Shown here: positions 1-64,000 of the stretch, piece by piece
Numbering within the stretch: the stretch's first letter is position 1
Layout: each line of letters opens with the position of its first letter
Origin: Acetobacter sp. DsW_063
GTDB lineage: Bacteria > Pseudomonadota > Alphaproteobacteria > Acetobacterales > Acetobacteraceae
Direction: 5' to 3'
Assembly (NCBI RefSeq): GCF_002153745.1
Contig: NZ_JOPL01000017.1
Location: 1-64,000 of the forward strand
DNA length: 64,000 nt
Position numbers and translations under genes: made by a program
The notes under the pieces: generated by a model
Told to the model about the DNA's origin: nothing
The model's input: only the letters and a program-made list of their open reading frames with translations
The model's database searches: none

Positions 1-1045
1 TAAAAAAGGGATCTCTGGCGCCTGATCGGGCGGACTAAAGGCGGCATGTTTCCCGACAAGTCCTTCACTGAGCGCGTTGCGCTCCAGGATCAGCATCCGG
101 CGTTTCCACGACAGGCTGAGCTGACGCCCGACATAGCGCATCTCGCGGCGGCACAGGATGTCACGCAGAGCCGTGCGCGACAGATTAAGCTCCCGATGCA
201 GGTTCTCGGGACGGGCGGGCGGAACAGAGAACTTCGCGTTGAAGCGCTCAACAAACCCCGGCAGGAAGGCGTTGGCCTGATCCATCGTCGTCAGCCCCTC
301 GAGCGCCAGCTCCTTGACCAGCCGGTCCTGCAACGTCCGGTTGGCCCGTTCCACGCGGCCTTTGGCCTGCGAACTGTTGGCGCACAGCATCTCGACGTTC
401 AGCTCCGCCAGAGCCCGGCCAAACTGCGTCAGGCCCTGACTGCCCGTCGCATCCGCTTTGGCCACGCGAAAGACCGAGTTTTTATCTGAATAAAAGTCGA
501 TTGGACGGTCGCGGGCCTCCAGATAGAGTTCCAGCGCCTCGAAATAGCTGTCCGTGCTCTCGCTGGGCACAAACAGCAGCGTCATCAGGCGGCTTGTGGC
601 GTCGTCGATAAACACCAGCAGCGTGCAGAAGGGACGGTCAGGACCAAACCGGCGATGCTCCGACCCGTCGATCTGCACCAGCTCGCCCAGACGCTCCCGA
701 CGGATCCGGCTCTGGTGAAAGCTCGAACGCGTCAGCCACAGCCCGTCCGCGTGCATCCAGCCACGCAGCGTCTCGGACGCAAGCGTCGGCCCGTAGGAGG
801 GATAATGCACGCGCAGCAGCGCCAGCCTGGGCGCAAAGACTCTCGGGCCTGCGGTGTCCGCGTCCGCCATGCGCAAGCCCGCCGGCGCCGCGATCACGAA
901 GGCGCTCCAGCAGGCGACGCGTCTGGCGCGTCGTCAAACCCAGAAGGTGGTCCGCCGCCGACGCGGTCGTGCGGCTCCCGCACAGCACCTCGGACAGCAC
1001 ACCAACCCGGCGCAGGTCTCGATCGTCCATCGACACCAGTCCCAT
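1..1045 (-). pseudogene. ISNCY-type DDE transposase, frameshifted and cut by the left window edge
   Basis: Transposase of a DDE element. The N-terminal part (ATG at 1045) reads as a helix-turn-helix segment with 'DRDLRR' and 'LTTRQTRRLL'. The catalytic part lies in another minus frame that is open from about 933 to the window edge and contains the triad contexts QIDGSEHRRF, FYSDKNSVFRV and AKGRVERANRTL. The two parts join if one T of the CTTT run near 834-838 is skipped, giving a natural RPES-LAPRLALL junction. So either a single extra base has broken the gene, or the enzyme is made by +1 slippage at CTTTGC. The C-terminus lies outside the window. Assignment to the ISNCY group rests on remembered similarity of these motifs. 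Confidence 0.75.
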
Positions 1046-2144
1046 GTCCGGCCTCCCGAACCGCACAACCGTGGCGACGATACGCTAACGCCAAAAACGG
1101 CAGGGAGGACATTTCTATTCGGCCAAAGTGGGACATTTTAATCCGGCGTGCAGGTTCAGGCTGAAGCGCGCCCCCAGGGCTGCAGCCTTTGATGAGCCGA
1201 TCCATCGCCTCGGCCGGCGTGAGGTATCCGAGGCATTTTCTTGGCGTGGCGTTCATCAGACACTCGATCCCGGCGAGGTCTCTGTGCGTGAGAGATGCGA
1301 GATCTGTCCGGGAGGGCAGGAGCTTGCGCAGCCTGCCATTCATGTTTTCGACAGATCCCTTTTGCCACGGTGAGCGGGGATCGCAGAACCACACATCCAT
1401 GCCGCCACGCGCGACCAACGGCTTATAGTGAAGGAATTCCGAGCCACGATCGAAGGTGAGGGATTGCCTGAGCGCCTGAGGCAGCGCAGCCATTGTGTGC
1501 AGCAAAGATCCTGTAATTCCAGCCGAGATCCGGCTTTCATGGCGCGAAATTCGGACAAAGCGCGTCGTACGCTCCACCAGGGTCATCAGATTGCGTTGCT
1601 GATTGATCTCGGCATTGAAGATCATCAGATCCGCTTCCCGGTGCCCGGGGATCGCGCGTGCGCTTACATTTTCAGGACGCGAGGCGATGCTGCGCTCAAA
1701 GGGAATACGCGGCCCGCGGCTGCGCCGGTGATATCGACGCAACCGGCTCCAAAGAGCTTCGTCACGCATCGGATGGCTGTAAATCCAGCGATAGATCGTC
1801 TCGTGCGACAGGAACACGCCGTCCCGGCGCAGTCTTCCGCTGATCTGCTCAGGCGACCACAGCCGGTTCAGACCGTCACGCACGACGTGCGCCAGATCGG
1901 GATCGCGCGACAGACGCGCCTGCAGCCGACGACGCTGATCCGCACGACCCTGCGCAGTCACGAGATAATAGCCAATCAGATCAATCTCGTCGCTGCGATG
2001 GGCATTGCGGCACAGCTCGCGACAGATCGTCGAGTAGTGGCGGCCCGTCCTGCGGGCGATCTCGCGCAGGCTGACCCGGGCCTCCCTGAGGGTTGCGATC
2101 AGGCGTCGTTCGGGGAGGCTGATATGGAGATATCCACGTGGCAT
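894..2144 (-). CDS. IS30-family transposase with read-through C-terminal tail
   Basis: The first ~333 of 416 residues are a typical IS30 transposase: N-terminal HTH (around REIARRTGRHYSTICREL), then a DDE core seen as HREADLMIF, TFDRGSEF and KGSVENMNGRL, ending near LGYLTPAEAMDRL. IS30 proteins normally stop close to that point. Here the frame has no stop at the end of the element and continues for about 80 residues through the start of the neighbouring ISNCY transposase in a third frame. The tail (after about position 1145) is low-complexity, shadow-like sequence and probably has no function. The catalytic triad is intact, so the enzyme could still be active. Confidence 0.85.
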   Translation of the reverse strand: MPRGYLHISLPERRLIATLREARVSLREIARRTGRHYSTICRELCRNAHRSDEIDLIGYYLVTAQGRADQRRRLQARLSRDPDLAHVVRDGLNRLWSPEQISGRLRRDGVFLSHETIYRWIYSHPMRDEALWSRLRRYHRRSRGPRIPFERSIASRPENVSARAIPGHREADLMIFNAEINQQRNLMTLVERTTRFVRISRHESRISAGITGSLLHTMAALPQALRQSLTFDRGSEFLHYKPLVARGGMDVWFCDPRSPWQKGSVENMNGRLRKLLPSRTDLASLTHRDLAGIECLMNATPRKCLGYLTPAEAMDRLIKGCSPGGALQPEPARRIKMSHFGRIEMSSLPFLALAYRRHGCAVREAGHGTGVDGRSRPAPGWCAVRGAVREPHDRVGGGPPSGFDDAPDASPAGAPS

Positions 2145-2213
2145 TGAGCGGCTCCATCAGAAGGCGCAACCACGATAGAACCTCGCGTGTTGCACTTCAG
2201 ATTAGAATCCACC
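1148..2213 (-). mobile_element. Probable IS30-type insertion sequence (approximate limits)
   Basis: Limits are inferred from two imperfect inverted ends flanking the IS30 transposase: around 2186-2213 upstream of the gene and around 1148-1175 downstream. They share a CTGAAG core and nearby TTC and GC positions when both are read inward. Immediately outside the lower end are GGACATTT-type repeats at 1109-1140, which look like the terminal region of the ISNCY element. The IS30 element therefore sits directly against, or inside the end of, the other IS. Target duplications were not identified. Confidence 0.4.
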
Positions 2214-2232
2214 CCGCGTACACAAACATGTT

Positions 2233-2250
2233 GCATAATATATATTATGC
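2233..2250. repeat. 18-bp perfect palindrome GCATAATATATATTATGC
   Basis: GCATAATATATATTATGC is its own reverse complement, and flanking GTT/AAC bases extend the symmetry with one bulged base. It lies between the IS30 end and the 3' end of fghA. It resembles an operator for a dimeric repressor, or it may be a remnant of a promoter region separated from its gene by the IS insertions. No open reading frame begins next to it on either strand. Confidence 0.6.
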
Positions 2251-2326
2251 CAACTAAATGACATACTCGGCGACGGATCCGGCCAACACACTCCCATCGA
2301 CCGGATCAAATTTTCCGACCACCGAG

Positions 2327-3175
2327 TTATGCGGTCAGGATCGTAGCGTGATGCGTCACATGGTCTTCGATGAAAGACTGTATGAACCAGTACGAGTGGT
2401 CATAGCCCTCGTGAAGACGCACACGCATTGGCTGACCCGCCAACTGGGCGGCTTTCTCGATCTCTTGTGGACGTAATTGAGTGTCGAGAAACTGATCGGC
2501 CATACCCTGATCGATCAGGATCGTATGTGGGTGGCGATGACCCGAAGCAATGAGCAACGTCGCATCGTGATCGGCCCAGTCTGAGCGGTTGGGGCCAAGA
2601 TAAGCCGTGAGCGCTTTTTCTCCCCAAGGAACGACGGCAGGATGAACGATCGGCGCGAAGGCAGAAACCGACTTCCACAATTTGGGGGCCCGAAGCCCAT
2701 GCACAAGCGCGCCATGTCCTCCCATAGAGTGCCCCATCAAGCCTAGCCGCTCGCCGTCTATGGGCATGACGGTGGATGTAAGCTCCGGCAGTTCACGGCT
2801 CAGATAACTCCCCATGCGGTAATGCGCCCGCCACGGCGTCTGCGTTGCGTCGAGGTAAAAACTTGCTGCCAGCCCGAGGTCCCAACTGTCCCCCTCTCCT
2901 GCAACGCCAGCGCCCCGAGGCGACGTGTCGGGAGCGATCACCGCGAAACCGCGTTCCGCAGCAAATCGGATTATTCCTGACTTAGTAAGGAATGTTTCAT
3001 GATTGCACGTCAGCCCCGCCAACACGTAGAGCGCAGGAACGCGCTGACCGCTTTGCGCCCGAGACGGAATAAAGGCGCCGAAGCGCGCTACCAGCCCCAA
3101 CTGGTCCGACTGATGGCTGTAAAATCCGACACGCCCGCCTGCGCAGATATGCTCGGAGTGGGTAGTGAGCGCCAT
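2327..3175 (-). CDS. fghA: S-formylglutathione hydrolase
   Basis: Hydrolyses S-formylglutathione to formate and glutathione, the last step of glutathione-dependent formaldehyde detoxification in the cytoplasm. The 282 aa length and alpha/beta-hydrolase layout match the esterase D family. The nucleophile elbow GHSMGGHGA gives Ser150, with Asp227 (QGMADQF) and His260 (YDHSYWFI) completing the triad at almost the positions of human esterase D. ATG at 3175 is preceded by a GGGAGA ribosome site about 8 nt upstream. The usual partner, glutathione-dependent formaldehyde dehydrogenase (adhC/frmA), is not in the window, and the downstream side is occupied by insertion sequences. Identification is firm. 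Confidence 0.93.
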   Translation of the reverse strand: MALTTHSEHICAGGRVGFYSHQSDQLGLVARFGAFIPSRAQSGQRVPALYVLAGLTCNHETFLTKSGIIRFAAERGFAVIAPDTSPRGAGVAGEGDSWDLGLAASFYLDATQTPWRAHYRMGSYLSRELPELTSTVMPIDGERLGLMGHSMGGHGALVHGLRAPKLWKSVSAFAPIVHPAVVPWGEKALTAYLGPNRSDWADHDATLLIASGHRHPHTILIDQGMADQFLDTQLRPQEIEKAAQLAGQPMRVRLHEGYDHSYWFIQSFIEDHVTHHATILTA

Positions 3176-3315
3176 GGTCAGATCTCCCTCTCTGATCAGT
3201 TCGACATAATACGCGGGAAATCGGTCGATGGTATGCTCAATTATCCGAGCGCCGCGAACGACACCCAGCCTCCAAGCGCGAGCGCGTGCGTCAGGAAGCG
3301 ATGTTTACGTGACCC

Positions 3316-3471
3316 ATGAATGACAAACTATGGCCCGAGGTCAAAGACGCGGAAGGCAGCATTGCGAAGGACGCCAGCCTGTGCGAACGCGTTGACCGGG
3401 CGGCAGGCTGGAAGCTTGAACTCATCCGCCAACGCCGAAAGACGAGGGTGTGCGCCGGCCGAATTTCGTGA
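3316..3471 (+). CDS. Possible 51-aa protein in the fghA-bestrophin gap
   Basis: The 381-bp gap 3176-3556 holds the fghA leader and one weak small frame. It starts at ATG 3316 and encodes 51 residues (MNDKLWPEVKDAEG...) with a charged, protein-like composition and an amphipathic middle, ending at TGA 3471. No family is recognised. There is no convincing ribosome site; GGAAG lies about 15 nt upstream. It may be a gene remnant. Nothing else in the gap can be supported. Confidence 0.2.
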   Translation: MNDKLWPEVKDAEGSIAKDASLCERVDRAAGWKLELIRQRRKTRVCAGRIS

Positions 3472-3556
3472 AATTCTGTCAGCGAGCGCACGACCAGATG
3501 CCACTTGAATACGTTAGGGCGCTGACGCCATCGCCCACAGGAGGACGGACAGCGGA

Positions 3557-4432
3557 ATGATCGTCAACAAACGTATCGGTTTAAGCGTGCTGCTACGCGA
3601 AAGCATGTGGACGCTGCTAGTACTCGGCGCATGGGACTTTCTTGTAGTCATCCTGTTTCAAGTTTTTCATCAAGAGTGGATGGAGCAGCCGGCTCTCCCG
3701 ATCTCTCTGATCGGATCGGCGATCGCCCTGTTCATGGGCGTTCGCAACAACAGCGCCTATGCAAGATGGTGGGAGGGACGAGCGTTATGGGGGTCCATCA
3801 CCAACAATAGCCGTTCGCTCGGACGCCAGGTGGGCACTATTCTTGGCGGTCGTCCGGACCTGGTCCTGGCGATGGCAGCCTACCCACACGCCTTGCGGCA
3901 AGCATTGGGTAGTGTCGACGCGTCCGAGGACGTGAACCGCCTACTGCCTCAGGACATGGCGGCACGGATCAAGGGGTGGCGCAATCAACCCAACGGCATT
4001 CTCTTCCAGATCGGCCTCGGCGTGACCGAGGAGTCCACAAAGCTGGGCATCGACGGAGCTCTGCACGGCCAGATTGATCGCATTTTATCTGACCTCGCCA
4101 ATGCACAGGGAGGGCTGGAGCGAATACGCAACACACCCCTGCCCGTCCAGTTTTCGGCGGTTCCAAAAGTACTGGCGAACGTGTTCTGCATCGTGCTGCC
4201 CCTGTCGACGGTGCAGACGCTGGGCTGGATCACGCCTCTCGGCTCCTCGCTTGTGGGCCTGTTGTTCGTCGTGCTGGACAAGATCGGAGCAGATCTTGAG
4301 GACCCTTTCATCGATTCCGTTCATGCCCTTCCGATGGAAGCCATGGCCCGGACAATCGAAATCGATCTGTTGCAGTCCATAAGGGAGACCCCGAAACCAC
4401 CACTTGCCCCTGCAGGCGGGGTGCTGCGCTGA
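3557..4432 (+). CDS. Bestrophin-like (YneE/UPF0187) membrane channel protein
   Basis: Predicted inner-membrane anion channel of the bacterial bestrophin family, 291 aa. Diagnostic sequence is the block around residues 50-75, containing ALFMGVRNNSAYARWWEGR and followed by LWGSITNNSRSLGRQ. Hydrophobic segments occur near residues 20-40, 50-62 and in the C-terminal half (about 210-245, including the SLVGLLFVVLDKIGADLEDPF motif typical of the family). ATG 3557 is preceded by CAGGAGGACGG. The gene stands alone between fghA and carD. The ion carried cannot be read from the sequence. Confidence 0.85.
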   Translation: MIVNKRIGLSVLLRESMWTLLVLGAWDFLVVILFQVFHQEWMEQPALPISLIGSAIALFMGVRNNSAYARWWEGRALWGSITNNSRSLGRQVGTILGGRPDLVLAMAAYPHALRQALGSVDASEDVNRLLPQDMAARIKGWRNQPNGILFQIGLGVTEESTKLGIDGALHGQIDRILSDLANAQGGLERIRNTPLPVQFSAVPKVLANVFCIVLPLSTVQTLGWITPLGSSLVGLLFVVLDKIGADLEDPFIDSVHALPMEAMARTIEIDLLQSIRETPKPPLAPAGGVLR

Positions 4433-4506
4433 CAGCGTGAAGCGCTACCCGGCAATCGCACCACCCTGCAGGCGCTTCGGAGTTCCAGGACGAAGGCCTC
4501 CACCAA

Positions 4507-4539
4507 GGTTTCCTGTCAGCAAAAGGCGGACAGGAAACC
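4507..4539. repeat. 11-bp perfect inverted repeat upstream of carD
   Basis: GGTTTCCTGTC and GACAGGAAACC form a perfect 11-bp stem with an 11-nt loop. The repeat lies 75 bp after the bestrophin stop and about 160 bp before the carD start. No T-run follows on either strand, so it is not a classical intrinsic terminator. It could be a factor-dependent terminator hairpin or an operator for carD. Confidence 0.6.
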
Positions 4540-4698
4540 GTCGTCCGTCACGGCGCTCAATAGGGTCGAAGGAAAGGGTTTCCCGGCTGCTGCCGGCCGC
4601 ACCACGGAACCTCTGGCGCGCAGAGGCGGCGGCGGTTCAGTCTCCGGCCGGCAGGCTGCCCGAGACATGAGCCTGTTTTTGTGCTAGGGACAAGTCCC

Positions 4699-5289
4699 AT
4701 GAACACTTTCAGATCTCCCCCCAAAGGCGGGGTTACGGACGCCATGGCGCGTACGGCAGCCGCCACCACAGCCGCTCAAGCGAAAACCAAAGTGAAGGAC
4801 GAAGACCCTTTCAAAGAGGGTGATTCGATTGTCTATGCAGCGCATGGCGTAGGGCGCGTCGATCGCATCGGCGTGGATGAGATCGCGGGAACGCAGCTGG
4901 AGGTGATCCAGATTTCCTTCCCAGGCAACCAGATGACGCTCCGCATCCCCTTGACGAAGGCCCGGAAAGCCGGTCTGCGGAAAATCGTGTCGCGCGAGAT
5001 TGTCGACAAGGCGATGGCGATCATCAAGGGCAAGCCGCACGTCAGCAAAGGCATGTGGGCGCGCCGCGCGGTCGCATATCAGGAGAAGATCAACTCGGGC
5101 GATCTCGTGCAGATCGCAGAGGTTCTCCGTGATCTCCGCCGCAATGTCGACAGCCTCGACGGCAGCTTCAGCGAACGCAAGCTTTTCGAGGCCGCGCAGG
5201 AGCGTTTCGTGGCTGAAGTCGCCGTGCTGGAGAAGAAGGAGCCAGCCGACGTGCTGCAGTCTTTGACGGCGGTCATGAAGGCGGCCTGA
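4699..5289 (+). CDS. carD: CarD/CdnL-family transcription regulator
   Basis: CarD-family proteins bind the RNA polymerase beta lobe and stabilise open complexes, notably at rRNA promoters. The RNAP-interaction domain starts at about residue 30 (PFKEGDSIVYAAHGVGRVDRI) and continues through QMTLRIPLTKARKAGLR. The helical DNA-binding C-terminus includes KGMWARRAVAYQEKINSGD and the ERKLFEAAQERF helix. Start 4699 is chosen because AGGGA stands 8 nt upstream. ATG 4744 (181 aa) is an alternative closer to family length, but its ribosome site is poorer. The gene is followed after 18 nt by the TPR gene, suggesting co-transcription. Confidence 0.92.
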   Translation: MNTFRSPPKGGVTDAMARTAAATTAAQAKTKVKDEDPFKEGDSIVYAAHGVGRVDRIGVDEIAGTQLEVIQISFPGNQMTLRIPLTKARKAGLRKIVSREIVDKAMAIIKGKPHVSKGMWARRAVAYQEKINSGDLVQIAEVLRDLRRNVDSLDGSFSERKLFEAAQERFVAEVAVLEKKEPADVLQSLTAVMKAA

Positions 5290-5307
5290 CGGAGCAATCG
5301 GCGCGTC

Positions 5308-6927
5308 ATGACGCGGTCTCCTCCGCCCTCTCTCGAGCACTCGGGGCCAAGCGTCAACGCCATCGTGCGTCGGGCCTACGCCGAAGTTCAGGAAGGCCGC
5401 TTCGAAGCGACACGTGACGCGCTCATGCCCTATTCAGGGCAGGGCGAGCACCGCGTCGATCTGCTGCTCGGGTTCGCATACGCCGGAAGTCGACAATTCG
5501 ATCTGGCCGCGCCGCTGCTTGTCAATGCAGCCTTAGCCAATGTGGGCGCCAAGCATCCTGCCCATGACGTTGTAGAGCTTTTCGCACGCTTCGACATGCG
5601 GCCGGATGCAGAGCGCGCCGTGCGCGCGATTCTGGCCTTGACGCCCGAAGATGCGCGTATCCATGACGCACTGGGAGACGTGCTGTGTCAGATGGGGCGT
5701 TTTGACGAAGCCATCGGCATTCTCGAACAAGGCCTTAGCCTCCGGCCATATAATCCGCTGACGCTCAACCTGATGGCGATAGCCCGTGCAGAGCGCGGAG
5801 AGACCGAAACGGCGCTGGGGATGTTCCAGTCCGTGCTCAAACTGACGCCAAATAACGCCAGCGCACTCTCCAATCTCGCGTGCCTGCTCTCCGCCCTCAA
5901 CAGGCCAGAAGAAGCGCTGGATTTGTATCGGTCGGCTATCGCCGAAAAACCGACTGACGCACAGATACGGCTCAACCATTCTGTAGCGTTGCTCAAGGCC
6001 GGGCGTTTCGCTCAGGGATGGTCCGAGCACGAGTGGCGCCTCAAGCTGCCGAATCATACCAGCCTCCCACGAGAAAAGCTTCTCCCGCCAATCGGACCAG
6101 ACGTGGATATCCGAGGAAAGCGCATCCTGATCACGCAGGAGGAAGGGTTGGGCGATACGCTGATGTATCTGCGCTTCATCCCTGCCCTCGCCCGTCGTGG
6201 CGCGATCACGCATTTGTGGGTGCCTGATTCTCTGGAGCATGTGTGTCGGCGTGTGGAAGGAGTCGCAATAGTGCAGGTCGGGGGCGACGTTCCCCCATTT
6301 GACTGGCACTGCCCGTTCATAAGCCTGCCGCGCGCGCTGGTGGGAACGCCTGACGCCATGGGCGATCCGGTCCCGTATCTGCGCGCCGATCCGGCCAAGG
6401 TGGCGGAGAAAAGCCGTCTGCTCCCACGTAACGGCAAGCTGAATGTGGGTCTGGTATGGGGCGGGTCGCCACGCCCACATCATACTCCCGCACATATGGT
6501 GGACCGAAAACGATCGGCTTCACTGGCGGCAATGGCCCCGTTGGCTGCGGTTGAGGACGTCAATCTCATCAGCCTGCAGAAAGGCCCTTACGCCAAGGAA
6601 GCGTTCGATCCGCCGGAAGGCATGCGACTGTATGATCCGACTGACGAACTGCATGACATGGACGATACGGCGGCGCTGATGATGGGGCTCGACGTACTGG
6701 TGTCCGTGGACACCTCCGTCGTTCATCTGGCAGGCGCGTTGGGACGTCGCGTGTTGCTGATGGACCGCTTCGACAATTGTTGGCGATGGTTGTCTGGGCG
6801 GGAGGACAGTGTCTGGTATCCAGATTTGACGATCATAAGACAAGATCGTCTGGGTGACTGGGCTCCTGTCGTCGAACGGGTGGTCGTTGCGTTGCGGAAG
6901 ATGGTTGCTGAGCGCCGGTCTACGTAA
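5308..6927 (+). CDS. TPR protein with C-terminal GT9-like glycosyltransferase domain
   Basis: The protein has 539 residues in two parts. Residues about 15-235 form tandem tetratricopeptide repeats (for example DALGDVLCQMGRFDEAIGIL and SALSNLACLLSALNRPEEAL). The rest resembles heptosyltransferase-like GT9/GT41 folds, with ILITQEEGLGDTLMYLRF near residue 275 and the nucleotide-sugar-site type sequence VSVDTSVVHLAGALG near 470, followed by the WRWL...SVWYPDL block common in this TPR-GT family. Homologues of this architecture are often annotated as protein or flagellin glycosylation factors; the acceptor here is unknown. ATG 5308 has GGAG about 15 nt upstream, and the gene directly follows carD. 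Confidence 0.8.
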   Translation: MTRSPPPSLEHSGPSVNAIVRRAYAEVQEGRFEATRDALMPYSGQGEHRVDLLLGFAYAGSRQFDLAAPLLVNAALANVGAKHPAHDVVELFARFDMRPDAERAVRAILALTPEDARIHDALGDVLCQMGRFDEAIGILEQGLSLRPYNPLTLNLMAIARAERGETETALGMFQSVLKLTPNNASALSNLACLLSALNRPEEALDLYRSAIAEKPTDAQIRLNHSVALLKAGRFAQGWSEHEWRLKLPNHTSLPREKLLPPIGPDVDIRGKRILITQEEGLGDTLMYLRFIPALARRGAITHLWVPDSLEHVCRRVEGVAIVQVGGDVPPFDWHCPFISLPRALVGTPDAMGDPVPYLRADPAKVAEKSRLLPRNGKLNVGLVWGGSPRPHHTPAHMVDRKRSASLAAMAPLAAVEDVNLISLQKGPYAKEAFDPPEGMRLYDPTDELHDMDDTAALMMGLDVLVSVDTSVVHLAGALGRRVLLMDRFDNCWRWLSGREDSVWYPDLTIIRQDRLGDWAPVVERVVVALRKMVAERRST

Positions 6928-7120
6928 ACGGGTCTGGAAGCCTGACATCGGCTTCGCAAATCGCCTTCGCGGCGCGCGACATGAAACGACAGGTAGCGTC
7001 AACCGCTCTATCGTTACAGGCGTATCTGTGAGTTCCGATACAGGTTCTTTTCGTTGTTTTTTGCATTTTTTTGTTCGTTTAGGCGTGTCCTGGCGAACGA
7101 GGTTCTAAAGGAATTTTGTC

Positions 7121-8620
7121 ATGGCTCTGGCGTCGCTCATGAGCGGCTGGCGCGGTCCCACTGTGTCTCCTGTACGCGAATGTCTGGCGGGAATGGTTGC
7201 TACGTTCGCGCTGATCCCGGAAGTAATCGCTTTTGCATCGGCCGCAGGCGTCGACCCTTCGGTTGGCCTGTACGCCTCCTTCGTCATCAGCGTGGTCATC
7301 GCATTCGCCGGTGGACGCCCCGCCATGATCTCCGCCGCCGCAGGGTCAGTCGCACTGGTCGCAGCCGGGTTAGTGCACACGCACGGAGTACAATACCTGT
7401 TCGCGGCGACGTTGTTGTGCGGCGCGATCCAGGTAGTGTTCGGCTTGCTGCGGGTCCATGTTCTGATGCGCTTCGTGGCGCGTTCAGTTCGTACGGGCTT
7501 CGTGAACGCTTTGGCTATCCTGATCTTTTACGCTCAAACGCCGCATATGATCAGCGTGTCGTGGCAGACATACGCGCTGATCGCGCTGGGCCTCGCGATT
7601 ATCTATCTCGTGCCGAAGGTTTTCACGGCCATACCTTCCCCGCTCATCTGCATCGTGGTTCTCACAGCGATTGTCACGATGTATCCGATGCCGGTGGAGA
7701 CTGTGGCGGACCTTGGCCGCCTTCCGGACGGCCTGCCGACGCCGGGCTTCCCTCACCTTCCCCTGACTTTCAAGACGCTGGGCATCGTGGCCCCATACGC
7801 GTTCGCTATGGCGATGGTCGGGCTGCTCGAAAGCCTGATGACCGCACGGGTCGTCGACGATATGACGGGAACGACGTCGGACAAGCGCCGTGAGAGCGTC
7901 GGGCTTGGGCTGGCCAATTTTGCAGCCGGCGCGTTCGGCGGAATCGGCGGATGCGGGATGATCGGTCAAACCGTAGGCAATGTTCGTTACGGCGGACGGG
8001 GACGCCTCTCAACATTGATGGCCGGGGTTTTTCTACTCGTACTGATCGTCGCGCTTCGTCCGTTCATTGCCCGCATACCGGTCGCGGCACTCGTCGCCAT
8101 CATGGTCATGGTGTCGATCAGCACGTTCTCATGGGCGTCGCTGCGTGAACTGGTCGCGCACCCGAGACTGGCGAGCACAGTGATGCTCAGCACGGTTGCG
8201 GTGGTGGTCGCCACCAGCGACCTTGCGGCCGGCGTGGCCGTTGGCGTTCTGCTGAGCGGCGTATTCTTCGCTTCGAACGTCTCTTCAATGCTTCGCGTGG
8301 AAAAGATGCTGGACGCTACCTCCGGCGCGCGAAAATACGTCGTGCGCGGCGAAATTTTCTTCGCATCAGCGGAGCTTCTCGAGGAATCGATCGATTACGG
8401 CGATTCTACCGAAACATCCGGCGTCGCCCCCGCTTCACCACGAGATGTCGTTATCGACCTTCGGAGCGCCCATCTTTGGGACATTACATCTGTGGGATCG
8501 GTGGAGGCCATCGTGGAGAAACTGCGCGCACGGGGGCACAGCGTGACGTTGCTTGGCTTAAACGAAGCCAGCGAAGCGCTGCTGCGGCGCCACGGGGATG
8601 TTGACGCCACTATAGCCTGA
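7121..8620 (+). CDS. SulP-family (SLC26-type) anion transporter
   Basis: Inner-membrane anion permease of 499 aa. The membrane domain starts with the family hallmark region (AGMVATFALIPEVIAFASAAGVDPSVGLYASFV), has about a dozen hydrophobic segments to residue ~400, and includes the second signature around GGCGMIGQTVGNVRYGGRGRLS. The C-terminus from about residue 410 is a short STAS domain (VVIDLRSAHLWDITSVGSVEAIVEKL). AAAGGA lies 9 nt before ATG 7121. Substrates of the family include sulfate, bicarbonate and dicarboxylates; the sequence does not settle which. The gene appears monocistronic. Confidence 0.88.
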   Translation: MALASLMSGWRGPTVSPVRECLAGMVATFALIPEVIAFASAAGVDPSVGLYASFVISVVIAFAGGRPAMISAAAGSVALVAAGLVHTHGVQYLFAATLLCGAIQVVFGLLRVHVLMRFVARSVRTGFVNALAILIFYAQTPHMISVSWQTYALIALGLAIIYLVPKVFTAIPSPLICIVVLTAIVTMYPMPVETVADLGRLPDGLPTPGFPHLPLTFKTLGIVAPYAFAMAMVGLLESLMTARVVDDMTGTTSDKRRESVGLGLANFAAGAFGGIGGCGMIGQTVGNVRYGGRGRLSTLMAGVFLLVLIVALRPFIARIPVAALVAIMVMVSISTFSWASLRELVAHPRLASTVMLSTVAVVVATSDLAAGVAVGVLLSGVFFASNVSSMLRVEKMLDATSGARKYVVRGEIFFASAELLEESIDYGDSTETSGVAPASPRDVVIDLRSAHLWDITSVGSVEAIVEKLRARGHSVTLLGLNEASEALLRRHGDVDATIA

Positions 8621-8631
8621 CTTTGACCGCT

Positions 8632-8714
8632 CTCCCCTTGTTAGGGGAGCATTGCGTGTCGTCTCTTCCGTCACCCTTTTTTTACCTTCGGAGCTTACGG
8701 CTGGTTCCGAAGGT
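8632..8714 (+). repeat. Two hairpins after the SulP gene
   Basis: Two inverted repeats lie between the SulP gene and the next gene. CTCCCCT-TGTT-AGGGGAG occupies 8632-8649, starting 11 bp after the SulP stop. ACCTTCGGA and TCCGAAGGT with a 13-nt loop occupy 8684-8714, preceded by seven Ts. The first may end the SulP transcript, although no T-run directly follows it. The role of the second is unknown. Confidence 0.45.
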
Positions 8715-8839
8715 TTCGCGGCACACGGACGCAGGCACACTGTGCTGATCCAATATTCGTGAACCCTTTCTGACCGCTCTCTGTCGACCCGATATCCGTC
8801 GGTTCTGCAGCTACTGATCGGCCAGCCCGAATTGCGGCA

Positions 8840-10276
8840 ATGAAGTCAGGGTTCATGTCCAAACGCCGAAATCGTCAACTGCCTGACGGGTTGCACCGTC
8901 TCTGGAAATACGCGCGTGAGATGCTGCTCAGCCTGGCGCGAGCGCGCGGCGGGAATGTCGTCGTACTCACCGCGTTCTGCGCATTGCCTGTAATAACTGC
9001 AATGGGCGCCGCGATCGATATTTCGCGCGTGCATGGCGCACAGACATCGCTGCAATCGGTCTGCGACGCTGCGGCTCTTGCCGCGGCGAAGAGCGGAAAC
9101 CTTTCCGTAGCAGCTGCGGAATCTTCCTCGGGTAGGACATCCGACGCACAGGCGGCCGCCTCCTCTGCGGCACAATCCTTTGTCAGCGGCAATTATTTGA
9201 CTTCAGGCCTGACATCCTCTCCGGACCTAAGCATCTCAACAACCGTGAGCGCCGCGAATGTCGTAACGGTGACAGTAACCCTGACTTACAACCAGTCATT
9301 GTTGTTCGGGTCGATCTTCGGAATCAGCTCGACGCCGGTGACGGTGACGTCAACTGCTACGGTCGCTTTAGGCAGTTCCTACTATCAGGTCGTATTTCTT
9401 ATCGATGTCTCGAACTCGATGGGGATCGGCGGCACCTCAACCGCGATCGCCGCATTGCAATCGAACAGGCAGATACAATGCGCATTCGCCTGTCATGACC
9501 CCAATTCCTACTCATCCGTCACCACCGACTGCGTAGCGTCTTCTGGAAGCGGCAATCGCCATCATGGGGGTTCATCCAACGGCGCGAGCGTATGCGATAA
9601 GCGTGCAATTGCAAAAGCCGCCGGAATTTCCCTGAAAATCGATTATGTTAGTCAGGCTGTCGAAGACTTTATCACTCAGTTGGATGAGTACACCGGAAAC
9701 GACACCACACATTTTACCGTCGCCATAGATACATTCGGCACAAATTTTACGCAGGCGCTTGCTCCGACGACGAACCTTTCATCAGCGCTGACCGCCGCCG
9801 AGAACATCGACATCGAGACGGTATTGCCATGGGCGACGTACAACTATGGCTACACGTACACCCAGAAAGCTCTCAGTTCAGCTTTGTCATCAATCACGAA
9901 TGTCGGCGACGGCTCATCTCCGACGAAGATGCGAACATTTCTGGTCTTTTTGTCAGACGGGGCTGAGGACCTCCCCGGCCCTTATGTCGATTATGGGCGG
10001 TCGCTGGACGTCGCTTACTCCAGCCAATGCGACGCTTTGAAAAATTCCGGAATCAATATTTTTTCTATATGGGCGCATTACTATCCGATTCCAACAGATT
10101 CACAATACTCAACGCTGGTTGCGCCGATCAGTGCGAATCTCGGCCCGACAATGCAGGCTTGCGCGTCCTCTTCCGACCAATATTTCGAGGCGTCGGACGG
10201 TCCCGCGATCCAGAGCGCGATAAGTTCAAGCTTCGTGGCAATTGCGGCTGCGGTCGGCCTGCATCTGTCGAAGTAG
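8840..10276 (+). CDS. TadG-like membrane-anchored protein with von Willebrand A domain
   Basis: The protein has 478 residues. After a basic N-terminus, residues about 35-60 form a single membrane segment in a TadE/TadG-type context (GGNVVVLTAFCALPVITAMGAAIDISRV), followed by the Ala-rich helix typical of Tad pseudopilin-like proteins. A von Willebrand A domain follows, with an intact metal site DVSNSMG (DxSxS) near residue 188 and the later SDG motif (LVFLSDGAED). Tad pilus genes (tadA, cpaBC and so on) are absent nearby, so this is an orphan. An extracytoplasmic, metal-dependent adhesion or assembly role is inferred only from the domains. Confidence 0.75.
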   Translation: MKSGFMSKRRNRQLPDGLHRLWKYAREMLLSLARARGGNVVVLTAFCALPVITAMGAAIDISRVHGAQTSLQSVCDAAALAAAKSGNLSVAAAESSSGRTSDAQAAASSAAQSFVSGNYLTSGLTSSPDLSISTTVSAANVVTVTVTLTYNQSLLFGSIFGISSTPVTVTSTATVALGSSYYQVVFLIDVSNSMGIGGTSTAIAALQSNRQIQCAFACHDPNSYSSVTTDCVASSGSGNRHHGGSSNGASVCDKRAIAKAAGISLKIDYVSQAVEDFITQLDEYTGNDTTHFTVAIDTFGTNFTQALAPTTNLSSALTAAENIDIETVLPWATYNYGYTYTQKALSSALSSITNVGDGSSPTKMRTFLVFLSDGAEDLPGPYVDYGRSLDVAYSSQCDALKNSGINIFSIWAHYYPIPTDSQYSTLVAPISANLGPTMQACASSSDQYFEASDGPAIQSAISSSFVAIAAAVGLHLSK

Positions 10277-10304
10277 AGATGGCGGCCGCCCCGATCATGA
10301 AGCG

Positions 10305-10517
10305 TCAGATCGGAGGCGGTTTATACCAGGTCGGCGCACGCTGCCCGTGATGATGTTTAGGATGTAGCGTCGTGTGTTCCTGCTCGTCAGAACATGCCGC
10401 GGGGAGAAGAGCCACTGCGACCAGCGCGACCAAACACAGCCGCCTTATCGCACCGCTTACCCTCGTCCCAGACGAAGTCAAAATCCAATTGCCGATTTTA
10501 AGGGGGGGTAATGTCAT
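10305..10517 (-). CDS. Small putative lipoprotein ending the MCE operon
   Basis: A 70-residue frame overlaps the preceding lipoprotein gene by 20 nt. A hydrophobic segment (CLVALVAVALLPAAC) ends in a plausible lipobox LPAAC with Cys at about residue 42, followed by a short mature part rich in His and Pro (HPKHHHGQ...WYKPPP). No family is recognised. Its position at the end of a tightly coupled operon and its lipobox favour a real gene, but the length of the N-terminus before the signal is uncertain and no strong ribosome site is visible. Confidence 0.5.
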   Translation of the reverse strand: MTLPPLKIGNWILTSSGTRVSGAIRRLCLVALVAVALLPAACSDEQEHTTLHPKHHHGQRAPTWYKPPPI

Positions 10518-11481
10518 CTGTCATCTTCTTCGCGTCGAACGGCTCAAGCGCAAAAGGTATCGCCGCTTCTTGCGAAAGTTGCAACGCGAGACCGTCTGGC
10601 GCCTGGGCGCCATCCGAGCGCGCCGCCACGCTTTGAGCCGCGCGCGCCAGCAGAGACGCCGCCACATCGTTATGACCTGCCGCGCGAGCGGCATGGGCTT
10701 CGACCACCAAAGCGCGCGCCATAGCGCGATACTCGCCAGTACTCTGGCGCGATGCAACGGACTCAGCAGCCAGAGACATGGCTTCTGATGGCGACGAGGA
10801 AAGCGACGCGCGGGCGCGAAGTTCCGCGAGATCCCCTTTTAGAACCGCCGTATGCGGGCGGGGTGCGCTCGCAAGCGTCTGAATACTGGCGGCGAGCGTC
10901 CTGATATCGCCTCGATCCGAAGCAATCAGGCCGCCGAGAAAAGCAGCGCGAAGCGCCACGTCATGAATAGAACTCGTACGAGCCTGCGCCGCGCTGCGCG
11001 CAGCCTCATCATATCGCCTCAGCCGGTAAAGCGCCGCAGCGCTCACAAGGTTCAGACCTCCTGTGTCCGGGCGGGTAACGCCTGCTTTTCCTCTGGTCCC
11101 CCGCCCCGGCGTCACGGCGTCAGATGAAGCGCGCAAAGACAACGCCTCGCGTGCTTCGCGCACAGTAGCAAGGGCGTTCTCAGGCTCACCTGCCGCAAGC
11201 TGCGTGACAGCCAGATTGAAAGACGCATCTGCGATCGCAGCCGCATCGTCATGGCGCACGGCCAGCCGCGTGGCCATCCGATACTGTTGCTCCGCCACCG
11301 AATAACGCTCGATAGCGAGGGCGTTCTGGCCGGAATCCATAGCCTGAACGTATTCGTCATTCTGCTGCTTCACCGTGTCGTCCGGCTGTGCGCCGCCGCA
11401 TCCCAATAGAGACGACGTCAAAAACAGAGCCGCCACAATCGGGACGCCGACAAACCGCGAGCGGGGGTGAATCGTCCTCAT
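10498..11481 (-). CDS. Lipoprotein with TPR-like helical repeats, MCE operon
   Basis: Start chosen at ATG 11481 because it overlaps the stop of the MCE gene as ATGA, giving 327 aa. Signal peptide ends in the lipobox LLGC with Cys28. The mature part is alpha-helical, with TPR-like stretches such as ALAIERYSVAEQQYRMATRLA and DASFNLAVTQLAAGEPENALATVREA. It occupies the place that PqiC-type or ABC-auxiliary lipoproteins take in other MCE operons but does not look like them. An outer-membrane or periplasmic partner of the MCE protein is an inference from context. Confidence 0.7.
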   Translation of the reverse strand: MRTIHPRSRFVGVPIVAALFLTSSLLGCGGAQPDDTVKQQNDEYVQAMDSGQNALAIERYSVAEQQYRMATRLAVRHDDAAAIADASFNLAVTQLAAGEPENALATVREAREALSLRASSDAVTPGRGTRGKAGVTRPDTGGLNLVSAAALYRLRRYDEAARSAAQARTSSIHDVALRAAFLGGLIASDRGDIRTLAASIQTLASAPRPHTAVLKGDLAELRARASLSSSPSEAMSLAAESVASRQSTGEYRAMARALVVEAHAARAAGHNDVAASLLARAAQSVAARSDGAQAPDGLALQLSQEAAIPFALEPFDAKKMTDDITPP

Positions 11482-12431
11482 GGGGACACCGTGCGAGCGG
11501 GCAGACGGTGTTCCGTGGAAGTCGTGTGGCCACCCAGAAGCCACAGACCGCGCAACTGTTCAGTCAGCTTCTGAAGATTATAGAGCGACATCTGAGCCTG
11601 GGTCATCAAGGCAGGGAAATCGGCAAGACTTTCGTCGGCGTTCTTGGCGATCGAAGGCAAACGCGGCGTAGCGTTTTTAAGATCGTTGGTCGCCGACTGA
11701 ACATTCGCCATCGAAGCGTCGGATTTCGCAAGAATGGCCTTCACTTGCTCTTCTTCCGGGCGCAACCGGTTGATGACGTCGTTCAAGGACACGATGGTGG
11801 ATTCAGCCTGCCGGATCAGCTGGTCATTCGTAAGGAGTTCTCCGACGTTCCCCTTGCCCGCATGGATATCGGTGACGATGGCGTCGAGTTCGCCCGTCAT
11901 ATGCCGAGCATTGGCGATGGCTGGCATGACCTGCGCCTGAATGTCTTTCAGGGTCTGGGTGATCATATCAGTGGGGCTAGGCTCTGTTGTCGCGTTGATG
12001 ACCGCGTAATTCCAGTTCATGGGCTCGCCCGAACCGCGCGTCAGATCCAGATAACTGGCGCCGGCCACCACGAACTGCTTTCGAATGACAGCCTGGCTAT
12101 CGCGGCGGATGAAGGGCTCGACCTGAGGATCGAGATCCACGATCGCATACATCGCCCCCGACGGATTCAACCGGATGGCCCGGATCGTTCCCGCGTGCGC
12201 GCCGAGAATCTGCACATCGCCGCCGACCGTAAGCCCGCCCACGCCTGAATTCGGCAGAATGACGCGCAGGCTGGCTGGCGGGCTAAGCCAGTCACTGAGC
12301 ACGCCCGCCTCGACGACTGCGCCCGCAAACAGCAGGGTGCTGATCAATACGAGCAGCCCGACCCATTCGTCGGCATAACGAAGACGGATGAGAGGGCGGC
12401 TTCTGTTCTGCCGTAATCTGATCTGGAACAT
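11478..12431 (-). CDS. MCE-domain (MlaD-type) substrate-binding protein
   Basis: Start set at ATG 12431, which overlaps the ATPase stop as TGATG; product 317 aa. An N-terminal membrane anchor (EWVGLLVLISTLLFAGAVVEA, about residues 22-42) is followed by one MCE domain (about 55-140, with VILPNSGVGGLTVGGDVQILGAHAGTI and GASYLDLTRG). The remaining ~170 residues are predicted helical and coiled. MCE proteins form periplasmic rings that carry lipids for Mla-like systems. The length resembles MCE proteins of the Ttg2/Mla-like ABC importers with long helical tails. Firmly MCE; the cargo is unknown. Confidence 0.88.
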   Translation of the reverse strand: MFQIRLRQNRSRPLIRLRYADEWVGLLVLISTLLFAGAVVEAGVLSDWLSPPASLRVILPNSGVGGLTVGGDVQILGAHAGTIRAIRLNPSGAMYAIVDLDPQVEPFIRRDSQAVIRKQFVVAGASYLDLTRGSGEPMNWNYAVINATTEPSPTDMITQTLKDIQAQVMPAIANARHMTGELDAIVTDIHAGKGNVGELLTNDQLIRQAESTIVSLNDVINRLRPEEEQVKAILAKSDASMANVQSATNDLKNATPRLPSIAKNADESLADFPALMTQAQMSLYNLQKLTEQLRGLWLLGGHTTSTEHRLPARTVSP

Positions 12432-13168
12432 CAGCGTATCCGTACCGTTAGCAATCCGTCGTCCGCAAGCCGCCACTGGGAGGTCACCGCGCGACGATAC
12501 TCACGCCACGTCGATGAAGTTCGGCCGAACCAGATAACCGACGCGCCGCGGTCACGCGCCTCGGTCAACGATTCAAGGAATGGCGTCGACAGATCGACCG
12601 CAGTGGTTTCAAGGGGATCTTCAAGCAGCAACAACCTTGGTTTTCCAAGAAACCCCCTGACGCAGGTCATGCGAGCCAGATCTGCGTCGGACAATCTTCC
12701 CGGCGCATCTACTGGAATGCCCGGAAGTCCGAAACGTTCCCCAAGCCGCACGGCCTCTGCCGTAAGGTCCTCTATGGAACGGTTCGTGTGGTGAAGTTCC
12801 TTGAGCATCATCTGCATATGCGCGCCAAACAAGCCGCTCCAGTTTGGACGACGCGTAATGCGCCCGATTCGTCCACGCAGGGCGTTCGCACGGCGGTCAC
12901 CCAACGCGCTCCAGTCCAGACCAAGAAAACGCACAGTTCCGGCCCGAAGATCGAGCATTCCTGCACACAAATCAGCGAACATGGTGGCTCGTCCCATATC
13001 GCGCGTTTCAATGACCATGCACTCGCCCGGCATCAGCCTCATGGTCAGCGGCAACGGCGGCAAAGCCGCGCCTTCCTGCAACAAGGTCGCCCCAGACAAC
13101 TCCAGCACGGCGCCAACCGTCCGTTTCATGGCGTGCCCAGCCAATTGAGGCGACTCTTCTTGCGACAC
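12431..13168 (-). CDS. MlaF-type ABC ATPase homologue with degenerate nucleotide motifs
   Basis: The protein has 245 residues from GTG 13168 (GGGAGA 6 nt upstream) and lies between the permease and MCE genes, where MlaF is expected. The ATPase motifs are almost all altered. Walker A reads E54-TRDM-G59-R60-A61 instead of GxxxxGK[ST]. The signature reads L159-S-D-A-D instead of LSGGQ. Walker B ends E183-D184 instead of D-E. The Q-loop Gln and the switch His (VIWFGRTSS) are missing. The overall fold is still recognisable (PRLLLLEDP, domain length). Catalysis of ATP hydrolysis is unlikely; nucleotide binding or a purely structural role is possible. Confidence 0.75.
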   Translation of the reverse strand: MSQEESPQLAGHAMKRTVGAVLELSGATLLQEGAALPPLPLTMRLMPGECMVIETRDMGRATMFADLCAGMLDLRAGTVRFLGLDWSALGDRRANALRGRIGRITRRPNWSGLFGAHMQMMLKELHHTNRSIEDLTAEAVRLGERFGLPGIPVDAPGRLSDADLARMTCVRGFLGKPRLLLLEDPLETTAVDLSTPFLESLTEARDRGASVIWFGRTSSTWREYRRAVTSQWRLADDGLLTVRIR

Positions 13169-13180
13169 AGCCGGTCTCCC

Positions 13181-14128
13181 TCACAATTTCAGGCTGAACA
13201 GGACGCTTACGGCCATGACGATCAGCATTCCTCTCGAAAAGCCCCGCGGCAACATTGTCGACACCGTGTCTTCGCTGCTCGCCGTCAGACCGCTGACGCA
13301 ACAACCGAGCCCCACCAGAAATCCAACGACGATGAACTTCAGCGGGATGAGGATGTAATCGGCTGGCGTCATGGCCGTGACGACGTCGTAAAAAAACGAC
13401 CAGATGGAGTTGGAAATCGCCCCCGAGGCGCGACTGACGACATAACCGGTAGCAAGCGACGCTACGGAGAACAGTATGCCAAGCGTAAAGCCCGACACGG
13501 TGAAGGCCAGAGTGCGCGGCAGCACCAGCAATAAGAAAGGATCGACGCCTTCAGCCTGCATCGACTTGACCTGTCCGCCGGTCGTAAGCATCCCCAACTC
13601 GGTAAGCGCCAGCATTCCGCTGCGTCCGAGCATAAGCACGCCCACCAGAATGGGCGCGATTTCACGGACGATAACGGTCACCAGCAGCGAGCCCGTCATC
13701 TTCGACATCCCGGCGAACCCAAGCCAGTAGATAGCCTGCGACACGCCCCCTAACCCGGTCAGCGTGCCAGTGACGAGCGTCGCCACAAGACCGCCTCCAG
13801 CGACCTCACCAAGCGTCGTACGAAATTCGTAACGGACGGTCCGACGCCAGGTGTTGGGACGAACGCTTTCGTGCAGGACGCCCCAGATCGTCCCCAGCAT
13901 GATCAGAAGAAACCACACTCGATGACGGGTTACGCTGCCGATGAAAGCCAGAAACACCCGTATCTTGCCGGAAAGGGTGTTCTCGTTCGGTTGGCTGTCG
14001 TCGCGAGCGTAATGCGCGACGCACTCCTCGTCAGGACGTGCGGCGCCGCCAGCCGTCCCGGCAAACGCCTCCCCGTCGCGCTGGCTCCCGCCGTCGGTTG
14101 GCGGCGTGTCTGGCTGATCATCGCTCAT
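13181..14128 (-). CDS. MlaE-family ABC permease
   Basis: The protein has 315 residues. The first ~65 residues are hydrophilic and unusual for the family. The MlaE core then shows the expected order: a TLGEVAGGGLVATLVTGTLTG segment, REIAPILVGVLMLGRSGMLALTELGMLTTGGQVKSMQAEGVDPFLLLVLPR (the family signature, here with LTELG for the usual AELG), and three C-terminal membrane helices. ATG 14128 overlaps the stop of the sensor gene as ATGA, so translation is coupled to it. Predicted role is the inner-membrane part of a lipid transporter with the adjacent ATPase-like and MCE proteins. Confidence 0.9.
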   Translation of the reverse strand: MSDDQPDTPPTDGGSQRDGEAFAGTAGGAARPDEECVAHYARDDSQPNENTLSGKIRVFLAFIGSVTRHRVWFLLIMLGTIWGVLHESVRPNTWRRTVRYEFRTTLGEVAGGGLVATLVTGTLTGLGGVSQAIYWLGFAGMSKMTGSLLVTVIVREIAPILVGVLMLGRSGMLALTELGMLTTGGQVKSMQAEGVDPFLLLVLPRTLAFTVSGFTLGILFSVASLATGYVVSRASGAISNSIWSFFYDVVTAMTPADYILIPLKFIVVGFLVGLGCCVSGLTASSEDTVSTMLPRGFSRGMLIVMAVSVLFSLKL

Positions 14129-16449
14129 CGCCGCGTGGCGAGCACGTAGACGCGCCCAATTCCCGAACCTGGCGCATAGAACGAACCACGGCTGCGGAAC
14201 AGGTAACGATCGCGCAAGGCCTGATAGACCCGTTCGGTCACCTCAATCGTGCCGACGTCCGGGGCGCCCTGCGCCATCAACTCAGCCAGAGTGACAGTCT
14301 CTCCCCAGAGATTGAACGTTTTCGGCTCCTGCCCCAACTCGCCGCCCAGAGCCGGACCAAAATCCATCCCGATGCTGAAAATCGGCTCAATATTCGCCGC
14401 CGAAAGCAGCATCATGCAGCGCTCACGCAGCGCCAGCGCCGCCTCAGCCAAACGTCTGATCGCACTGGGGTCAGGCTCCGCAGTGCACCCTGCGATGCAG
14501 ATCAACCTGTGACCGGCCACCTTGACCGAGAAAAGCTCGTGCGTCCGCGCGATATTCTGAACTTCCGTGGCGATCTGGTCGATCAGTTTGAGAAGCGCCT
14601 CTGGCCCCTCCCCGCTCTCCATCACCGGATCGCTGAAGGTGATCACCATCACAGCGACGCTGGGAAAGGCGCCCGGCGTCGTCTGGCCAGCTACCACAGG
14701 CGGACGCACAAGCGCTTCATCGAACCTGGGTGTCGACAATCCAGCAGGAGCGGGCGCGAGAAGTTCGGACTCACTCGTCACGGTAGTCGTTTCGGCCGCG
14801 GCCCCGAACCTGACGGCGGCAAGCGCCGCAACGATGTCGACAAAATAAACCAGATGCGGCGCGAACACAGCGTCCTCGAGCGTCATCATACCGATCACGC
14901 CGGAGGATCCGTGGCTTGCTCCCCGGATCGGATGCACGATCAGAGACGTCGTTCCTGCTTCGCGCATCATCAGGCGGGAGAAACCAGCGGTCCTCTGATC
15001 CTTGCTGGCCACCGCAACGTTCACCGTCTCACCCGCATCCAGAAGTTTGAAAAATTCTTCCAACTCATTACGGGAAAGTTCAAAACCACCGGAATGAGCG
15101 TCAAGAGAACTGTCGTAACTGTCGTCGCATATCAACGCCGTTCCATCGTGAAGCAGACGCCAGATCGCAACCCGGCGAGCATGACTGGTTCTCGCTAACG
15201 CCTCGGTCAACGACAGAGGTTCGCTGGCCCCGTCAAAAAGGTCCGGAGTATCAGCCAAACGTTGCAGTGCATCCGCTTCGGAGGCCGTCTGCATTTTCTG
15301 CCGCTTCAACTCCCGATTGGCGCGATCGGTCTTTCTGCTCTGATGCGCCAGAAGTCCCGCGAGAATCGCGGCAAGTGCGACAATGATAGCCGAGAACTGG
15401 ATGCTCTCACGTCCGCTAGTCCGCGCAAATGCAGCGAAGTCGCTTTCCGGCGCGACCATCAGCAAAACCCAGCCATCGGTCGTCGGCAGATTTTCAGCGA
15501 TTCCTATATAGTTTTTGCCGCCGGACTTGAATGCATGAGATCCAACGCCTCGCACCCGGAAACGATCATACACCTGCAGAAACGTGGATTGCGTCTTGGG
15601 ATCGAGCACCATCTGGGACGGATCGCCGTGAGCGCGGGCGACAATATTGGAAAAGTCATGCCCGGCGATGATATGCCCAGTTCGGTCAAGGATGATCGCC
15701 TTGCCGCTTTTGCCGATCTTGAGACTATCGATAAACTGGCTTAACAAATTCAGCGACGTATTGATCGCGAACGCATACTTGCTGCCGTCAGTTCCCGTGA
15801 GTCCGATTGAACTGGTGATGACCAGTTGCTTCGTCGTCTCGTACAATGTCGGCGACGACCACGAAATCTCGTCCTTGCCAATAGCGCTCTTGAACCAACC
15901 GCGGTCACGTGGATCGTAGTGATCGGCGGGGTTTTCTTCTGAGCGAAGCAGCTTGCCGTGCTCATCATAAAAATCATGATGGAACACGCCGTCCGCACCA
16001 TCGGCTCCCGGGCGTAATTGTGTGTACTCCATCCCCTTTCCGTGCGGATCCCGCTCGATCAGAATGAAGCCCCCCTTCTCGTCCCCTAGGTAGAAGGACT
16101 GCAACTGCGGCACCAACCGAAGCATCGAGCCGCCGTAAGCGTAGAATGCGATATCTTTCGACGCCGACCGAGCGTGGCCAATAAAATCCTGCGCGAAGGA
16201 AGCGCCTGTCGTCGCCGCAGACAGATACCCCGTCACGTCCTGCACGACATATCGCTGCACTGAATCGAGCAGATCATGCGTCAGGCCCAAAACCCCGGCT
16301 CGGGTCGAACGATAGGTATGCAGGCCGATCCCGCCGATAGTGGCAAGGATCAGCGCAACGCTGAGGAGGGGTACGCCAATTTGAACGAGGCGTTGTCGGG
16401 TTGTCCGGCCGGTCTGTTCAGTCGGATCGACAATCTCGTGCGAGGCCAA
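14125..16449 (-). CDS. Membrane sensor: Cache - GAF - degenerate class III cyclase domain
   Basis: The protein has 774 residues and is the first gene of the MCE operon. Membrane segment 1 is about 21-44. A large periplasmic double-Cache domain spans about 50-340, with DRGWFKSAIG and the repeat IILDRTGHIIAG. Segment 2 is about 351-369, followed by a coiled linker. A GAF domain covers about 410-550, and a class III nucleotide cyclase homology domain about 595-770. In the last, the first metal Asp (D607 in FSDP) and Lys643 remain. The second metal Asp is His647, the adenine-recognising Asp is Asn713, and the transition-state Asn and Arg are Thr720 and Leu724. It is therefore predicted not to make cyclic nucleotide but to act as a ligand-sensing or dimerising regulator of the transporter. 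Confidence 0.8.
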   Translation of the reverse strand: MASHEIVDPTEQTGRTTRQRLVQIGVPLLSVALILATIGGIGLHTYRSTRAGVLGLTHDLLDSVQRYVVQDVTGYLSAATTGASFAQDFIGHARSASKDIAFYAYGGSMLRLVPQLQSFYLGDEKGGFILIERDPHGKGMEYTQLRPGADGADGVFHHDFYDEHGKLLRSEENPADHYDPRDRGWFKSAIGKDEISWSSPTLYETTKQLVITSSIGLTGTDGSKYAFAINTSLNLLSQFIDSLKIGKSGKAIILDRTGHIIAGHDFSNIVARAHGDPSQMVLDPKTQSTFLQVYDRFRVRGVGSHAFKSGGKNYIGIAENLPTTDGWVLLMVAPESDFAAFARTSGRESIQFSAIIVALAAILAGLLAHQSRKTDRANRELKRQKMQTASEADALQRLADTPDLFDGASEPLSLTEALARTSHARRVAIWRLLHDGTALICDDSYDSSLDAHSGGFELSRNELEEFFKLLDAGETVNVAVASKDQRTAGFSRLMMREAGTTSLIVHPIRGASHGSSGVIGMMTLEDAVFAPHLVYFVDIVAALAAVRFGAAAETTTVTSESELLAPAPAGLSTPRFDEALVRPPVVAGQTTPGAFPSVAVMVITFSDPVMESGEGPEALLKLIDQIATEVQNIARTHELFSVKVAGHRLICIAGCTAEPDPSAIRRLAEAALALRERCMMLLSAANIEPIFSIGMDFGPALGGELGQEPKTFNLWGETVTLAELMAQGAPDVGTIEVTERVYQALRDRYLFRSRGSFYAPGSGIGRVYVLATRR

Positions 16450-16634
16450 GAGTCCGGCTTCCTCTCACTGGGGCGCCTGATCCCGACGGGGGGCGCAATG
16501 GACGTCATTCGGCGGTAATCTATTCATAACAAGGCCATGCGTCACGCGATGGTGAACCCGGCAGCCCTGCAACTCACAGGGGAGACAACGACGAACTATC
16601 CCCAATGGTTCGATCGAACCTTGGAAACAGTGCG

Positions 16635-18056
16635 TTACGTAATAGGCGTTAGAGACCGATGACGCCAGCGGATAGCCCAGTAAAGCGCCGTAAAGACGAA
16701 CATGGCGGAAAAACTGGCCGGATAACCAAACCACACGCCCGACGCGCCATAGAGGTGGGCCGCTATATATCCGGCGGGCAATTCAACGCAGATGATCGCG
16801 CCAAGCAGAAGAGACATCGGCCCAACCGCGTCGCCGCTGGCGCGCATGGCGGACCCGAGCACGCCGGCCAGCGCGAGCGGCGTCGCGCTCCACATCACGA
16901 CACGAAACGCACGCGACGCAAGAGCGATTACATGCGCATCGGCGGTGAACAACGACGCGATCAGCGCCGGATCTAATGTCACGAATGCAGCAAGCCCCCC
17001 AGCCAGCGCCAGCGCCACGCAAAAGCCGAGGCGCAACACCGCGCGCGCCTCCTTCTCGTCACGCGCCCCAATGGCGTGAGCGGAAAGAACGGAAACAGTG
17101 ATGCCCACCGCCATGCCGGGATATTCGATATAGGTGAGCGTCTGGACGAATAGCCCGTAAGCCGCAGTCATATCTGAGCCGAAGCTGTTGATCCTCCCGA
17201 CCAGAGCAATCTCCGCAACTCCCATGGTCATGATCTCGACCATCGTGGGAAGGCCAAGCTGGAGTATTGGACGAAGCACCCGCCACGGAGCAAAAATTTG
17301 CCGGGCCATTTCAAGATCAGGCGCCAACGCGTGACGGGACAATCTGAGCCAAATCCCAACAACGATCAGGGCCATCACCCAGCCGATAACCGCCGCCGCC
17401 GCTGAGCCGGCGACGCCAAGCACAGGCGCTCCGAACCTCCCCTCGATCAGGATGGGTGTCAGCAGAAGCGATGTCAGAATCTGGACGATCATCATCACCA
17501 GCGGACGCACGCTGTCGCCGGCGCCCCGAAGGATAATCGCCGTCACCACGAGCAGAATGAGCCCCGGTGCACCCATCAAGATCGCCGCGGCATATCGGAC
17601 CGCATGATCCAGAACGTCCGCGGGCGTACCGAAAAGGACCAACAAGGGCCGGATGGAGACCTGACCAAAGGCGCAGATCGCGAGTCCAAGCGCAAAAGCG
17701 ACGCCCAGCGCAGCCGACGCGACGGTACGCGCCTCGCCCTGATCTCCCGCTCCCCAGTTCTGACCGACCAGAATGCTCGCACCGGTCCCCAGTCCCACGG
17801 AGCAAGAGATAAACACGAGAAACATCGGATAGAATGCACTGGCCGCGGCCAGATCATGCGGTCCCAGCAGGCGGCCGACATAGATATTGCCGATTGTCCC
17901 CGAAAGCGATTGCAGGACGGTGTCAAAAAGCACGGGCGCCATGAACAGGAAGAAACGCCACGGCAGCGTGCGATCACGCCCCTTGGACGAAGCGATGTCG
18001 ACGGTGACGTCCCGGGCGAGTTGTTCGTCCAGACCTGTTGGAACGATATCGGTCAT
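16635..18056 (-). CDS. MATE-family efflux transporter
   Basis: Twelve-helix inner-membrane exporter, 473 aa, of the multidrug and toxic compound extrusion family. Typical sequences include FMAPVLFDTVLQSLSGTIGN in helix 1-2, GTGASILVGQNWGAGD in the first half and AIGARDEKEARAVLR as its repeat in the second half, reflecting the internal duplication. ATG 18056 starts with a 35-residue hydrophilic cytosolic tail. Substrate and coupling ion are not evident. It is encoded upstream of, and in the same direction as, the MCE operon, but separated by about 185 bp. Confidence 0.9.
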   Translation of the reverse strand: MTDIVPTGLDEQLARDVTVDIASSKGRDRTLPWRFFLFMAPVLFDTVLQSLSGTIGNIYVGRLLGPHDLAAASAFYPMFLVFISCSVGLGTGASILVGQNWGAGDQGEARTVASAALGVAFALGLAICAFGQVSIRPLLVLFGTPADVLDHAVRYAAAILMGAPGLILLVVTAIILRGAGDSVRPLVMMIVQILTSLLLTPILIEGRFGAPVLGVAGSAAAAVIGWVMALIVVGIWLRLSRHALAPDLEMARQIFAPWRVLRPILQLGLPTMVEIMTMGVAEIALVGRINSFGSDMTAAYGLFVQTLTYIEYPGMAVGITVSVLSAHAIGARDEKEARAVLRLGFCVALALAGGLAAFVTLDPALIASLFTADAHVIALASRAFRVVMWSATPLALAGVLGSAMRASGDAVGPMSLLLGAIICVELPAGYIAAHLYGASGVWFGYPASFSAMFVFTALYWAIRWRHRSLTPIT

Positions 18057-18421
18057 GATCTTCCGCCAATGGCCGCATTCCCGCCGCCTGGCGGGCGACC
18101 ATTCCGATCATCGGCGGCGCTGTCCTGGAGCGTCGAGGCGAGCGGCGTCACGCCCCTGTGAATATCCGATCCGGATAAGGTATCTGTAACACATCGTCCA
18201 TAAGGCTTGCATGTGCATGATGTGATTGATGAATGGGAAGACGACATAGGCAACGCTTGCCTGCGGCCCCGGCAATCGAACTCGTCTTTGCAGGGTCTCC
18301 GGTTGCTTTGCCTAGAAGGGCCGCCGACAAACCACGCAGGCTCAGCCATTCACTGTGAGTTCCGTGTGTCACCTGACACAGAAAACTCATACCGATAAGA
18401 TTAAGATATCTAATGAAATCA
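18057..18421. other. Intergenic region, MATE gene to tRNA-Thr, with a TGTGTCA dyad
   Basis: No gene is supported in these 365 bp; the open frames have compositions expected of chance. It contains a perfect dyad TGTGTCA-CC-TGACACA at 18365-18380, 42 bp downstream (minus sense) of the tRNA-Thr 3' end, that looks like a regulator operator. A promoter for the MATE gene should lie in the left half, but no convincing -35/-10 pair was found. Confidence 0.5.
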
Positions 18422-18496
<75 letters not shown>

Positions 18497-18579
18497 GCCG
18501 GAGTGAGGGGTAGCTACAGCCTGTGGCTCTTCGCCGCAACCCTCGAAACCACCGTTTCGGCAGATTTTTTTTGCCCCGG

Positions 18580-18993
18580 TCAGTCGTCGCGGTGGATTTT
18601 TTCCATACGCTCATGACGCTCCTGCGCCTCGATCGACAGAGTCGCGATCGGACGTGCGTCAAGGCGCTTCAGGCCGATCGGCTCGCCGGTTTCCTCGCAA
18701 TAGCCGTAAGATCCATTGTCGATGCGCTGCAGCGCCAGATTGATCTTACCAATCAGCTTTCGCGCCCGGTCACGGGTGCGAAGCTCAAGCGCCCGATCAG
18801 TTTCAACGCTGGCGCGGTCTGTTACGTCTGCTTCGTGAATCCCGCCTTCGGACAGGCTGGCCAAAGTGCCTCCGGCCTCCTTGAGCAGGTCGGCGCGCCA
18901 CTTCAGCAATCTTTGCCTGAAGTATTCAACCTGCAGGGGGTTCATGAATTCTTCGGCTTCGGACGGCGTGTAATCCGGAGGAAGTGTGATCAT
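18580..18993 (-). CDS. dksA: RNA polymerase-binding protein DksA
   Basis: DksA acts with ppGpp in the secondary channel of RNA polymerase to retune stable-RNA and biosynthetic promoters. The protein has 137 residues: N-terminal helix, coiled coil with the tip motif D-V-T-D-R-A (DxxDxA) near residue 57, and a C-terminal globular region (YGYCEETGEPIGLKRLDARPIA, then TLSIEAQERHE). Only one of the four zinc cysteines of E. coli DksA remains; the others read Thr, Ser and Ala. Alphaproteobacterial DksA proteins are known to have such reduced-cysteine sites and to work without a full zinc finger. The tRNA-Thr gene lies downstream. Confidence 0.93.
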   Translation of the reverse strand: MITLPPDYTPSEAEEFMNPLQVEYFRQRLLKWRADLLKEAGGTLASLSEGGIHEADVTDRASVETDRALELRTRDRARKLIGKINLALQRIDNGSYGYCEETGEPIGLKRLDARPIATLSIEAQERHERMEKIHRDD

Positions 18994-19109
18994 GAGTGGC
19001 GTCTCCGCTCATGGGCCGGAAAAAGCCCAATAATGCGCGGCTTATACCCTCGCCTTTCCGCCCCGCCAAGCACGAATTGCTCAGGAGGTCTTCAGCGGTG
19101 AAAGGACGT

Positions 19110-19598
19110 TCACTTGCTCGGCAAAGAATAAGGCCCGTCGTTCATCGGTTCGTGAACACCGGGCGCGCGCCGCCGCGCCTCCCATCGCTTGGTTTTCGCC
19201 GCTTCGACAGCGACGCGCACTCGGATCTCTTCAATGACATCATGCGAGCCTGTCTCCGCGATGGGAGGCGCGCGTTCAAGAATCCGACTCAGGGAATTGA
19301 ACGCGAGACACGCGTCGCCGTCACACAGCAGGGCCAGTTGCAGGGAACGAAGCGCGTCAGTGGCGTCGCTTCCCCATTTCATGTCGGCTTTTGTTCTGCC
19401 CGCAGGGACTCGTTCACTCCCCTGCCCCTCCAGTTCCTGGAGGGCGAGTAAACCCGACGACGCCACATTCGCGGAGGAGACGACCGCCGTATCTTCCTTG
19501 GGACCATCGAGCGTGAACCCCGGGCTTCCAGGCTTCCTCGCGGCGGTTTTCCTCCCTGCATAAAGCGGCGCTCGTCCGATAGGGTAAAGCGTGGTCAT
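19110..19598 (-). CDS. fliX: FliX-like flagellar assembly regulator
   Basis: FliX links basal-body assembly to activation of class III/IV flagellar genes in Caulobacter, together with FlbD. The match is in the C-terminal half: LLALQELEGQG, then a basic hinge, LRSLQLALLCDGDACLAFNSLSRIL and the ending IEEIRVRVAVEAAKTKRWE. The frame is open further upstream (to 19781), but translation probably begins at ATG 19598 (162 aa) or 19625, because more upstream sequence does not look coding and overlaps flgI. It is divergent from flgI, the arrangement known in Caulobacter. Its own FlbD partner is not in the window. Confidence 0.75.
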   Translation of the reverse strand: MTTLYPIGRAPLYAGRKTAARKPGSPGFTLDGPKEDTAVVSSANVASSGLLALQELEGQGSERVPAGRTKADMKWGSDATDALRSLQLALLCDGDACLAFNSLSRILERAPPIAETGSHDVIEEIRVRVAVEAAKTKRWEARRRAPGVHEPMNDGPYSLPSK

Positions 19599-19746
19599 GA
19601 CAACAACCCGACCGGCGACGGCCATGATCTGCGAAGGCCATCGCGGAGTGCTGATGTGTTTCTTTTCGGCATCATCCGTCCCGTCGTGCAGCGTTGAGGA
19701 ATTATTTGCTCTTCGTCGGCATAGTGTCCCCTGAAAAAGTTGACGA

Positions 19747-20913
19747 GTGGCAAAAATCGGCATGTTCCTTCCCTTGAGCAAAGCGCGGATTTACCTGACG
19801 CCTGCATGGCGTCGCGTAATGGCGGGGTTGATGATCGGATGGGTCTGCCTCTTCGGCGTTAGCGCGCAAGCCGCACAGGTTCGAATCAAAGATATCGCTG
19901 ATTACGAAGGCGTGCGAAGCAACCAGCTTATAGGATACGGTCTTGTCGTCGGCCTCCATGGAACCGGCGACAAGCTGACGAACGTGCTGTTTACCCGCGA
20001 AACTCTGATCAGCATGCTCAACCGCCTTGGCGTGAATATCCGTGATCAGGAAATTCAGCTTCAGACACATGACGTTGCGGCTGTTATGGTGACCGCCGAC
20101 CTTCCGCCGTTTTCACATGGCGGCGGGCGGATCGACGTGACCGTTTCCGCAACCGGCGACGCCAGCGATCTTACCGGAGGAACGCTTCTGGTGACGCCGT
20201 TGATGGCCGCCGATGGCGAGGTCTACGCGGTCGCCCAGGGCTCCCTCGCGACCAATGCTTTCGCTGCGAGGGGCGCGGCGGCGTCAATCGTGCATAATAT
20301 CCCGACCAACGGACATATCGCTAACGGCGCCATTGTCGAGCGAGAGGTTCCCGTTGACCTCACCAATAGAAAACTCATTCACCTGTCACTAAGAAACCCG
20401 GACTTCACAACCGCGACACGCGTCGCGCAAGTAATCAATACGGCGTTGCGCGGAGCGGTGGCGTCAGTGGAAGACCCGCGTACGATAGCACTCGACCTCA
20501 GCGCCAGAGACCGCATGGAATCGCTGTATCGTATTGGAGACCTGATGGTCGAACCGGATACGCTCGCCAAAGTCGTCGTCGATGACGCCAGCGGTACAAT
20601 CGTCATCGGAAACGATGTCCGCATCAGCACTGTCGCAATCGCGCAGGGCAACCTGACAATCCAGGTGACGGAGACGCCTATAGTGTCGCAGCCGGGACCA
20701 CTTTCGAACGGCACAACTGCCGTAGTTCCTCGTACAAATATAAACGTCAACAACGGAAACAACGCCAAGTTGGGCGTTTTACGTAACGGTCCCACTTTGG
20801 GAGACCTCGTCACTGGCCTCAATTCTCTCGGCGTCGGGCCACGCGACATGATTTCCATCCTTCAAGCCATCAAGGCCGACGGCGCTTTGCAAGCGGATCT
20901 GGAAGTTCGATGA
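19747..20913 (+). CDS. flgI: Flagellar P-ring protein FlgI
   Basis: Forms the P ring around the flagellar rod in the peptidoglycan layer. The product is 388 aa, or 383 from ATG 19762. A cleavable signal peptide ends near residue 42 (CLFGVSAQA). Family hallmarks follow: RIKDIADYEGVRSNQLIGYGLVVGLHGTGD, then the LGV...IQLQTHDVAAVMVTADLP region, and the C-terminal NSLGVGPRDMISILQAIKADGAL. GTG 19747 is the longest start; ATG 19762 is equally possible. The stop overlaps the next start (ATGA), beginning a three-gene flagellar operon. Confidence 0.96.
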   Translation: MAKIGMFLPLSKARIYLTPAWRRVMAGLMIGWVCLFGVSAQAAQVRIKDIADYEGVRSNQLIGYGLVVGLHGTGDKLTNVLFTRETLISMLNRLGVNIRDQEIQLQTHDVAAVMVTADLPPFSHGGGRIDVTVSATGDASDLTGGTLLVTPLMAADGEVYAVAQGSLATNAFAARGAAASIVHNIPTNGHIANGAIVEREVPVDLTNRKLIHLSLRNPDFTTATRVAQVINTALRGAVASVEDPRTIALDLSARDRMESLYRIGDLMVEPDTLAKVVVDDASGTIVIGNDVRISTVAIAQGNLTIQVTETPIVSQPGPLSNGTTAVVPRTNINVNNGNNAKLGVLRNGPTLGDLVTGLNSLGVGPRDMISILQAIKADGALQADLEVR

Positions 20914-21314
20914 GCGTTATTTCACCCGGTTCCTACGGCGATACACGCACGAACAATAACGGGACCGCGTCTTTTACGCCCCAATCCATAAAAGCGCCCT
21001 CAAATGCGAACGCAGATGAGACCATCCCCGTCGGAGCCCTACTTTCTCCAGGCACGGCAGAAGGTCCCGTCGACGCGAAAGCCTGGAAAGCCGCGACCGA
21101 CTTTGAGGCGATGACGACGGCGCAATTTCTTCAACCAATGTTCGCGACTGTGGATGAATCGAAAGAGCTTTTTGGCGGAGGCGCTGGAGAAGCCGCGTTC
21201 AAACCGATGTTGATCACTGAAATGGCCAAGGAAATGGAGAAAAGCGGCGGCCTCGGGCTGGCGCGCTCGATCTACCGGCAGATTCTGGCGATGCAGGAAA
21301 AAAAAGATGACTGA
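20910..21314 (+). CDS. Rod-binding protein (FlgJ N-domain / CheL type)
   Basis: The protein has 134 residues. After a low-complexity N-terminus, residues about 57-130 form the rod-binding domain shared with the N-terminal part of FlgJ: AWKAATDFEAMTTAQFLQPMF, then GGGAGEAAFKPMLITEMAKEM and GLGLARSIYRQIL. The muramidase half of enterobacterial FlgJ is absent, as in other Alphaproteobacteria where a stand-alone form is called CheL or FlgJ. It probably caps or scaffolds the growing rod. Start and stop overlap both neighbours (ATGA with flgI, 8 nt with the next gene). Confidence 0.85.
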   Translation: MSVISPGSYGDTRTNNNGTASFTPQSIKAPSNANADETIPVGALLSPGTAEGPVDAKAWKAATDFEAMTTAQFLQPMFATVDESKELFGGGAGEAAFKPMLITEMAKEMEKSGGLGLARSIYRQILAMQEKKDD

Positions 21315-21708
21315 CGATGTGCTTGTGGCAATCGAAACTGTTCTTTCTGTGGTCGAGGAAGAGAATGCCCGTCTCGCTGCAGGCGATATTCCAGCTGCGA
21401 CCGCACTGCTGCCGAAGAAAGAAGCGGCGCTTGCAGGATTGTCGAGATTAACTCCGACTTGTGAGCGCGCGGACGGACCCGGCGACGCCTGCTGCACCGT
21501 AGACGTTTCAGATGCGGTGACACGTCTCAACGCCACGTTAGATCGCAACAAGGAGTTGCTCCAGCAGGCCATGACAATTCAAAATTATGTTGTTCGTTTG
21601 CTCAGTGACGCAGCGTTAGCGACCCCGCACTCCGCCCATTACGGTCAGAGTGGATCATATATGACGAACAGCCGGGTCTCCGCGAGGGCATTTACGAGCA
21701 ATGCGTGA
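21307..21708 (+). CDS. FlgN-like small flagellar coiled-coil protein
   Basis: The protein has 133 residues and is predicted mostly helical. Sequence features are an N-terminal helix (TDDVLVAIETVLSVVEEENARL), a KKEAALAGLSRL segment and a second long helix (DAVTRLNATLDRNKELLQQAMTIQNYVVRLL). This layout and its place after the rod-binding gene suggest a FlgN-type export chaperone for hook-associated proteins, but identity with FlgN is not secure. It overlaps the upstream gene by 8 nt, so it is translated from the same message. Confidence 0.55.
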   Translation: MTDDVLVAIETVLSVVEEENARLAAGDIPAATALLPKKEAALAGLSRLTPTCERADGPGDACCTVDVSDAVTRLNATLDRNKELLQQAMTIQNYVVRLLSDAALATPHSAHYGQSGSYMTNSRVSARAFTSNA

Positions 21709-22073
21709 CATTCTCGCAGTTGCCATTAGTTCACTTTGAAATATTAAGGAAATTACGTTAAAAATTATCAGAAAACATCCAAATATGATATATTATATCA
21801 AGAATATAAACAATATCATACTCACAAACGCAAATAAAATTCGAATATTTTGTTTATTTCCCGATTGACACGATCACCAACCTGCCTTCGAAGCTTCCTG
21901 AGTGCTGACCATTCTCAAAAAAAGCAACGCCGTCCGCTTGCATACGCACGTAATCCATAAATCCCCCGTCGCTCCAACCGGCGTCATAAAACGATCACAG
22001 GACTCGCTGCCTCCGCAAATCTATCTTCCGCCGCCGCAGGGGGCATCCCTGGGCGAAAGAGCTGCGGACATCG
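21709..22073. other. AT-rich intergenic region upstream of the TonB receptor
   Basis: No gene is supported. Roughly 21730-21880 is strikingly AT-rich against GC-rich surroundings. It contains a perfect dyad TGATATA-T-TATATCA at 21786-21800 and several further TATA-like runs. This is the likely promoter and regulator-binding region for the downstream receptor gene. A TTGACA at 21865 has no good -10 partner. Confidence 0.55.
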
Positions 22074-24500
22074 ATGAAATTCACATTAGCGCTTACAACG
22101 TGCCTCACCGGGGCTGCTGTTTTGCTTACGACGACTGCGTCTTATGGTCAGAGTTCGACGACGGCGCAACGCAAGGCGAAGCACTCGACAAGCCGAAGCC
22201 GTGCATATCAGCAGCCAGCGGCTACCCAGCCCAACGGTCGCCCAGAAGCACCCGCAGTCCGCTCTGCGCGCCCCGTAACCAAAGCATCTGCGCCGCGCGC
22301 GGAGGCCGCCAGAAGCGAATCTATCGTTGTGCTCGGTGCTGGCGCGTCTAAGGAAACGCAGACCATCAGCCACGCTGCGATACAGCAATATGTCCCCGGC
22401 ACCAGTCCGTTCAAGGCGTTATCCAAACTCCCTGGCGTGATGTTCACGTCATCAGATCCGTTGGGATCTTACGAATGGTCGCAGCAGATCATCATCCGAG
22501 GCTTTGATCAGAGTCGCCTCGGGTTCACGATGGACGGAATACCGCTGGGAAACCTCGCCTACGGCAACGACAACGGCCTTTCCATAGGGCGCGCGCTCCA
22601 GACCGAAAACAACGGGCCGGCCACCCTGACCCAGGGCGCCGGTTCGATCGGCGTCGCCGCCTCGAATGACCTCGGCGGCGCGTTGCAGTTTACGTCGATC
22701 GATCCAACTAAAAAATTTGGGGTCGACGTATCCGGTACCGTAGGTTCGGCCGCGACGTGGCGTACATTTGCGCGCGTCAACAGCGGCGAACTGCCGGGTG
22801 GTGGACGGTTCTATGTGTCCTACGATCATCAGGGCGCGAACAAATGGAAGGGTGACGGCGTCCAGATTCAGGATCAGGCCAATGCAAAATACGTTCAACC
22901 CTTTGGCGAGCACGTAAAACTTACCATTTTTGGCGACTGGTCCAAACGCGCGGAGAACGATTACCAGGATCTGTCGCTCTCGATGATCAGACGTTACGGG
23001 TATAGACTGGACAATATCACCGGGAACTATCCGCTCGCCAAGCAGATCGGATCTGCCTACCAGAACGGGACGGCGTTTCCTGCAGGAATCGAAAATCAGG
23101 ACACCACCTATTACAACGCGGCCGGACTTCGTCAGGACGCGATGGGTTATGGCAAGCTCGACTTCGACATTACCGACCGCCTCAAAGGCTCGATCACAGG
23201 ATACGGTCACACAAACTCCGGCGAAGGCGTCTGGGTGACTCCCTACAACGCCACGCCTGCAGCGCTCGGCGGTTCGCCTCTCTCAGTGCGCACAACGGAA
23301 TACGATATTCACCGCGCAGGTTTTATCGGCAGCCTGACATACAAGATCGGCAACCATACGATCGAAGGTGGTTTCTGGTTTGAAAACAACAATTTCGAGC
23401 AGGCTCGCCGATTCTATCCCCTGAGTCAGAATGGAACGCCTGATTCGATCCACTGGTACAAAGGAAATTCCTTTGAAACTCAATGGCAGAGCGCGTTCAA
23501 CACCAAGACGTATCAGGTTCACATTGGAGACACATGGCGCGTCACGCCCAACCTGAAGGTGAATTACGGCTTCAAGTCCCTTATCGTCGATAACAACGCG
23601 CGAGCCATGAACGGCAACTATCAGGGAACGCCTCTCGCCACGGCCTATCCTTCGGGTTCGCTAAACAGCACCAACGGCTTCCTGCCGCAGGTGGGCGTCA
23701 ATTATCGTATCAATCAGAACAACGAACTGTTCGCCGACTACGCCCGCAACATGGCGGCGTACGACAGCGCCCAGACGTCGGGCCCATTCTCAACAACCAC
23801 CGCCGGGTTTCAGGTCCTCAAAGGAAAGCTGAAACCGGAAATGTCGAACACCGAAGAACTGGGTTATCGCTTCCACAACCGCGTGATTCAGGCGTCTATC
23901 ACTGGATACTACGTCGAGTTCCAGAACCGCCTGCTGGCCGTAACGCAAGGCGTGGGCATTCAGGGCAACGCGTCGGTTCTCTCCAACGTCGGCGGAGTCA
24001 CCGCGCGCGGCGTGGACATGGCTTTCAACTGGATATTCGCGCGCAACTGGTCGCTGTTCGGGTCATACGCCTTCAATAACTCTTTCTATAACAACAACGT
24101 TTATTCTGATGGCGTGATGTCGGCTCGGATCAAGGGCAAGAACGTCGTCGCGATGCCGCGTAACCTCGCCAACCTGCAACTCGGCTACGATGACGGTGCG
24201 ATCTGGGGCAACGTGTTGATGCAGTTTCAGGACCGTCGTTACTACACCTACACGAACGACGCGTATGTTCCGGGCAACGTGATCTTCAACCTGAACGTCG
24301 GCTACCGCTTCCAGAGCTCCAACTGGTTCCTCCGTGGGCTCGACGCACAGGTCAACGTCACCAACCTGTTCGACAAGCACTATGTTGCGACCGTCGGCAG
24401 CAACGGTTTCGAGAATTCCGATCCTTCGGGCACTTTCCAGACGCTTCAGGCTGGGGCGCCGCGTATGGTGTTCTTCACACTTCGCAAGCACTTCGATTGA
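22074..24500 (+). CDS. TonB-dependent outer-membrane receptor
   Basis: The protein has 808 residues. Signal peptide is about 1-25 (LTGAAVLLTTTASYGQ), followed by a Gln/Ala/Pro-rich linker of ~60 residues. The plug domain spans about 85-205, with ISHAAIQQYVPGTSPFKALSKLPGV and IIIRGFDQSRLGFTMDGIPLG. The rest is a 22-strand type barrel ending in Phe after NVTNLFDKHYVA and FTLRKHFD, the usual receptor C-terminus. It imports a siderophore, vitamin or other scarce ligand using TonB-ExbBD energy; the substrate cannot be told. No FecA-type signalling extension is visible. ATG 22074 is used; longer alternative starts lie in other frames only. Confidence 0.93.
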   Translation: MKFTLALTTCLTGAAVLLTTTASYGQSSTTAQRKAKHSTSRSRAYQQPAATQPNGRPEAPAVRSARPVTKASAPRAEAARSESIVVLGAGASKETQTISHAAIQQYVPGTSPFKALSKLPGVMFTSSDPLGSYEWSQQIIIRGFDQSRLGFTMDGIPLGNLAYGNDNGLSIGRALQTENNGPATLTQGAGSIGVAASNDLGGALQFTSIDPTKKFGVDVSGTVGSAATWRTFARVNSGELPGGGRFYVSYDHQGANKWKGDGVQIQDQANAKYVQPFGEHVKLTIFGDWSKRAENDYQDLSLSMIRRYGYRLDNITGNYPLAKQIGSAYQNGTAFPAGIENQDTTYYNAAGLRQDAMGYGKLDFDITDRLKGSITGYGHTNSGEGVWVTPYNATPAALGGSPLSVRTTEYDIHRAGFIGSLTYKIGNHTIEGGFWFENNNFEQARRFYPLSQNGTPDSIHWYKGNSFETQWQSAFNTKTYQVHIGDTWRVTPNLKVNYGFKSLIVDNNARAMNGNYQGTPLATAYPSGSLNSTNGFLPQVGVNYRINQNNELFADYARNMAAYDSAQTSGPFSTTTAGFQVLKGKLKPEMSNTEELGYRFHNRVIQASITGYYVEFQNRLLAVTQGVGIQGNASVLSNVGGVTARGVDMAFNWIFARNWSLFGSYAFNNSFYNNNVYSDGVMSARIKGKNVVAMPRNLANLQLGYDDGAIWGNVLMQFQDRRYYTYTNDAYVPGNVIFNLNVGYRFQSSNWFLRGLDAQVNVTNLFDKHYVATVGSNGFENSDPSGTFQTLQAGAPRMVFFTLRKHFD

Positions 24501-24506
24501 CCTGCC

Positions 24507-24540
24507 CATGTTCTTCGGAGCAGCCGCTCTGAAGAACATG
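24507..24540 (+). terminator. Strong hairpin after the TonB receptor gene
   Basis: A 15-bp stem (CATGTTCTTCGGAGC with GCTCTGAAGAACATG, one G-U pair) closes a 4-nt loop AGCC and begins 6 bp after the stop codon. No T-run follows, so it may stop transcription imperfectly or protect the 3' end of the mRNA. Confidence 0.65.
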
Positions 24541-24638
24541 CATCACTCTTGCGCAAGGCGCTCCGTGATATCTCCGCGCACTTCGCCGTTATCCTCCGTT
24601 GCGCATTCATGAATTGCGCTTGCGCGAAACCGGCGGCT

Positions 24639-24670
24639 CGCTACAAATCTAAAGAGTATCTTTTGTAGCG
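24639..24670. repeat. 9-bp inverted repeat upstream of marC
   Basis: CGCTACAAA and TTTGTAGCG are separated by 14 bp, about 85 bp before the probable marC start. It could be an operator or a leader hairpin. Neither strand has the T-run pattern of a terminator placed after a gene. Confidence 0.45.
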
Positions 24671-24754
24671 GGCGGGCGTGACTACAGGCCGTATGACCGA
24701 TTTCGAGATTGAAGCGCATCGCTCCGTCGGTTGGTGGAAACACCCGTGGCGGTA

Positions 24755-25462
24755 ATGCCCCACGTTCCTGTTCATCCGGTCGAAACAGCGCTCATCGTGC
24801 GGAACAGCTTTCTGCTCGCCTTCCCTGCCCTGTTCTCCATCGTCAACCCACTCGGCGCGTCGATTATCTTCCTGCAGGCGACGGGAGAACGCTCGCGCGT
24901 AGAACGCGCTACAATTGCGCGGACTGTGGCTCTTTACTCATTCGTACTGCTGCTAGCTTCGGTATGGATAGGTAGCGCCGTGTTGAGTTTTTTTGGCGTC
25001 ACCATCAATGCGCTGCGCGTCTCGGGCGGTATGGTCGTCGCAGTTCGAGCGTGGGCGATGTTGCAAAGTCCCGAAACAACGGAATCCCGCCGTGAAAAGC
25101 AGGCTCTGGAAGCAGGCCGCCCCATAAGCTCCCCACAGTGGAGCGACATTGCGTTCTTCCCGCTAACCATGCCGTTTACTGTCGGCCCAGGCAGTATCGC
25201 CGTGGCGATCACGTTGAGTTCGGGGGGCGCAGAATCACATTTCCTATCCTATAGCACTGGCATTTCCCTTGCTGCTGCGGTCGTGGCGATCACTGTGTGG
25301 ATCGCTTACGCCTATGCCGAACGCCTGACTGAAATTCTCGGTGTAACGGGAACCCGTATCCTCAGCCGTCTCGCCGCTCTGATCCTCCTGTGCATCGGCG
25401 TGCAAATCGCAGCTGGCGGCGTCATTGGGTTCGCGCGGGACGTGCTCACGCCTCCAGCGTGA
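24755..25462 (+). CDS. MarC-family integral membrane protein
   Basis: Inner-membrane protein of the MarC/UPF0056 family, function unestablished, with about six hydrophobic helices. Family features are FLLAFPALFSIVNPLGASIIFLQ in helix 1, the LRVSGGMVVAVRAWAML segment, and FFPLTMPFTVGPGSIAVAITL (the conserved P-x-x-x-GPG motif). ATG 24755 gives 235 aa; GTG 24734 or TTG 24731 would add 7-8 residues, and none has a clear ribosome site. The gene stands alone, converging on the uracil-DNA-glycosylase-family gene. Confidence 0.85.
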   Translation: MPHVPVHPVETALIVRNSFLLAFPALFSIVNPLGASIIFLQATGERSRVERATIARTVALYSFVLLLASVWIGSAVLSFFGVTINALRVSGGMVVAVRAWAMLQSPETTESRREKQALEAGRPISSPQWSDIAFFPLTMPFTVGPGSIAVAITLSSGGAESHFLSYSTGISLAAAVVAITVWIAYAYAERLTEILGVTGTRILSRLAALILLCIGVQIAAGGVIGFARDVLTPPA

Positions 25463-25475
25463 CGGTGCGGTCAAC

Positions 25476-26057
25476 TCAGATTAACGCCTGCCTCACCGCC
25501 TCGCGCAACGCTGGCAGCACGTCCTCCCCAAACCATGGAGAGCGGCGCTCCCAACCCGTGGTCCGCCAGGACGGATGCGGCAGCGGAAAATAACGCGGTA
25601 GGAAAGAACGAAAATCCCGCACCCGTGCGGTGACGTTCCCCGGCCCCAAAACATGATTCTGGGCATAGGCGCCAACCAGCAGCGTCAGACGGATATCGGG
25701 CATGAAGGCCAGAACCCTGTCGCGCCAAAGCGGCGCGCATTCCGGCCTTGGCGGTCTGTCACCGCCACGCGGCAGACGTCCGGGGTAACAGAAACCCATC
25801 GGAAGGATCGCGACGCGTCGTGCGTCATAGAACGTCGCGTGGTCCATCTGAAGCCACTCTCGGAGGCGGTCGCCCGATGCGTCTGTGAACGACTGTCCGC
25901 TCGCGTGGACCTTCGTCCCGGGCGCCTGCCCGGCGACCAGCAGACGCGCGGTCGTCGATACATGAAGCACGGGACGCGGACCGAGAGGCAGTTCGCCAGC
26001 GCAAACCGTGCAAGCGCGGATTTCCCGCACGAGCGCATCCAGCGCCTCCTCGCTCAC
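25476..26057 (-). CDS. Uracil-DNA glycosylase family protein
   Basis: The protein has 193 residues with UDG-superfamily motifs: motif 1 GQAPGTKVHASG (44-55 region) and the C-terminal LPHPSWR. Four cysteines, C16-x2-C19 and C90-x16-C107, are spaced as in iron-sulfur family 4 glycosylases, suggesting a 4Fe-4S cluster. The conserved block PMGFCYPGRLPRGGDRPPRPECAPLW is typical of a proteobacterial subfamily whose substrate is not well defined. It is encoded 25 bp downstream of, and in the same direction as, the sirtuin gene, so probably co-transcribed. A repair role is inferred from the family. Confidence 0.85.
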   Translation of the reverse strand: MSEEALDALVREIRACTVCAGELPLGPRPVLHVSTTARLLVAGQAPGTKVHASGQSFTDASGDRLREWLQMDHATFYDARRVAILPMGFCYPGRLPRGGDRPPRPECAPLWRDRVLAFMPDIRLTLLVGAYAQNHVLGPGNVTARVRDFRSFLPRYFPLPHPSWRTTGWERRSPWFGEDVLPALREAVRQALI

Positions 26058-26082
26058 CGGACCACGCCCACGGGAATGCGCT

Positions 26083-26784
26083 TCATGCAGCCAGAAAGTC
26101 CCTCACAAAGCGTGGGACCACTTTCGTGGCCGCGCCATAATCCCCCTCGTCGAACATGGCGGCGGCGCCTGACGGAACGAGATTCAGCTCGATGTTATGC
26201 GCATGTCCGGACGCCTCCTGCACGAAGCCAGCCGCCGGGTAGACAGTCGCCGATGTGCCAATGGCCACGAATACGTCGCAACAGCGCAGGGCGCGAAGGA
26301 TGCGTTCCATATGAAGAGGCATTTCTCCAAACCAGACGACATCGGGTCGGAGCGTCATCTCCCGACACGCCGGACAACGTGTCGTGCGATCGCAGTCACC
26401 GGTCCACTCAGGCGTTGCGCCACAGTTCATGCAACGCAGGCGCAAAAGCTCGCCATGCATATGGACAGGCGCGCGTGATCCGCCGCGTTCGTGCAGGTCG
26501 TCGATGTTCTGGGTAACGAGCAGGAACGCGTCCTCTGGCTCCTCACGGTATGCGGCCTCAAGCTCTGCCAACGCCTGATGCGCGGCATTTGGCGAGACGC
26601 CAAGCAACTCCCGCCGCCGTTTATTGTAGAACGCATCGACCATGGCCGGATCGCGAACGAAGCCTTCAGGAGAACATACGTCCTCCAGCTTGACCTGCGA
26701 CCAGACCCCGCCTTCGTCGCGAAACGTCTCAAGCCCCGATTCCCGGCTGATACCTGCGCCCGTCAGTATCACGATCCGTTTCAT
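26083..26784 (-). CDS. cobB: NAD-dependent protein deacylase (sirtuin)
   Basis: Removes acyl groups from lysines using NAD+, for example to reactivate acetyl-CoA synthetase. The protein has 233 residues with GAGISRESGLETFRD at the N-terminus (NAD site), TQNIDDLHERGG, the catalytic HMHGEL, two zinc pairs (RCMNCG and RCPACR) and RPDVVWFGE. CobB class III-type sirtuins carry Tyr and Arg after the first motif for succinyl recognition; here the stretch after VDAFYNKRRRELL includes such Y and R residues, so desuccinylase activity is plausible. ATG 26784 begins directly with the Rossmann strand. Confidence 0.94.
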   Translation of the reverse strand: MKRIVILTGAGISRESGLETFRDEGGVWSQVKLEDVCSPEGFVRDPAMVDAFYNKRRRELLGVSPNAAHQALAELEAAYREEPEDAFLLVTQNIDDLHERGGSRAPVHMHGELLRLRCMNCGATPEWTGDCDRTTRCPACREMTLRPDVVWFGEMPLHMERILRALRCCDVFVAIGTSATVYPAAGFVQEASGHAHNIELNLVPSGAAAMFDEGDYGAATKVVPRFVRDFLAA

Positions 26785-27048
26785 GCGCGCGCGTCCATAG
26801 TGATGTCTCTTGCCCCGAACGTCGCACGACGGGCGCCGGCCGCCAACAGCCGCATCACGCCTGCGTTCATGACTTCCTGCGAAAGGGAGGCCTTTCGTCC
26901 AGACTTTATCAGTGCGATATCGTTACGAGACGGCCTGCGGAAGCGGGGCGAGAGGCGTCGCGCCCGATTCGACAGGTCGCGCCTTCTCTTTTGTGTTCAA
27001 ATGCCGGACGCGTGCTGCGCAGCGTCATATCAACCGGCTGGAGTAGAC

Positions 27049-28287
27049 ATGGCGGGTAGAAGCGTACTTGTTCTTGGCGGCGGCATGTGTGGCGTCGGCG
27101 CAGCGTGGCATCTGCTGCAACGGGGGTTCGAAGTCACACTCGTCGACCGCCGGGGGCCTGGCGAAGAAACGTCCTACGGGAACGCCTGCCTTATACAGCG
27201 TGAGTGCGTAGAGCCGCATGAGTTCCCTCACGATATCCGGATGCTCGCCCGCATCGGCCTCGGGCGCGACAATTCGGCGACGTATCATTGGGACGCTATG
27301 CCGGGACTGGTCAGGCCACTGGCGCGTTACTGGCTGAACAGTCGACCGGGTCGTTATCGCTCGATCGTCCGCAGCTATGAGGCGCTGATCCGCCATTGCC
27401 TGTCCGAACACGCCCCGATGATCGAAGCCGCCGGAGCGGAGGATTTGCTTGCGCGCGTAGGGTTCAAGCAGCTTATTCCGACCGAGACGGATTTTGACGC
27501 CCAGACAGCGTCGGCTCGCCGCCTTCAACGGGAGTTCGGGGTCAATTCCACCGTTCTCGATGCAGACGCTCTGACTGCGAGCGAACCCGCCTTGCGGGTC
27601 AGGATGGCGGGCGCCATTCACTGGACGGATCCGTGGCTGGTTCGAGATCCGGGCGAACTCGTAAAGCGATACGCGGCGCTGTTCGAGCGCGAGGGCGGCA
27701 AGATCGTTCAGGGCGACGCTATGACGCTAACCCGCAAGGGCGCGTTCTGGACTGTTGGCACAGATGCCGGATTGATCGACGCCTCCTCAGCCGTAATTGC
27801 GCTAGGGCCTTGGTCGGATCGGCTGATGACGAAGCTGGGATACAACTACCCGCTGTTCATAAAGCGCGGCTACCACCTCCATTACAAACCCGACGTTCCT
27901 CTTAACACGCCCGTGATGGATCCGGTCGCAGGCATGGTGGTGGTGCCCGCCAAGCGGGGTACGCGCGTCACGACCGGCGCAGAGTTCGCAAAACTGGGCG
28001 CCCCGCCCTCTCCCAGACAACTCGTCGGCGCCGAAGCGCGCGCACGCGAACTCTTCGATCTCGGACGGGCGGTGGAAGACGCCCCGTGGCTCGGGAATCG
28101 TCCGTGCACGCCGGATATGCTGCCGATCATTGGCGCAGCGACGTCCCACCCGGGGTTGTGGCTGCACTTCGGCCACGCGCATCAGGGCTTCACACTCGGC
28201 CCGGCGACCGGGCGTCTGCTGGCCGAAATGATGAACGGGGAGACGCCGTATATCGACCCCCTTCCCTATACGCCGTCGCGCTTCTGA
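27049..28287 (+). CDS. DadA-type FAD-dependent D-amino acid dehydrogenase
   Basis: The protein has 412 residues from ATG 27049, which has GGAG 5 nt upstream; the frame is open further left, but that part overlaps cobB in antisense. The N-terminal dinucleotide fold is VLVLGGGMCGVGAAWHLLQRGFEVTLVDRR, then ETSYGNACLI, matching the DadA family. The C-terminal part has PDMLPIIGAATSHPGLWLHFGHAHQGFTLGPATGRLLAEMM, the typical FAD-closing motif. It oxidises D-amino acids or similar amines and passes electrons to the quinone pool. No racemase lies beside it, so the exact substrate is open. Confidence 0.87.
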   Translation: MAGRSVLVLGGGMCGVGAAWHLLQRGFEVTLVDRRGPGEETSYGNACLIQRECVEPHEFPHDIRMLARIGLGRDNSATYHWDAMPGLVRPLARYWLNSRPGRYRSIVRSYEALIRHCLSEHAPMIEAAGAEDLLARVGFKQLIPTETDFDAQTASARRLQREFGVNSTVLDADALTASEPALRVRMAGAIHWTDPWLVRDPGELVKRYAALFEREGGKIVQGDAMTLTRKGAFWTVGTDAGLIDASSAVIALGPWSDRLMTKLGYNYPLFIKRGYHLHYKPDVPLNTPVMDPVAGMVVVPAKRGTRVTTGAEFAKLGAPPSPRQLVGAEARARELFDLGRAVEDAPWLGNRPCTPDMLPIIGAATSHPGLWLHFGHAHQGFTLGPATGRLLAEMMNGETPYIDPLPYTPSRF

Positions 28288-28306
28288 GGAGACCGGGCGC
28301 GTCGCG

Positions 28307-28352
28307 AACTGCCGACGTGCCCGCATTCGGTAGTTTTGTGTTATTTTTTTTC
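28307..28352 (+). terminator. Intrinsic terminator after the DadA-type gene
   Basis: Stem AACTGCCGA with TCGGTAGTT (9 bp, one G-U), an 11-nt loop, then a T-rich run with eight consecutive Ts. It lies 20 bp after the stop codon. From its end to 28615, before the next gene, the sequence is partly AT-rich and must hold that gene's promoter, but no clear boxes were seen. Confidence 0.8.
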
Positions 28353-28615
28353 TTGCCTGTACGATTTTAAATTAAGATTTTTACAGAAAAGTTGTGACCC
28401 AGTTTCTCGGATGGCCACAGAAAAACCATTTACAACAAGAAAGTATCAGCCCGCGACGCGACTGACAGATCGCCTTTGGCGGCTTACCTGCGTACGGTAA
28501 AGCTTTGCGTATCTTGTCAAGCACATGCTGCGTAGTTCAAAACCCACCCAGAGTTCCCATTGCGGTCAAAAAAGAGAATCGTCTCAAGCTGTTTTTTGAC
28601 GGCATCGTCGGCTGA

Positions 28616-30508
28616 ATGCGCATGGAAACTCTCATGGCCAATGCCGACATGAACTCCTTCATACATCCTAAAGAGACCGAACACTTGATTGCAGACCGTT
28701 TCAATCGTCGACACGCCATGATCGCCAACGGCAGTCTGAGCGCTGCGGCCCCCCACACGGGAAGCGTGCGCCCGAACGCGTCCTCCAGATGGCGCGACGG
28801 CGAACGGTTGCAGACGATGCTGGATACTCTGCCGGTCGCAGTCATGACGGTCGACGTTGTCAATTTCTCCGTGACCTACGCCAATCGCCTTGCGGAGCAT
28901 TCTCTCGCGACGATTTTTAACGCGCCTGCCGTCGATCCTGGTGGTCTTGTCGGCGCTGGTCTCGACATTCTGTACAGGGACCCGGAGTGGCATAAGGCCC
29001 TGTTCGCCGACGAAGCCAATTTACCGCACAGCGAACGCATCCGCATCGGCTTTGAAGTGATCGAAATGCGGGCCACTGCATTGGAAGACGCAGCAGGTCG
29101 CTATATCGGACCTATGCTCATGTGGTTCCTCGCCACCCGCGAGGTCGCCGCCGAAGAAAGCATCCTTCTGCTCGCGCATTACGATTCACTGACCGGGCTG
29201 CCTAATCGCGCAACGTTTTTCGAGCGTATAGAAGAGCGCCTTGCTGCGCCCGAGCCGAAATTCGCCCTGCTCTACCTCGATCTGGACGGCTTCAAGTTCG
29301 TCAACGACTCATACGGGCATGTCGCGGGTGACGATCTTCTCAAACTTGTCGCCGAACGCCTTATCGCGGAAGCCGGGCGACGCGACGCCGTGGTGGCGCG
29401 GCTCGGCGGCGACGAATTCGCACTGATCATTGACGATACGCATCATGAATCCCTGATCGCTTTCGCACGCGCACTAATCGAAACTCTGAGCGCCCCCTAT
29501 CGGCTGTCGTCTGGAGTGGTCGTGCAGATCGGAGCCTCCGTCGGCCTCGCCATTGCTCCGGATCATGGCTCAGCCGCCGATATCCTGATCGCACACTCGG
29601 ACATCGCACTTTACAACGCCAAGGCGGCTGGACGCAGAACGGTCAAGATTTTCACCGACGCCATGGCTGAATGCCTTCTCGAACGCGTTCGACTTGAAAA
29701 CGACCTCCGCGAGGCGCTCGACGCACGCTCCGGTATGTTTGTGTTCTACCAGCCGATAACGAATGTTGAATCGGGTCAGGTCGTTGCCCGAGAGGCGTTG
29801 GTTCGCTGGCATCACGCTCAACGCGGTTGGGTATCTCCGGGAGAGTTTATTCCTGTCGCGGAGCAGTGCGGTCTTATCCATCAACTTGGAGAATTCGTTC
29901 TCCTCGAAGCGTGCAAAACGGCCCAGACATGGCCCAACAAGGAGACGGTTGCGGTCAATGTTTCCGCCCGACAATTAGGTCAGGGAACGCTGCTTCCGGT
30001 ATTGGAACGAGTGCTGGCTCAGAGCGGGCTGGAGAATCATCGGCTCGAACTCGAAGTGACCGAGACGGCTCTGCTCAGCGAGGAAGTCGACTGCGTAACC
30101 GAGCTTCGGGCGGTACGCGCCATGGGGGTCCGGGTTGCGCTTGACGATTTCGGAACCGGATTTTCCTCCCTTTCTCACCTCCGCTCGTTTCCTTTCGACA
30201 AGATCAAGATCGACGGTTCGTTCGTACGAGAAGCCGCCCACCGGCCCGAAAGCGCTGCCATCGTCAATATGATCGCTCGACTGGGGCATACGCTCGGCGT
30301 GACGACGGTGGCGGAGGGCGTCGAGACACAGCAACATCTGCAACAAGTCCGCGATGTGGGCTGCGTGGAAGTACAAGGATATTTTTTCGGACGTCCTGCG
30401 CCCGAAGAAGCAGATGCAAACGCCGTGGCGAATCTGAGTTGCGGCGCACTCGCGCTGGAGCTGAGATTGCCAGATCAGATCGAAGGATCGGCCCTGAACA
30501 TTCTCTAG
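28616..30508 (+). CDS. PAS-GGDEF-EAL cyclic-di-GMP signalling protein
   Basis: The protein has 630 residues and no membrane segment. Residues about 65-180 form a PAS-like sensor (LQTMLDTLPVAVMTVDVVN...), a GGDEF domain spans about 190-350 with intact GGDEF at 264-268, and an EAL domain about 365-620 with EALVRW at 393 plus DDFGTGFSSLSHL and VAEGVET. Both catalytic motifs are complete, so it may make and degrade cyclic-di-GMP, or one domain may regulate the other. The Arg of the inhibitory RxxD site is Gly254, so product inhibition at that site is unlikely. In this flagellated organism it probably affects motility versus attachment. Confidence 0.92.
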   Translation: MRMETLMANADMNSFIHPKETEHLIADRFNRRHAMIANGSLSAAAPHTGSVRPNASSRWRDGERLQTMLDTLPVAVMTVDVVNFSVTYANRLAEHSLATIFNAPAVDPGGLVGAGLDILYRDPEWHKALFADEANLPHSERIRIGFEVIEMRATALEDAAGRYIGPMLMWFLATREVAAEESILLLAHYDSLTGLPNRATFFERIEERLAAPEPKFALLYLDLDGFKFVNDSYGHVAGDDLLKLVAERLIAEAGRRDAVVARLGGDEFALIIDDTHHESLIAFARALIETLSAPYRLSSGVVVQIGASVGLAIAPDHGSAADILIAHSDIALYNAKAAGRRTVKIFTDAMAECLLERVRLENDLREALDARSGMFVFYQPITNVESGQVVAREALVRWHHAQRGWVSPGEFIPVAEQCGLIHQLGEFVLLEACKTAQTWPNKETVAVNVSARQLGQGTLLPVLERVLAQSGLENHRLELEVTETALLSEEVDCVTELRAVRAMGVRVALDDFGTGFSSLSHLRSFPFDKIKIDGSFVREAAHRPESAAIVNMIARLGHTLGVTTVAEGVETQQHLQQVRDVGCVEVQGYFFGRPAPEEADANAVANLSCGALALELRLPDQIEGSALNIL

Positions 30509-30567
30509 CCTATGAATTGGCCCCGTATCCGCACAACACCGCGCGCAGATACGCCTACCTGATCGCC

Positions 30568-31518
30568 TCACGCACCCTCTGCCAGTTCCTGCGAGCGCTG
30601 TTCCCGTCCGACGGCGGACAAGTCGAATGGCGTCGTCTGGTAGATATGGTTTACCCAGTTTGCCGCCAACAAGTGTGCATGGCTGCGCCAACTGTTCGAC
30701 GGTTTGCGAGAAGGATCGTTGTTGGGGAAATAATTGCAAGGCAACGCCGTCTCCGGGTCCACCTCCCTGTCCCGGAAATACTCAGCGGCAAGCGAGCGGG
30801 CGTCATACTCCAGATGGTTGAACATATGGAGCATACGGTGCGACCTGTTATCGAGCATGCACAGGCCCGTCTCCGCACTTTCGGCCAAAACCTCCAGACC
30901 GCTAGCGGACGGAATGTCCTCGCGCCGCACTTCGGTCCAGCGCGAAACCGGTATCGCCGCTTCGTCAGAGAAACCCACGAGGTATGGAGACGCGGGCGCC
31001 AGAATAGCGTGGTCGAAGATTCCGAAAGCCTTTTCCGACAGCAGGTGCTTAGGCATTCCGTGAAAATGCCACGCCGCAGCTTGAGCCGCCCAGCAGATTG
31101 TGAGCGTGTGATGTACGTTCGTCTGCGTCCAGTCGAAAATCCGCCGTAACTCATCCCAATATGTCACGGCCTCAAAAGGAAGGCGCTCCACTGGCGCTCC
31201 CGTCACGATGAAACCGTCGAAGCGTCCCTGCCGGACCGCGTCCCATGGGCGGTAGAACGAGGTCATGTGATCGGACGCCGTGTGCCGCGACACGTGACCG
31301 GTCATGCTCACAAGACTCAACTCGACCTGAAGAGGCGTCGCGCCAATAAGCCGCGCAATCTGCGTCTCGGTGCTGATCTTGTTAGGCATGAGATTAAGCA
31401 GGCCAATGCGGAGCGGCCTGATATCCTGACGGATGGCGTCAGTCTCCCCCATGACCATGACGCCCTCCGCCTCGAGAGTGGCGCGGGCCGGGAGATTATC
31501 GGGAATCTTTATGGGCAT
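30568..31518 (-). CDS. metA: Homoserine O-acyltransferase MetA (acetyl-CoA type predicted)
   Basis: Acylates homoserine in the first committed step of methionine synthesis. The 316 aa protein follows E. coli MetA numbering without gaps at the key sites: catalytic Cys142 in [12 protein letters not shown], and RNHLEY-type motif seen as MFNHLEYD. Residue 111 is Glu ([10 protein letters not shown]), whereas succinyl-CoA enzymes have Gly there. Published work on Bacillus MetA links Glu111 to acetyl-CoA use, so O-acetylhomoserine is the expected product. The leader carries a predicted promoter and a SAM-clan riboswitch candidate, fitting feedback by S-adenosylmethionine. Confidence 0.93.
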
Positions 31519-31585
31519 CTTGTCCTGCGTCGTCCTGCTTTAATCTGGACTGACGCTGTGGCGGACTCCGTTTGATTGCCGGCGT

Positions 31586-31666
31586 GGCCACATCCCCCCT
31601 TTCGGAAGCGCCACCTTGCCCGGACGGCAGGTTGGCGTCGGGCGTCGGCCCAACTCTTGATGTGCC
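31586..31666 (-). promoter_or_regulatory. Compact SAM-I/SAM-IV clan riboswitch candidate upstream of metA
   Basis: Read on the minus strand, the metA leader contains a P1 stem CACATC (31664-31659) with GATGTG (31594-31589), AAGAG joining, a second hairpin GTTG...CAAC enclosing GGGC-CGAC-GCCC and then GACG, a CCAACC turn, a P3 stem of the CTGCC/GGCAAGG type and AAGGTGG...TTCCG. This is the order of conserved elements in SAM-I-type aptamers, but the kink-turn arm is much shortened. It lies about 70 nt before the metA start. A run of a SAM-clan covariance model would settle it. Confidence 0.6.
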
Positions 31667-31670
31667 GCCA

Positions 31671-31698
31671 GTGATAGTGCGCCGGATCGCGCAGTCAA
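31671..31698 (-). promoter_or_regulatory. metA: Probable sigma-70 promoter of metA
   Basis: On the minus strand TTGACT (31698-31693) and TATCAC (31676-31671) are 16 bp apart and end 7 bp before the P1 stem of the riboswitch candidate, so a transcript would begin almost exactly at the aptamer. The -10 box is weak. Confidence 0.55.
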
Positions 31699-32000
31699 GC
31701 CACACCGCTTGCGACCTCGGTTATTCATGCGTTCAGCGAATATCTGCAGTCTGGCCGAATCACAGCCTGCACCCGAAGCGTGGCCGTATTTGCTCAAGGG
31801 CCTCCTGTGCATCCGACTCAACAAGAGCATTTTGTGCCGTAGGTTCGCGTTACGTTCATCGGCAACCCCCGCCACGGCGAGCGCGCCCTAACGAGATCAG
31901 CCACCAGAAGAAAACCTCGTCTCGCAAGCGTTTTCATGAGCACTCTTCGGACAGTTTCTTCATACGACGCTCATCGGGATGAGAAACATCCAGCCGGCTG
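31699..32000. other. Intergenic region between the metA promoter and radC
   Basis: About 300 bp with no supported gene; the short open frames on both strands have no recognisable content. It receives the 3' end of radC on the minus strand. No terminator with a T-run was found for radC. Confidence 0.5.
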
Positions 32001-32822
32001 TTACAACAACCCGGCGTCAGAAAAACTGAACCAACGCCCATTCCCGACGATGATATGGTCGCGCACCGTAAGACCAAGAGCCGCCGCCGCCGCCGTCACC
32101 TGTCGCGTCATGGCCACGTCATCCTGCGACGGCGTCGGATCGCCGCTCGGGTGATTGTGGACCAAAACGATGCACACCGTGCCTATCTCCAAGGCTCTTC
32201 TCACCACTTCCCTAGGATAGACCGGCGTGTGGTTGACGGTGCCTCGCGCCTGCGCCTCGTCCGCGATGAGGCGATCATCAGAGCCGAGGAACAGAACACG
32301 GAACTGCTCTACCGCTTCCCGCGCAAGGACTGCGGAAAGGTAGGCATGCAACCTCTCCCGATTCGACAGGACGTCAATGTCCTGTAACCCGGCGCGATGG
32401 AAGCGCAGCGCAGCGTCGCGCACGACACACAAGGCCGAAACCAAGTGCGAGCCGACGCCCGCGACAGAACGCAACGCCTGCTCTGAGGCAGTCAGAACGG
32501 CGGAGAGAGACCCGAAGCGTGACACCAGCGTTCCAGCGAGCGCCTCGGGTCGTTCGTTCTTAGGCATTGCGAGAGAGATCAGTGCCGCAAGAACCGACAC
32601 GTCGTCCAGTGATGGCGCCGCGCCATCAAGAAGCTGTCTCCAAGCTTCGACAGGAAGCGCAGATTCGCGGTAGCCGCCGCCCGGAGGTGCGACGCGCTGA
32701 CTCCGCGACGAAGCCTCGGCATTTCCTGGATGACGCGCATGGGGAGAGTTACCGATGGCGTCGTGATCGGCTTTTTGCGGGGCCATCCGCATGTCGGCAA
32801 ACCCGCCGCCTGTCTTGGTCAT
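32001..32822 (-). CDS. radC: RadC-family JAB-domain protein
   Basis: The protein has 273 residues. After a hydrophilic N-terminus, residues about 75-135 form a helix-hairpin-helix region (ALAGTLVSRFGSLSAVLTASEQALRSVAGVGSHLVSAL), followed by the JAB/MPN metal-binding domain with E in the DEAQARGTVNHTPVYPREVVRRAL block and the signature HNHPSGDPTPSQDD. The family was named for a repair phenotype that was later withdrawn; its true role is unknown. ATG 32822 has AGGAG about 11 nt upstream; internal ATGs at residues 11 and 13 are possible starts. Confidence 0.92.
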   Translation of the reverse strand: MTKTGGGFADMRMAPQKADHDAIGNSPHARHPGNAEASSRSQRVAPPGGGYRESALPVEAWRQLLDGAAPSLDDVSVLAALISLAMPKNERPEALAGTLVSRFGSLSAVLTASEQALRSVAGVGSHLVSALCVVRDAALRFHRAGLQDIDVLSNRERLHAYLSAVLAREAVEQFRVLFLGSDDRLIADEAQARGTVNHTPVYPREVVRRALEIGTVCIVLVHNHPSGDPTPSQDDVAMTRQVTAAAAALGLTVRDHIIVGNGRWFSFSDAGLL

Positions 32823-33033
32823 GCGGATGCTTACTCCTGTAACATATGGGCGCTAGTGCTCAGAAACTTCGGACGAAACGCGAGCGACCGGGCGCCGCGC
32901 CAAGCGCCCGCTGGATCGTGTGGTTTTATAGAAAATAGCCCGTTTTTAGAAAGCGTGACCAGCGGCTCGGCTCATGCAATCTTTCGACCCCATCCCGCGC
33001 GCGCCCTTCGCGCAACAAGCCAGGGGAGAGAGA

Positions 33034-34209
33034 ATGTCTGCGCCAAAAATCGACGTCCTAATGTCCGCCTACAACGCAGGACGCTTTATCAAAGCGACAA
33101 TCGACAGCATTCTCGCGCAGAGTTTCAGGGATTTTCGCCTTATTGTCGTCGACGACGGCTCAACGGACGATACGCCGGACATTCTTGAACGTCTCGCCGC
33201 GCAGGACGCGCGGATCGTCGTGCTCACGCAACCGAACGGCGGAATCGTCTCGGCTCTGAACGCCGGTCTCGCGCTGTGCGCCGCGCCCTATCTCGCGCGC
33301 CATGACGCGGACGATCTATCCGACCCGAACCGTTTTGCGGTGGAACTCGCCTATCTGGAAAGCAATCCCGAATGCGTCGCCGTGTCCGCACGCGCGCGCC
33401 ATATCGACGCCAAGGATGTCCTGCTCGGTACAGTCTCGACAAGAAAAGATCCCGACAAGGCGGATGCACGCGCCATTCCTGCGGTGGAACCTTATATCTT
33501 GCAACCTCTTCTGATGGCGCGTCTGGCGGCCATAAAGGCCGTCGGTGGTTACCGTCTCCTGCAGGTGGCGGAGGATTCTGATCTCTACTGGCGTCTTCGC
33601 GCCATTGGGCGCTTGCACAACCTGCAGGATTGCCTCGGCTCATACAGGATTCACGACGACAGCATTTCGAGCGCCTCGATCGTTCGCGGGCGGCAGGCGG
33701 CGATATGGTCGCAACTTGCCGCGCTCTCGGCGCAACGGCGGTCGGAAAATAAACCTGACATCGGTTTCGACGAGGCGTTGCTGCACAGAATCAGCCGAGC
33801 TGTTTCGCTTCAGGACATGATGGCGCTGATCGCCGAACGGATATCGAGCGACGAACGCCGATGGCTTAGTCTGGCTGCCTCGGCAAAGCTTCTCGAACTT
33901 TGCTACTATCGGCCTTTCGAGCCTGACGGGAGCGACATTACGTTTATCAGGCAGGCGCTTGCGACTGGACAGACTACCTGCGCGTCCGCCAATTGCGGAG
34001 CGTTCCAGGAGGCTCTTATGTCGGCCGCGATCCGTATGGCGTTCGCAGGTAGTCTCAACGATGCGCTCCGTCTGGCAGGTTGGAAAAAGGCATTAACGTT
34101 GCTTGCCCGGATCGCCTTCAGAATCGCAGTGCCCTCTTCCCTGAAAAAAAGAATCAAGGCCTTGTTCGGACGTCCCGTCGCGCGCCCGGTGGCAGGAGCC
34201 GCCAGATAA
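33034..34209 (+). CDS. Family 2 glycosyltransferase
   Basis: The protein has 391 residues from ATG 33034, preceded by GGGAGAGAGA; a frame extends 20 codons further left without a ribosome site. The N-terminal GT-A domain shows KIDVLMSAYNAGRFIKATIDSILAQSFRDF, VDDGSTDDT and the DxD-type RHDADDLS, then the AEDSDLYWRL acceptor-loop motif. The C-terminal ~150 residues are helical and not recognised, ending in a basic tail that could touch the membrane. A single sugar transfer to a surface polysaccharide or lipid is likely; no polysaccharide cluster surrounds it. Confidence 0.88.
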   Translation: MSAPKIDVLMSAYNAGRFIKATIDSILAQSFRDFRLIVVDDGSTDDTPDILERLAAQDARIVVLTQPNGGIVSALNAGLALCAAPYLARHDADDLSDPNRFAVELAYLESNPECVAVSARARHIDAKDVLLGTVSTRKDPDKADARAIPAVEPYILQPLLMARLAAIKAVGGYRLLQVAEDSDLYWRLRAIGRLHNLQDCLGSYRIHDDSISSASIVRGRQAAIWSQLAALSAQRRSENKPDIGFDEALLHRISRAVSLQDMMALIAERISSDERRWLSLAASAKLLELCYYRPFEPDGSDITFIRQALATGQTTCASANCGAFQEALMSAAIRMAFAGSLNDALRLAGWKKALTLLARIAFRIAVPSSLKKRIKALFGRPVARPVAGAAR

Positions 34210-34535
34210 TCCTCGTGCGGAACCACCGCAGGAGAGGTCCGTCACTCGAAATATATAGTTTATGAGTGAAGGATTATTATCGGCTTCGCAAATCGCGGTT
34301 CGAGAACAGCGGCAAAAAAAGAAACCTTGTTTTCAGAAGTGATCGATGAGTCCATAGCTGGAATCCCGATGACTCAATCCAAGGATTTCATGGCACTTTG
34401 TCCGCCTCTCAATCCCGTCCTTCTCCCACCGCAAACTCAGAAACACGAAGCCTCACACCGAAGCAGCTCGTCTCCAACGTCGAAGAACAGCTTACGCATG
34501 GCAGGAACAAGATTCACCGCTGCAATACCGCCCAA
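34210..34535. other. Intergenic region between convergent glycosyltransferase and spoVR
   Basis: The 326 bp between the two 3' ends show no supported gene and no clear terminator hairpin. It contains short A-runs near 34315 but no symmetric stem next to them. Confidence 0.4.
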
Positions 34536-36092
34536 TCACCCGCCGATCGACGCATTCGCCTCGTGTGACGCCAGAACCTTGCCGCTCGGCGCGTCGATTT
34601 CGTCGAGGACGACCCTATAGCCCCATAGATTGGCCAACCCCCTCAACGTAAGCTTCATATCACTTTCAGCCAGCAGCTGCCCGCTCTTGGTCCGATGTTC
34701 GAGGCGAAGGGTGCGGTCTCCAAGGATGTCGACATCCACGATTTCAAGCTCGGCATAGAATGTGGATGGGTCGTATGACGCGGCGACAGTCCTCCGTATG
34801 TCGCGATAGCCATGTTCGTCATGAATGGCGTCGACCAGCAGATAAGGCTCCCGAGTATCGTCCAGAAGGCGGAACATGCGGAATTCGCGCATAACGCGTG
34901 GCGACAGAAACTGCAGCACGAAGCTTTCGTCCCGATATTCCGCCCAGGCGTGCCGCAGCGTGCCCAACGGGTCGCCATTACCCGCGATGTCCGGGCTCCA
35001 GCGCCGGTCCTCCTCGGTCGGATCGACGCAGACACGCGCGATGTCCTTCATCATAGCGAAGCCGAGCGCATACGGGTTGAAACTGGTCGATCCCTGTTCG
35101 TAGCCCGGTTGGGTAATCACGTTCGTAGTTGAATGAATCGCCTCCATGAACGCAGCGTCATCGATGCGGCCAAGCTCATGCAGACGGGTCATGATTCGGT
35201 CATGAACCCAGGTCGCACAGCCTTCGTTCATCAACTTGAGTTGCGGCTGCGGGTAGAAGTACTGCGAGATCAATCGCACGATACGGACGATTTCGCGCTC
35301 CCACGCCGCCAACTTCGGAGCATGTTTTTCAAGGAAATACAGGATGTTTTCTTCAGGAAGTCCAAACTTCCGACGCAGGGCGTCGCGCTCGTGCTCACGC
35401 GGCGGGGCGGCGCCTTCCGAAACAGGAAGGGTGCGCCAGAGATCGTTGTAAGACCGGTCCTCATGCGCGCGCCGTTCTCGGGCGCGGTCCTGCTCCGCCC
35501 TCAAGTCGATCCGCCTGGCGCCGCTGTGCCGATGCACGCCCTGATTCTGCAACGCGTGCGCGGCGTCAAGAATGCGCTCTACCGCCTCCTGCCCATGCGC
35601 TTCCTCGCAGCGCGCGATATACCCGCGTGCGAACTCCAGATAGTTCAGAATCTGCGACGGATCCGTCCATTCCTGAAAAAGCCGGTTGTTTTTGAAGAAA
35701 TGATTGTGGCCGAAGGCCGCGTGCGCGATGACCAGCGCCTGCATCGTCGCGCTGTTCTCCTCCATCAGATAGCTGATGCAGGGGTTGGAGTTGATCACCA
35801 CCTCGTAAGCCAGTCCCATCAGGCCGCGCCGATAGGCATTTTCGTGGCTGACGAAGCGCTTCCCGTGCGACCAGTGCTGATAGGTCAGCGGCATGCCGCT
35901 GGTGGTGTAGACATCAAGCATCTGCTCGGACGTGATGACCTCGATCCGGTTGGGGAAGGCATCAAGGCCCAGTTCTTCCTCAGCGATTTCCTCGATGGCG
36001 TCATAGCAGTCGCGGATAACGCGGAAATTCCATTCCGCCCCCTGATACAGTAGCCCTTTGCCGCCCGTTGCTTTCTCCACTGCCCCATTCAT
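34536..36092 (-). CDS. SpoVR/YcgB family protein
   Basis: The protein has 518 residues, of the widespread SpoVR family whose biochemical role is unknown but which is regularly encoded with PrkA and YeaH. Typical segments are GAEWNFRVIRDCYDAIEEIAEEELGLD, PLTYQHWSHGKRF, AHAAFGHNHFFKNN, NEGCATWVHDRIMTRL and GSTSFNPYALGFAMM. The His-rich conserved stretches suggest metal binding. ATG 36092 overlaps the yeaH stop as ATGA, and this is the last gene of the three-gene operon. Confidence 0.93.
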   Translation of the reverse strand: MNGAVEKATGGKGLLYQGAEWNFRVIRDCYDAIEEIAEEELGLDAFPNRIEVITSEQMLDVYTTSGMPLTYQHWSHGKRFVSHENAYRRGLMGLAYEVVINSNPCISYLMEENSATMQALVIAHAAFGHNHFFKNNRLFQEWTDPSQILNYLEFARGYIARCEEAHGQEAVERILDAAHALQNQGVHRHSGARRIDLRAEQDRARERRAHEDRSYNDLWRTLPVSEGAAPPREHERDALRRKFGLPEENILYFLEKHAPKLAAWEREIVRIVRLISQYFYPQPQLKLMNEGCATWVHDRIMTRLHELGRIDDAAFMEAIHSTTNVITQPGYEQGSTSFNPYALGFAMMKDIARVCVDPTEEDRRWSPDIAGNGDPLGTLRHAWAEYRDESFVLQFLSPRVMREFRMFRLLDDTREPYLLVDAIHDEHGYRDIRRTVAASYDPSTFYAELEIVDVDILGDRTLRLEHRTKSGQLLAESDMKLTLRGLANLWGYRVVLDEIDAPSGKVLASHEANASIGG

Positions 36093-37402
36093 GCGCCAGC
36101 CCCCTGCGTTGCAGGACGTCGTGCGAACAACTCCCTGAAGACCGGGAAAATCTCCTTGCGATCAGAAACCTGCCGGATCGCAAGATGCTCATTTCGCGCC
36201 GCGATCCCGCGATAGGTGCGCCACAAATCGGTGTCGCCCCTGATGATCGCCCCTGACCCCATCACCTCGATGTAGGCGTAATACTGCACGAGCGGCAACA
36301 CTCCACTTTCCAGAAGCTCAGCTGTCCTTGGCGTGTCGGAGGTGGAATTGTCGCCATCGGACGCCTGAGCGACATAGATGTTCCAGTGCTGCGACGGATA
36401 TCGCGCTTTCTGCACCCGCAGCAATTCTTCCAGCGCCGTCGAAACCACAGTGCCGCCGGTTCTGGGGTCGTTGAAGAACGTTTCCTCATCGACCTCTTCA
36501 GCTGTTTCCGCGTGGCGGATGAACACCACGTCCAGCGTCTTGTAACGCTTCTCGAGAAACACGTGCAGCAGCAGGAAGAACTGCTTCGCCAGATCCTTCA
36601 TCCGTTCCGTCATAGAGCCCGAGACATCCATGACGCAGAACATCACGGCGCGCGTTGAAGGCTTTGGCGTTTGCGCAAAACGCCTGTAGCGCAAATCGAC
36701 AGGGTCGACCCACGGGATGCGGTTCAGCCGCTGCCGCAGCACGCTTCGCCGTTCCCTCAGCGCCTCGAGTTCATCGACGTCGGCGGCTGAGAGCGGGCGG
36801 CTCTCCTCGAGGGCGGCGATACGCGCCTCGATTTCGATCAACTCCTCCGGTTTCGGACGTCCGAGGCCAATACGACGCGCCATCGAGTAACGCATGGTGC
36901 GCCCGAGATCGAGTTGCGATGGGGAGCCATCGTTGCTCAGGCCCGCGCGGCTCGGCGCCGTTACCTCTGTCGTCGCAATCTCTCGTTTCACCAGATCAGG
37001 CAGTTCGAGGTCGCCGAAGAAAAGGTCCAAAAACTCGTCACGCGACAAGAGGAACCGGTAACTGTCTTCCCCCCCGCCTTCGTCGCTGGCGTTGCCGCTT
37101 CCCGAGCCCCCCTTGCCGGAGCCCCCCGGCGGCCTGCGAATCTTGTCTCCGCGGGAAAATTCGTGGTTGCCCGACAGGACGATGTTGCGAGACCCCGACG
37201 TAAAAATACGATGAAAGCTGGGCTCATGCAGCGCGTCAGCTGGAATCGACACAGCGCTTCCCTGCCCGGCCTCCCTGATTTTACCATTCGCCACTGCGTC
37301 GCGAACGGCGCGTTGCACCGCATCGCGCGCCCTTGTCAGAGCACGTCTTCTATTTTCCAGATGTTTACCGTGCGGGTTCGAGCGTCTGTCGATGATTTCC
37401 AA
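36089..37402 (-). CDS. yeaH: YeaH/YhbH (DUF444) family protein with vWA-like domain
   Basis: Start set at TTG 37402, with GGAAGG 9 nt upstream and the family N-terminus EIIDRRSNPHGKHLENRRR directly after it; 437 aa. The N-terminal half is charged, with a Gly/Ser-rich linker near residue 100. The C-terminal half is a von Willebrand A-like domain with a MIDAS motif MDVSGSM at about residue 259. YeaH acts with the kinase PrkA/YeaG in starvation responses of enterobacteria; the mechanism is unknown. It lies 26 bp after prkA and overlaps spoVR. Confidence 0.92.
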   Translation of the reverse strand: MEIIDRRSNPHGKHLENRRRALTRARDAVQRAVRDAVANGKIREAGQGSAVSIPADALHEPSFHRIFTSGSRNIVLSGNHEFSRGDKIRRPPGGSGKGGSGSGNASDEGGGEDSYRFLLSRDEFLDLFFGDLELPDLVKREIATTEVTAPSRAGLSNDGSPSQLDLGRTMRYSMARRIGLGRPKPEELIEIEARIAALEESRPLSAADVDELEALRERRSVLRQRLNRIPWVDPVDLRYRRFAQTPKPSTRAVMFCVMDVSGSMTERMKDLAKQFFLLLHVFLEKRYKTLDVVFIRHAETAEEVDEETFFNDPRTGGTVVSTALEELLRVQKARYPSQHWNIYVAQASDGDNSTSDTPRTAELLESGVLPLVQYYAYIEVMGSGAIIRGDTDLWRTYRGIAARNEHLAIRQVSDRKEIFPVFRELFARRPATQGAGA

Positions 37403-37428
37403 GGGGCATGACCTTCCGAAAGCGACAC

Positions 37429-39378
37429 TCAGGCGGACTGCTTCACGCGCATGTACCATTCGACCAGACGTCGGACCTGCCGTTCCGTGTAACCGCGCGC
37501 CACCATACGCTCGACGAACTCGTCATGTTTTCGTTCGGTCTCCCCGTCTTTCTTCGATCCAAAGCTGATGACAGGCAGAAGATCTTCCACCTGGCTGAAC
37601 ATGCGCTTCTCGATCACGTCGCGGATTTTTTCGTAAGAAGTCCACGACGGGTTCCTTCCCCCATTCGACGCTCGCGCCCGCAGCGAAAACTTCACGACCT
37701 CATTACGGAAATCCTTCGGGTTGGCGATCCCTGCAGGTTTTTCTATCTTCGTCAGCTCTGCATTAAGAAGATCACGATTGAGCATCTGTCCGGTGTCCGG
37801 GTCCTTGAAGTCCTGATCTTCTATCCATGCGTCAGCGTAGTCGAGATACCGGTCAAACAGGTTCTGTCCGTAATCGTTGTAGCTTTCCAGGTAAGCCTTC
37901 TGGATTTCGTTGCCGAGAAACTCCGCGTAACGGCCAGCCAGTTCCGATTTGAGCGTCGCGAGATAATTCGCCTCCACCTCCGCCGGAAACTGCTCCCGTC
38001 TGACGGCGTGCTCCAGCACGTACATCAGATGCACCGGGTCGGCCGATATCTCGGTCGAGTCATGATTGAACGTTGCGGAGAGCACCTTGTAGGCGAAGCG
38101 CGTCGAAATGCCGTCCATGCCTTCGTCGACGCCAGCGGAATCCCGATACTCCTGCATCGTGCGGGCCTTGGGATCTGTCTCGCGGATATTTTCTCCGTCA
38201 TAGACGCGCATCTTCGCATATTGCGTGGAGTTTGGATGAGCTTTCAGGCGCGAGAGAACCGCAAACCGCGCGAGCATATCTAGCGTGTTCGGCGCGAGAG
38301 GAGACGCATTAAGCGCAGACGACGTGATCAGCTTCTCGTAAATCTTCGACTCTTCCGTCACTCGCAAGCAGTAGGGCACCTTGATGACGCAGACGCGGTC
38401 AAGAAACGCCTCGTTCGTGCGGTTGTTGCGGAAGGTCTGCCACTCGGCCTCGTTCGAGTGCGCAAGGATAACGCCTGTGAAGGGAATGGAGCCGATATTC
38501 TCTGTGCCGACATAATTCCCCTCCTGCGTCGCCGTCAGCAGAGGATGAAGCATCTTGATCGGCGCCTTGAACATCTCCACGAATTCGAGAACGCCTTGAT
38601 TGGCCCGGTTGAGTCCCCCGGAGAAGCTGTAGGCGTCGGGGTCGTTCTGGCTGAAATGCTCCAACTGCCGGATGTCGACTTTACCGACCAGCGCCGAGAC
38701 GTCCTGATTGTTGTCGTCTCCCGGCTCGGTCTTGGCTATGCCAATCTGTTTCAGCTTGGACGGATGCAGCTTTACAACCGTGAAACGCGAAAGGTCGCCG
38801 TCGAATTCCTCAAGCCGTTTCAACGCCCAGGGACTGGCGATTCCCGTCAACACCCGCCGAGGAATGCCGTAATCCCGCTCAAGCGCCTCTCCCATCGAGA
38901 ACGGGTCGAACAGACCCAGTGGACTCTCGAACACCGGACTGAGATGCCGACCGGCTTTCAGGATGTAGATGGGTTCGCGCTCCATCAGGGTCTTGACCCG
39001 TTCGCCCAAAGACGACTTGCCGCCCCCGACAGGTCCAAGCAGATAGAGAATCTGCTTCCGTTCCTCCAACCCCTGCGCTGCATGGCGGAAGAAGCCGACA
39101 ATCTGCTCGATCGTCTCTTCCATGCCGTAAAAATCTTCGAAGGCCGGGTACACGCGAACCGTGCGATTCATAAAGATGCGGGACAGACGCACGTCGCGGG
39201 AGGTGTCGACCATCTCCGGTTCGCCGACCGCCTTGAGCATGCGCTCGGCGGCGCTGGCATAGCAGGAAGGATCGTCGCGGCAGAGTTCCAGATAATCTGA
39301 AAGGCTCATTTCAGTCTCGCGATGGCGGTCGCGCATCGCAGTGGCGAGAGAGAAAACGTTCGACACAGAAGCCATCAA
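37429..39378 (-). CDS. prkA: PrkA serine protein kinase
   Basis: The protein has 649 residues: N-terminal AAA+ module with Walker A GPVGGGKSS (115-123), and the PrkA C-terminal domain with homology to eukaryotic-type kinase regions. Family blocks include FFRHAAQGLEERKQILYLLGPVGGGKSSL, NRANQGVLEFVEMFKAPIKMLHPLL and LAHSNEAEWQTFRNNRTNEAFLDR. PrkA/YeaG senses stress or starvation; recent work on Bacillus reports AAA+ protease activity rather than kinase activity. It is the first gene of prkA-yeaH-spoVR, transcribed from the 583-bp region to its right. Confidence 0.95.
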   Translation of the reverse strand: MMASVSNVFSLATAMRDRHRETEMSLSDYLELCRDDPSCYASAAERMLKAVGEPEMVDTSRDVRLSRIFMNRTVRVYPAFEDFYGMEETIEQIVGFFRHAAQGLEERKQILYLLGPVGGGKSSLGERVKTLMEREPIYILKAGRHLSPVFESPLGLFDPFSMGEALERDYGIPRRVLTGIASPWALKRLEEFDGDLSRFTVVKLHPSKLKQIGIAKTEPGDDNNQDVSALVGKVDIRQLEHFSQNDPDAYSFSGGLNRANQGVLEFVEMFKAPIKMLHPLLTATQEGNYVGTENIGSIPFTGVILAHSNEAEWQTFRNNRTNEAFLDRVCVIKVPYCLRVTEESKIYEKLITSSALNASPLAPNTLDMLARFAVLSRLKAHPNSTQYAKMRVYDGENIRETDPKARTMQEYRDSAGVDEGMDGISTRFAYKVLSATFNHDSTEISADPVHLMYVLEHAVRREQFPAEVEANYLATLKSELAGRYAEFLGNEIQKAYLESYNDYGQNLFDRYLDYADAWIEDQDFKDPDTGQMLNRDLLNAELTKIEKPAGIANPKDFRNEVVKFSLRARASNGGRNPSWTSYEKIRDVIEKRMFSQVEDLLPVISFGSKKDGETERKHDEFVERMVARGYTERQVRRLVEWYMRVKQSA

Positions 39379-39961
39379 TATCGATCTCCGCGAGGGCGGA
39401 TGACACCGTTCATGTCATCACGCCGAATAAGAACGGTGGTCCAGAATCTCCTGTCCTGCGCGCGGCCCGGCGCGGCGCAACCTGTCCTGTCGTGCTGTTC
39501 GTTCGGAGCGAGCCAGACGGGCTTTCCTCCGCTCGGCCTTCGGCGCGCTTGGCGCCTACGTTTGCCTGTGTCTCCCTTTCCATGTTCGCCATGAAGACAT
39601 TATGAAAAGCGCTCGGACGGTCTTGTCTTTATGAGCAAAAACAGGCAAACGGTCCGGTTCGATCTGGCCTTTGTGTGGTCACGGTATCGAAACCCCGTCG
39701 CCATTTTCAAGAAAAATCGCGAACTCTCCTTGCGGGTCGTAAGATAATTCGACGCAAGCCTCGAGTATTCGGCTTAAGATTCAAAGGCTTGATAATTATT
39801 CGTCCGGTCCCCGGTCTTGGGGGCCGTAAATACTGCGAGTCGCGGAACATGCGAGCGGACGAAACGGGAGTCGGCAAGCCTGGCCGCCGTTTTCAAGCTC
39901 CGCGTAACGTTCGGGTCCTCATGGCTGCGACGCCTAAGTCAGGCTCTCGGGTTAAACGCCT
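39379..39961. other. 583-bp intergenic region upstream of prkA
   Basis: The right part is the 3' flank of the MBL gene and the left part must hold the prkA promoter. No coding frame is supported; a 60-codon minus frame (39410-39592) has no recognisable content. An imperfect hairpin with CGGAC/GTCCG ends lies at 39614-39656 and could end the MBL operon transcript, though the following T-run is short. A small RNA cannot be excluded. Confidence 0.45.
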
Positions 39962-40801
39962 TCATTCCGCGTCGGAACTTGACGAAGACGACAGCGCGCC
40001 GCCTTCCACAGAGAAGGTCATCCCATCGAAAGCAGCTTCGATTCCGCTGGGCAGTTCGCGCTGCATCCACGCCCAATCCATGGCCGTTCCAAGATGCGTG
40101 AGAATCGTGCGACGGGGGCGGATACGCGCTGCCCATTCCACTACACGCTCCAGCCAGCCGTGAGCGGAGTGCGGCTTGAGCTGGAAGCAATCCACCATCC
40201 AGCTGTCGACGCCTTCAAGAAGCGTCAGAACATCATCCGTAAAAGAAGCAACATCAGTGCAGTAAGCAAACGAGCCGCAGCGGAAGCCCAGTGAGTTCAG
40301 CTTTCCATGATCCTGCTCGAACACGGTCAGCGAAAGTCCTGCTATGTCCAGAACCTGCCCAGCCGCAATTGGCCGAGCCACAACACCCGGCCGGAAGAAA
40401 TCTTTTGTGGTCCATGGCCGGAACGCGTAATCGAACCGCGTCCGCACCTCTTCCAGCGTCTCCGAAGTTCCAAATGCCTCGATCGCCCGGCCAGCGGCCC
40501 AATTAAGCGGCCTTACGTCGTCCAGACCCGCGATATGATCGGCGTGGGCGTGCGTGTAGAAAATTGCGTCGATGCCGCCGATCCCGGTCGCCAGCAACTG
40601 AGCCCGCAAATCCGGGCCGGTATCGACCAGTATGCGTCGTCCATCCGGCCCGGCCAGAACGATAGATGATCTCGTCCTGCGGTTCCGCGGTTCAGCAGGA
40701 TCGCAGGAACCCCACTCACCACGCCCGTCCGGCCCTCCGATCTGCGGCACGCCAGACGAGCCGCCGCACCCAAGAACCGTGATGCTCAACTGTGCGCTCA
40801 C
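39962..40801 (-). CDS. MBL-fold metal-dependent hydrolase (PhnP-like)
   Basis: The protein has 279 residues from GTG 40801. The metallo-beta-lactamase fold has metal motif THAHADH (83-89), the first strand VLGCGGSSGVPQIGG typical of PhnP and tRNase Z-like phosphodiesterases, VDTGPDLRAQLL, the EQDHGKLNSLGFR block, and a late LTHLG. PhnP relatives cleave cyclic phosphodiesters. This subfamily follows tatD in many alphaproteobacteria with no known substrate. It lies 60 bp after tatD in the same direction, so it is probably the last gene of that operon. Confidence 0.88.
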   Translation of the reverse strand: MSAQLSITVLGCGGSSGVPQIGGPDGRGEWGSCDPAEPRNRRTRSSIVLAGPDGRRILVDTGPDLRAQLLATGIGGIDAIFYTHAHADHIAGLDDVRPLNWAAGRAIEAFGTSETLEEVRTRFDYAFRPWTTKDFFRPGVVARPIAAGQVLDIAGLSLTVFEQDHGKLNSLGFRCGSFAYCTDVASFTDDVLTLLEGVDSWMVDCFQLKPHSAHGWLERVVEWAARIRPRRTILTHLGTAMDWAWMQRELPSGIEAAFDGMTFSVEGGALSSSSSSDAE

Positions 40802-40861
40802 CGAGCCACCCGTCCGTCAGTCACGCATACGTCCTCTTCGCAAAAGTTGGTGGCGCCGCTT

Positions 40862-41689
40862 TTAAGGCGCCGGTCGTCGGGCTTTGGTGAAGAGGCGATG
40901 AAAATTCGCAGTCGTGACGCCCGCGAAGGCCGAAGGTTCGAGCCCGACCGTATCCGCAACCGTAGCGGCGGTGAAAGCGACGTAAGATGGTTCATTGCGC
41001 TTCCCACGCTTCGGGGCGGGCGCGAGATACGGAGAATCCGTCTCCACCAGCAGACGATCATGCGGCACGGTCCGCGCGATGTCGCGCAGTTCCGAAGACT
41101 TCGGGAATGTCGCGATCCCTGAAAAGCTCAGATAACCGCCAAGCGCGAGCGCCCTGCGCGCCAGATCCGGCCCGGACGCGAAGCAGTGCAACAGGAACGG
41201 AAAAGCGCCACGCGTCTCCGTCTCGTCCTCCAGAATCGCTGCGACGTCATCATCGGCCTGGCGCGCGTGGATGACCAGCGGCAGGCCAGTCAGGCGCGCG
41301 GCGTGGATGTGCGCCCGGAAACTCGCTTGCTGAAGCGGGCGTATCTCCGCCGCCCCATGGAAATAATCGAGCCCGCTTTCTCCGATCGCCACGACCTCCG
41401 GCTCGTCGCTGAGTTCTGCTATCCGCGCGGCCTCTGGGGTCTCTTCTTCATCCACGTGGTCCGGATGCGTGCCAATTGAGCACCAGATTGCGAGATCCGG
41501 TCGGGAATGACGGGTCAGCGCCTTCTGCTCATGCTGGCGAGACAACCGCGTGCCGATTGTCACCATACCGTCCAGACCCGCTTCCCGTGCGCGGTCGAGC
41601 AACTGAGGCAGTTCCTCGTTCGAAAAATGATCGAGGTGACAATGCGAGTCTATCAAGCCCGCCGTATGACCCGCCCCCTGAGCCGTCAT
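40862..41689 (-). CDS. tatD: TatD-family metal-dependent deoxyribonuclease
   Basis: The protein has 275 residues: TIM-barrel hydrolase with N-terminal metal motif DSHCHLD (His16, His18), the IGESGLDYF strand with catalytic Glu, LPLVIHARQADDD, LLHCFASG and the late LLVETDSPYLAP. Family members are 3'-5' exonucleases active in DNA repair and degradation. ATG 41689 overlaps the metG stop (ATGA). The gene order metG-tatD-MBL is common in bacteria. Confidence 0.93.
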   Translation of the reverse strand: MTAQGAGHTAGLIDSHCHLDHFSNEELPQLLDRAREAGLDGMVTIGTRLSRQHEQKALTRHSRPDLAIWCSIGTHPDHVDEEETPEAARIAELSDEPEVVAIGESGLDYFHGAAEIRPLQQASFRAHIHAARLTGLPLVIHARQADDDVAAILEDETETRGAFPFLLHCFASGPDLARRALALGGYLSFSGIATFPKSSELRDIARTVPHDRLLVETDSPYLAPAPKRGKRNEPSYVAFTAATVADTVGLEPSAFAGVTTANFHRLFTKARRPAP

Positions 41690-43233
41690 TGGGCAGTTCC
41701 TGCTTCAGGCTCGACGAAGCGCGGGAAAATGCCCTCGGGCTTCGGAAGGACGCGACCTCCCGGAAGCGGCGTATCCAGCGCAGCAAGAGTCCTCTCATCT
41801 GTCGTGACGCCAAGCTGCGTCAGCATCTTGTCCATGCTGCCCGGCATGTATGGCTGCAGTACGGTCGCGATGACTCGCAGGGCGTCGGCCAGAACACGAA
41901 GGACCGCCTCCATTCTCACAGGGTCAGTCTTCTTGAGAGCCCAAGGCGCCTGATGGTCGATGTAGGCGTTGCAGGCACGGATCAGCTTCCACGTTTCCTC
42001 CAGCGCGTCCGTCAGGGCGACCCGGCTGATCTGCTCCGCCATCACAGACGGCAGTATAGAGGCCTGTCCGAACAGATGCGTATCGGCTTCCGTAAGCGGA
42101 CCGCGTTCCGGTAGGACGCCGCCGCAATTGCGCGCGATCAGCGACAGCGTCCGCTGCGCCAGATTGCCAAGGTCGTTGGCGAGTTCAACGTTCATTCTGG
42201 ATATCAGAGAACGTCTGGAAAGGTCTGAATCTCCACCGAAAGGCACTTCGCGAATCAGGAAGAACCGCACTGCGTCGAGACCGAACTCCGCGACGAGATC
42301 ACGCGGGTCGATCACGTTGCCCACGGACTTGCTCATCTTCTCGCCCTCGACCGTCCACCAGCCGTTCGAGAACACCATCGACGGCAGATCGATCCCGGCG
42401 GCCATCAGGAAGGCCGGCCAGTAAACCGTATGGAAACGGGCGATGTCCTTGCCGACCATATGCAGGTTCGCGGGCCAGAAAGCCATGCGGGGCGCCGACG
42501 TATCGGGAAACCCCAGGGCAGTCAGGTAATTGGCGAGAGCGTCGAACCACACATACATGACGTGGTCTTCGTCGCCCGGCACCGGCACACCCCATTTGAA
42601 GCTGGTGCGGCTGATCGACAGGTCGCGAAGGCCCTGCTTCACGAAGCTGACAATCTCGTTCTTTCGTCCGACGGGACCGATGAACTGTGGATGCTTCTCG
42701 TACAGCTCCAGCAGCCGATCCTGGTATGCCGACAGTCGGAAGAAATAGGATGGTTCCCGCATCCACTCGACGGGCGCTCCCGAAGGAGCCACTTTCGTAC
42801 CGTCGGGCCGCGTGACCAGCTCGTCCTCACCGTAAAACGCCTCGTCACGCAGGGCGTACCAACCCTCATACGCACCGAGATAGATATCCCCGCCGGCTGC
42901 AACTTTCTCCCATAACGCCTGCGCCCCGGCTTTGTGGCGAGGCTCCGTGGTGCGGATGAAGTCGTCGTAAGAAATCCCCATGGCGTCCGCAACCGCGCGG
43001 AACTCGGTGGCGAAACGGTCCGTGAACGCCTGCGGCTCTTCCCCTGCGGCCAGAGCGGCCTGCTCAACTTTCTGGCCATGCTCGTCCGTGCCAGTCAGGA
43101 AGAACACGTCCTTGCCGGAAAGACGATTGAAGCGCGCGACGATGTCGGCGGCGATCGACGTGTAGGCGTGACCGATATGGGGTGCGCCATTCACATAGTA
43201 GATCGGGGTGGTCACATAGAAACGGCCGCTCAT
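41686..43233 (-). CDS. metG: Methionyl-tRNA synthetase
   Basis: Charges initiator and elongator tRNA-Met. The protein has 515 residues with the class I motifs HIGH at 19-22 and KMSKS at 299-303, MVGKDIARFHTVYWPAFL and the anticodon-binding helical domain beginning near 365. It lacks the CxxC zinc-knuckle cysteines and the C-terminal tRNA-binding (EMAP-like) domain of the E. coli enzyme, so it is the short type. It heads a coupled unit with tatD and stands 269 bp after holB. That gap shows no gene. Confidence 0.96.
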   Translation of the reverse strand: MSGRFYVTTPIYYVNGAPHIGHAYTSIAADIVARFNRLSGKDVFFLTGTDEHGQKVEQAALAAGEEPQAFTDRFATEFRAVADAMGISYDDFIRTTEPRHKAGAQALWEKVAAGGDIYLGAYEGWYALRDEAFYGEDELVTRPDGTKVAPSGAPVEWMREPSYFFRLSAYQDRLLELYEKHPQFIGPVGRKNEIVSFVKQGLRDLSISRTSFKWGVPVPGDEDHVMYVWFDALANYLTALGFPDTSAPRMAFWPANLHMVGKDIARFHTVYWPAFLMAAGIDLPSMVFSNGWWTVEGEKMSKSVGNVIDPRDLVAEFGLDAVRFFLIREVPFGGDSDLSRRSLISRMNVELANDLGNLAQRTLSLIARNCGGVLPERGPLTEADTHLFGQASILPSVMAEQISRVALTDALEETWKLIRACNAYIDHQAPWALKKTDPVRMEAVLRVLADALRVIATVLQPYMPGSMDKMLTQLGVTTDERTLAALDTPLPGGRVLPKPEGIFPRFVEPEAGTAQ

Positions 43234-43502
43234 GTCTGCTCTTGGCTTCCCGGTTGCTCTGGTCGAGGGGTTGCGTGCGAGGCAAGACTTGGCGATTCGC
43301 CGGTCCTGCCGCGTGCTTGTCGATAGAAGTCACCCATACCGGATGCGGACGTCTCTCGCGAGGCCCGACGGCATGTTCTCCACGCAATCACCGTCTTCAG
43401 ACAACGGTTTGGCGGTCATGTCGGCGGATTATCGCCGCATTCCATTCGCCGTAGACGACGCAGGCGTACGACGACCGGCCAGCGGCTCGCCACGACCTGA
43501 TG

Positions 43503-44513
43503 CTAATGCCCGCCAGCGACCGACAGCGCTTCAATGACCGCTTCCTGCTTGTCGAGATTGAAGCGTTCTGTTTCCGATCGGATGCGGCCCACATTCGTCC
43601 AGCGTTCAGCCAGCGCCGCGCTCTCCTCCAGCCGTCCGGCCCGCCGCGTCGCCGACGCCAGCGCGTTCGCCAGAAGCGTGAAGAAAAGCGGGAATCCGAC
43701 GTCGCTGCGGGATATTCCCTCCGCGACGTCAAGCATCCGCGCGACGCTCATGCCAGCCAAAGCTTCCTGCGCAACGCCAGCCAACGCACCGCCTTTGTCA
43801 GCAAGCAACGCAATCGCGCGCCCCGGCGATCCCTGCGCCAGCGGGAGCACGCGCTCGATCTCCGACGGCTCCGCATCGCTCGCCTCGAGCATCAGAACGG
43901 CGCGCACCGACGCGTCGTCCAACGGCGGCACGGTCAACGTCCGGCACCGGCTGCGAATAGTGGGCAGGAGCCGCCCCGGCGTCGCACAAGTCAGAAGCAG
44001 AATCGCCCGATTGGGCGGTTCCTCAAGCACCTTAAGCAGCGCATTCGCCGCGTTGCGGTTCATCGTATCGACGTTGTCGACCAGCACCACCCGCCACCCG
44101 CCCTCAGCGGCCGTCCGATGGAGAAAGGCGCCAATCGGCCGAATCTCATCCGCGACGATTTCACCGCGAAAACGCTGCTTTTTCTCGTCGTAACTGCGGC
44201 CGATGGCCAGAAGGTCCGGGTGGGAGCCCGCCGTCACCTGCCTGCCCGCCGAAGAAGCCTCGTCTTCGCCGTTGAGCAAAATTCGAGCCATGCGAAAAGC
44301 CAGAGCAGCCTTGCCGATACCTTCTGGTCCGGTGAGCAGCCAGGCGTGATGAAGCCTGCCGGTCGCAAACGCATTTCTGAAGGCCGCAAGACTGGCCTGA
44401 TGTCCCGTCAGGGACATGGAGGCTCTTCGCGCCTTGTCGAGCGGTCGCTCTTCCGTCGCTATCGGAGCCGCCGCGCTCGCGGTCTTGGAGCGTGAACCTC
44501 GGGGCGCGGCCAT
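43503..44513 (-). CDS. holB: DNA polymerase III subunit delta prime
   Basis: Clamp-loader subunit, 336 aa. The AAA+ domain has P-loop GPEGIGKAA (62-70), VVLVDNVDTMNRNAANALLKVLEEPP (Walker B and box VIa) and the sensor-type SRC motif in TIRSRCRTL. The zinc module of E. coli delta prime is not evident. It begins 2 bp after the tmk stop. The order tmk-holB is the usual bacterial arrangement and supports the call. Confidence 0.93.
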   Translation of the reverse strand: MAAPRGSRSKTASAAAPIATEERPLDKARRASMSLTGHQASLAAFRNAFATGRLHHAWLLTGPEGIGKAALAFRMARILLNGEDEASSAGRQVTAGSHPDLLAIGRSYDEKKQRFRGEIVADEIRPIGAFLHRTAAEGGWRVVLVDNVDTMNRNAANALLKVLEEPPNRAILLLTCATPGRLLPTIRSRCRTLTVPPLDDASVRAVLMLEASDAEPSEIERVLPLAQGSPGRAIALLADKGGALAGVAQEALAGMSVARMLDVAEGISRSDVGFPLFFTLLANALASATRRAGRLEESAALAERWTNVGRIRSETERFNLDKQEAVIEALSVAGGH

Positions 44514-44515
44514 CG

Positions 44516-45175
44516 CTACCGCGCCTTCAGGAAAGATTCGATCCGACTGGCGACGGTGGCGGTGATCGTCTCCGGGCTGTCAACATCGGAGGATACACGA
44601 AGAAAACGCCCCGGCTCCGACGAAGCAACTGCGGCGAACCCTTCCGTCACCCGCAGGTGAAAAGACGGGTCAGCCTGCTCGTAACGATCGAGAGCAGCCA
44701 CACCGCCGGTTATGGCCGCCGTACGGGCCTCTATCCGGCGACGCCCTATGGCTGGAGCGACTTCAAACAGGATAGTGAGATCCGGGGCGAGCCCCACCTC
44801 GCGGCTCAGCCGCGCGATAAGGGCGAGAACGGCCGGGTCGGCGTGTCCTTGTCCATATCCTTGATAAGCCATCGTGGAGTCGAAAAAACGATCGCATAGA
44901 ACGATCCGTCCTGCCTCGATCGCCGGACGGATCACATTGTCGACGTGGTCGCAACGGGCTGCAAAGTGAGCCATGATTTCAGCCCGCAACGAAAACGTTA
45001 CGCCGCCGAACAACAGCAGTTCTCGCAATGCCTCCGCCGCAGGCGAGCCGCCGGGCTCCCGGGTCGTCAGTACGTCATATCCCATGCGGGTCAGAACCGG
45101 GGCCAAAGCGCGCAGTTGCGTAGACTTCCCCGCGCCTTCGCCTCCTTCCAGCGTGATGAAAACGCCCCGCGTCAT
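44516..45175 (-). CDS. tmk: Thymidylate kinase
   Basis: Phosphorylates dTMP to dTDP. Start chosen at ATG 45175 (219 aa), which has GGAG 6 nt upstream and places the P-loop GGEGAGKST at residues 11-19; a longer frame begins 7 codons earlier. Other motifs are the TREPGGSPAAEALR dTMP-site loop and DRFFDSTMAYQGYGQG. First gene of tmk-holB. The 270 bp up to dacC are AT-rich on the left side and probably hold the promoter. Confidence 0.95.
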   Translation of the reverse strand: MTRGVFITLEGGEGAGKSTQLRALAPVLTRMGYDVLTTREPGGSPAAEALRELLLFGGVTFSLRAEIMAHFAARCDHVDNVIRPAIEAGRIVLCDRFFDSTMAYQGYGQGHADPAVLALIARLSREVGLAPDLTILFEVAPAIGRRRIEARTAAITGGVAALDRYEQADPSFHLRVTEGFAAVASSEPGRFLRVSSDVDSPETITATVASRIESFLKAR

Positions 45176-45446
45176 TGCTGCTCCATTGCCCACCACACCA
45201 TCGAGGCCAGGTTCGTCCAGTTATTGTCGCCGCCTTTGAAGAGCGGTCGAATGAATTGACGGTAGATATTAATAAATTTATTTAAAAACAACTCGCTACA
45301 TACGTTTTCCAACAAAACACTTCACTGAATATGTCGCCAAAGAAAAAAGCCAATTGCAAATGGGGCGCGTTCAAAGTCATCTCACAAGGCGTCATTTTTT
45401 ATTTCAAAAACAACGCCATGCGCAATCACACCTCGACTGAATCTCT

Positions 45447-46787
45447 TCAGTGTCCGCCCAGCCCCAGGCGATAAGCGACACGCCCGCCAAACCCGAGCTT
45501 CCCCGTACCCTCACTTGCGATCAGTGGAACTGAGAGAGACGTCGCCGCTGACGGCTGGGGAGCGATCGGCGCCACACCACCTGCAACGGGCGCCGGGGTG
45601 GGCGCTGGCGGAACTGCCGCCGGCGCACCAGCGATCGTCACGGTCAGGCGCCCGATCTCCTGCCCGGCCGCAACCGGCGCGATCAACGGAGATGCATAAT
45701 CCACGCCGACCTGGACGCGAGATTGCCAGCCATGAGGCAGAACCATGGTGACGTCACGCGCCACAGCGACCGGCACGGTTCGCGCTTCGCCCATCCAGAC
45801 CGGCGCCTGATCGACGATCTGCCCCTTACGAACGATCGTCGCGGTTTCAAAATTCGCGAACGCCCATGACAAAAGGCGCTCTCCCTCATGCGCGCGCTCA
45901 TTCGAAGAGGCCATGCCATTCAAAGCCATGACGACACGACGGTCGCCGCGAAGTGAGGACGCACAAAGTCCGAAACCGCCAGCGTCCGTGTGTCCTGTCT
46001 TCAACCCGTCGGCCAGCCCTTTGTCGACCAGAACGTTACGGTTTCCTTGACTTATCTTGTTGAATTTAAAATCTTTTTCCGAAAAATAGTGATAATACTG
46101 CGGAAAATCCCTGATCAGATGCGTCGCAATGGTGGAAACGTCTCTCGCGGACATGTAGTGGCCTTCCGCAGGCCAGCCGGTCGAGTTCATGAAGTGACTG
46201 TTGGTCATGCCCAGCTTCGCGGCGGTGTCATTCATCAGCGCGACGAACTGCTCCTCCGACCCTGAAATACCCTCAGCCAGCACGATGCAGGCGTCATTGC
46301 CCGACTGGATGAGCATTCCTTGAATCAGTTCCTCGACCGCCACGCTTTCGCCGAGCGGCACGAACATCTTCGATCCCTGCATGCGCCAGGCGCGCTCGCT
46401 GACCGGCAGGGACTGGTCGAGCTTCAGCCTGCCGGACTGCAGCATTCCGAACACGACATAGGCGGTCATCATCTTGGTGAGGGATGATGGCGGCATCCGC
46501 TCGTCCGCCGCCTTTTCCATCAACACGATGCCGGAATTGAAATCGACGATGCACACCCAGCGGGCGACGGTGTCCACCGGTCCGATCGGCGTTGTCGCGG
46601 GCGCGCCGCCAGTCGCAACGACGGCGCCGGAGTCATCGGTCGCCTTCGACGCTGCGGGCTTGTGCGTCGCATGACCGCCACGACGCGGGTGCGCGGCCAA
46701 AGCCGCGTCAAGGTTTCCAGAAAGGCCGGAAACGCCACCGGCAAGGGCGGCTGCGCCGCTGGCGAGAAGTATGCGTCGGGTCTGCAC
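45447..46787 (-). CDS. dacC: D-alanyl-D-alanine carboxypeptidase (PBP5/6 type)
   Basis: Trims the terminal D-Ala from peptidoglycan stem peptides. GTG 46787 is preferred because AGGA stands 7 nt upstream; a TTG two codons earlier is too close. The N-terminus has RR then a hydrophobic segment, a secretion signal possibly of Tat type. Penicillin-binding motifs are SLTK (S102-K105), SGND in IQSGNDACIVLAEG and KTG in GLKTGHTDAGG. A PBP5-like C-terminal beta domain follows from about residue 325, then a Pro/Ala-rich region. It directly follows rlpA, with the ribosome site overlapping the rlpA stop. Confidence 0.94.
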   Translation of the reverse strand: MQTRRILLASGAAALAGGVSGLSGNLDAALAAHPRRGGHATHKPAASKATDDSGAVVATGGAPATTPIGPVDTVARWVCIVDFNSGIVLMEKAADERMPPSSLTKMMTAYVVFGMLQSGRLKLDQSLPVSERAWRMQGSKMFVPLGESVAVEELIQGMLIQSGNDACIVLAEGISGSEEQFVALMNDTAAKLGMTNSHFMNSTGWPAEGHYMSARDVSTIATHLIRDFPQYYHYFSEKDFKFNKISQGNRNVLVDKGLADGLKTGHTDAGGFGLCASSLRGDRRVVMALNGMASSNERAHEGERLLSWAFANFETATIVRKGQIVDQAPVWMGEARTVPVAVARDVTMVLPHGWQSRVQVGVDYASPLIAPVAAGQEIGRLTVTIAGAPAAVPPAPTPAPVAGGVAPIAPQPSAATSLSVPLIASEGTGKLGFGGRVAYRLGLGGH

Positions 46788-46796
46788 GTTCAAATC

Positions 46797-47744
46797 CTAT
46801 TCGACGACGATATGAGCGCCGGTTAACCCGATCGCCAGTGCGCGGTCCAGAGCAGCGTCCGCCTCGTCCACCCCGTTGAAAGGGCCGACGCGCACCGTCC
46901 AGGCCGGACCGCTTCCGACTGGACTGGGCCACACGGTTCCCCCAGCCCGAATCGCCTCCATCGAGGCGTAACGTCGCTGGGTGAAACGTCCAGTCTCTAC
47001 CCATAATCCACCCGGACGCGGAAATCCCTGTCGGTATGACACAGGGAATCGAGGCAAGGCGATTTCGCCCGTAACAGCGGCGCCAGACGCGCCGGTCCTC
47101 GGGTCGACACGCACGACGCCGGGTGCTGACGTCCCGGGCGGCGGCAGTTCTTGCCGCGTTACGGTCGCAACCGGCGCCGCCTGCAGCGCAAGCATGGGGC
47201 CGCCAGGCAGAGTTTCGGCGTATCCTCGGCTTGACGCCTCGATCTCCTCGACCTCCACGCGCGCGGGTCCGGCGCCCATGCCCAGCGCCGCCGCTGCGCG
47301 AGGCGTGAGCGAGATAAGCCGCCCCCGTCTGGCTGGACCGCGATCATCAAGGCGCACGTCGATCTCACGCCCATTTTCCAGATTGCGGACAGTGACGTCC
47401 ACGGGCAGTTGTAGCGTCGGGTGCGATCCCGCCATCGCCTGCGGATCGTAGACCTCGCCGTCGGCGGTTGTCCCGACAGGGCGAGCGTCAGCGTCCACCA
47501 GGGCGAGTCCCGTTTCCCGATAGGAAAACTCTTCTCGCGGGTACCGCCAAAGGCCGTCCGCCTGATAGGCGGCGCCTACGACGTAGTGCGGATGCGCAGT
47601 CGGCGGCGACGAGGCCTGACGGCAGGAGACCAGACCAAGCGCCGACGCCCCAAGGGCGCCGCTCAACCTCAGGCTCCACGCTCCTCGCCTTGCGGCATGT
47701 CGCGGCGCACCGGGCGCCCGCCGCAAAGCGCGAGCGGAAATCAT
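46797..47744 (-). CDS. rlpA: RlpA-like septal lytic transglycosylase with SPOR domain
   Basis: The protein has 315 residues. The long N-terminus ends in lipobox GLVSC with Cys41, so it is a lipoprotein. The double-psi beta-barrel spans about 75-160 (GLALVDADARPVGTTADG..., then VRLDDRGPARRGRLISLTPRAAAALGM, with the catalytic Asp in LDDRGP). The SPOR domain is at about 240-315 (GLWVETGRFTQRRYASMEAIRAG and TVRVGPFNGVDEADAALDRAL). SPOR binds denuded glycan at the division site. It is coupled to mltB by an ATGA overlap, giving a compact wall-remodelling operon with dacC. Confidence 0.9.
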   Translation of the reverse strand: MISARALRRAPGAPRHAARRGAWSLRLSGALGASALGLVSCRQASSPPTAHPHYVVGAAYQADGLWRYPREEFSYRETGLALVDADARPVGTTADGEVYDPQAMAGSHPTLQLPVDVTVRNLENGREIDVRLDDRGPARRGRLISLTPRAAAALGMGAGPARVEVEEIEASSRGYAETLPGGPMLALQAAPVATVTRQELPPPGTSAPGVVRVDPRTGASGAAVTGEIALPRFPVSYRQGFPRPGGLWVETGRFTQRRYASMEAIRAGGTVWPSPVGSGPAWTVRVGPFNGVDEADAALDRALAIGLTGAHIVVE

Positions 47745-48808
47745 GTCGTCATCAGGCCCATCAGACCGACGCCGAGCGCATAGTAGTCCGAGGGGTTGTA
47801 GCGGCGGATCACATCGAAATTGTGATAAACCATGAACGCCTCGCCGCCCGGCCCGTCAGGCCGCACGACAGCGCCAATAACGTCTTCATGCGAAAAACGA
47901 CCACCGTCCTGACGCCGCACTCCGGCCGCCATCCATTGAGCCAGCGAACGCTTATGCTCGCGCCCGATTTCCGCCTGCTGCAACGTGTCCGGCGCCTGAA
48001 TCGCCTGCCCCCACGGCTCGCCCGACAGCCAGCCACAGCGTGAGAGGTAGTTTGCGATAGACGACAAAACGTCAGGCACGCTCGTCCAGATATTTGCAGG
48101 ACCGGCGCCATCGAAAGAATGGGCGTAGCTCAGATAAGCGCTGGGCATGAATTGCGGCTGCCCCATCGCCCCTGCGTAACTTCCGACCATGCCGGATGGC
48201 GGGATGCCACGCTCGTTCAGTATTTTCAGCGCCTTGAGCAGTTCGGATCGGAAAAACGCGGCGCGGCGCCCGTCGAAAGCAAGCGTCGCAAGAGCGTCGA
48301 TGACGTTGAAATGGCCGGTCAGCTTGCCGTAGTAGGATTCGAGCCCCCAAATTCCCATAATCGGCGTCTCGTCTACGCTCAAGCGCGAGGAAACCTGCCC
48401 GATCAGCGACTGGTTTGTCGCGTAGGCCGCTTTTCCGGCGTCTATTTTTCCGGTGCTGAGCACTTTGGCGCGGTACTGCGCCCAGGTAAGCGTGAACTCC
48501 GGCTGGTGACGATCGAGTTCCAGCACCTTCGCATTCGGTCGTTGCGTCAGCGACAGGGCTTCGGTCACCAGCGACGACGACAGGCCCATGCCGACCGCCT
48601 GACTGTGGACCCCGGCAAGAAATGCTTCGTAGGCGCCCGCCCCGCCGGACGCCACTGCGCGATGAGCAACTGCCCGCGCCAAAACCGGGCGGGGCGCAAC
48701 AGACAGAGCCGCCACGCCACCCAGCAGGGCGCGCGAAACAGCCCGCCGTCCGGTTTGCTTGCGTGTTCCGGTTTGCTCAGGCGCGATGACAGGTTCGGGC
48801 GTGGACAT
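47741..48808 (-). CDS. mltB: Lytic murein transglycosylase MltB type
   Basis: The protein has 355 residues. A twin-arginine-like signal region (RRAVSRALLGGVAALSVA) is followed by the SLT 2 (MltB) domain. Catalytic Glu157 is in GIWGLESYYG. Other family blocks are GSYAGAMGQPQFMPSAYLSYA and DVLSSIANYLSRCGW. No lipobox is visible, so it is probably periplasmic. It cleaves glycan strands to 1,6-anhydro products and is first in a coupled set with rlpA and dacC. Confidence 0.94.
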   Translation of the reverse strand: MSTPEPVIAPEQTGTRKQTGRRAVSRALLGGVAALSVAPRPVLARAVAHRAVASGGAGAYEAFLAGVHSQAVGMGLSSSLVTEALSLTQRPNAKVLELDRHQPEFTLTWAQYRAKVLSTGKIDAGKAAYATNQSLIGQVSSRLSVDETPIMGIWGLESYYGKLTGHFNVIDALATLAFDGRRAAFFRSELLKALKILNERGIPPSGMVGSYAGAMGQPQFMPSAYLSYAHSFDGAGPANIWTSVPDVLSSIANYLSRCGWLSGEPWGQAIQAPDTLQQAEIGREHKRSLAQWMAAGVRRQDGGRFSHEDVIGAVVRPDGPGGEAFMVYHNFDVIRRYNPSDYYALGVGLMGLMTT

Positions 48809-48810
48809 CG

Positions 48811-49296
48811 TCAGTTTACTTCCGGACGCAGGCTACGGCGTTCAGAGACGCCGTACATGATGAAATGAACGAACGGATTGAGTTGCGCCGCGAGCACGTC
48901 GGGATTCGCTTCAAGATAAGCGTTGCAATCGAAGTGCGGGTTTGGGTTCCGTCCTTCCCGCCAGCCACACTCCATGAAATGCGTCGCGGGATCGACCCCA
49001 GCGGCCGCGACATCAGGGTAGTTCGCCGCATACCATTCCCGGTCGAAGTAGAACAATGCAGTCGGCATTCCGTCACGCTTCACGTCGGGCACAGGCGCAC
49101 CGTCAGCCGCGGCAGGCGCAAATCGCTTACCGCCGAATGCGGCTGGAACGCCTTTTCCGCGCGCCGTCTTCGGTTTCGGATCGAGTTTTGTGGTTGACGG
49201 CTTCTGCTTGAGGGCCTGGGCGGCGGAAGCGCGTGTATAGGAGCGCGAAGAGGTTCTGGATGTAGCGGATTTCAAAACATGATCCTGTCGCTGCAT
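48811..49296 (-). CDS. Unrecognised protein with tandem WYAANYPDV-type repeat
   Basis: The protein has 161 residues. The first ~75 are basic and Ser/Thr/Ala-rich. The last ~80 contain a repeated unit: YFDREWYAANYPDVAAAG...HFMECGWREGRNPNPHFD and then NAYLEANPDVLAAQL...HFIMYGVSERRSLRPE. The same repeat is found beside glycosyltransferase domains and in bacterial surface proteins, where it has no assigned function. It has no signal peptide. The stop lies 2 bp before the mltB start, so it may be the first gene of that operon. Confidence 0.7.
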   Translation of the reverse strand: MQRQDHVLKSATSRTSSRSYTRASAAQALKQKPSTTKLDPKPKTARGKGVPAAFGGKRFAPAAADGAPVPDVKRDGMPTALFYFDREWYAANYPDVAAAGVDPATHFMECGWREGRNPNPHFDCNAYLEANPDVLAAQLNPFVHFIMYGVSERRSLRPEVN

Positions 49297-49473
49297 TGCT
49301 CAGCGCGCCACCATGCAAGGAGCGCGCACCCGCTCTGTGTCCTCAAATTTATGGCGGAAGCGCGGCGACGCAGCAAGGGAGCGCACGGATCATGCGAGGG
49401 ATCGGCCTCTGGCGCCGCTCAGGTGCCCCGGCGACGATTGGCCAGTGAACGCCCGATCGTGCAAAGAGCGCGC

Positions 49474-50130
49474 ATGTCGCTTCCTTCCCTTTCTTCCTGG
49501 CTGGCCGTTTCTGTCCACGACCCGGCGCTGCAGGCCGTGGCGATTCTCCTGGCGACTTTTGTTCTTGAGGACGGTGCGACCCTGCTCACGGCGATCGCCG
49601 TTGGCGACGGCCTTATCGCATGGCCGCTCGCCCTTTCGGCGCTATATACAGGAATCATCATCGGCGACGCCGGTCTATACGGCCTTGGTCGCCTGGCGGC
49701 ATTCTGGCCGCGCGCACGACGTTGGGCGCCCGCGGAAAAGACTCGCCAGATGACAGTAATCACCGATGACTCACGCGGGTGGTCGGCCCAGATCAAAAAG
49801 CGATTCGCACCCAGCGCGCCGGAAGGTGGCGCTCTCTGGTGGCGCGGAGCCGCATTGTTCCGCGTGGTGTTCATCTGCCGGTTCATTCCCGGGACGCGTC
49901 TTCCCGTCTACACGGCGTCCGGGTTCTTCGGCGCAGGGTTCATCATCTTCATGCTGGCGACCGCGATCGCCACGCTGTTTTGGACAAGCGCGCTGTTTGC
50001 GCTATCGCTTCACGTCGGCAGACCCCTACTCGACGCACTGGGGCCATGGCGTTGGCTCGGCGTCATTGGTTTTCTTGCCGCGATTGTTTTTGTCGGTCGG
50101 CATATTTCTGGCGGCGGAAAACACGCCTGA
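49474..50130 (+). CDS. DedA-family membrane protein
   Basis: The protein has 218 residues from ATG 49474; longer frames to the left overlap the divergent gene. DedA/SNARE-associated family members are lipid flippases or transporters of the inner membrane. Visible features are an acidic helix VLEDGATLLTAIAVGDGLI, GDAGLYGLGRLAAF, and the basic family motif FICRFIPGTRLPVYTASGFFG, followed by two more helices. UPJ- or DedA-type proteins return undecaprenyl phosphate or phospholipids. It is followed 43 bp later by an ATP-grasp gene in the same direction. Confidence 0.85.
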   Translation: MSLPSLSSWLAVSVHDPALQAVAILLATFVLEDGATLLTAIAVGDGLIAWPLALSALYTGIIIGDAGLYGLGRLAAFWPRARRWAPAEKTRQMTVITDDSRGWSAQIKKRFAPSAPEGGALWWRGAALFRVVFICRFIPGTRLPVYTASGFFGAGFIIFMLATAIATLFWTSALFALSLHVGRPLLDALGPWRWLGVIGFLAAIVFVGRHISGGGKHA

Positions 50131-50173
50131 CGACGAGAACGTCGACGGATCGAAACACGATACGGATTTGCTC

Positions 50174-51355
50174 ATGACCTTTATGCCCCGCGCGCCCCGT
50201 GAGTTCGCAGCCTCCTCAGACGTTCCCGATTATGGGGTTCTGGCCACCCGCGCGTTTCAGGGCGAAGCGTCGCCAAAACAAGAGAGCCGTTCAGGAGCGG
50301 CTCGCGAAACCGGCGGACCGGTCAGCTTCTTCGAGTTCTGGCCCGGCTGGCTGTTTTATACGCCGATCGTCGCCTACTGGATCATGATGGGTTTGCGTTA
50401 TCGCGATTTTGGCCTGCCCACAGCAGCCAATCCGCGGATCGCGACTGGCGGGCTGTGCGGCGAGAGCAAGACATCCATTCTGGACATGGCCGGGCCAGTC
50501 GCACGCCCTTGGATCGCGCCTTACGTCATTCTCGACACGGATTCTGAGGATCTGAAGCGCGCGGAGGCTGCTCTGGCGTCGGCGTCCCTCAGCTTGCCCG
50601 TAGTGGTGAAGCCCGACATCGGATGCAATGGAACCGGGGTCAAGCTCGTGCGAACGCGGGAGGCGCTGGCCGACGCGTTGGCCGCCTTTCCTCGCGGCGT
50701 CCGCCTGATCATCCAGCGGCTGATCCCATACGAACACGAAGCCGGGCTGTTCTACATTCGCCATCCTGACGAGCCGACCGGACGCATCAGCTCCATCACA
50801 TACAAGGACGTGCCGTTTCTCACGGGCGACGGGGTTTCTACGGTCGAACAGTTACTGCTTTCCGATCCGCGCACCCGTCTGGTGCCGCACCTTTATCGCG
50901 AACGCCTTTCCGAGCGCCTGACCGAGGTGCTTCCCCAGGGCGCGGGACTTCCCCTGGTGTTCACCGGCAATCACTGCAAGGGATCTGTGTTCCGCAACGG
51001 CGCAACCGACATCACGCCCGCGCTCGTGGCTGCGCTCGATCGGATCATGACCGATATTCCGGACTTTCACTTCGGGCGTGTAGACGTGAAATTTGAGTCA
51101 GTCGATGCTCTCCGTCGAGGCGAGGGCTTCGAAATTATCGAGATCAACGGGGTCGGTTCAGAAGCGACGCATATTTGGGACGCCACCACTACGTTGCGGG
51201 AAGCCTACGCCACGCAGTTTCATCACTACGGCGAGAGCTTTCGGATTGGCGCGAAGAAGAAACGAGCCGGCTGGAAATCCTGCTCAGTGAGGGAAGGTGT
51301 AAGATTGTGGCGCGAGCAGCGCCGCCTGATGCGTTCCTACCCGCTTAACGATTGA
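50174..51355 (+). CDS. ATP-grasp family protein of unknown substrate, paired with dedA
   Basis: The protein has 393 residues from ATG 50174; the open frame extends left through dedA, but that part is shadow. An N-terminal hydrophobic segment (FWPGWLFYTPIVAYWIMM, about 55-72) leads into RYRDFGLPTAANPRIATGGLCGESK. The ATP-grasp core shows PVVVKPDIGCNGTGVKLV (ATP-binding Lys), FGRVDVKF and the metal-binding EINGVGSEATHIWD, like carboxylate-amine or D-Ala-D-Ala ligases. The product of ligation is not known. Membrane contact and the dedA partner suggest work on a lipid or envelope precursor; this is inference only. Confidence 0.75.
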   Translation: MTFMPRAPREFAASSDVPDYGVLATRAFQGEASPKQESRSGAARETGGPVSFFEFWPGWLFYTPIVAYWIMMGLRYRDFGLPTAANPRIATGGLCGESKTSILDMAGPVARPWIAPYVILDTDSEDLKRAEAALASASLSLPVVVKPDIGCNGTGVKLVRTREALADALAAFPRGVRLIIQRLIPYEHEAGLFYIRHPDEPTGRISSITYKDVPFLTGDGVSTVEQLLLSDPRTRLVPHLYRERLSERLTEVLPQGAGLPLVFTGNHCKGSVFRNGATDITPALVAALDRIMTDIPDFHFGRVDVKFESVDALRRGEGFEIIEINGVGSEATHIWDATTTLREAYATQFHHYGESFRIGAKKKRAGWKSCSVREGVRLWREQRRLMRSYPLND

Positions 51356-51716
51356 TTGTAATTAACTGATTTTATTGAACGATATTTTTAAAAATGGCCC
51401 ACTATTTAACGCGTCAAGAGACTCTCTACGGTTTGGCACGACATGCTCGTTTTGCCTAGACCGGATCCTGGCCCGCCTAAATTTTCCTATCAAAAAATGC
51501 AGGTAACGTCTTGATTTTCAATTATTTTAAATATCTTCGATTTGATAATCAAAAGTGCATCAAATATCCGCTTTGGTCCCCAAGGGAGGCCGTATAGCAA
51601 ATCCATGCAGTATCAGCTTCGCGTCCTATCAAACAAACGGCGATGCAAAACAGTATTTTCAATAAATTAGTTCGTTAGGTGATATCTCTTAGAAATCAGT
51701 TCATTTCATTTTCAGC
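51356..51716. other. AT-rich intergenic region between convergent ATP-grasp and MCE genes
   Basis: These 361 bp hold no supported gene. The composition is AT-rich compared with flanks, with A/T runs near 51390 and 51500. A dyad TTTGAT-A-ATCAAA lies at 51541-51553. No GC-rich terminator hairpin was found for either gene, although both end here. Confidence 0.5.
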
Positions 51717-52175
51717 TTAATCCGGCAAACCGCCGTTACCAAAAATGTAATTGCTCACCTGCTGCTCAAGACTCATGGGCTCACGTGTATTGGCAAGCAC
51801 GTCTCCGGCCTTGGTCAACACGGAGGAAGCGCCCGGTTCAATGATCAGGGCGTTGTCGCCCGACATCGTGGCGCTGCCCACCGAGAGCGTGCTGTCAGTC
51901 GGGAAATGCAAACGGTCGTCAACCTCAAACGCCACCTCCGCCATGGCGCTGGCGGGATTGAGGCGAATCGTATCGACGCGACCTACAGGAACGCCGGAAA
52001 TCATCACATCCGCCCCCGGGGCGAGGCCATTCGCCGAAATGAAGCGCGCAGAAAGAGGATAACGTTTTGCGCCGAAGTCAGTCTGCAGGCCATGCGCGTA
52101 GAGGGCGAATCCGGCGGTAAGTGCGATCACTGCCGTGCTAAACAGCAGCGGACCGCCTTTTCTGCGTATCGCCAT
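51717..52175 (-). CDS. mlaD: Short MCE protein (MlaD type), lone
   Basis: The protein has 152 residues, the usual size of MlaD: one N-terminal membrane anchor (LLFSTAVIALTAGFALYA) and one MCE domain (about 38-115: LSARFISANGLAPGADVMISGVPVGRVDTIRLNPASAMAEVAFEV, then GDNALIIEPG). In most bacteria mlaD sits with mlaF, mlaE and mlaC, but none of these is adjacent. It may serve a core Mla transporter encoded elsewhere, distinct from the degenerate MCE operon at 10.3-16.4 kb. Confidence 0.88.
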   Translation of the reverse strand: MAIRRKGGPLLFSTAVIALTAGFALYAHGLQTDFGAKRYPLSARFISANGLAPGADVMISGVPVGRVDTIRLNPASAMAEVAFEVDDRLHFPTDSTLSVGSATMSGDNALIIEPGASSVLTKAGDVLANTREPMSLEQQVSNYIFGNGGLPD

Positions 52176-52396
52176 CAGATGTCGTCCCCCTCGTCAAACC
52201 GACGCCAACGCGTCTCAGGGCGGAGTAAGCGTGAGCGTCCCCTTCGCCGTCAAGCGCCGCGCCACCCAGAATCGGCGCGCCGACAGGTATCGCTCTCTTT
52301 AAGGGCAGTCTAATACTTATGCCCGGCGGTCCTGCACGGAAGCGCCCCGGCGCGTAGACGCCGTGCCCATGAGACCCTCACAAACCGGATTGCCGC

Positions 52397-53248
52397 ATGA
52401 CGCTGATACAGGCCCTCGTGATCGCTATTCTCCAGGGGGCTACCGAGCTCTTCCCTGTCAGCAGTCTCGGGCATGCTGTTCTGCTTCCCGCGCTTCTTCA
52501 CTGGCCTTTCAACGAAAATGACGAGACGTTCCTCCCGTTCCTCGTGATGCTCCATCTGGGGACCTCGGTCGCGCTGTTCGTGTTCTTCTGGCGTGACTGG
52601 GCCGCTATTTTCCGCGGCCTTTTCGGGTTCGACAACGCGCAGCGACGGGTGGAGAGCCTTAAGATCATCATGTTGCTGGTCATCGCCACGATCCCGGCGA
52701 TTATCGTGGGCGGCCTGTTCGATCATCTTCTGAAGCATCTGTTCGGCGCGCCGCTTGCGGCGGCCAGCTTCCTGATCCTGAACGGATTGTTGCTGTTGTC
52801 CGTCGAACGCCTGCGTGGCCGGATTGGAGCGGATATTTCCGACCGCCCGATAGCAAGCCTGACCTCGCGCGACGCGCTGATCATCGGCTGTTTCCAATGT
52901 CTGGCCCTGTTCCCCGGCCTCTCGCGCTCCGGCGCGACGATCGCGGGCGGCCTGCTGCGCGGCCTGCATCATGACGTAGCGGCGCGTTTCTCATTCCTGA
53001 TGGCGGAGCCGGTCATTCTGGCGGCGACGGCGCATCAGGTGATGAAGATGCGCCACATGACCATCAGCCACGAGCAGATCCAGATCGGTCTGATCGCGGC
53101 GGTCGTCTCCGGAATCACCGCACTGATCAGCACGGCCGCGCTGATGCGGTATTTCCGCAACCATGACAACTGGGCGCTCGCGCCGTTCGCCTATTACTGC
53201 ATCGCGGTCGGTCTGGGTGCGCTGGCGATACTCGGCGGCGCGCTGTAA
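52397..53248 (+). CDS. uppP: Undecaprenyl-diphosphate phosphatase
   Basis: Recycles the lipid carrier of wall synthesis by dephosphorylating undecaprenyl diphosphate at the membrane. The protein has 283 residues and about eight helices. Both family motifs are present: GATELFPVSSLGH near the N-terminus (with catalytic Glu17) and PGLSRSGATIAGGL in the second half. ATG 52397 follows GATTGCCGC without a strong ribosome site. No neighbour shares its direction closely except the permease gene 226 bp later. Confidence 0.96.
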   Translation: MTLIQALVIAILQGATELFPVSSLGHAVLLPALLHWPFNENDETFLPFLVMLHLGTSVALFVFFWRDWAAIFRGLFGFDNAQRRVESLKIIMLLVIATIPAIIVGGLFDHLLKHLFGAPLAAASFLILNGLLLLSVERLRGRIGADISDRPIASLTSRDALIIGCFQCLALFPGLSRSGATIAGGLLRGLHHDVAARFSFLMAEPVILAATAHQVMKMRHMTISHEQIQIGLIAAVVSGITALISTAALMRYFRNHDNWALAPFAYYCIAVGLGALAILGGAL

Positions 53249-53473
53249 GACCTGCCACGCCGCGCAACGGCGACGTTTTCGTCCCGCCCGCTTCCGAGCA
53301 TGGCGTCGGACAGCGTCGTTCTTCGTTTGCACGTTTGTTCCTGTAGGATAACGTTCCGATGGGGCGCGGCGGCGACGTCGTGCGGACGGGGCTGACTCCA
53401 GTTCCCGTGATTGATGCGACCGCCACCCTGCAAAGCGGCGCTCTCGCGCATAGATGGAGACAAGTCGACGACC

Positions 53474-55048
53474 ATGCCCAGCCCACAGCCCGGCCTGCGG
53501 TCCGACAGCGCGCCCGCCTCGCCGACCGACAAGAGTTTTTTCGCCCGGGGCGCGCTCCGGAAGTCGGTCGAGACGATTGAAAAGGAGAACGAGAGTCACG
53601 GCCTTCGCCGCAGCCTCGGCCCCGTGCAATTGACCATGCTTGGCGTCGGTTCGACCATCGGGGCGGGCATCTACGTGATGACCGGCACCGCCGCCGCCAA
53701 TTACGCCGGACCGGCCATTCTCCTGTCTTTCGTCATCGCGGGCCTGGCCTGCCTGTTTACGGCGCTTTCCTACGGCGAACTGGCTTCGGCAATGCCGGTT
53801 TCCGGATCCGCCTACAGCTACGCTTATGTCTCGCTGGGCGAACGCGCGGCGTGGTGGGTCGGCTGGCTGCTGCTGCTTGAATACGGCATCTCATGCGCCG
53901 GCGTGGCCTCAGGCTTTTCCGGCTATGCGGTCAGCCTGCTCGGCGATCTGGGCGTCCATGTGCCGGCCGCCCTGCATACAACACTCATCCAGACGACGAT
54001 GACCCCCGCGGGAATGCACGCCGTAGTTGGGCCGCGCATCGATGTTGTCGGCGCGGGCGTGGTTCTGTTCGTCACCGTGTTTCTGGTGATGGGGGTCGAG
54101 GAATCGGTGCGCATCAACACCGCGATCGTCATTCTGAAGGTCGGCGTATTGCTGATTTTTATGGTCGTTGGTCTGCGCGCCATCCATCCGGCTTACTGGA
54201 CGCCGTTTATCCCGCCTTCGGAAGGATCGTTCCACTACGGAATTCCCGGTATTTTCCGTGCAGCTTCCATCATCTTCTTCGCGTATGTCGGCTTCGAGGC
54301 CGTTTCGACGGCATCCTCGGAGGCGCGAAACCCGCGGCGCGATATTCCGATTGGCGTGATTGGTTCTCTGTTGATCTGCACTGTCGTCTATATCTGCGTC
54401 GCCGCCGTGCTCATCGGGGTTGTGCCGTGGAGAACGCTGGACGTCGCAGACCCGCTGGCTCTCGCAGTCGACGCGATCGGCTGGCCGTGGCTGGCGCTTT
54501 TGGTGAAAGTCGGCGCGGTGATCGGACTGTGCTCCGTCCTGTTCGGACTGCTGTATGGCCAGAGCCGGATTTTCTTCACGATCGCCCGTGACGGACTGCT
54601 GCCTCCCGCCTTCTGCATCCTGCATCCCCGCTTCCGCACACCGTGGAAGGGCGCGATCATTCTCGGCGCGACCGTGGCGCTTGCGACGGCCTTTCTTCCG
54701 ATCGACATCATCAGCGATCTGGTGAGCATCGGCACGGCGTCCGCATTCGGCGTGGTGTGCCTGACCGTCATCTGGGACCGTAACGCACGTCCCGATGCGA
54801 TTCGGCCCTTTCGGGTGCCGTTGGGCGGCGTGCGGATTCGCGGCGTTTGGATCGGCATTGCGCCTGCTCTGGGCATCGCTTTCTGCCTGATCATGGTCGG
54901 GCCGCTGTTCATCGACGTGGTGAGGGATTTGCTCGCCGGGAATCCGACGCCTGCGATTCTCCTTGCCTGTTATTTCGCATTGGGCGCCGGAATTTACCGC
55001 TATTACGGGCTGAAACACTCGCATCTTCGGGCTTCGACGACGTCATGA
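53474..55048 (+). CDS. APC-family amino acid permease
   Basis: Predicted 12-helix amino acid transporter of the cationic amino acid transporter (CAT/YfnA) group, 524 aa from ATG 53474; a frame open further left adds an unlikely basic tail. Diagnostic blocks are SLGPVQLTMLGVGSTIGAGIYVMTG in helix 1, GLACLFTALSYGELASAMPVSGSAYSYAYVSLGE, FFAYVGFEAVSTASSEARNPRRDIPIG and FGLLYGQSRIFFTIARDGLLP. GGAG occurs 13 nt before the start. Substrate is uncertain. Confidence 0.9.
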   Translation: MPSPQPGLRSDSAPASPTDKSFFARGALRKSVETIEKENESHGLRRSLGPVQLTMLGVGSTIGAGIYVMTGTAAANYAGPAILLSFVIAGLACLFTALSYGELASAMPVSGSAYSYAYVSLGERAAWWVGWLLLLEYGISCAGVASGFSGYAVSLLGDLGVHVPAALHTTLIQTTMTPAGMHAVVGPRIDVVGAGVVLFVTVFLVMGVEESVRINTAIVILKVGVLLIFMVVGLRAIHPAYWTPFIPPSEGSFHYGIPGIFRAASIIFFAYVGFEAVSTASSEARNPRRDIPIGVIGSLLICTVVYICVAAVLIGVVPWRTLDVADPLALAVDAIGWPWLALLVKVGAVIGLCSVLFGLLYGQSRIFFTIARDGLLPPAFCILHPRFRTPWKGAIILGATVALATAFLPIDIISDLVSIGTASAFGVVCLTVIWDRNARPDAIRPFRVPLGGVRIRGVWIGIAPALGIAFCLIMVGPLFIDVVRDLLAGNPTPAILLACYFALGAGIYRYYGLKHSHLRASTTS

Positions 55049-55107
55049 ACCCTCTGCGCCTTGACTTGGCTGGGCCACGCGGATAGTTCACCCACCACCG
55101 GCGCGAT

Positions 55108-55182
55108 GGCGGCGTAGCTCAGCGGTAGAGCAGGGGAATCATAATCCCTTGGTCGGCGGTTCAAATCCGTCCGCCGCTACCA
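55108..55182 (+). tRNA. tRNA-Met (CAT anticodon, elongator type)
   Basis: The 75-nt cloverleaf has acceptor GGCGGCG/CGCCGCT (first pair G-U), D-arm GCTC...GAGC, anticodon loop ATCATAA with anticodon CAT, T-arm GGCGG-TTCAAAT-CCGTC and encoded CCA. The paired first base and the anticodon stem lacking three G-C pairs argue against the initiator. A lysidine-modified tRNA-Ile2 is less likely by overall sequence. Confidence 0.93.
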
Positions 55183-55349
55183 TCGGCCGGTAATTTCTCC
55201 AGTTAAAAACGACTATTTAAACGCTTGCCAGGCCATCGCGGCTTGACGGCTGAGCGTCTCATCCCTTTGCTCAATGAGCCAGGGTGATCAATTGCGGGAA
55301 CTGGCGGCGGGCGCGGCAGGCGTCGTAACAACGCGCAGCAGGCGGTCCC

Positions 55350-56222
55350 ATGTCATCACGGTCTCCCCTCGCCATCGTCACCATGACCTATAATGAGGGC
55401 GATCTGGTCTCTGTCTGGTGTCGTCATTACGCGACGCAGGTCGGGGACGCCCGGTGTTACGTCATCGATCACGGATCGACAGATGGAAGCGTTTCCGATC
55501 TGGGAGACGTGAACATCGTGCGCATCCCCCGGTCTCCGCAGGATGACAAGATGAGAGCAGGATTCCTCTCCTGCTTCTGCGCCTCTTTGCTGTGTTGGTA
55601 CGACGCGGTGATCTACGTCGATATTGACGAGTTTCTGGTGGCGGATCCCGCACGGCACAACTCGCTGCTCGGCTATGCCGCGTCCGTGGAACAAGATGGC
55701 GTCAGAACCGCTATTGGCTTCGACGTTATTCACCCGTCCAGCGAAGAGCCGGCGATGGACTGGATCCGCCCGGTCAGCGAGCAGCGGCGGTGGCTGCGGT
55801 TCTCGAGCGCGATGTGCAAACCCGTTCTGATCCGCCAACCTGTGTCATGGGCGCCCGGTTTCCACTGCATCGACGCCCCACCGCGTTTCGACGATCTCTA
55901 TCTCTTTCACCTTCGTTACGCCGATCGCGACGCCGGGCTGTCACGTCTGGCCCGCACGCGCACGCAGCCATGGAAACGGCAGGACGCCGGGATGCACCAA
56001 CGCATGGCGGACGATCACTGGGACGCCATGCTTTCCGGCATGGCGGGGCTGGAACGTCGTGACGACATTGTTCTGGGAGAGAACGATCCGGCCCTGCGCG
56101 AATGGCTTGCGCGCGTGATGGAGAGCGCAGAATCCCGAACTGAAGAACTTTACAAGATCGATCTGCATCTTTCTGGCGACGCTCTCTGGCGGCTGCCGGA
56201 CCGGTTTGTCGGGACGTTTTAG
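55350..56222 (+). CDS. Family 2-type glycosyltransferase (DUF-like GT2 variant)
   Basis: The protein has 290 residues. The N-terminus reads LAIVTMTYNEGDLVSVWCRHYATQVG, then VIDHGSTDGS and the metal motif YVDIDEFLVAD, the pattern of the GT2-like family with DIDEF motif. The acceptor part is not recognised. The gene begins 167 bp after tRNA-Met on the same strand; no direct repeat of the tRNA end or integrase was found, so transfer is not supported. It probably modifies a surface glycan. Confidence 0.8.
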   Translation: MSSRSPLAIVTMTYNEGDLVSVWCRHYATQVGDARCYVIDHGSTDGSVSDLGDVNIVRIPRSPQDDKMRAGFLSCFCASLLCWYDAVIYVDIDEFLVADPARHNSLLGYAASVEQDGVRTAIGFDVIHPSSEEPAMDWIRPVSEQRRWLRFSSAMCKPVLIRQPVSWAPGFHCIDAPPRFDDLYLFHLRYADRDAGLSRLARTRTQPWKRQDAGMHQRMADDHWDAMLSGMAGLERRDDIVLGENDPALREWLARVMESAESRTEELYKIDLHLSGDALWRLPDRFVGTF

Positions 56223-56399
56223 GATGTCGCCGGATCGGATGAAACGGACGCGACGAATCGACTTCCGCGCTACAAAACAGCGTTTTTACCCGCGTGGGAG
56301 ACAAGACCACCGGCGCGATCTGTCCTAATCGCGATGGAACGGGCGAAGGTCATGAAGAGAACGGCAGGCAAGGCAACGACGTGAGGAAGCTCGCGCTCC

Positions 56400-57329
56400 C
56401 TAGACCACCCCTCCAGCGGTCTCCTCCAACGCCTCTCGCATCTCCTCCACGAGCGCTTCAAGCGCCGGGGGCAACCAGCGCGCCTCCCGAACATAGACGC
56501 CCAGATCAGTCAGCGCGTTTGCATCGTCGAGCGGCACATGCACCAGCCCGGTATCGCCCGGCTCCAGCGCCAGAGGCGACTGGAACGCGATACCCGCGCC
56601 TGCCGCCGCCATGCGGTTCATCAACTCGATCGAGCCCGTTTCGAGCACCACGTCCAGCTTGTCCCGGTATGGCCTGAGAAGCGGCTGCAGAACCCATTGC
56701 AACGAAAGAGAGCGTGACGGAAGAATCAGGCGATGCGTGACACATTCCGCCATCGTAACCGCCGCCTTCCCCGCAATCGGGTGACCAACGGGGGTAAGGA
56801 CGCCCAGGGGGAAATTGACTCTCGCGACCGGCATGAGATCGTTTGTCGGCGGCATCGAAAACGCCACCCCCAGATCGGTTCGCCCCTGCGCGAGCGCGTC
56901 GGCAATCATGTCAGGCGCTCCGGGTTCGACATGAAGGTTGACGCCAGGATGACGCGTCATCATGCGCTGCAGCACACGCACGAGAAGACCGCCCATAACC
57001 CCGGTCACGGCCATGATCCTGATGCTCCCTGCCCTCGCGCCCCTGAGCGCCGCAAGCCGCTCGTCGGTGCGCGTGGCGTCCTGAACCACCGTGACGATGT
57101 GGCGGGCCACAAGCTCCCCTGCCGCCGTCAGGGCCATGCCGCCCGGCAGCCGATCGAACAACGGCGCGCCGATCTCGGCTTCCATCTGCCCCAATTGCCG
57201 CGTCAGCGCGGACGGCGTCACGTTCAGCTGACGGGCCGCCTCCCGGATGGAGCCATGCTGGCGCACGGCGTCAAAATACAGCAACGCCCGGTCATGAAGG
57301 CGCAGCACGCGTCCAAGACGCCAATCCAT
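56400..57329 (-). CDS. LysR-type transcription regulator, end of xdh operon
   Basis: The protein has 309 residues. The N-terminal winged helix-turn-helix (LLYFDAVRQHGSIREAARQLNVTPSALTRQLGQMEAEIGAPLFDRLP) is followed by the two-lobed effector domain. ATG 57329 shares one base with the xdhC stop (TAATG), so it is translated with the purine-catabolic genes, and a purine intermediate is a reasonable effector. LysR regulators often control their own operon from a divergent gene; here it is downstream in the operon, which is less usual. Confidence 0.9.
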   Translation of the reverse strand: MDWRLGRVLRLHDRALLYFDAVRQHGSIREAARQLNVTPSALTRQLGQMEAEIGAPLFDRLPGGMALTAAGELVARHIVTVVQDATRTDERLAALRGARAGSIRIMAVTGVMGGLLVRVLQRMMTRHPGVNLHVEPGAPDMIADALAQGRTDLGVAFSMPPTNDLMPVARVNFPLGVLTPVGHPIAGKAAVTMAECVTHRLILPSRSLSLQWVLQPLLRPYRDKLDVVLETGSIELMNRMAAAGAGIAFQSPLALEPGDTGLVHVPLDDANALTDLGVYVREARWLPPALEALVEEMREALEETAGGVV

Positions 57330-58156
57330 TACGACGTTCTCTCCAAAGGCTTGGCGTGCAGCAGACGTTCGACGATTTCGGCGGCGACAAGGGCCGCGAT
57401 CACTTCAGGCCTCTTGTCGCGCACTCCGCGATCACCGATCGGGCAGATCAGCGTTGCGATCCGCTCGTCAGGCAAACCAATTTCACGAAAGCTGCTTTCA
57501 AACTTGCGGCGCTTCGTCGTCGATCCGATCATGCCGACATAAGCGAAATCTCCACGCTCAAGTAGCGCCGCGACGACCAACGCATCCAGAGCATGGCTGT
57601 GCGTGAGCACGAGGGCGCCAGAACCTGAAGGCGCGTCGGCGACGATGTTTTCCCAGTCGCCAGTTTCCTCGATCTCCACGCCTTGAGGAATAGCTCCGAA
57701 TTCCTCAGGCCGTGAGTCCGCCCAGATCAGGCGCAAAGGCAGCGCCGACAATGATGACGCCAGCGCACGACCGACATGGCCCGCCCCGAAAAGGATCAGC
57801 GTGGGACGTCTCGCACGTTCCTGTAGCAGCGAACGTTCAAGCGCGTCGAAGCCGTTCGCGTCGAGTCTTTCGATGCGCAGATCGACGCGCCCGCCGCAAC
57901 ACTGCCCTATTTCCGGTCCGAGAGGCACGGACAAGGTCCTTGTTCGCACGTCGCATGAAAGCGCCTCTCGTGCGGCGCAGGTCGCCCGCCACTCCAACTC
58001 GCCGCCCCCGATCGTACCACTGGCGGCGTCCGCGCTCACGAGCATGAAGGCCCCGGCCTCGCGTGGCGAGGAGCCCTGCGCCCGCGTGATCGTCACACAG
58101 GCGACAGGACGGCCATCGCCCCGCCAGCGGCGCAAGGCTTCGACCTTCTCATCCAT
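57329..58156 (-). CDS. xdhC: XdhC-type molybdenum cofactor maturation factor
   Basis: Start chosen at ATG 58156, which overlaps the xdhB stop by 8 nt and gives 275 aa; the longer open frame upstream is shadow of xdhB. XdhC binds molybdenum cofactor and helps its sulfuration and insertion into xanthine dehydrogenase. Family features are CVTITRAQGSSPREAGAFMLV, GTIGGGELEW, EIGQCCGGRVDL and the C-terminal Rossmann half LILFGAGHVGRALA with IGLPDERIATLICPIG. Confidence 0.93.
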   Translation of the reverse strand: MDEKVEALRRWRGDGRPVACVTITRAQGSSPREAGAFMLVSADAASGTIGGGELEWRATCAAREALSCDVRTRTLSVPLGPEIGQCCGGRVDLRIERLDANGFDALERSLLQERARRPTLILFGAGHVGRALASSLSALPLRLIWADSRPEEFGAIPQGVEIEETGDWENIVADAPSGSGALVLTHSHALDALVVAALLERGDFAYVGMIGSTTKRRKFESSFREIGLPDERIATLICPIGDRGVRDKRPEVIAALVAAEIVERLLHAKPLERTS

Positions 58157-60530
58157 CTGCGGGCGCGGAGGCCACGCGGGAACCCGCCGCTTCCCGCAAT
58201 CTGGCGGCGCAACGCAGGATCGTCTCCGGCGTCGCGGGCGCGTCGAGACGCGGACATGTGCGGTAGTCGTCGATGCTGGCCAGTGCGTCCGAGATCGCGT
58301 GCAGGACAGAAAAACCATGCACGAACGGCGGTTCTCCGACGGCCTTGGAGCGGAAGATCGTTTCCTCGCGATTTGGCGCTTCGTCGAGCAGGCGGACGCT
58401 GAAAACGCGAGGGCGATCGGAACAACCCGGGATTTTGTAAGTGCTTGGCGCGTGCGTCCGCAAGCGACCAGACGAGTCCCAGACCAGTTCCTCGGTCGTC
58501 AGCCAGCCCGCGCCCTGCACAAACGCGCCCTCGACCTGCCCTATATCGATGGCTGGATTTAGTGACCGCCCTGCGTCGTGGAGGATATCGACCCGCTCGA
58601 TCCGCATTTCTCCGGTCAGCAGGTCCACGGCGACTTCCGAGCAGGCGGCGCCATAGGCGAAGTAGAGAAAAGGGCGGCCGCGGCCAGTGTCCTGATCCCA
58701 GTGAATTTTCGGCGTTTTGTAAAAACCGCTGGAGGACAGGGACACCCGTGCGAAGTAAGCCGCTTTCACGAGTTCTGGAAACGGGATGGTGCGATCGCCG
58801 ACGCTGACGCCGTTGGCGCCGAACGTGACTGCGTCTTCGGCGACTTTCCATTTTTCGGCGGCGAACCCGACCAGCCGGGCCTTGATTCGCGTGACGGCAT
58901 CAAGCACCGCCATGCCGTTGAGGTCCGCGCCTGACGACGCCGCCGTGGCCGAGGTGTTGGGGACCTTCCCGGTGTTGGTCGCCGTAATGCGCACGCGCGA
59001 CGCATCGAGCGCCAGTTCGCGCATGACGACCTGCGTCATCTTCGTATGGAGCCCCTGCCCCATCTCGCACCCGCCATGGTTCACCTGCACGGAGCCATCC
59101 GTGTAGATATGAACCAGTGCGCCGGCCTGATTGTAATGCGTGGCGGTGAACGCGATGCCGAACTTGACCGGAGTCAGTGCGAGTCCACGCCTGATGAAAC
59201 GGCTGTCGGCATTGAAGCGCCGAGCCTCCTGTTTGCGTCCGAAATAGTCGCAGTCTTTTGCAAGCGCTTTCATGATATCGGCCGCGATCGAATCCTCGAC
59301 CTGCATATGATACGGTGTGACGTCACGCGGCGTGCCGGACTCATAGACGTTGCGCAGGCGAACTTCGAGCGGATCGAGGCCGGTGGCGTAAGCGATTTCC
59401 TCAATCACCCGCTCCGCGCCGCCAATGCCCTGCGGCCCGCCGAAGCCGCGATAAGCGGTGTTCGACTGCGTGTTGGTGCGCAGCGGCAGGGAGCGCAGCC
59501 GAACATCGGGATAGTAATAGGCGTTGTCTGCATGAAACAGCGCACGATCCGTCACAGGTCCTGACAGATCAGCCGACCAGCCGCAGCGTGCGGCCAGTGT
59601 CATGTCGACGGCGCGTATCCGACCATCATCGCCAAAACCGACGTCGTATTCGATGTGGAAATCGTGCCGCTTGCCGGTCGACATCATGTCGTCGTCCCGG
59701 TCGAGGCGCATCTTGGCAGGCCTGCCCGTCAGGGACGCCGCCAGTGCGGCGAGGCAGGCGACGGCGTTAGCCTGCGTCTCCTTCCCTCCAAAGCCTCCGC
59801 CCATTCGGCGGACCTCGACCGTCACCAGCGCACTCGGCAGATTGAGAACGTGGGTGATCATCACCTGCGTTTCGGTCGGGTGCTGGGTAGAGGACCAGAC
59901 GCGCATCTCCCCGTCCTCGCCGGGGATCGCCATTGCGGCCTGCCCTTCGAGGTAAAAGTGCTCCTGCCCGCCCATAGCCATTTCGCCCGTGAGACGGCGC
60001 GGCGCGTCGTTCAGGCCTTTCTCCACATCGCCACGACGCATGGTCAGGGAGCGCCAGACTAGATCGCCGCCCGCCGCCTTCGCCTGAGCGATGTCCAGCA
60101 CGGGCGGCTCTCGCTCGTAGTCGATTTTGGCGAGCATCGCCGCCGAGCGCGCCTGTGCGCGCGTCTCCGCGACGACGACAAACAGCAACTGCCCACAGAA
60201 CGAGACATCGTCGCTGGTCAGCAGCGGTTCGTCGTGTTTCCCGACGGGGCTTACGTCGTTCTCGCCGGGTATGTCTGCGGCGGTCAGCACCCGCACGACG
60301 CCCGGCGCCGCCCGCACGGCGTCGAGATCCATCGACAGAATGCGTCCGCGCGCCACGGTGGACAGGCCCGGCGCAAGGTGCAGCACCCCCTTGGGTTCAG
60401 GCAGATCGTCGATATAGGCGGCAGCGCCTGCTACGTGCAGTTCCGCGCTTTCATGCCGCAAAGAGTGCGAGGCCCGTCCCGGCGGCTGGCCGATCGTTTC
60501 ATCTTTCGGGATGGCGCCACCCTCAGGCAT
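58149..60530 (-). CDS. xdhB: Xanthine dehydrogenase molybdopterin-binding subunit
   Basis: Oxidises hypoxanthine and xanthine to urate. The protein has 793 residues. Molybdopterin-binding motifs include RRMGGGFGGKETQA near residue 245, the TNTQSNTAYRGFGGPQG substrate segment, GGCEMGQGLHTKMTQV and the catalytic Glu in KAVGEPPFVHGFS near the end. ATG 60530 overlaps the xdhA stop (ATGCCTGA). The split into XdhA and XdhB polypeptides and the following xdhC are the typical bacterial arrangement. Confidence 0.96.
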   Translation of the reverse strand: MPEGGAIPKDETIGQPPGRASHSLRHESAELHVAGAAAYIDDLPEPKGVLHLAPGLSTVARGRILSMDLDAVRAAPGVVRVLTAADIPGENDVSPVGKHDEPLLTSDDVSFCGQLLFVVVAETRAQARSAAMLAKIDYEREPPVLDIAQAKAAGGDLVWRSLTMRRGDVEKGLNDAPRRLTGEMAMGGQEHFYLEGQAAMAIPGEDGEMRVWSSTQHPTETQVMITHVLNLPSALVTVEVRRMGGGFGGKETQANAVACLAALAASLTGRPAKMRLDRDDDMMSTGKRHDFHIEYDVGFGDDGRIRAVDMTLAARCGWSADLSGPVTDRALFHADNAYYYPDVRLRSLPLRTNTQSNTAYRGFGGPQGIGGAERVIEEIAYATGLDPLEVRLRNVYESGTPRDVTPYHMQVEDSIAADIMKALAKDCDYFGRKQEARRFNADSRFIRRGLALTPVKFGIAFTATHYNQAGALVHIYTDGSVQVNHGGCEMGQGLHTKMTQVVMRELALDASRVRITATNTGKVPNTSATAASSGADLNGMAVLDAVTRIKARLVGFAAEKWKVAEDAVTFGANGVSVGDRTIPFPELVKAAYFARVSLSSSGFYKTPKIHWDQDTGRGRPFLYFAYGAACSEVAVDLLTGEMRIERVDILHDAGRSLNPAIDIGQVEGAFVQGAGWLTTEELVWDSSGRLRTHAPSTYKIPGCSDRPRVFSVRLLDEAPNREETIFRSKAVGEPPFVHGFSVLHAISDALASIDDYRTCPRLDAPATPETILRCAARLREAAGSRVASAPADG

Positions 60531-62004
60531 CGACCGCCTCCGTCGCAGACGCGTAGACAGAAACGCGCGCTCCGTCGGTTGTCTCGGCGTGGAAACGGGT
60601 CAGAAGATTTCGCGCAACTTCAAGACGGTACCAAGCACTTGCGCGCATGTCGCTCAACGGAGTGAAGTCCTGCGCCAGTGCTTCCCGCGCGGTCTCCAAC
60701 GCAGACTCGTCCCACAGACGCCCCATAAGCGCGGCCTCCGCCGCAGCAGCCCGCTTGGGGGTCCCCGCCATGCCGCCGAACGCGAGGCGAACTTCGCTGA
60801 TCGCGTCGCCTTCGATGCAGAGGGAAAACCCCGCCATCACAGCCGAGATATCCTGATCGAAGCGTTTGGAGACCTTGTATCCAGCGAACAGGGTTCCGGG
60901 TTTTGGTATCGGGATGAAAACGCCTTCGACGAATTCGCCGGGCGCTCGATCCTGCACGCCGTAATCAATGAAAAAACTTTCCAGCGGAATCCGCCGACGC
61001 GCATCGCCCCGACGCAGCAGAAGCTGCGCACCGGCTGCGATCAGAAGCGGAGGACCATCGCCGATGGGTGATCCATTCGCGATATTGCCGCACACAGTGC
61101 CAGAGTTTCGCACAGGCCGGGCGCCGATCCGCCGGATCGTCTCGCGCATTCCTGGCTGGAGCGCGCACAACGCATCCTCCGCTCGGCTCCATGTGACAGC
61201 GGCGCCGAGCGTGACGCCCGCTTCCGTCCGTTCGATTCGGTTAAGGTCGGGCGTCTGCCCGATAAAAACCACATGCGGCAGCGCGCGACCTTGCTTGGTC
61301 ACCCACAGGCCTACATCCGTAGCTCCCGCCACGATCCGGGCACCCGGGGTCGCGACCATGACCGCCGCCAGTTCGTCGGAAGACGCCGGAATGGTGACGC
61401 GCCCTTCCGTTCCCTCGAGACTTGCGCCCAGCCCGTCTGCGAGCGCGTCCAGACGTTGTGCGATATCGGCCTCGATAGCGTCGAACCGGTCTGGGCCTGC
61501 GTCCAGCGCCTGCTGCATGGCGCGGACGATCGGCGCGTAGCCGGTGCAGCGGCAAAGATTTCCGGCCAGCGCATCGTCGATCTCGGCGTCAGTCGGCGGG
61601 CGCCGCATCAACGCGGCGTGTTTGCGGAACGCGACCATCGACATGACGAATCCCGGCGTACAGAAGCCGCATTGCGATCCATGCTGATCGACCATGGCTT
61701 TTTGCACCGGGTGCAGCGCGCCGGACGGATCGCGCAAATCCTCCACGGTGTAGACCTGTGCGCCGTCCAGCATCGGCAGGAACTGGATGCATGCGTTGAC
61801 TGCGTTCCATTGCAGAGCGCCATCCTGGGGCGATCTCCGCACGACGAGGATCGTGCAGGCGCCGCAATCGCCTTCGTTACAGCCTTCCTTGGTTCCCTTG
61901 CGACCGCGCGTCTCACGCAGCCAGTCCAGCGCGGTCACGGTCGGCCCGACGTCACGCAGCGTGATCAGTTCGTCGCCCAGCCAGAACCTGATGGCGTCCC
62001 GCAT
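60523..62004 (-). CDS. xdhA: Xanthine dehydrogenase small subunit (2Fe-2S and FAD)
   Basis: The protein has 493 residues from ATG 62004, with AGGGGGG a few bases upstream; an upstream frame is not needed. The first 2Fe-2S domain has cysteines in GCNEGDCGACTILV and the second in QCGFCTPGFV and LCRCTGY. The FAD domain follows, with PGARIVAGATDVGLWVTKQGR and IGARPVRNSGTVCGNIANGSPIGD. It passes electrons from the molybdenum site in XdhB to NAD+. First of xdhABC-lysR. Confidence 0.95.
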   Translation of the reverse strand: MRDAIRFWLGDELITLRDVGPTVTALDWLRETRGRKGTKEGCNEGDCGACTILVVRRSPQDGALQWNAVNACIQFLPMLDGAQVYTVEDLRDPSGALHPVQKAMVDQHGSQCGFCTPGFVMSMVAFRKHAALMRRPPTDAEIDDALAGNLCRCTGYAPIVRAMQQALDAGPDRFDAIEADIAQRLDALADGLGASLEGTEGRVTIPASSDELAAVMVATPGARIVAGATDVGLWVTKQGRALPHVVFIGQTPDLNRIERTEAGVTLGAAVTWSRAEDALCALQPGMRETIRRIGARPVRNSGTVCGNIANGSPIGDGPPLLIAAGAQLLLRRGDARRRIPLESFFIDYGVQDRAPGEFVEGVFIPIPKPGTLFAGYKVSKRFDQDISAVMAGFSLCIEGDAISEVRLAFGGMAGTPKRAAAAEAALMGRLWDESALETAREALAQDFTPLSDMRASAWYRLEVARNLLTRFHAETTDGARVSVYASATEAVDA

Positions 62005-62132
62005 ATATCCCCCCTCACATGCACGAAACCAGACTGACTGCAGCGTACGCCCCAAACGCTCCCCATCCCCCCGGATGAAACGCCTGCACCGTCCGCCGTT
62101 CGGGGGCGCTCCCGAGCCGGTTCCGCAACGAT

Positions 62133-64000
<1,868 letters not shown>

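Follow-up and report, generated by a model that had tools for sequence, protein, structure and literature searches.

MCE systems without an ABC ATPase are represented by PqiABC and LetAB, which use the membrane proteins PqiA and LetA, and in heterodimeric ABC transporters of which one site is degenerate the other composite site still works. In the mycobacterial Mce systems the active ATPase MceG is shared, and Mce1N, a membrane protein that displaces MceG, acts as a negative regulator (PMC10517005). The five-gene operon analyzed here lies in a 64,000-nucleotide window (the whole stretch of Acetobacter sp. DsW_063 DNA under study) and resembles MlaFEDB (Ttg2/Mla) in that an MlaE permease, a cytosolic subunit of ABC fold and an MCE protein are encoded in adjoining genes, with an MCE barrel that matches MlaD. 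It differs from MlaFEDB in a nucleotide-binding domain (NBD) that is devoid of catalytic motifs and whose sequence appears to show no closer kinship with MlaF than with MacB, LolD or FtsE, in the exchanged motif of its MlaE, and in two added proteins, the pseudo-cyclase sensor and the TPR-like lipoprotein; a Pfam search of the five operon proteins at E-values up to 1 gave neither a STAS (MlaB) nor an MlaC match. With PqiABC and LetAB the operon shares an MCE protein that has no active ATPase from its own operon, but an MlaE permease and an NBD-fold subunit are found here in place of PqiA or LetA. The likeness to mycobacterial Mce1 lies in an MCE protein similar to the Mtu_fam_mce family (below cut-off) and in possible regulation at the permease-NBD contact, whereas MceG is active there and Mce1N is a membrane protein, unlike the pseudo-NBD of the operon. 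No title on this five-gene operon was among those listed in searches of the open-licence PMC literature.

Layout of the five-gene operon

An earlier note on this DNA had placed the MCE operon at 10305-14128. That span does hold the MCE operon, but the operon continues to 16449 and its last gene stops at 10498; no operon gene was seen in 10305-10497 of the window. The extension brings in a first gene that the earlier note overlooked and that, as read from its residues, is a Cache-GAF-class III cyclase gene without catalytic residues, so that the order becomes pseudo-cyclase, MlaE, pseudo-ATPase, MCE protein and TPR lipoprotein (Table 1). Tight coupling of the genes was confirmed, with a 4-nt overlap between cyclase and MlaE, a gap of 12 nt between MlaE and NBD, and overlapping frames for both the NBD-MCE and the MCE-TPR pairs.

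Table 1. Genes of the operon in the window, with the basis of each assignment.
Product	Position	Strand	Basis and remarks
Membrane sensor: dCache_1, GAF, class III cyclase domain without catalytic residues (pseudo-cyclase)	14125..16449	-	774 aa; Pfam, alignment to PDB 4p2m, residue counts
MlaE-family permease, motif exchanged between TM2 and TM3	13181..14128	-	Pfam, TIGR00056 (below cut-off), motif counts, MlaE tree
Pseudo-ATPase: ABC nucleotide-binding-domain fold without catalytic motifs	12431..13168	-	245 aa from GTG; internal ATG at 13129
MCE protein: TM helix, MCE barrel, long helical tail	11478..12476	-	Internal ATG at 12431; Pfam MlaD, NCBIfam Mtu_fam_mce (below cut-off), AlphaFold, fold comparison
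TPR-like lipoprotein, lipobox LLGC	10498..11544	-	TPR Pfam matches below cut-off; Cys49 conserved

We compared 62 loci chosen by their NBD match, six of them from named genomes and possibly repeating species present among the others, and found all five genes at 61; at the remaining locus the contig ends inside the MCE gene. The MCE protein has a single TM helix and an MCE beta-barrel (Pfam MlaD 40.3 bits, cut-off 25.1; AlphaFold model), and the barrel superimposes on E. coli MlaD (5uw8) with Z 15.0 and rmsd 1.7 over 96 aligned residues. Structures of LetB and PqiB were also among the fold-comparison matches, and residues 67-306 resemble Mtu_fam_mce at 41 bits, under the cut-off. Cys49 of the TPR-like lipoprotein was invariant in the 18 sequences aligned. 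A PHROGs search returned no family for the NBD and one weak match, to a family without a name, for the TPR protein.

The ATPase-like subunit

The subunit at the MlaF position had been described as lacking every catalytic motif, and the alignment bears this out. On the minus strand of the window its P-loop reads E54-T-R-D-M-G59-R60-A61-T62, the signature position L159-S-D-A-D163 and the Walker B position E183-D184, while arginines stand at residue 106, in place of the Q-loop Gln, and at residue 216, in place of the switch His; the Walker B Asp, the catalytic Glu and the switch His are thus none of them in place, and the match to Pfam ABC_tran reaches 15.0 bits, under the 25-bit cut-off. Residues with established roles in ABC ATPases were then counted in 64 NBD homologues (the window, 61 loci, L084 and L085, the latter entering the Walker A count as an untrimmed stop-to-stop frame; the decayed L065 was omitted). 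The Walker A Lys of GxxGxGK[ST] was present in 0/64, compared with 14/14 reference MlaF proteins taken from 31 canonical loci, and each P-loop Gly was kept in 0 to 3 homologues. Set against the same 14/14 references, retention was likewise sparse for the first and second Gly of the LSGG signature (3/64 and 4/64), the Walker B Asp (1/64), the catalytic Glu (10/64) and the switch His (2/64); the Q-loop Gln persists in 18/64. Our script recovered all three of the Walker A, Walker B and signature motifs at 26 of the 31 canonical loci; L093, L102, L105, L107 and L115 lacked the full set, which may reflect the script or a cut flank.

Judged from these motifs, ATP-site function appears to have been lost in the operon NBD. 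Like heterodimeric ABC transporters, the operon has an NBD with lost catalytic residues, but here both sites should be dead: because Walker A and the signature are both gone, neither composite site should function, even with a canonical MlaF as partner. A heterodimer with canonical MlaF that leaves one good site was considered and is unlikely for the same reason. It is very improbable that ATP is still bound or hydrolysed by the NBD through some non-canonical site, such as one formed by the P-loop Arg together with the Glu that replaces the Walker B Asp. The retained P-loop length and predicted fold are compatible with such a site, as are the frequencies of Glu183 at the Walker B Asp position (60/64), of Arg60 (41/64) and of the Q-loop Gln, but the complete loss of the Walker A Lys and the near-complete loss of P-loop Gly, signature Gly and switch His argue against it. 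Other NBD residues, W86, G150, P152 and D163, have become invariant (64/64).

The fold itself is predicted to be kept. The AlphaFold model (pLDDT 92) found ABC ATPases as its best VIA matches, among them LolD (9rlj; Z 25.0, rmsd 2.5, 221 aligned) and MlaF (6xgz) at Z 23.1 and rmsd 3.1 over 224 aligned residues; the 50 VIA matches listed span Z 22-25, and every one whose name marks it as a transporter belongs to an ABC system. Profile searches gave MacB at 1.6e-18 and MlaF at 2.2e-14, with MacB, DppD, BceA, LolD and FtsE ranked over MlaF, and the NCBIfam matches include DevA, FtsE and LolD, with MlaF absent; by these comparisons the operon NBD appears to have no greater likeness to MlaF than to the remaining ABC ATPases, which leaves descent from MlaF putative. 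Beyond the family, E-values of NBD matches fall from 9e-22 to 4e-12, and the single locus inspected past this drop (L066) encodes an ordinary ABC protein with GTGKS. The matches listed included neither an intact relative of the pseudo-NBD nor an intermediate form.

An NBD match without internal stop was found in all 49 genomes of the genus, two of which measure only 1.5 and 1.7 Mb, and a match was present in 61 of 200 sampled family genomes; the other 139 gave none, a weak form of evidence since up to 14 candidates per genome were scored (up to seven in the class search). Among the 64 homologues counted, no orthologue with an intact Walker A came to light. Single TGA codons lie within the NBD match in three genomes of the family, G032, G118 and G170; the one in G032 is preceded by a frame of 244 aa and sits at the 3' end. 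Pairwise dN/dS (Nei-Gojobori, overlapping gene stretches included) was 0.05-0.24 for the NBD in 17 of 21 hand-picked pairs of close relatives, with one pair saturated for the NBD and two without an NBD amino acid change; across the five genes, the MCE protein had the lowest omega in 11/20 comparable pairs. By this measure the NBD gene is under purifying selection. The earlier argument that an open, well-coupled gene speaks against simple decay is thus borne out by its spread and by dN/dS well under 1. A pseudogene on its way out is scarcely credible: the cyclase, MlaE and NBD frames are cut short in G126 (L065) and the cyclase frame is split in G136 (L040), as decay would predict, but stop-free matches throughout the genus, the spread in the family and dN/dS far below 1 all oppose it, and together dN/dS and the matches rule out a strain-specific pseudogene. 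A sequencing or frame error is ruled out by the same motif loss in A. nitrogenifigens, A. sacchari, A. estunensis, A. oeni and A. musti. Given the lysine absent throughout and the purifying selection, the proposal that the transporter can work without this subunit hydrolysing ATP is well supported by sequence.

The permease and the cyclase-like sensor

The permease had been taken to be intact, which holds for its fold (Pfam MlaE 116 bits, cut-off 22.5) but not for its NBD-facing motif. Between TM2 and TM3 the operon protein reads GGQVKSM where canonical copies read DQIDAL, and it scores 68.6 bits against TIGR00056, under the cut-off of 212. The motif [DEN][QE][IV][DAS]AL was found in this stretch in 31/31 canonical MlaE versus 0/62 operon MlaE, and Arg or Lys replaces the canonical Asp in 55 of the 62 (L012, L040 and L065, with short MlaE frames, were omitted). 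In the MlaE tree, which has long branches and no outgroup, operon MlaE falls on a separate side.

These substitutions bear on the suggestion that the transporter borrows an ATPase encoded elsewhere. Operon MlaE might sometimes engage canonical MlaF, as mycobacterial Mce systems share MceG, with the pseudo-NBD competing with it or holding its place, and so turning transport off in a role like that of Mce1N. At least one further, canonical MlaE is encoded elsewhere in all 26 operon genomes among 30 tested, most of these copies adjoining an intact MlaF, and the sharing of MceG and NBD exclusion by Mce1N provide a precedent (PMC10517005). Nevertheless, operon MlaE lacks the canonical motif throughout, and all 15 MlaF-type matches at E 1e-45 in ten genomes adjoin canonical MlaE, with G116 giving no match. 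We therefore disfavor borrowing and consider it doubtful. An orphan MlaF-type or MceG-like ATPase was also sought in these ten genomes at E 1e-45, and none was found.

The first gene encodes a sensor whose Guanylate_cyc domain scores 61.2 bits in Pfam (cut-off 21.9). The domain is homologous to class III adenylate cyclases (4p2m, E 9.1e-17) but differs in its replaced catalytic residues: GD becomes GH and VN..R becomes VT..L, and in the window protein the second metal-binding Asp, the Asn and Arg that serve the transition state, and the purine-selecting Asp have all been exchanged. Among 63 cyclase sequences (L040 and L065 omitted), 16 keep none of the two metal Asp, the Asn and the Arg, 44 keep one and 3 keep two; of three reference cyclases, two keep all four and one keeps three. 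The pseudo-cyclase is the sole PF00211 protein in 5/7 genomes, one being the 69 percent complete window genome, and therefore has no PF00211 partner in those genomes. At class level, 11/17 genomes with cyclase matches match the sensor part only, and these were not counted as carrying the operon.

With two nucleotide enzymes of one operon lacking catalytic residues, Cache and GAF domains in the sensor, and a pseudo-cyclase mostly without PF00211 partner, the five proteins could constitute a sensing or structural assembly that is no longer a transporter, for instance one that regulates canonical Mla or the state of the envelope, in which the ABC/MCE chassis is reused and the pseudo-enzymes act as protein-protein signalling modules. 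We regard this as unlikely: the MCE protein retains its predicted TM helix, barrel and helical tail and tends to the lowest omega of the five genes, and MlaE is still above its Pfam cut-off.

A possible sensor-gated lipid path

We favor, at a probability of roughly 50%, an MlaE-based envelope MCE complex with a fixed pseudo-ATPase NBD that would serve as a scaffold for sensor-gated, ATP-free lipid flow. The pseudo-NBD would hold the MlaE dimer together independently of nucleotide and tie MlaE to the cytosolic pseudo-cyclase, a contact suggested by gene order and overlap. The Cache domain may sense some periplasmic cue and shift the MlaE-MCE conformation, whereupon lipid, the substrate assumed from MlaE and MCE homology, would move down its gradient via the MCE tube with assistance from the TPR lipoprotein and without ATP hydrolysis in the complex. 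The passive or regulated lipid bridge proposed earlier would fit such a complex. More tentatively, the operon might define a separate class among MCE machines: a former ABC transporter that now acts as a lipid bridge, gated by a sensor and independent of ATP, with pseudo-enzymes for both motor and cyclase. The periplasmic Cache signal would then travel through protein contacts, first from the pseudo-cyclase to the pseudo-NBD and from there to MlaE-MCE.

Because the motor and the neighboring signalling enzyme have both lost their catalytic residues, our analysis suggests that this operon of acetic acid bacteria encodes a transport or sensing machine that is not driven by its own ATPase. Two pseudo-enzymes have become fixed as neighbors within a single operon, and the motor-facing stretch of the permease is altered along with the dead motor. 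The operon offers a direct test of how MCE systems are energised and of whether inter-membrane lipid flow needs ATP, since it encodes a natural MCE complex of ABC type with an NBD that is not expected to function, and it occurs in 49/49 genomes of one genus of culturable bacteria, even at 1.5 Mb.

Catalytic residues and conservation of the ABC-fold protein

Five genes lie in a row on the minus strand (16449 to 10498; see table), and one of them encodes an ABC-fold protein (NBD) that the earlier note had described as lacking Walker A, the signature, the Walker B pair in order, the Q-loop Gln and the switch His. Residue counts over 64 homologues, with 14 canonical MlaF proteins as references, bore this out, and no homologue kept the Walker A Lys (0/64). 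The Walker B Asp was present in 1/64, the switch His in 2/64, the signature glycines in 3/64 and 4/64, the catalytic Glu in 10/64 and the Q-loop Gln in 18/64. Residues invariant in all 64 included W86, R98, G102, P149, G150, P152, D163 and R171, of which W86, G150, P152 and D163 are unlike the usual MlaF residue. The predicted structure (pLDDT 92) has the fold of an ABC NBD, and structure comparison (VIA) gave Z of 22-25 to LolD, FtsE, MacB, MlaF and others. Profile search returned MacB at 1.6e-18 and MlaF at 2.2e-14, and the NCBIfam matches were DevA, FtsE and LolD, each far under cut-off, with MlaF absent from them. By sequence the NBD appears no nearer to MlaF than to LolD, FtsE, MacB and others, so "MlaF-like" denotes position beside MlaE, not an established descent.

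At a threshold of E 1e-30, the NBD was matched in 61/200 genomes of the family sample and in 49/49 of the genus, two with genomes of 1.5 and 1.7 Mb among them. Omega of its gene was 0.05-0.24 in 17 of 21 close pairs; one further pair gave 0.33 (at a dS of just 0.08), two gave zero and one was not computable. MlaE, MCE and cyclase genes spanned a similar range, with the lipoprotein mostly above it. This spread, together with an omega far below 1, rules out decay of the NBD, as the earlier note had supposed in arguing against simple decay. One family genome (G126) shows an operon in decay, with truncated frames of cyclase, MlaE and NBD; the frames of its genus sister G046 are long. The cyclase frame of another genome, G136, is split.

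Features of the operon and its neighbourhood
Feature	Position	Strand	Remark
Transposase-like gene	894-2144		HTH_38 and integrase core; presumably IS30-like
SulP-type permease with STAS domain	7121-8620	opposite to operon	near operon
TadG-like protein (Tad and VWA domains)	8840-10276		convergent with operon
TPR-like lipoprotein	10498-11544	minus
MCE protein	11478-12476	minus
ABC-fold protein (NBD)	12431-13168	minus
MlaE permease	13181-14128	minus
dCache-GAF-class III cyclase protein	14125-16449	minus
MATE exporter gene	16635-18056	operon's strand	upstream; ~185 bases from cyclase gene

Operon distribution and the pseudo-cyclase

All 62 loci chosen through their NBD match had cyclase, MlaE and MCE matches on one strand, and 61 had the lipoprotein, the contig of the last stopping within MCE. 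With script-chosen starts, frames overlapped at cyclase/MlaE in 55/62 loci and at NBD/MCE in 55/62; wider intergenic gaps also occurred, and in two loci cyclase and MlaE stood 990 nt apart. The cyclase by itself was matched in 151/299 genomes of the order sample (E 1e-120). In a class sample of 385, some family members included, full-length cyclase and NBD occurred together outside the family in two genomes (G235 and G550, from other families of the class), each carrying the entire operon with a dead NBD. Their MlaE rows were placed among family rows on long branches, and horizontal transfer would fit. The NBD of the window was 100 percent identical to that of A. nitrogenifigens and 98 percent to that of A. 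sacchari; the source (assembly completeness 69 percent) is an Acetobacter close to both.

Aligned with 4p2m, the window cyclase has His at the second metal Asp, and Thr and Leu at the transition-state Asn and Arg. Across 63 cyclase rows, none of D-D-N-R was kept in 16, one in 44 and two in 3, the first metal Asp being most often retained (41/63); three reference cyclases, encoded in two of these genomes, kept four, four and three of the residues. The purine-selecting position was Asn in 61/63 rows, and varied in the three references too (D, L, I). The protein is a predicted pseudo-cyclase, conserved along with the operon and putatively its second dead enzyme. It was the sole PF00211 protein in 5/7 genomes, the incomplete window genome among them, and rescue by a PF00211 partner is therefore unlikely there.

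The altered permease and a proposed non-hydrolysing complex

PMC7790496 and PMC7784689 assign the contact with MlaF to an MlaE coupling helix that lies between TM2 and TM3. In the stretch taken as this helix, [DEN][QE][IV][DAS]AL was present in 31/31 canonical MlaE and 0/62 operon MlaE, the latter having Gly at the first position in 56/62 and Arg or Lys for Asp in 55/62; a fully supported branch of the MlaE tree splits the two groups. The aligned permeases show operon MlaE altered in parallel with the dead NBD.

MlaE was matched in 30/30 genomes, with at least one further MlaE in 26/26 operon-bearing ones; 26/31 canonical loci had an intact flanking ATPase (Walker A, signature and Walker B), and a canonical locus of MlaE-MlaF-MlaD type, in which the P-loop reads GGSGCGKS, is present in the genome of the window itself. 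Among ten genomes searched for MlaF-type matches at E 1e-45, all 15 matches adjoined canonical MlaE genes and no spare motor was seen; one genome, G116, had no such match.

For the MCE protein, prediction gives an MCE barrel with a TM helix and a ~145-residue helical tail (mean pLDDT 79, tail lower), the barrel superposing on MlaD with Z 15.0 and rmsd 1.7 (96 aligned), and the lipoprotein Cys was invariant (18/18). Operon MlaE may borrow MlaF, or the five-gene complex may have a non-transport role. At the level of the genes compared, our analysis shows motif loss, its fixation, selection and a parallel MlaE change. With the conduit parts kept, the motor and cyclase dead and the motor-facing stretch of the permease re-made, the operon is best read as encoding an MCE complex that does not hydrolyse ATP, in which the NBD serves as a scaffold and the cyclase protein acts as the sensor. 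The sensor would contact the NBD, the MCE complex would be gated, and lipid would flow through it.
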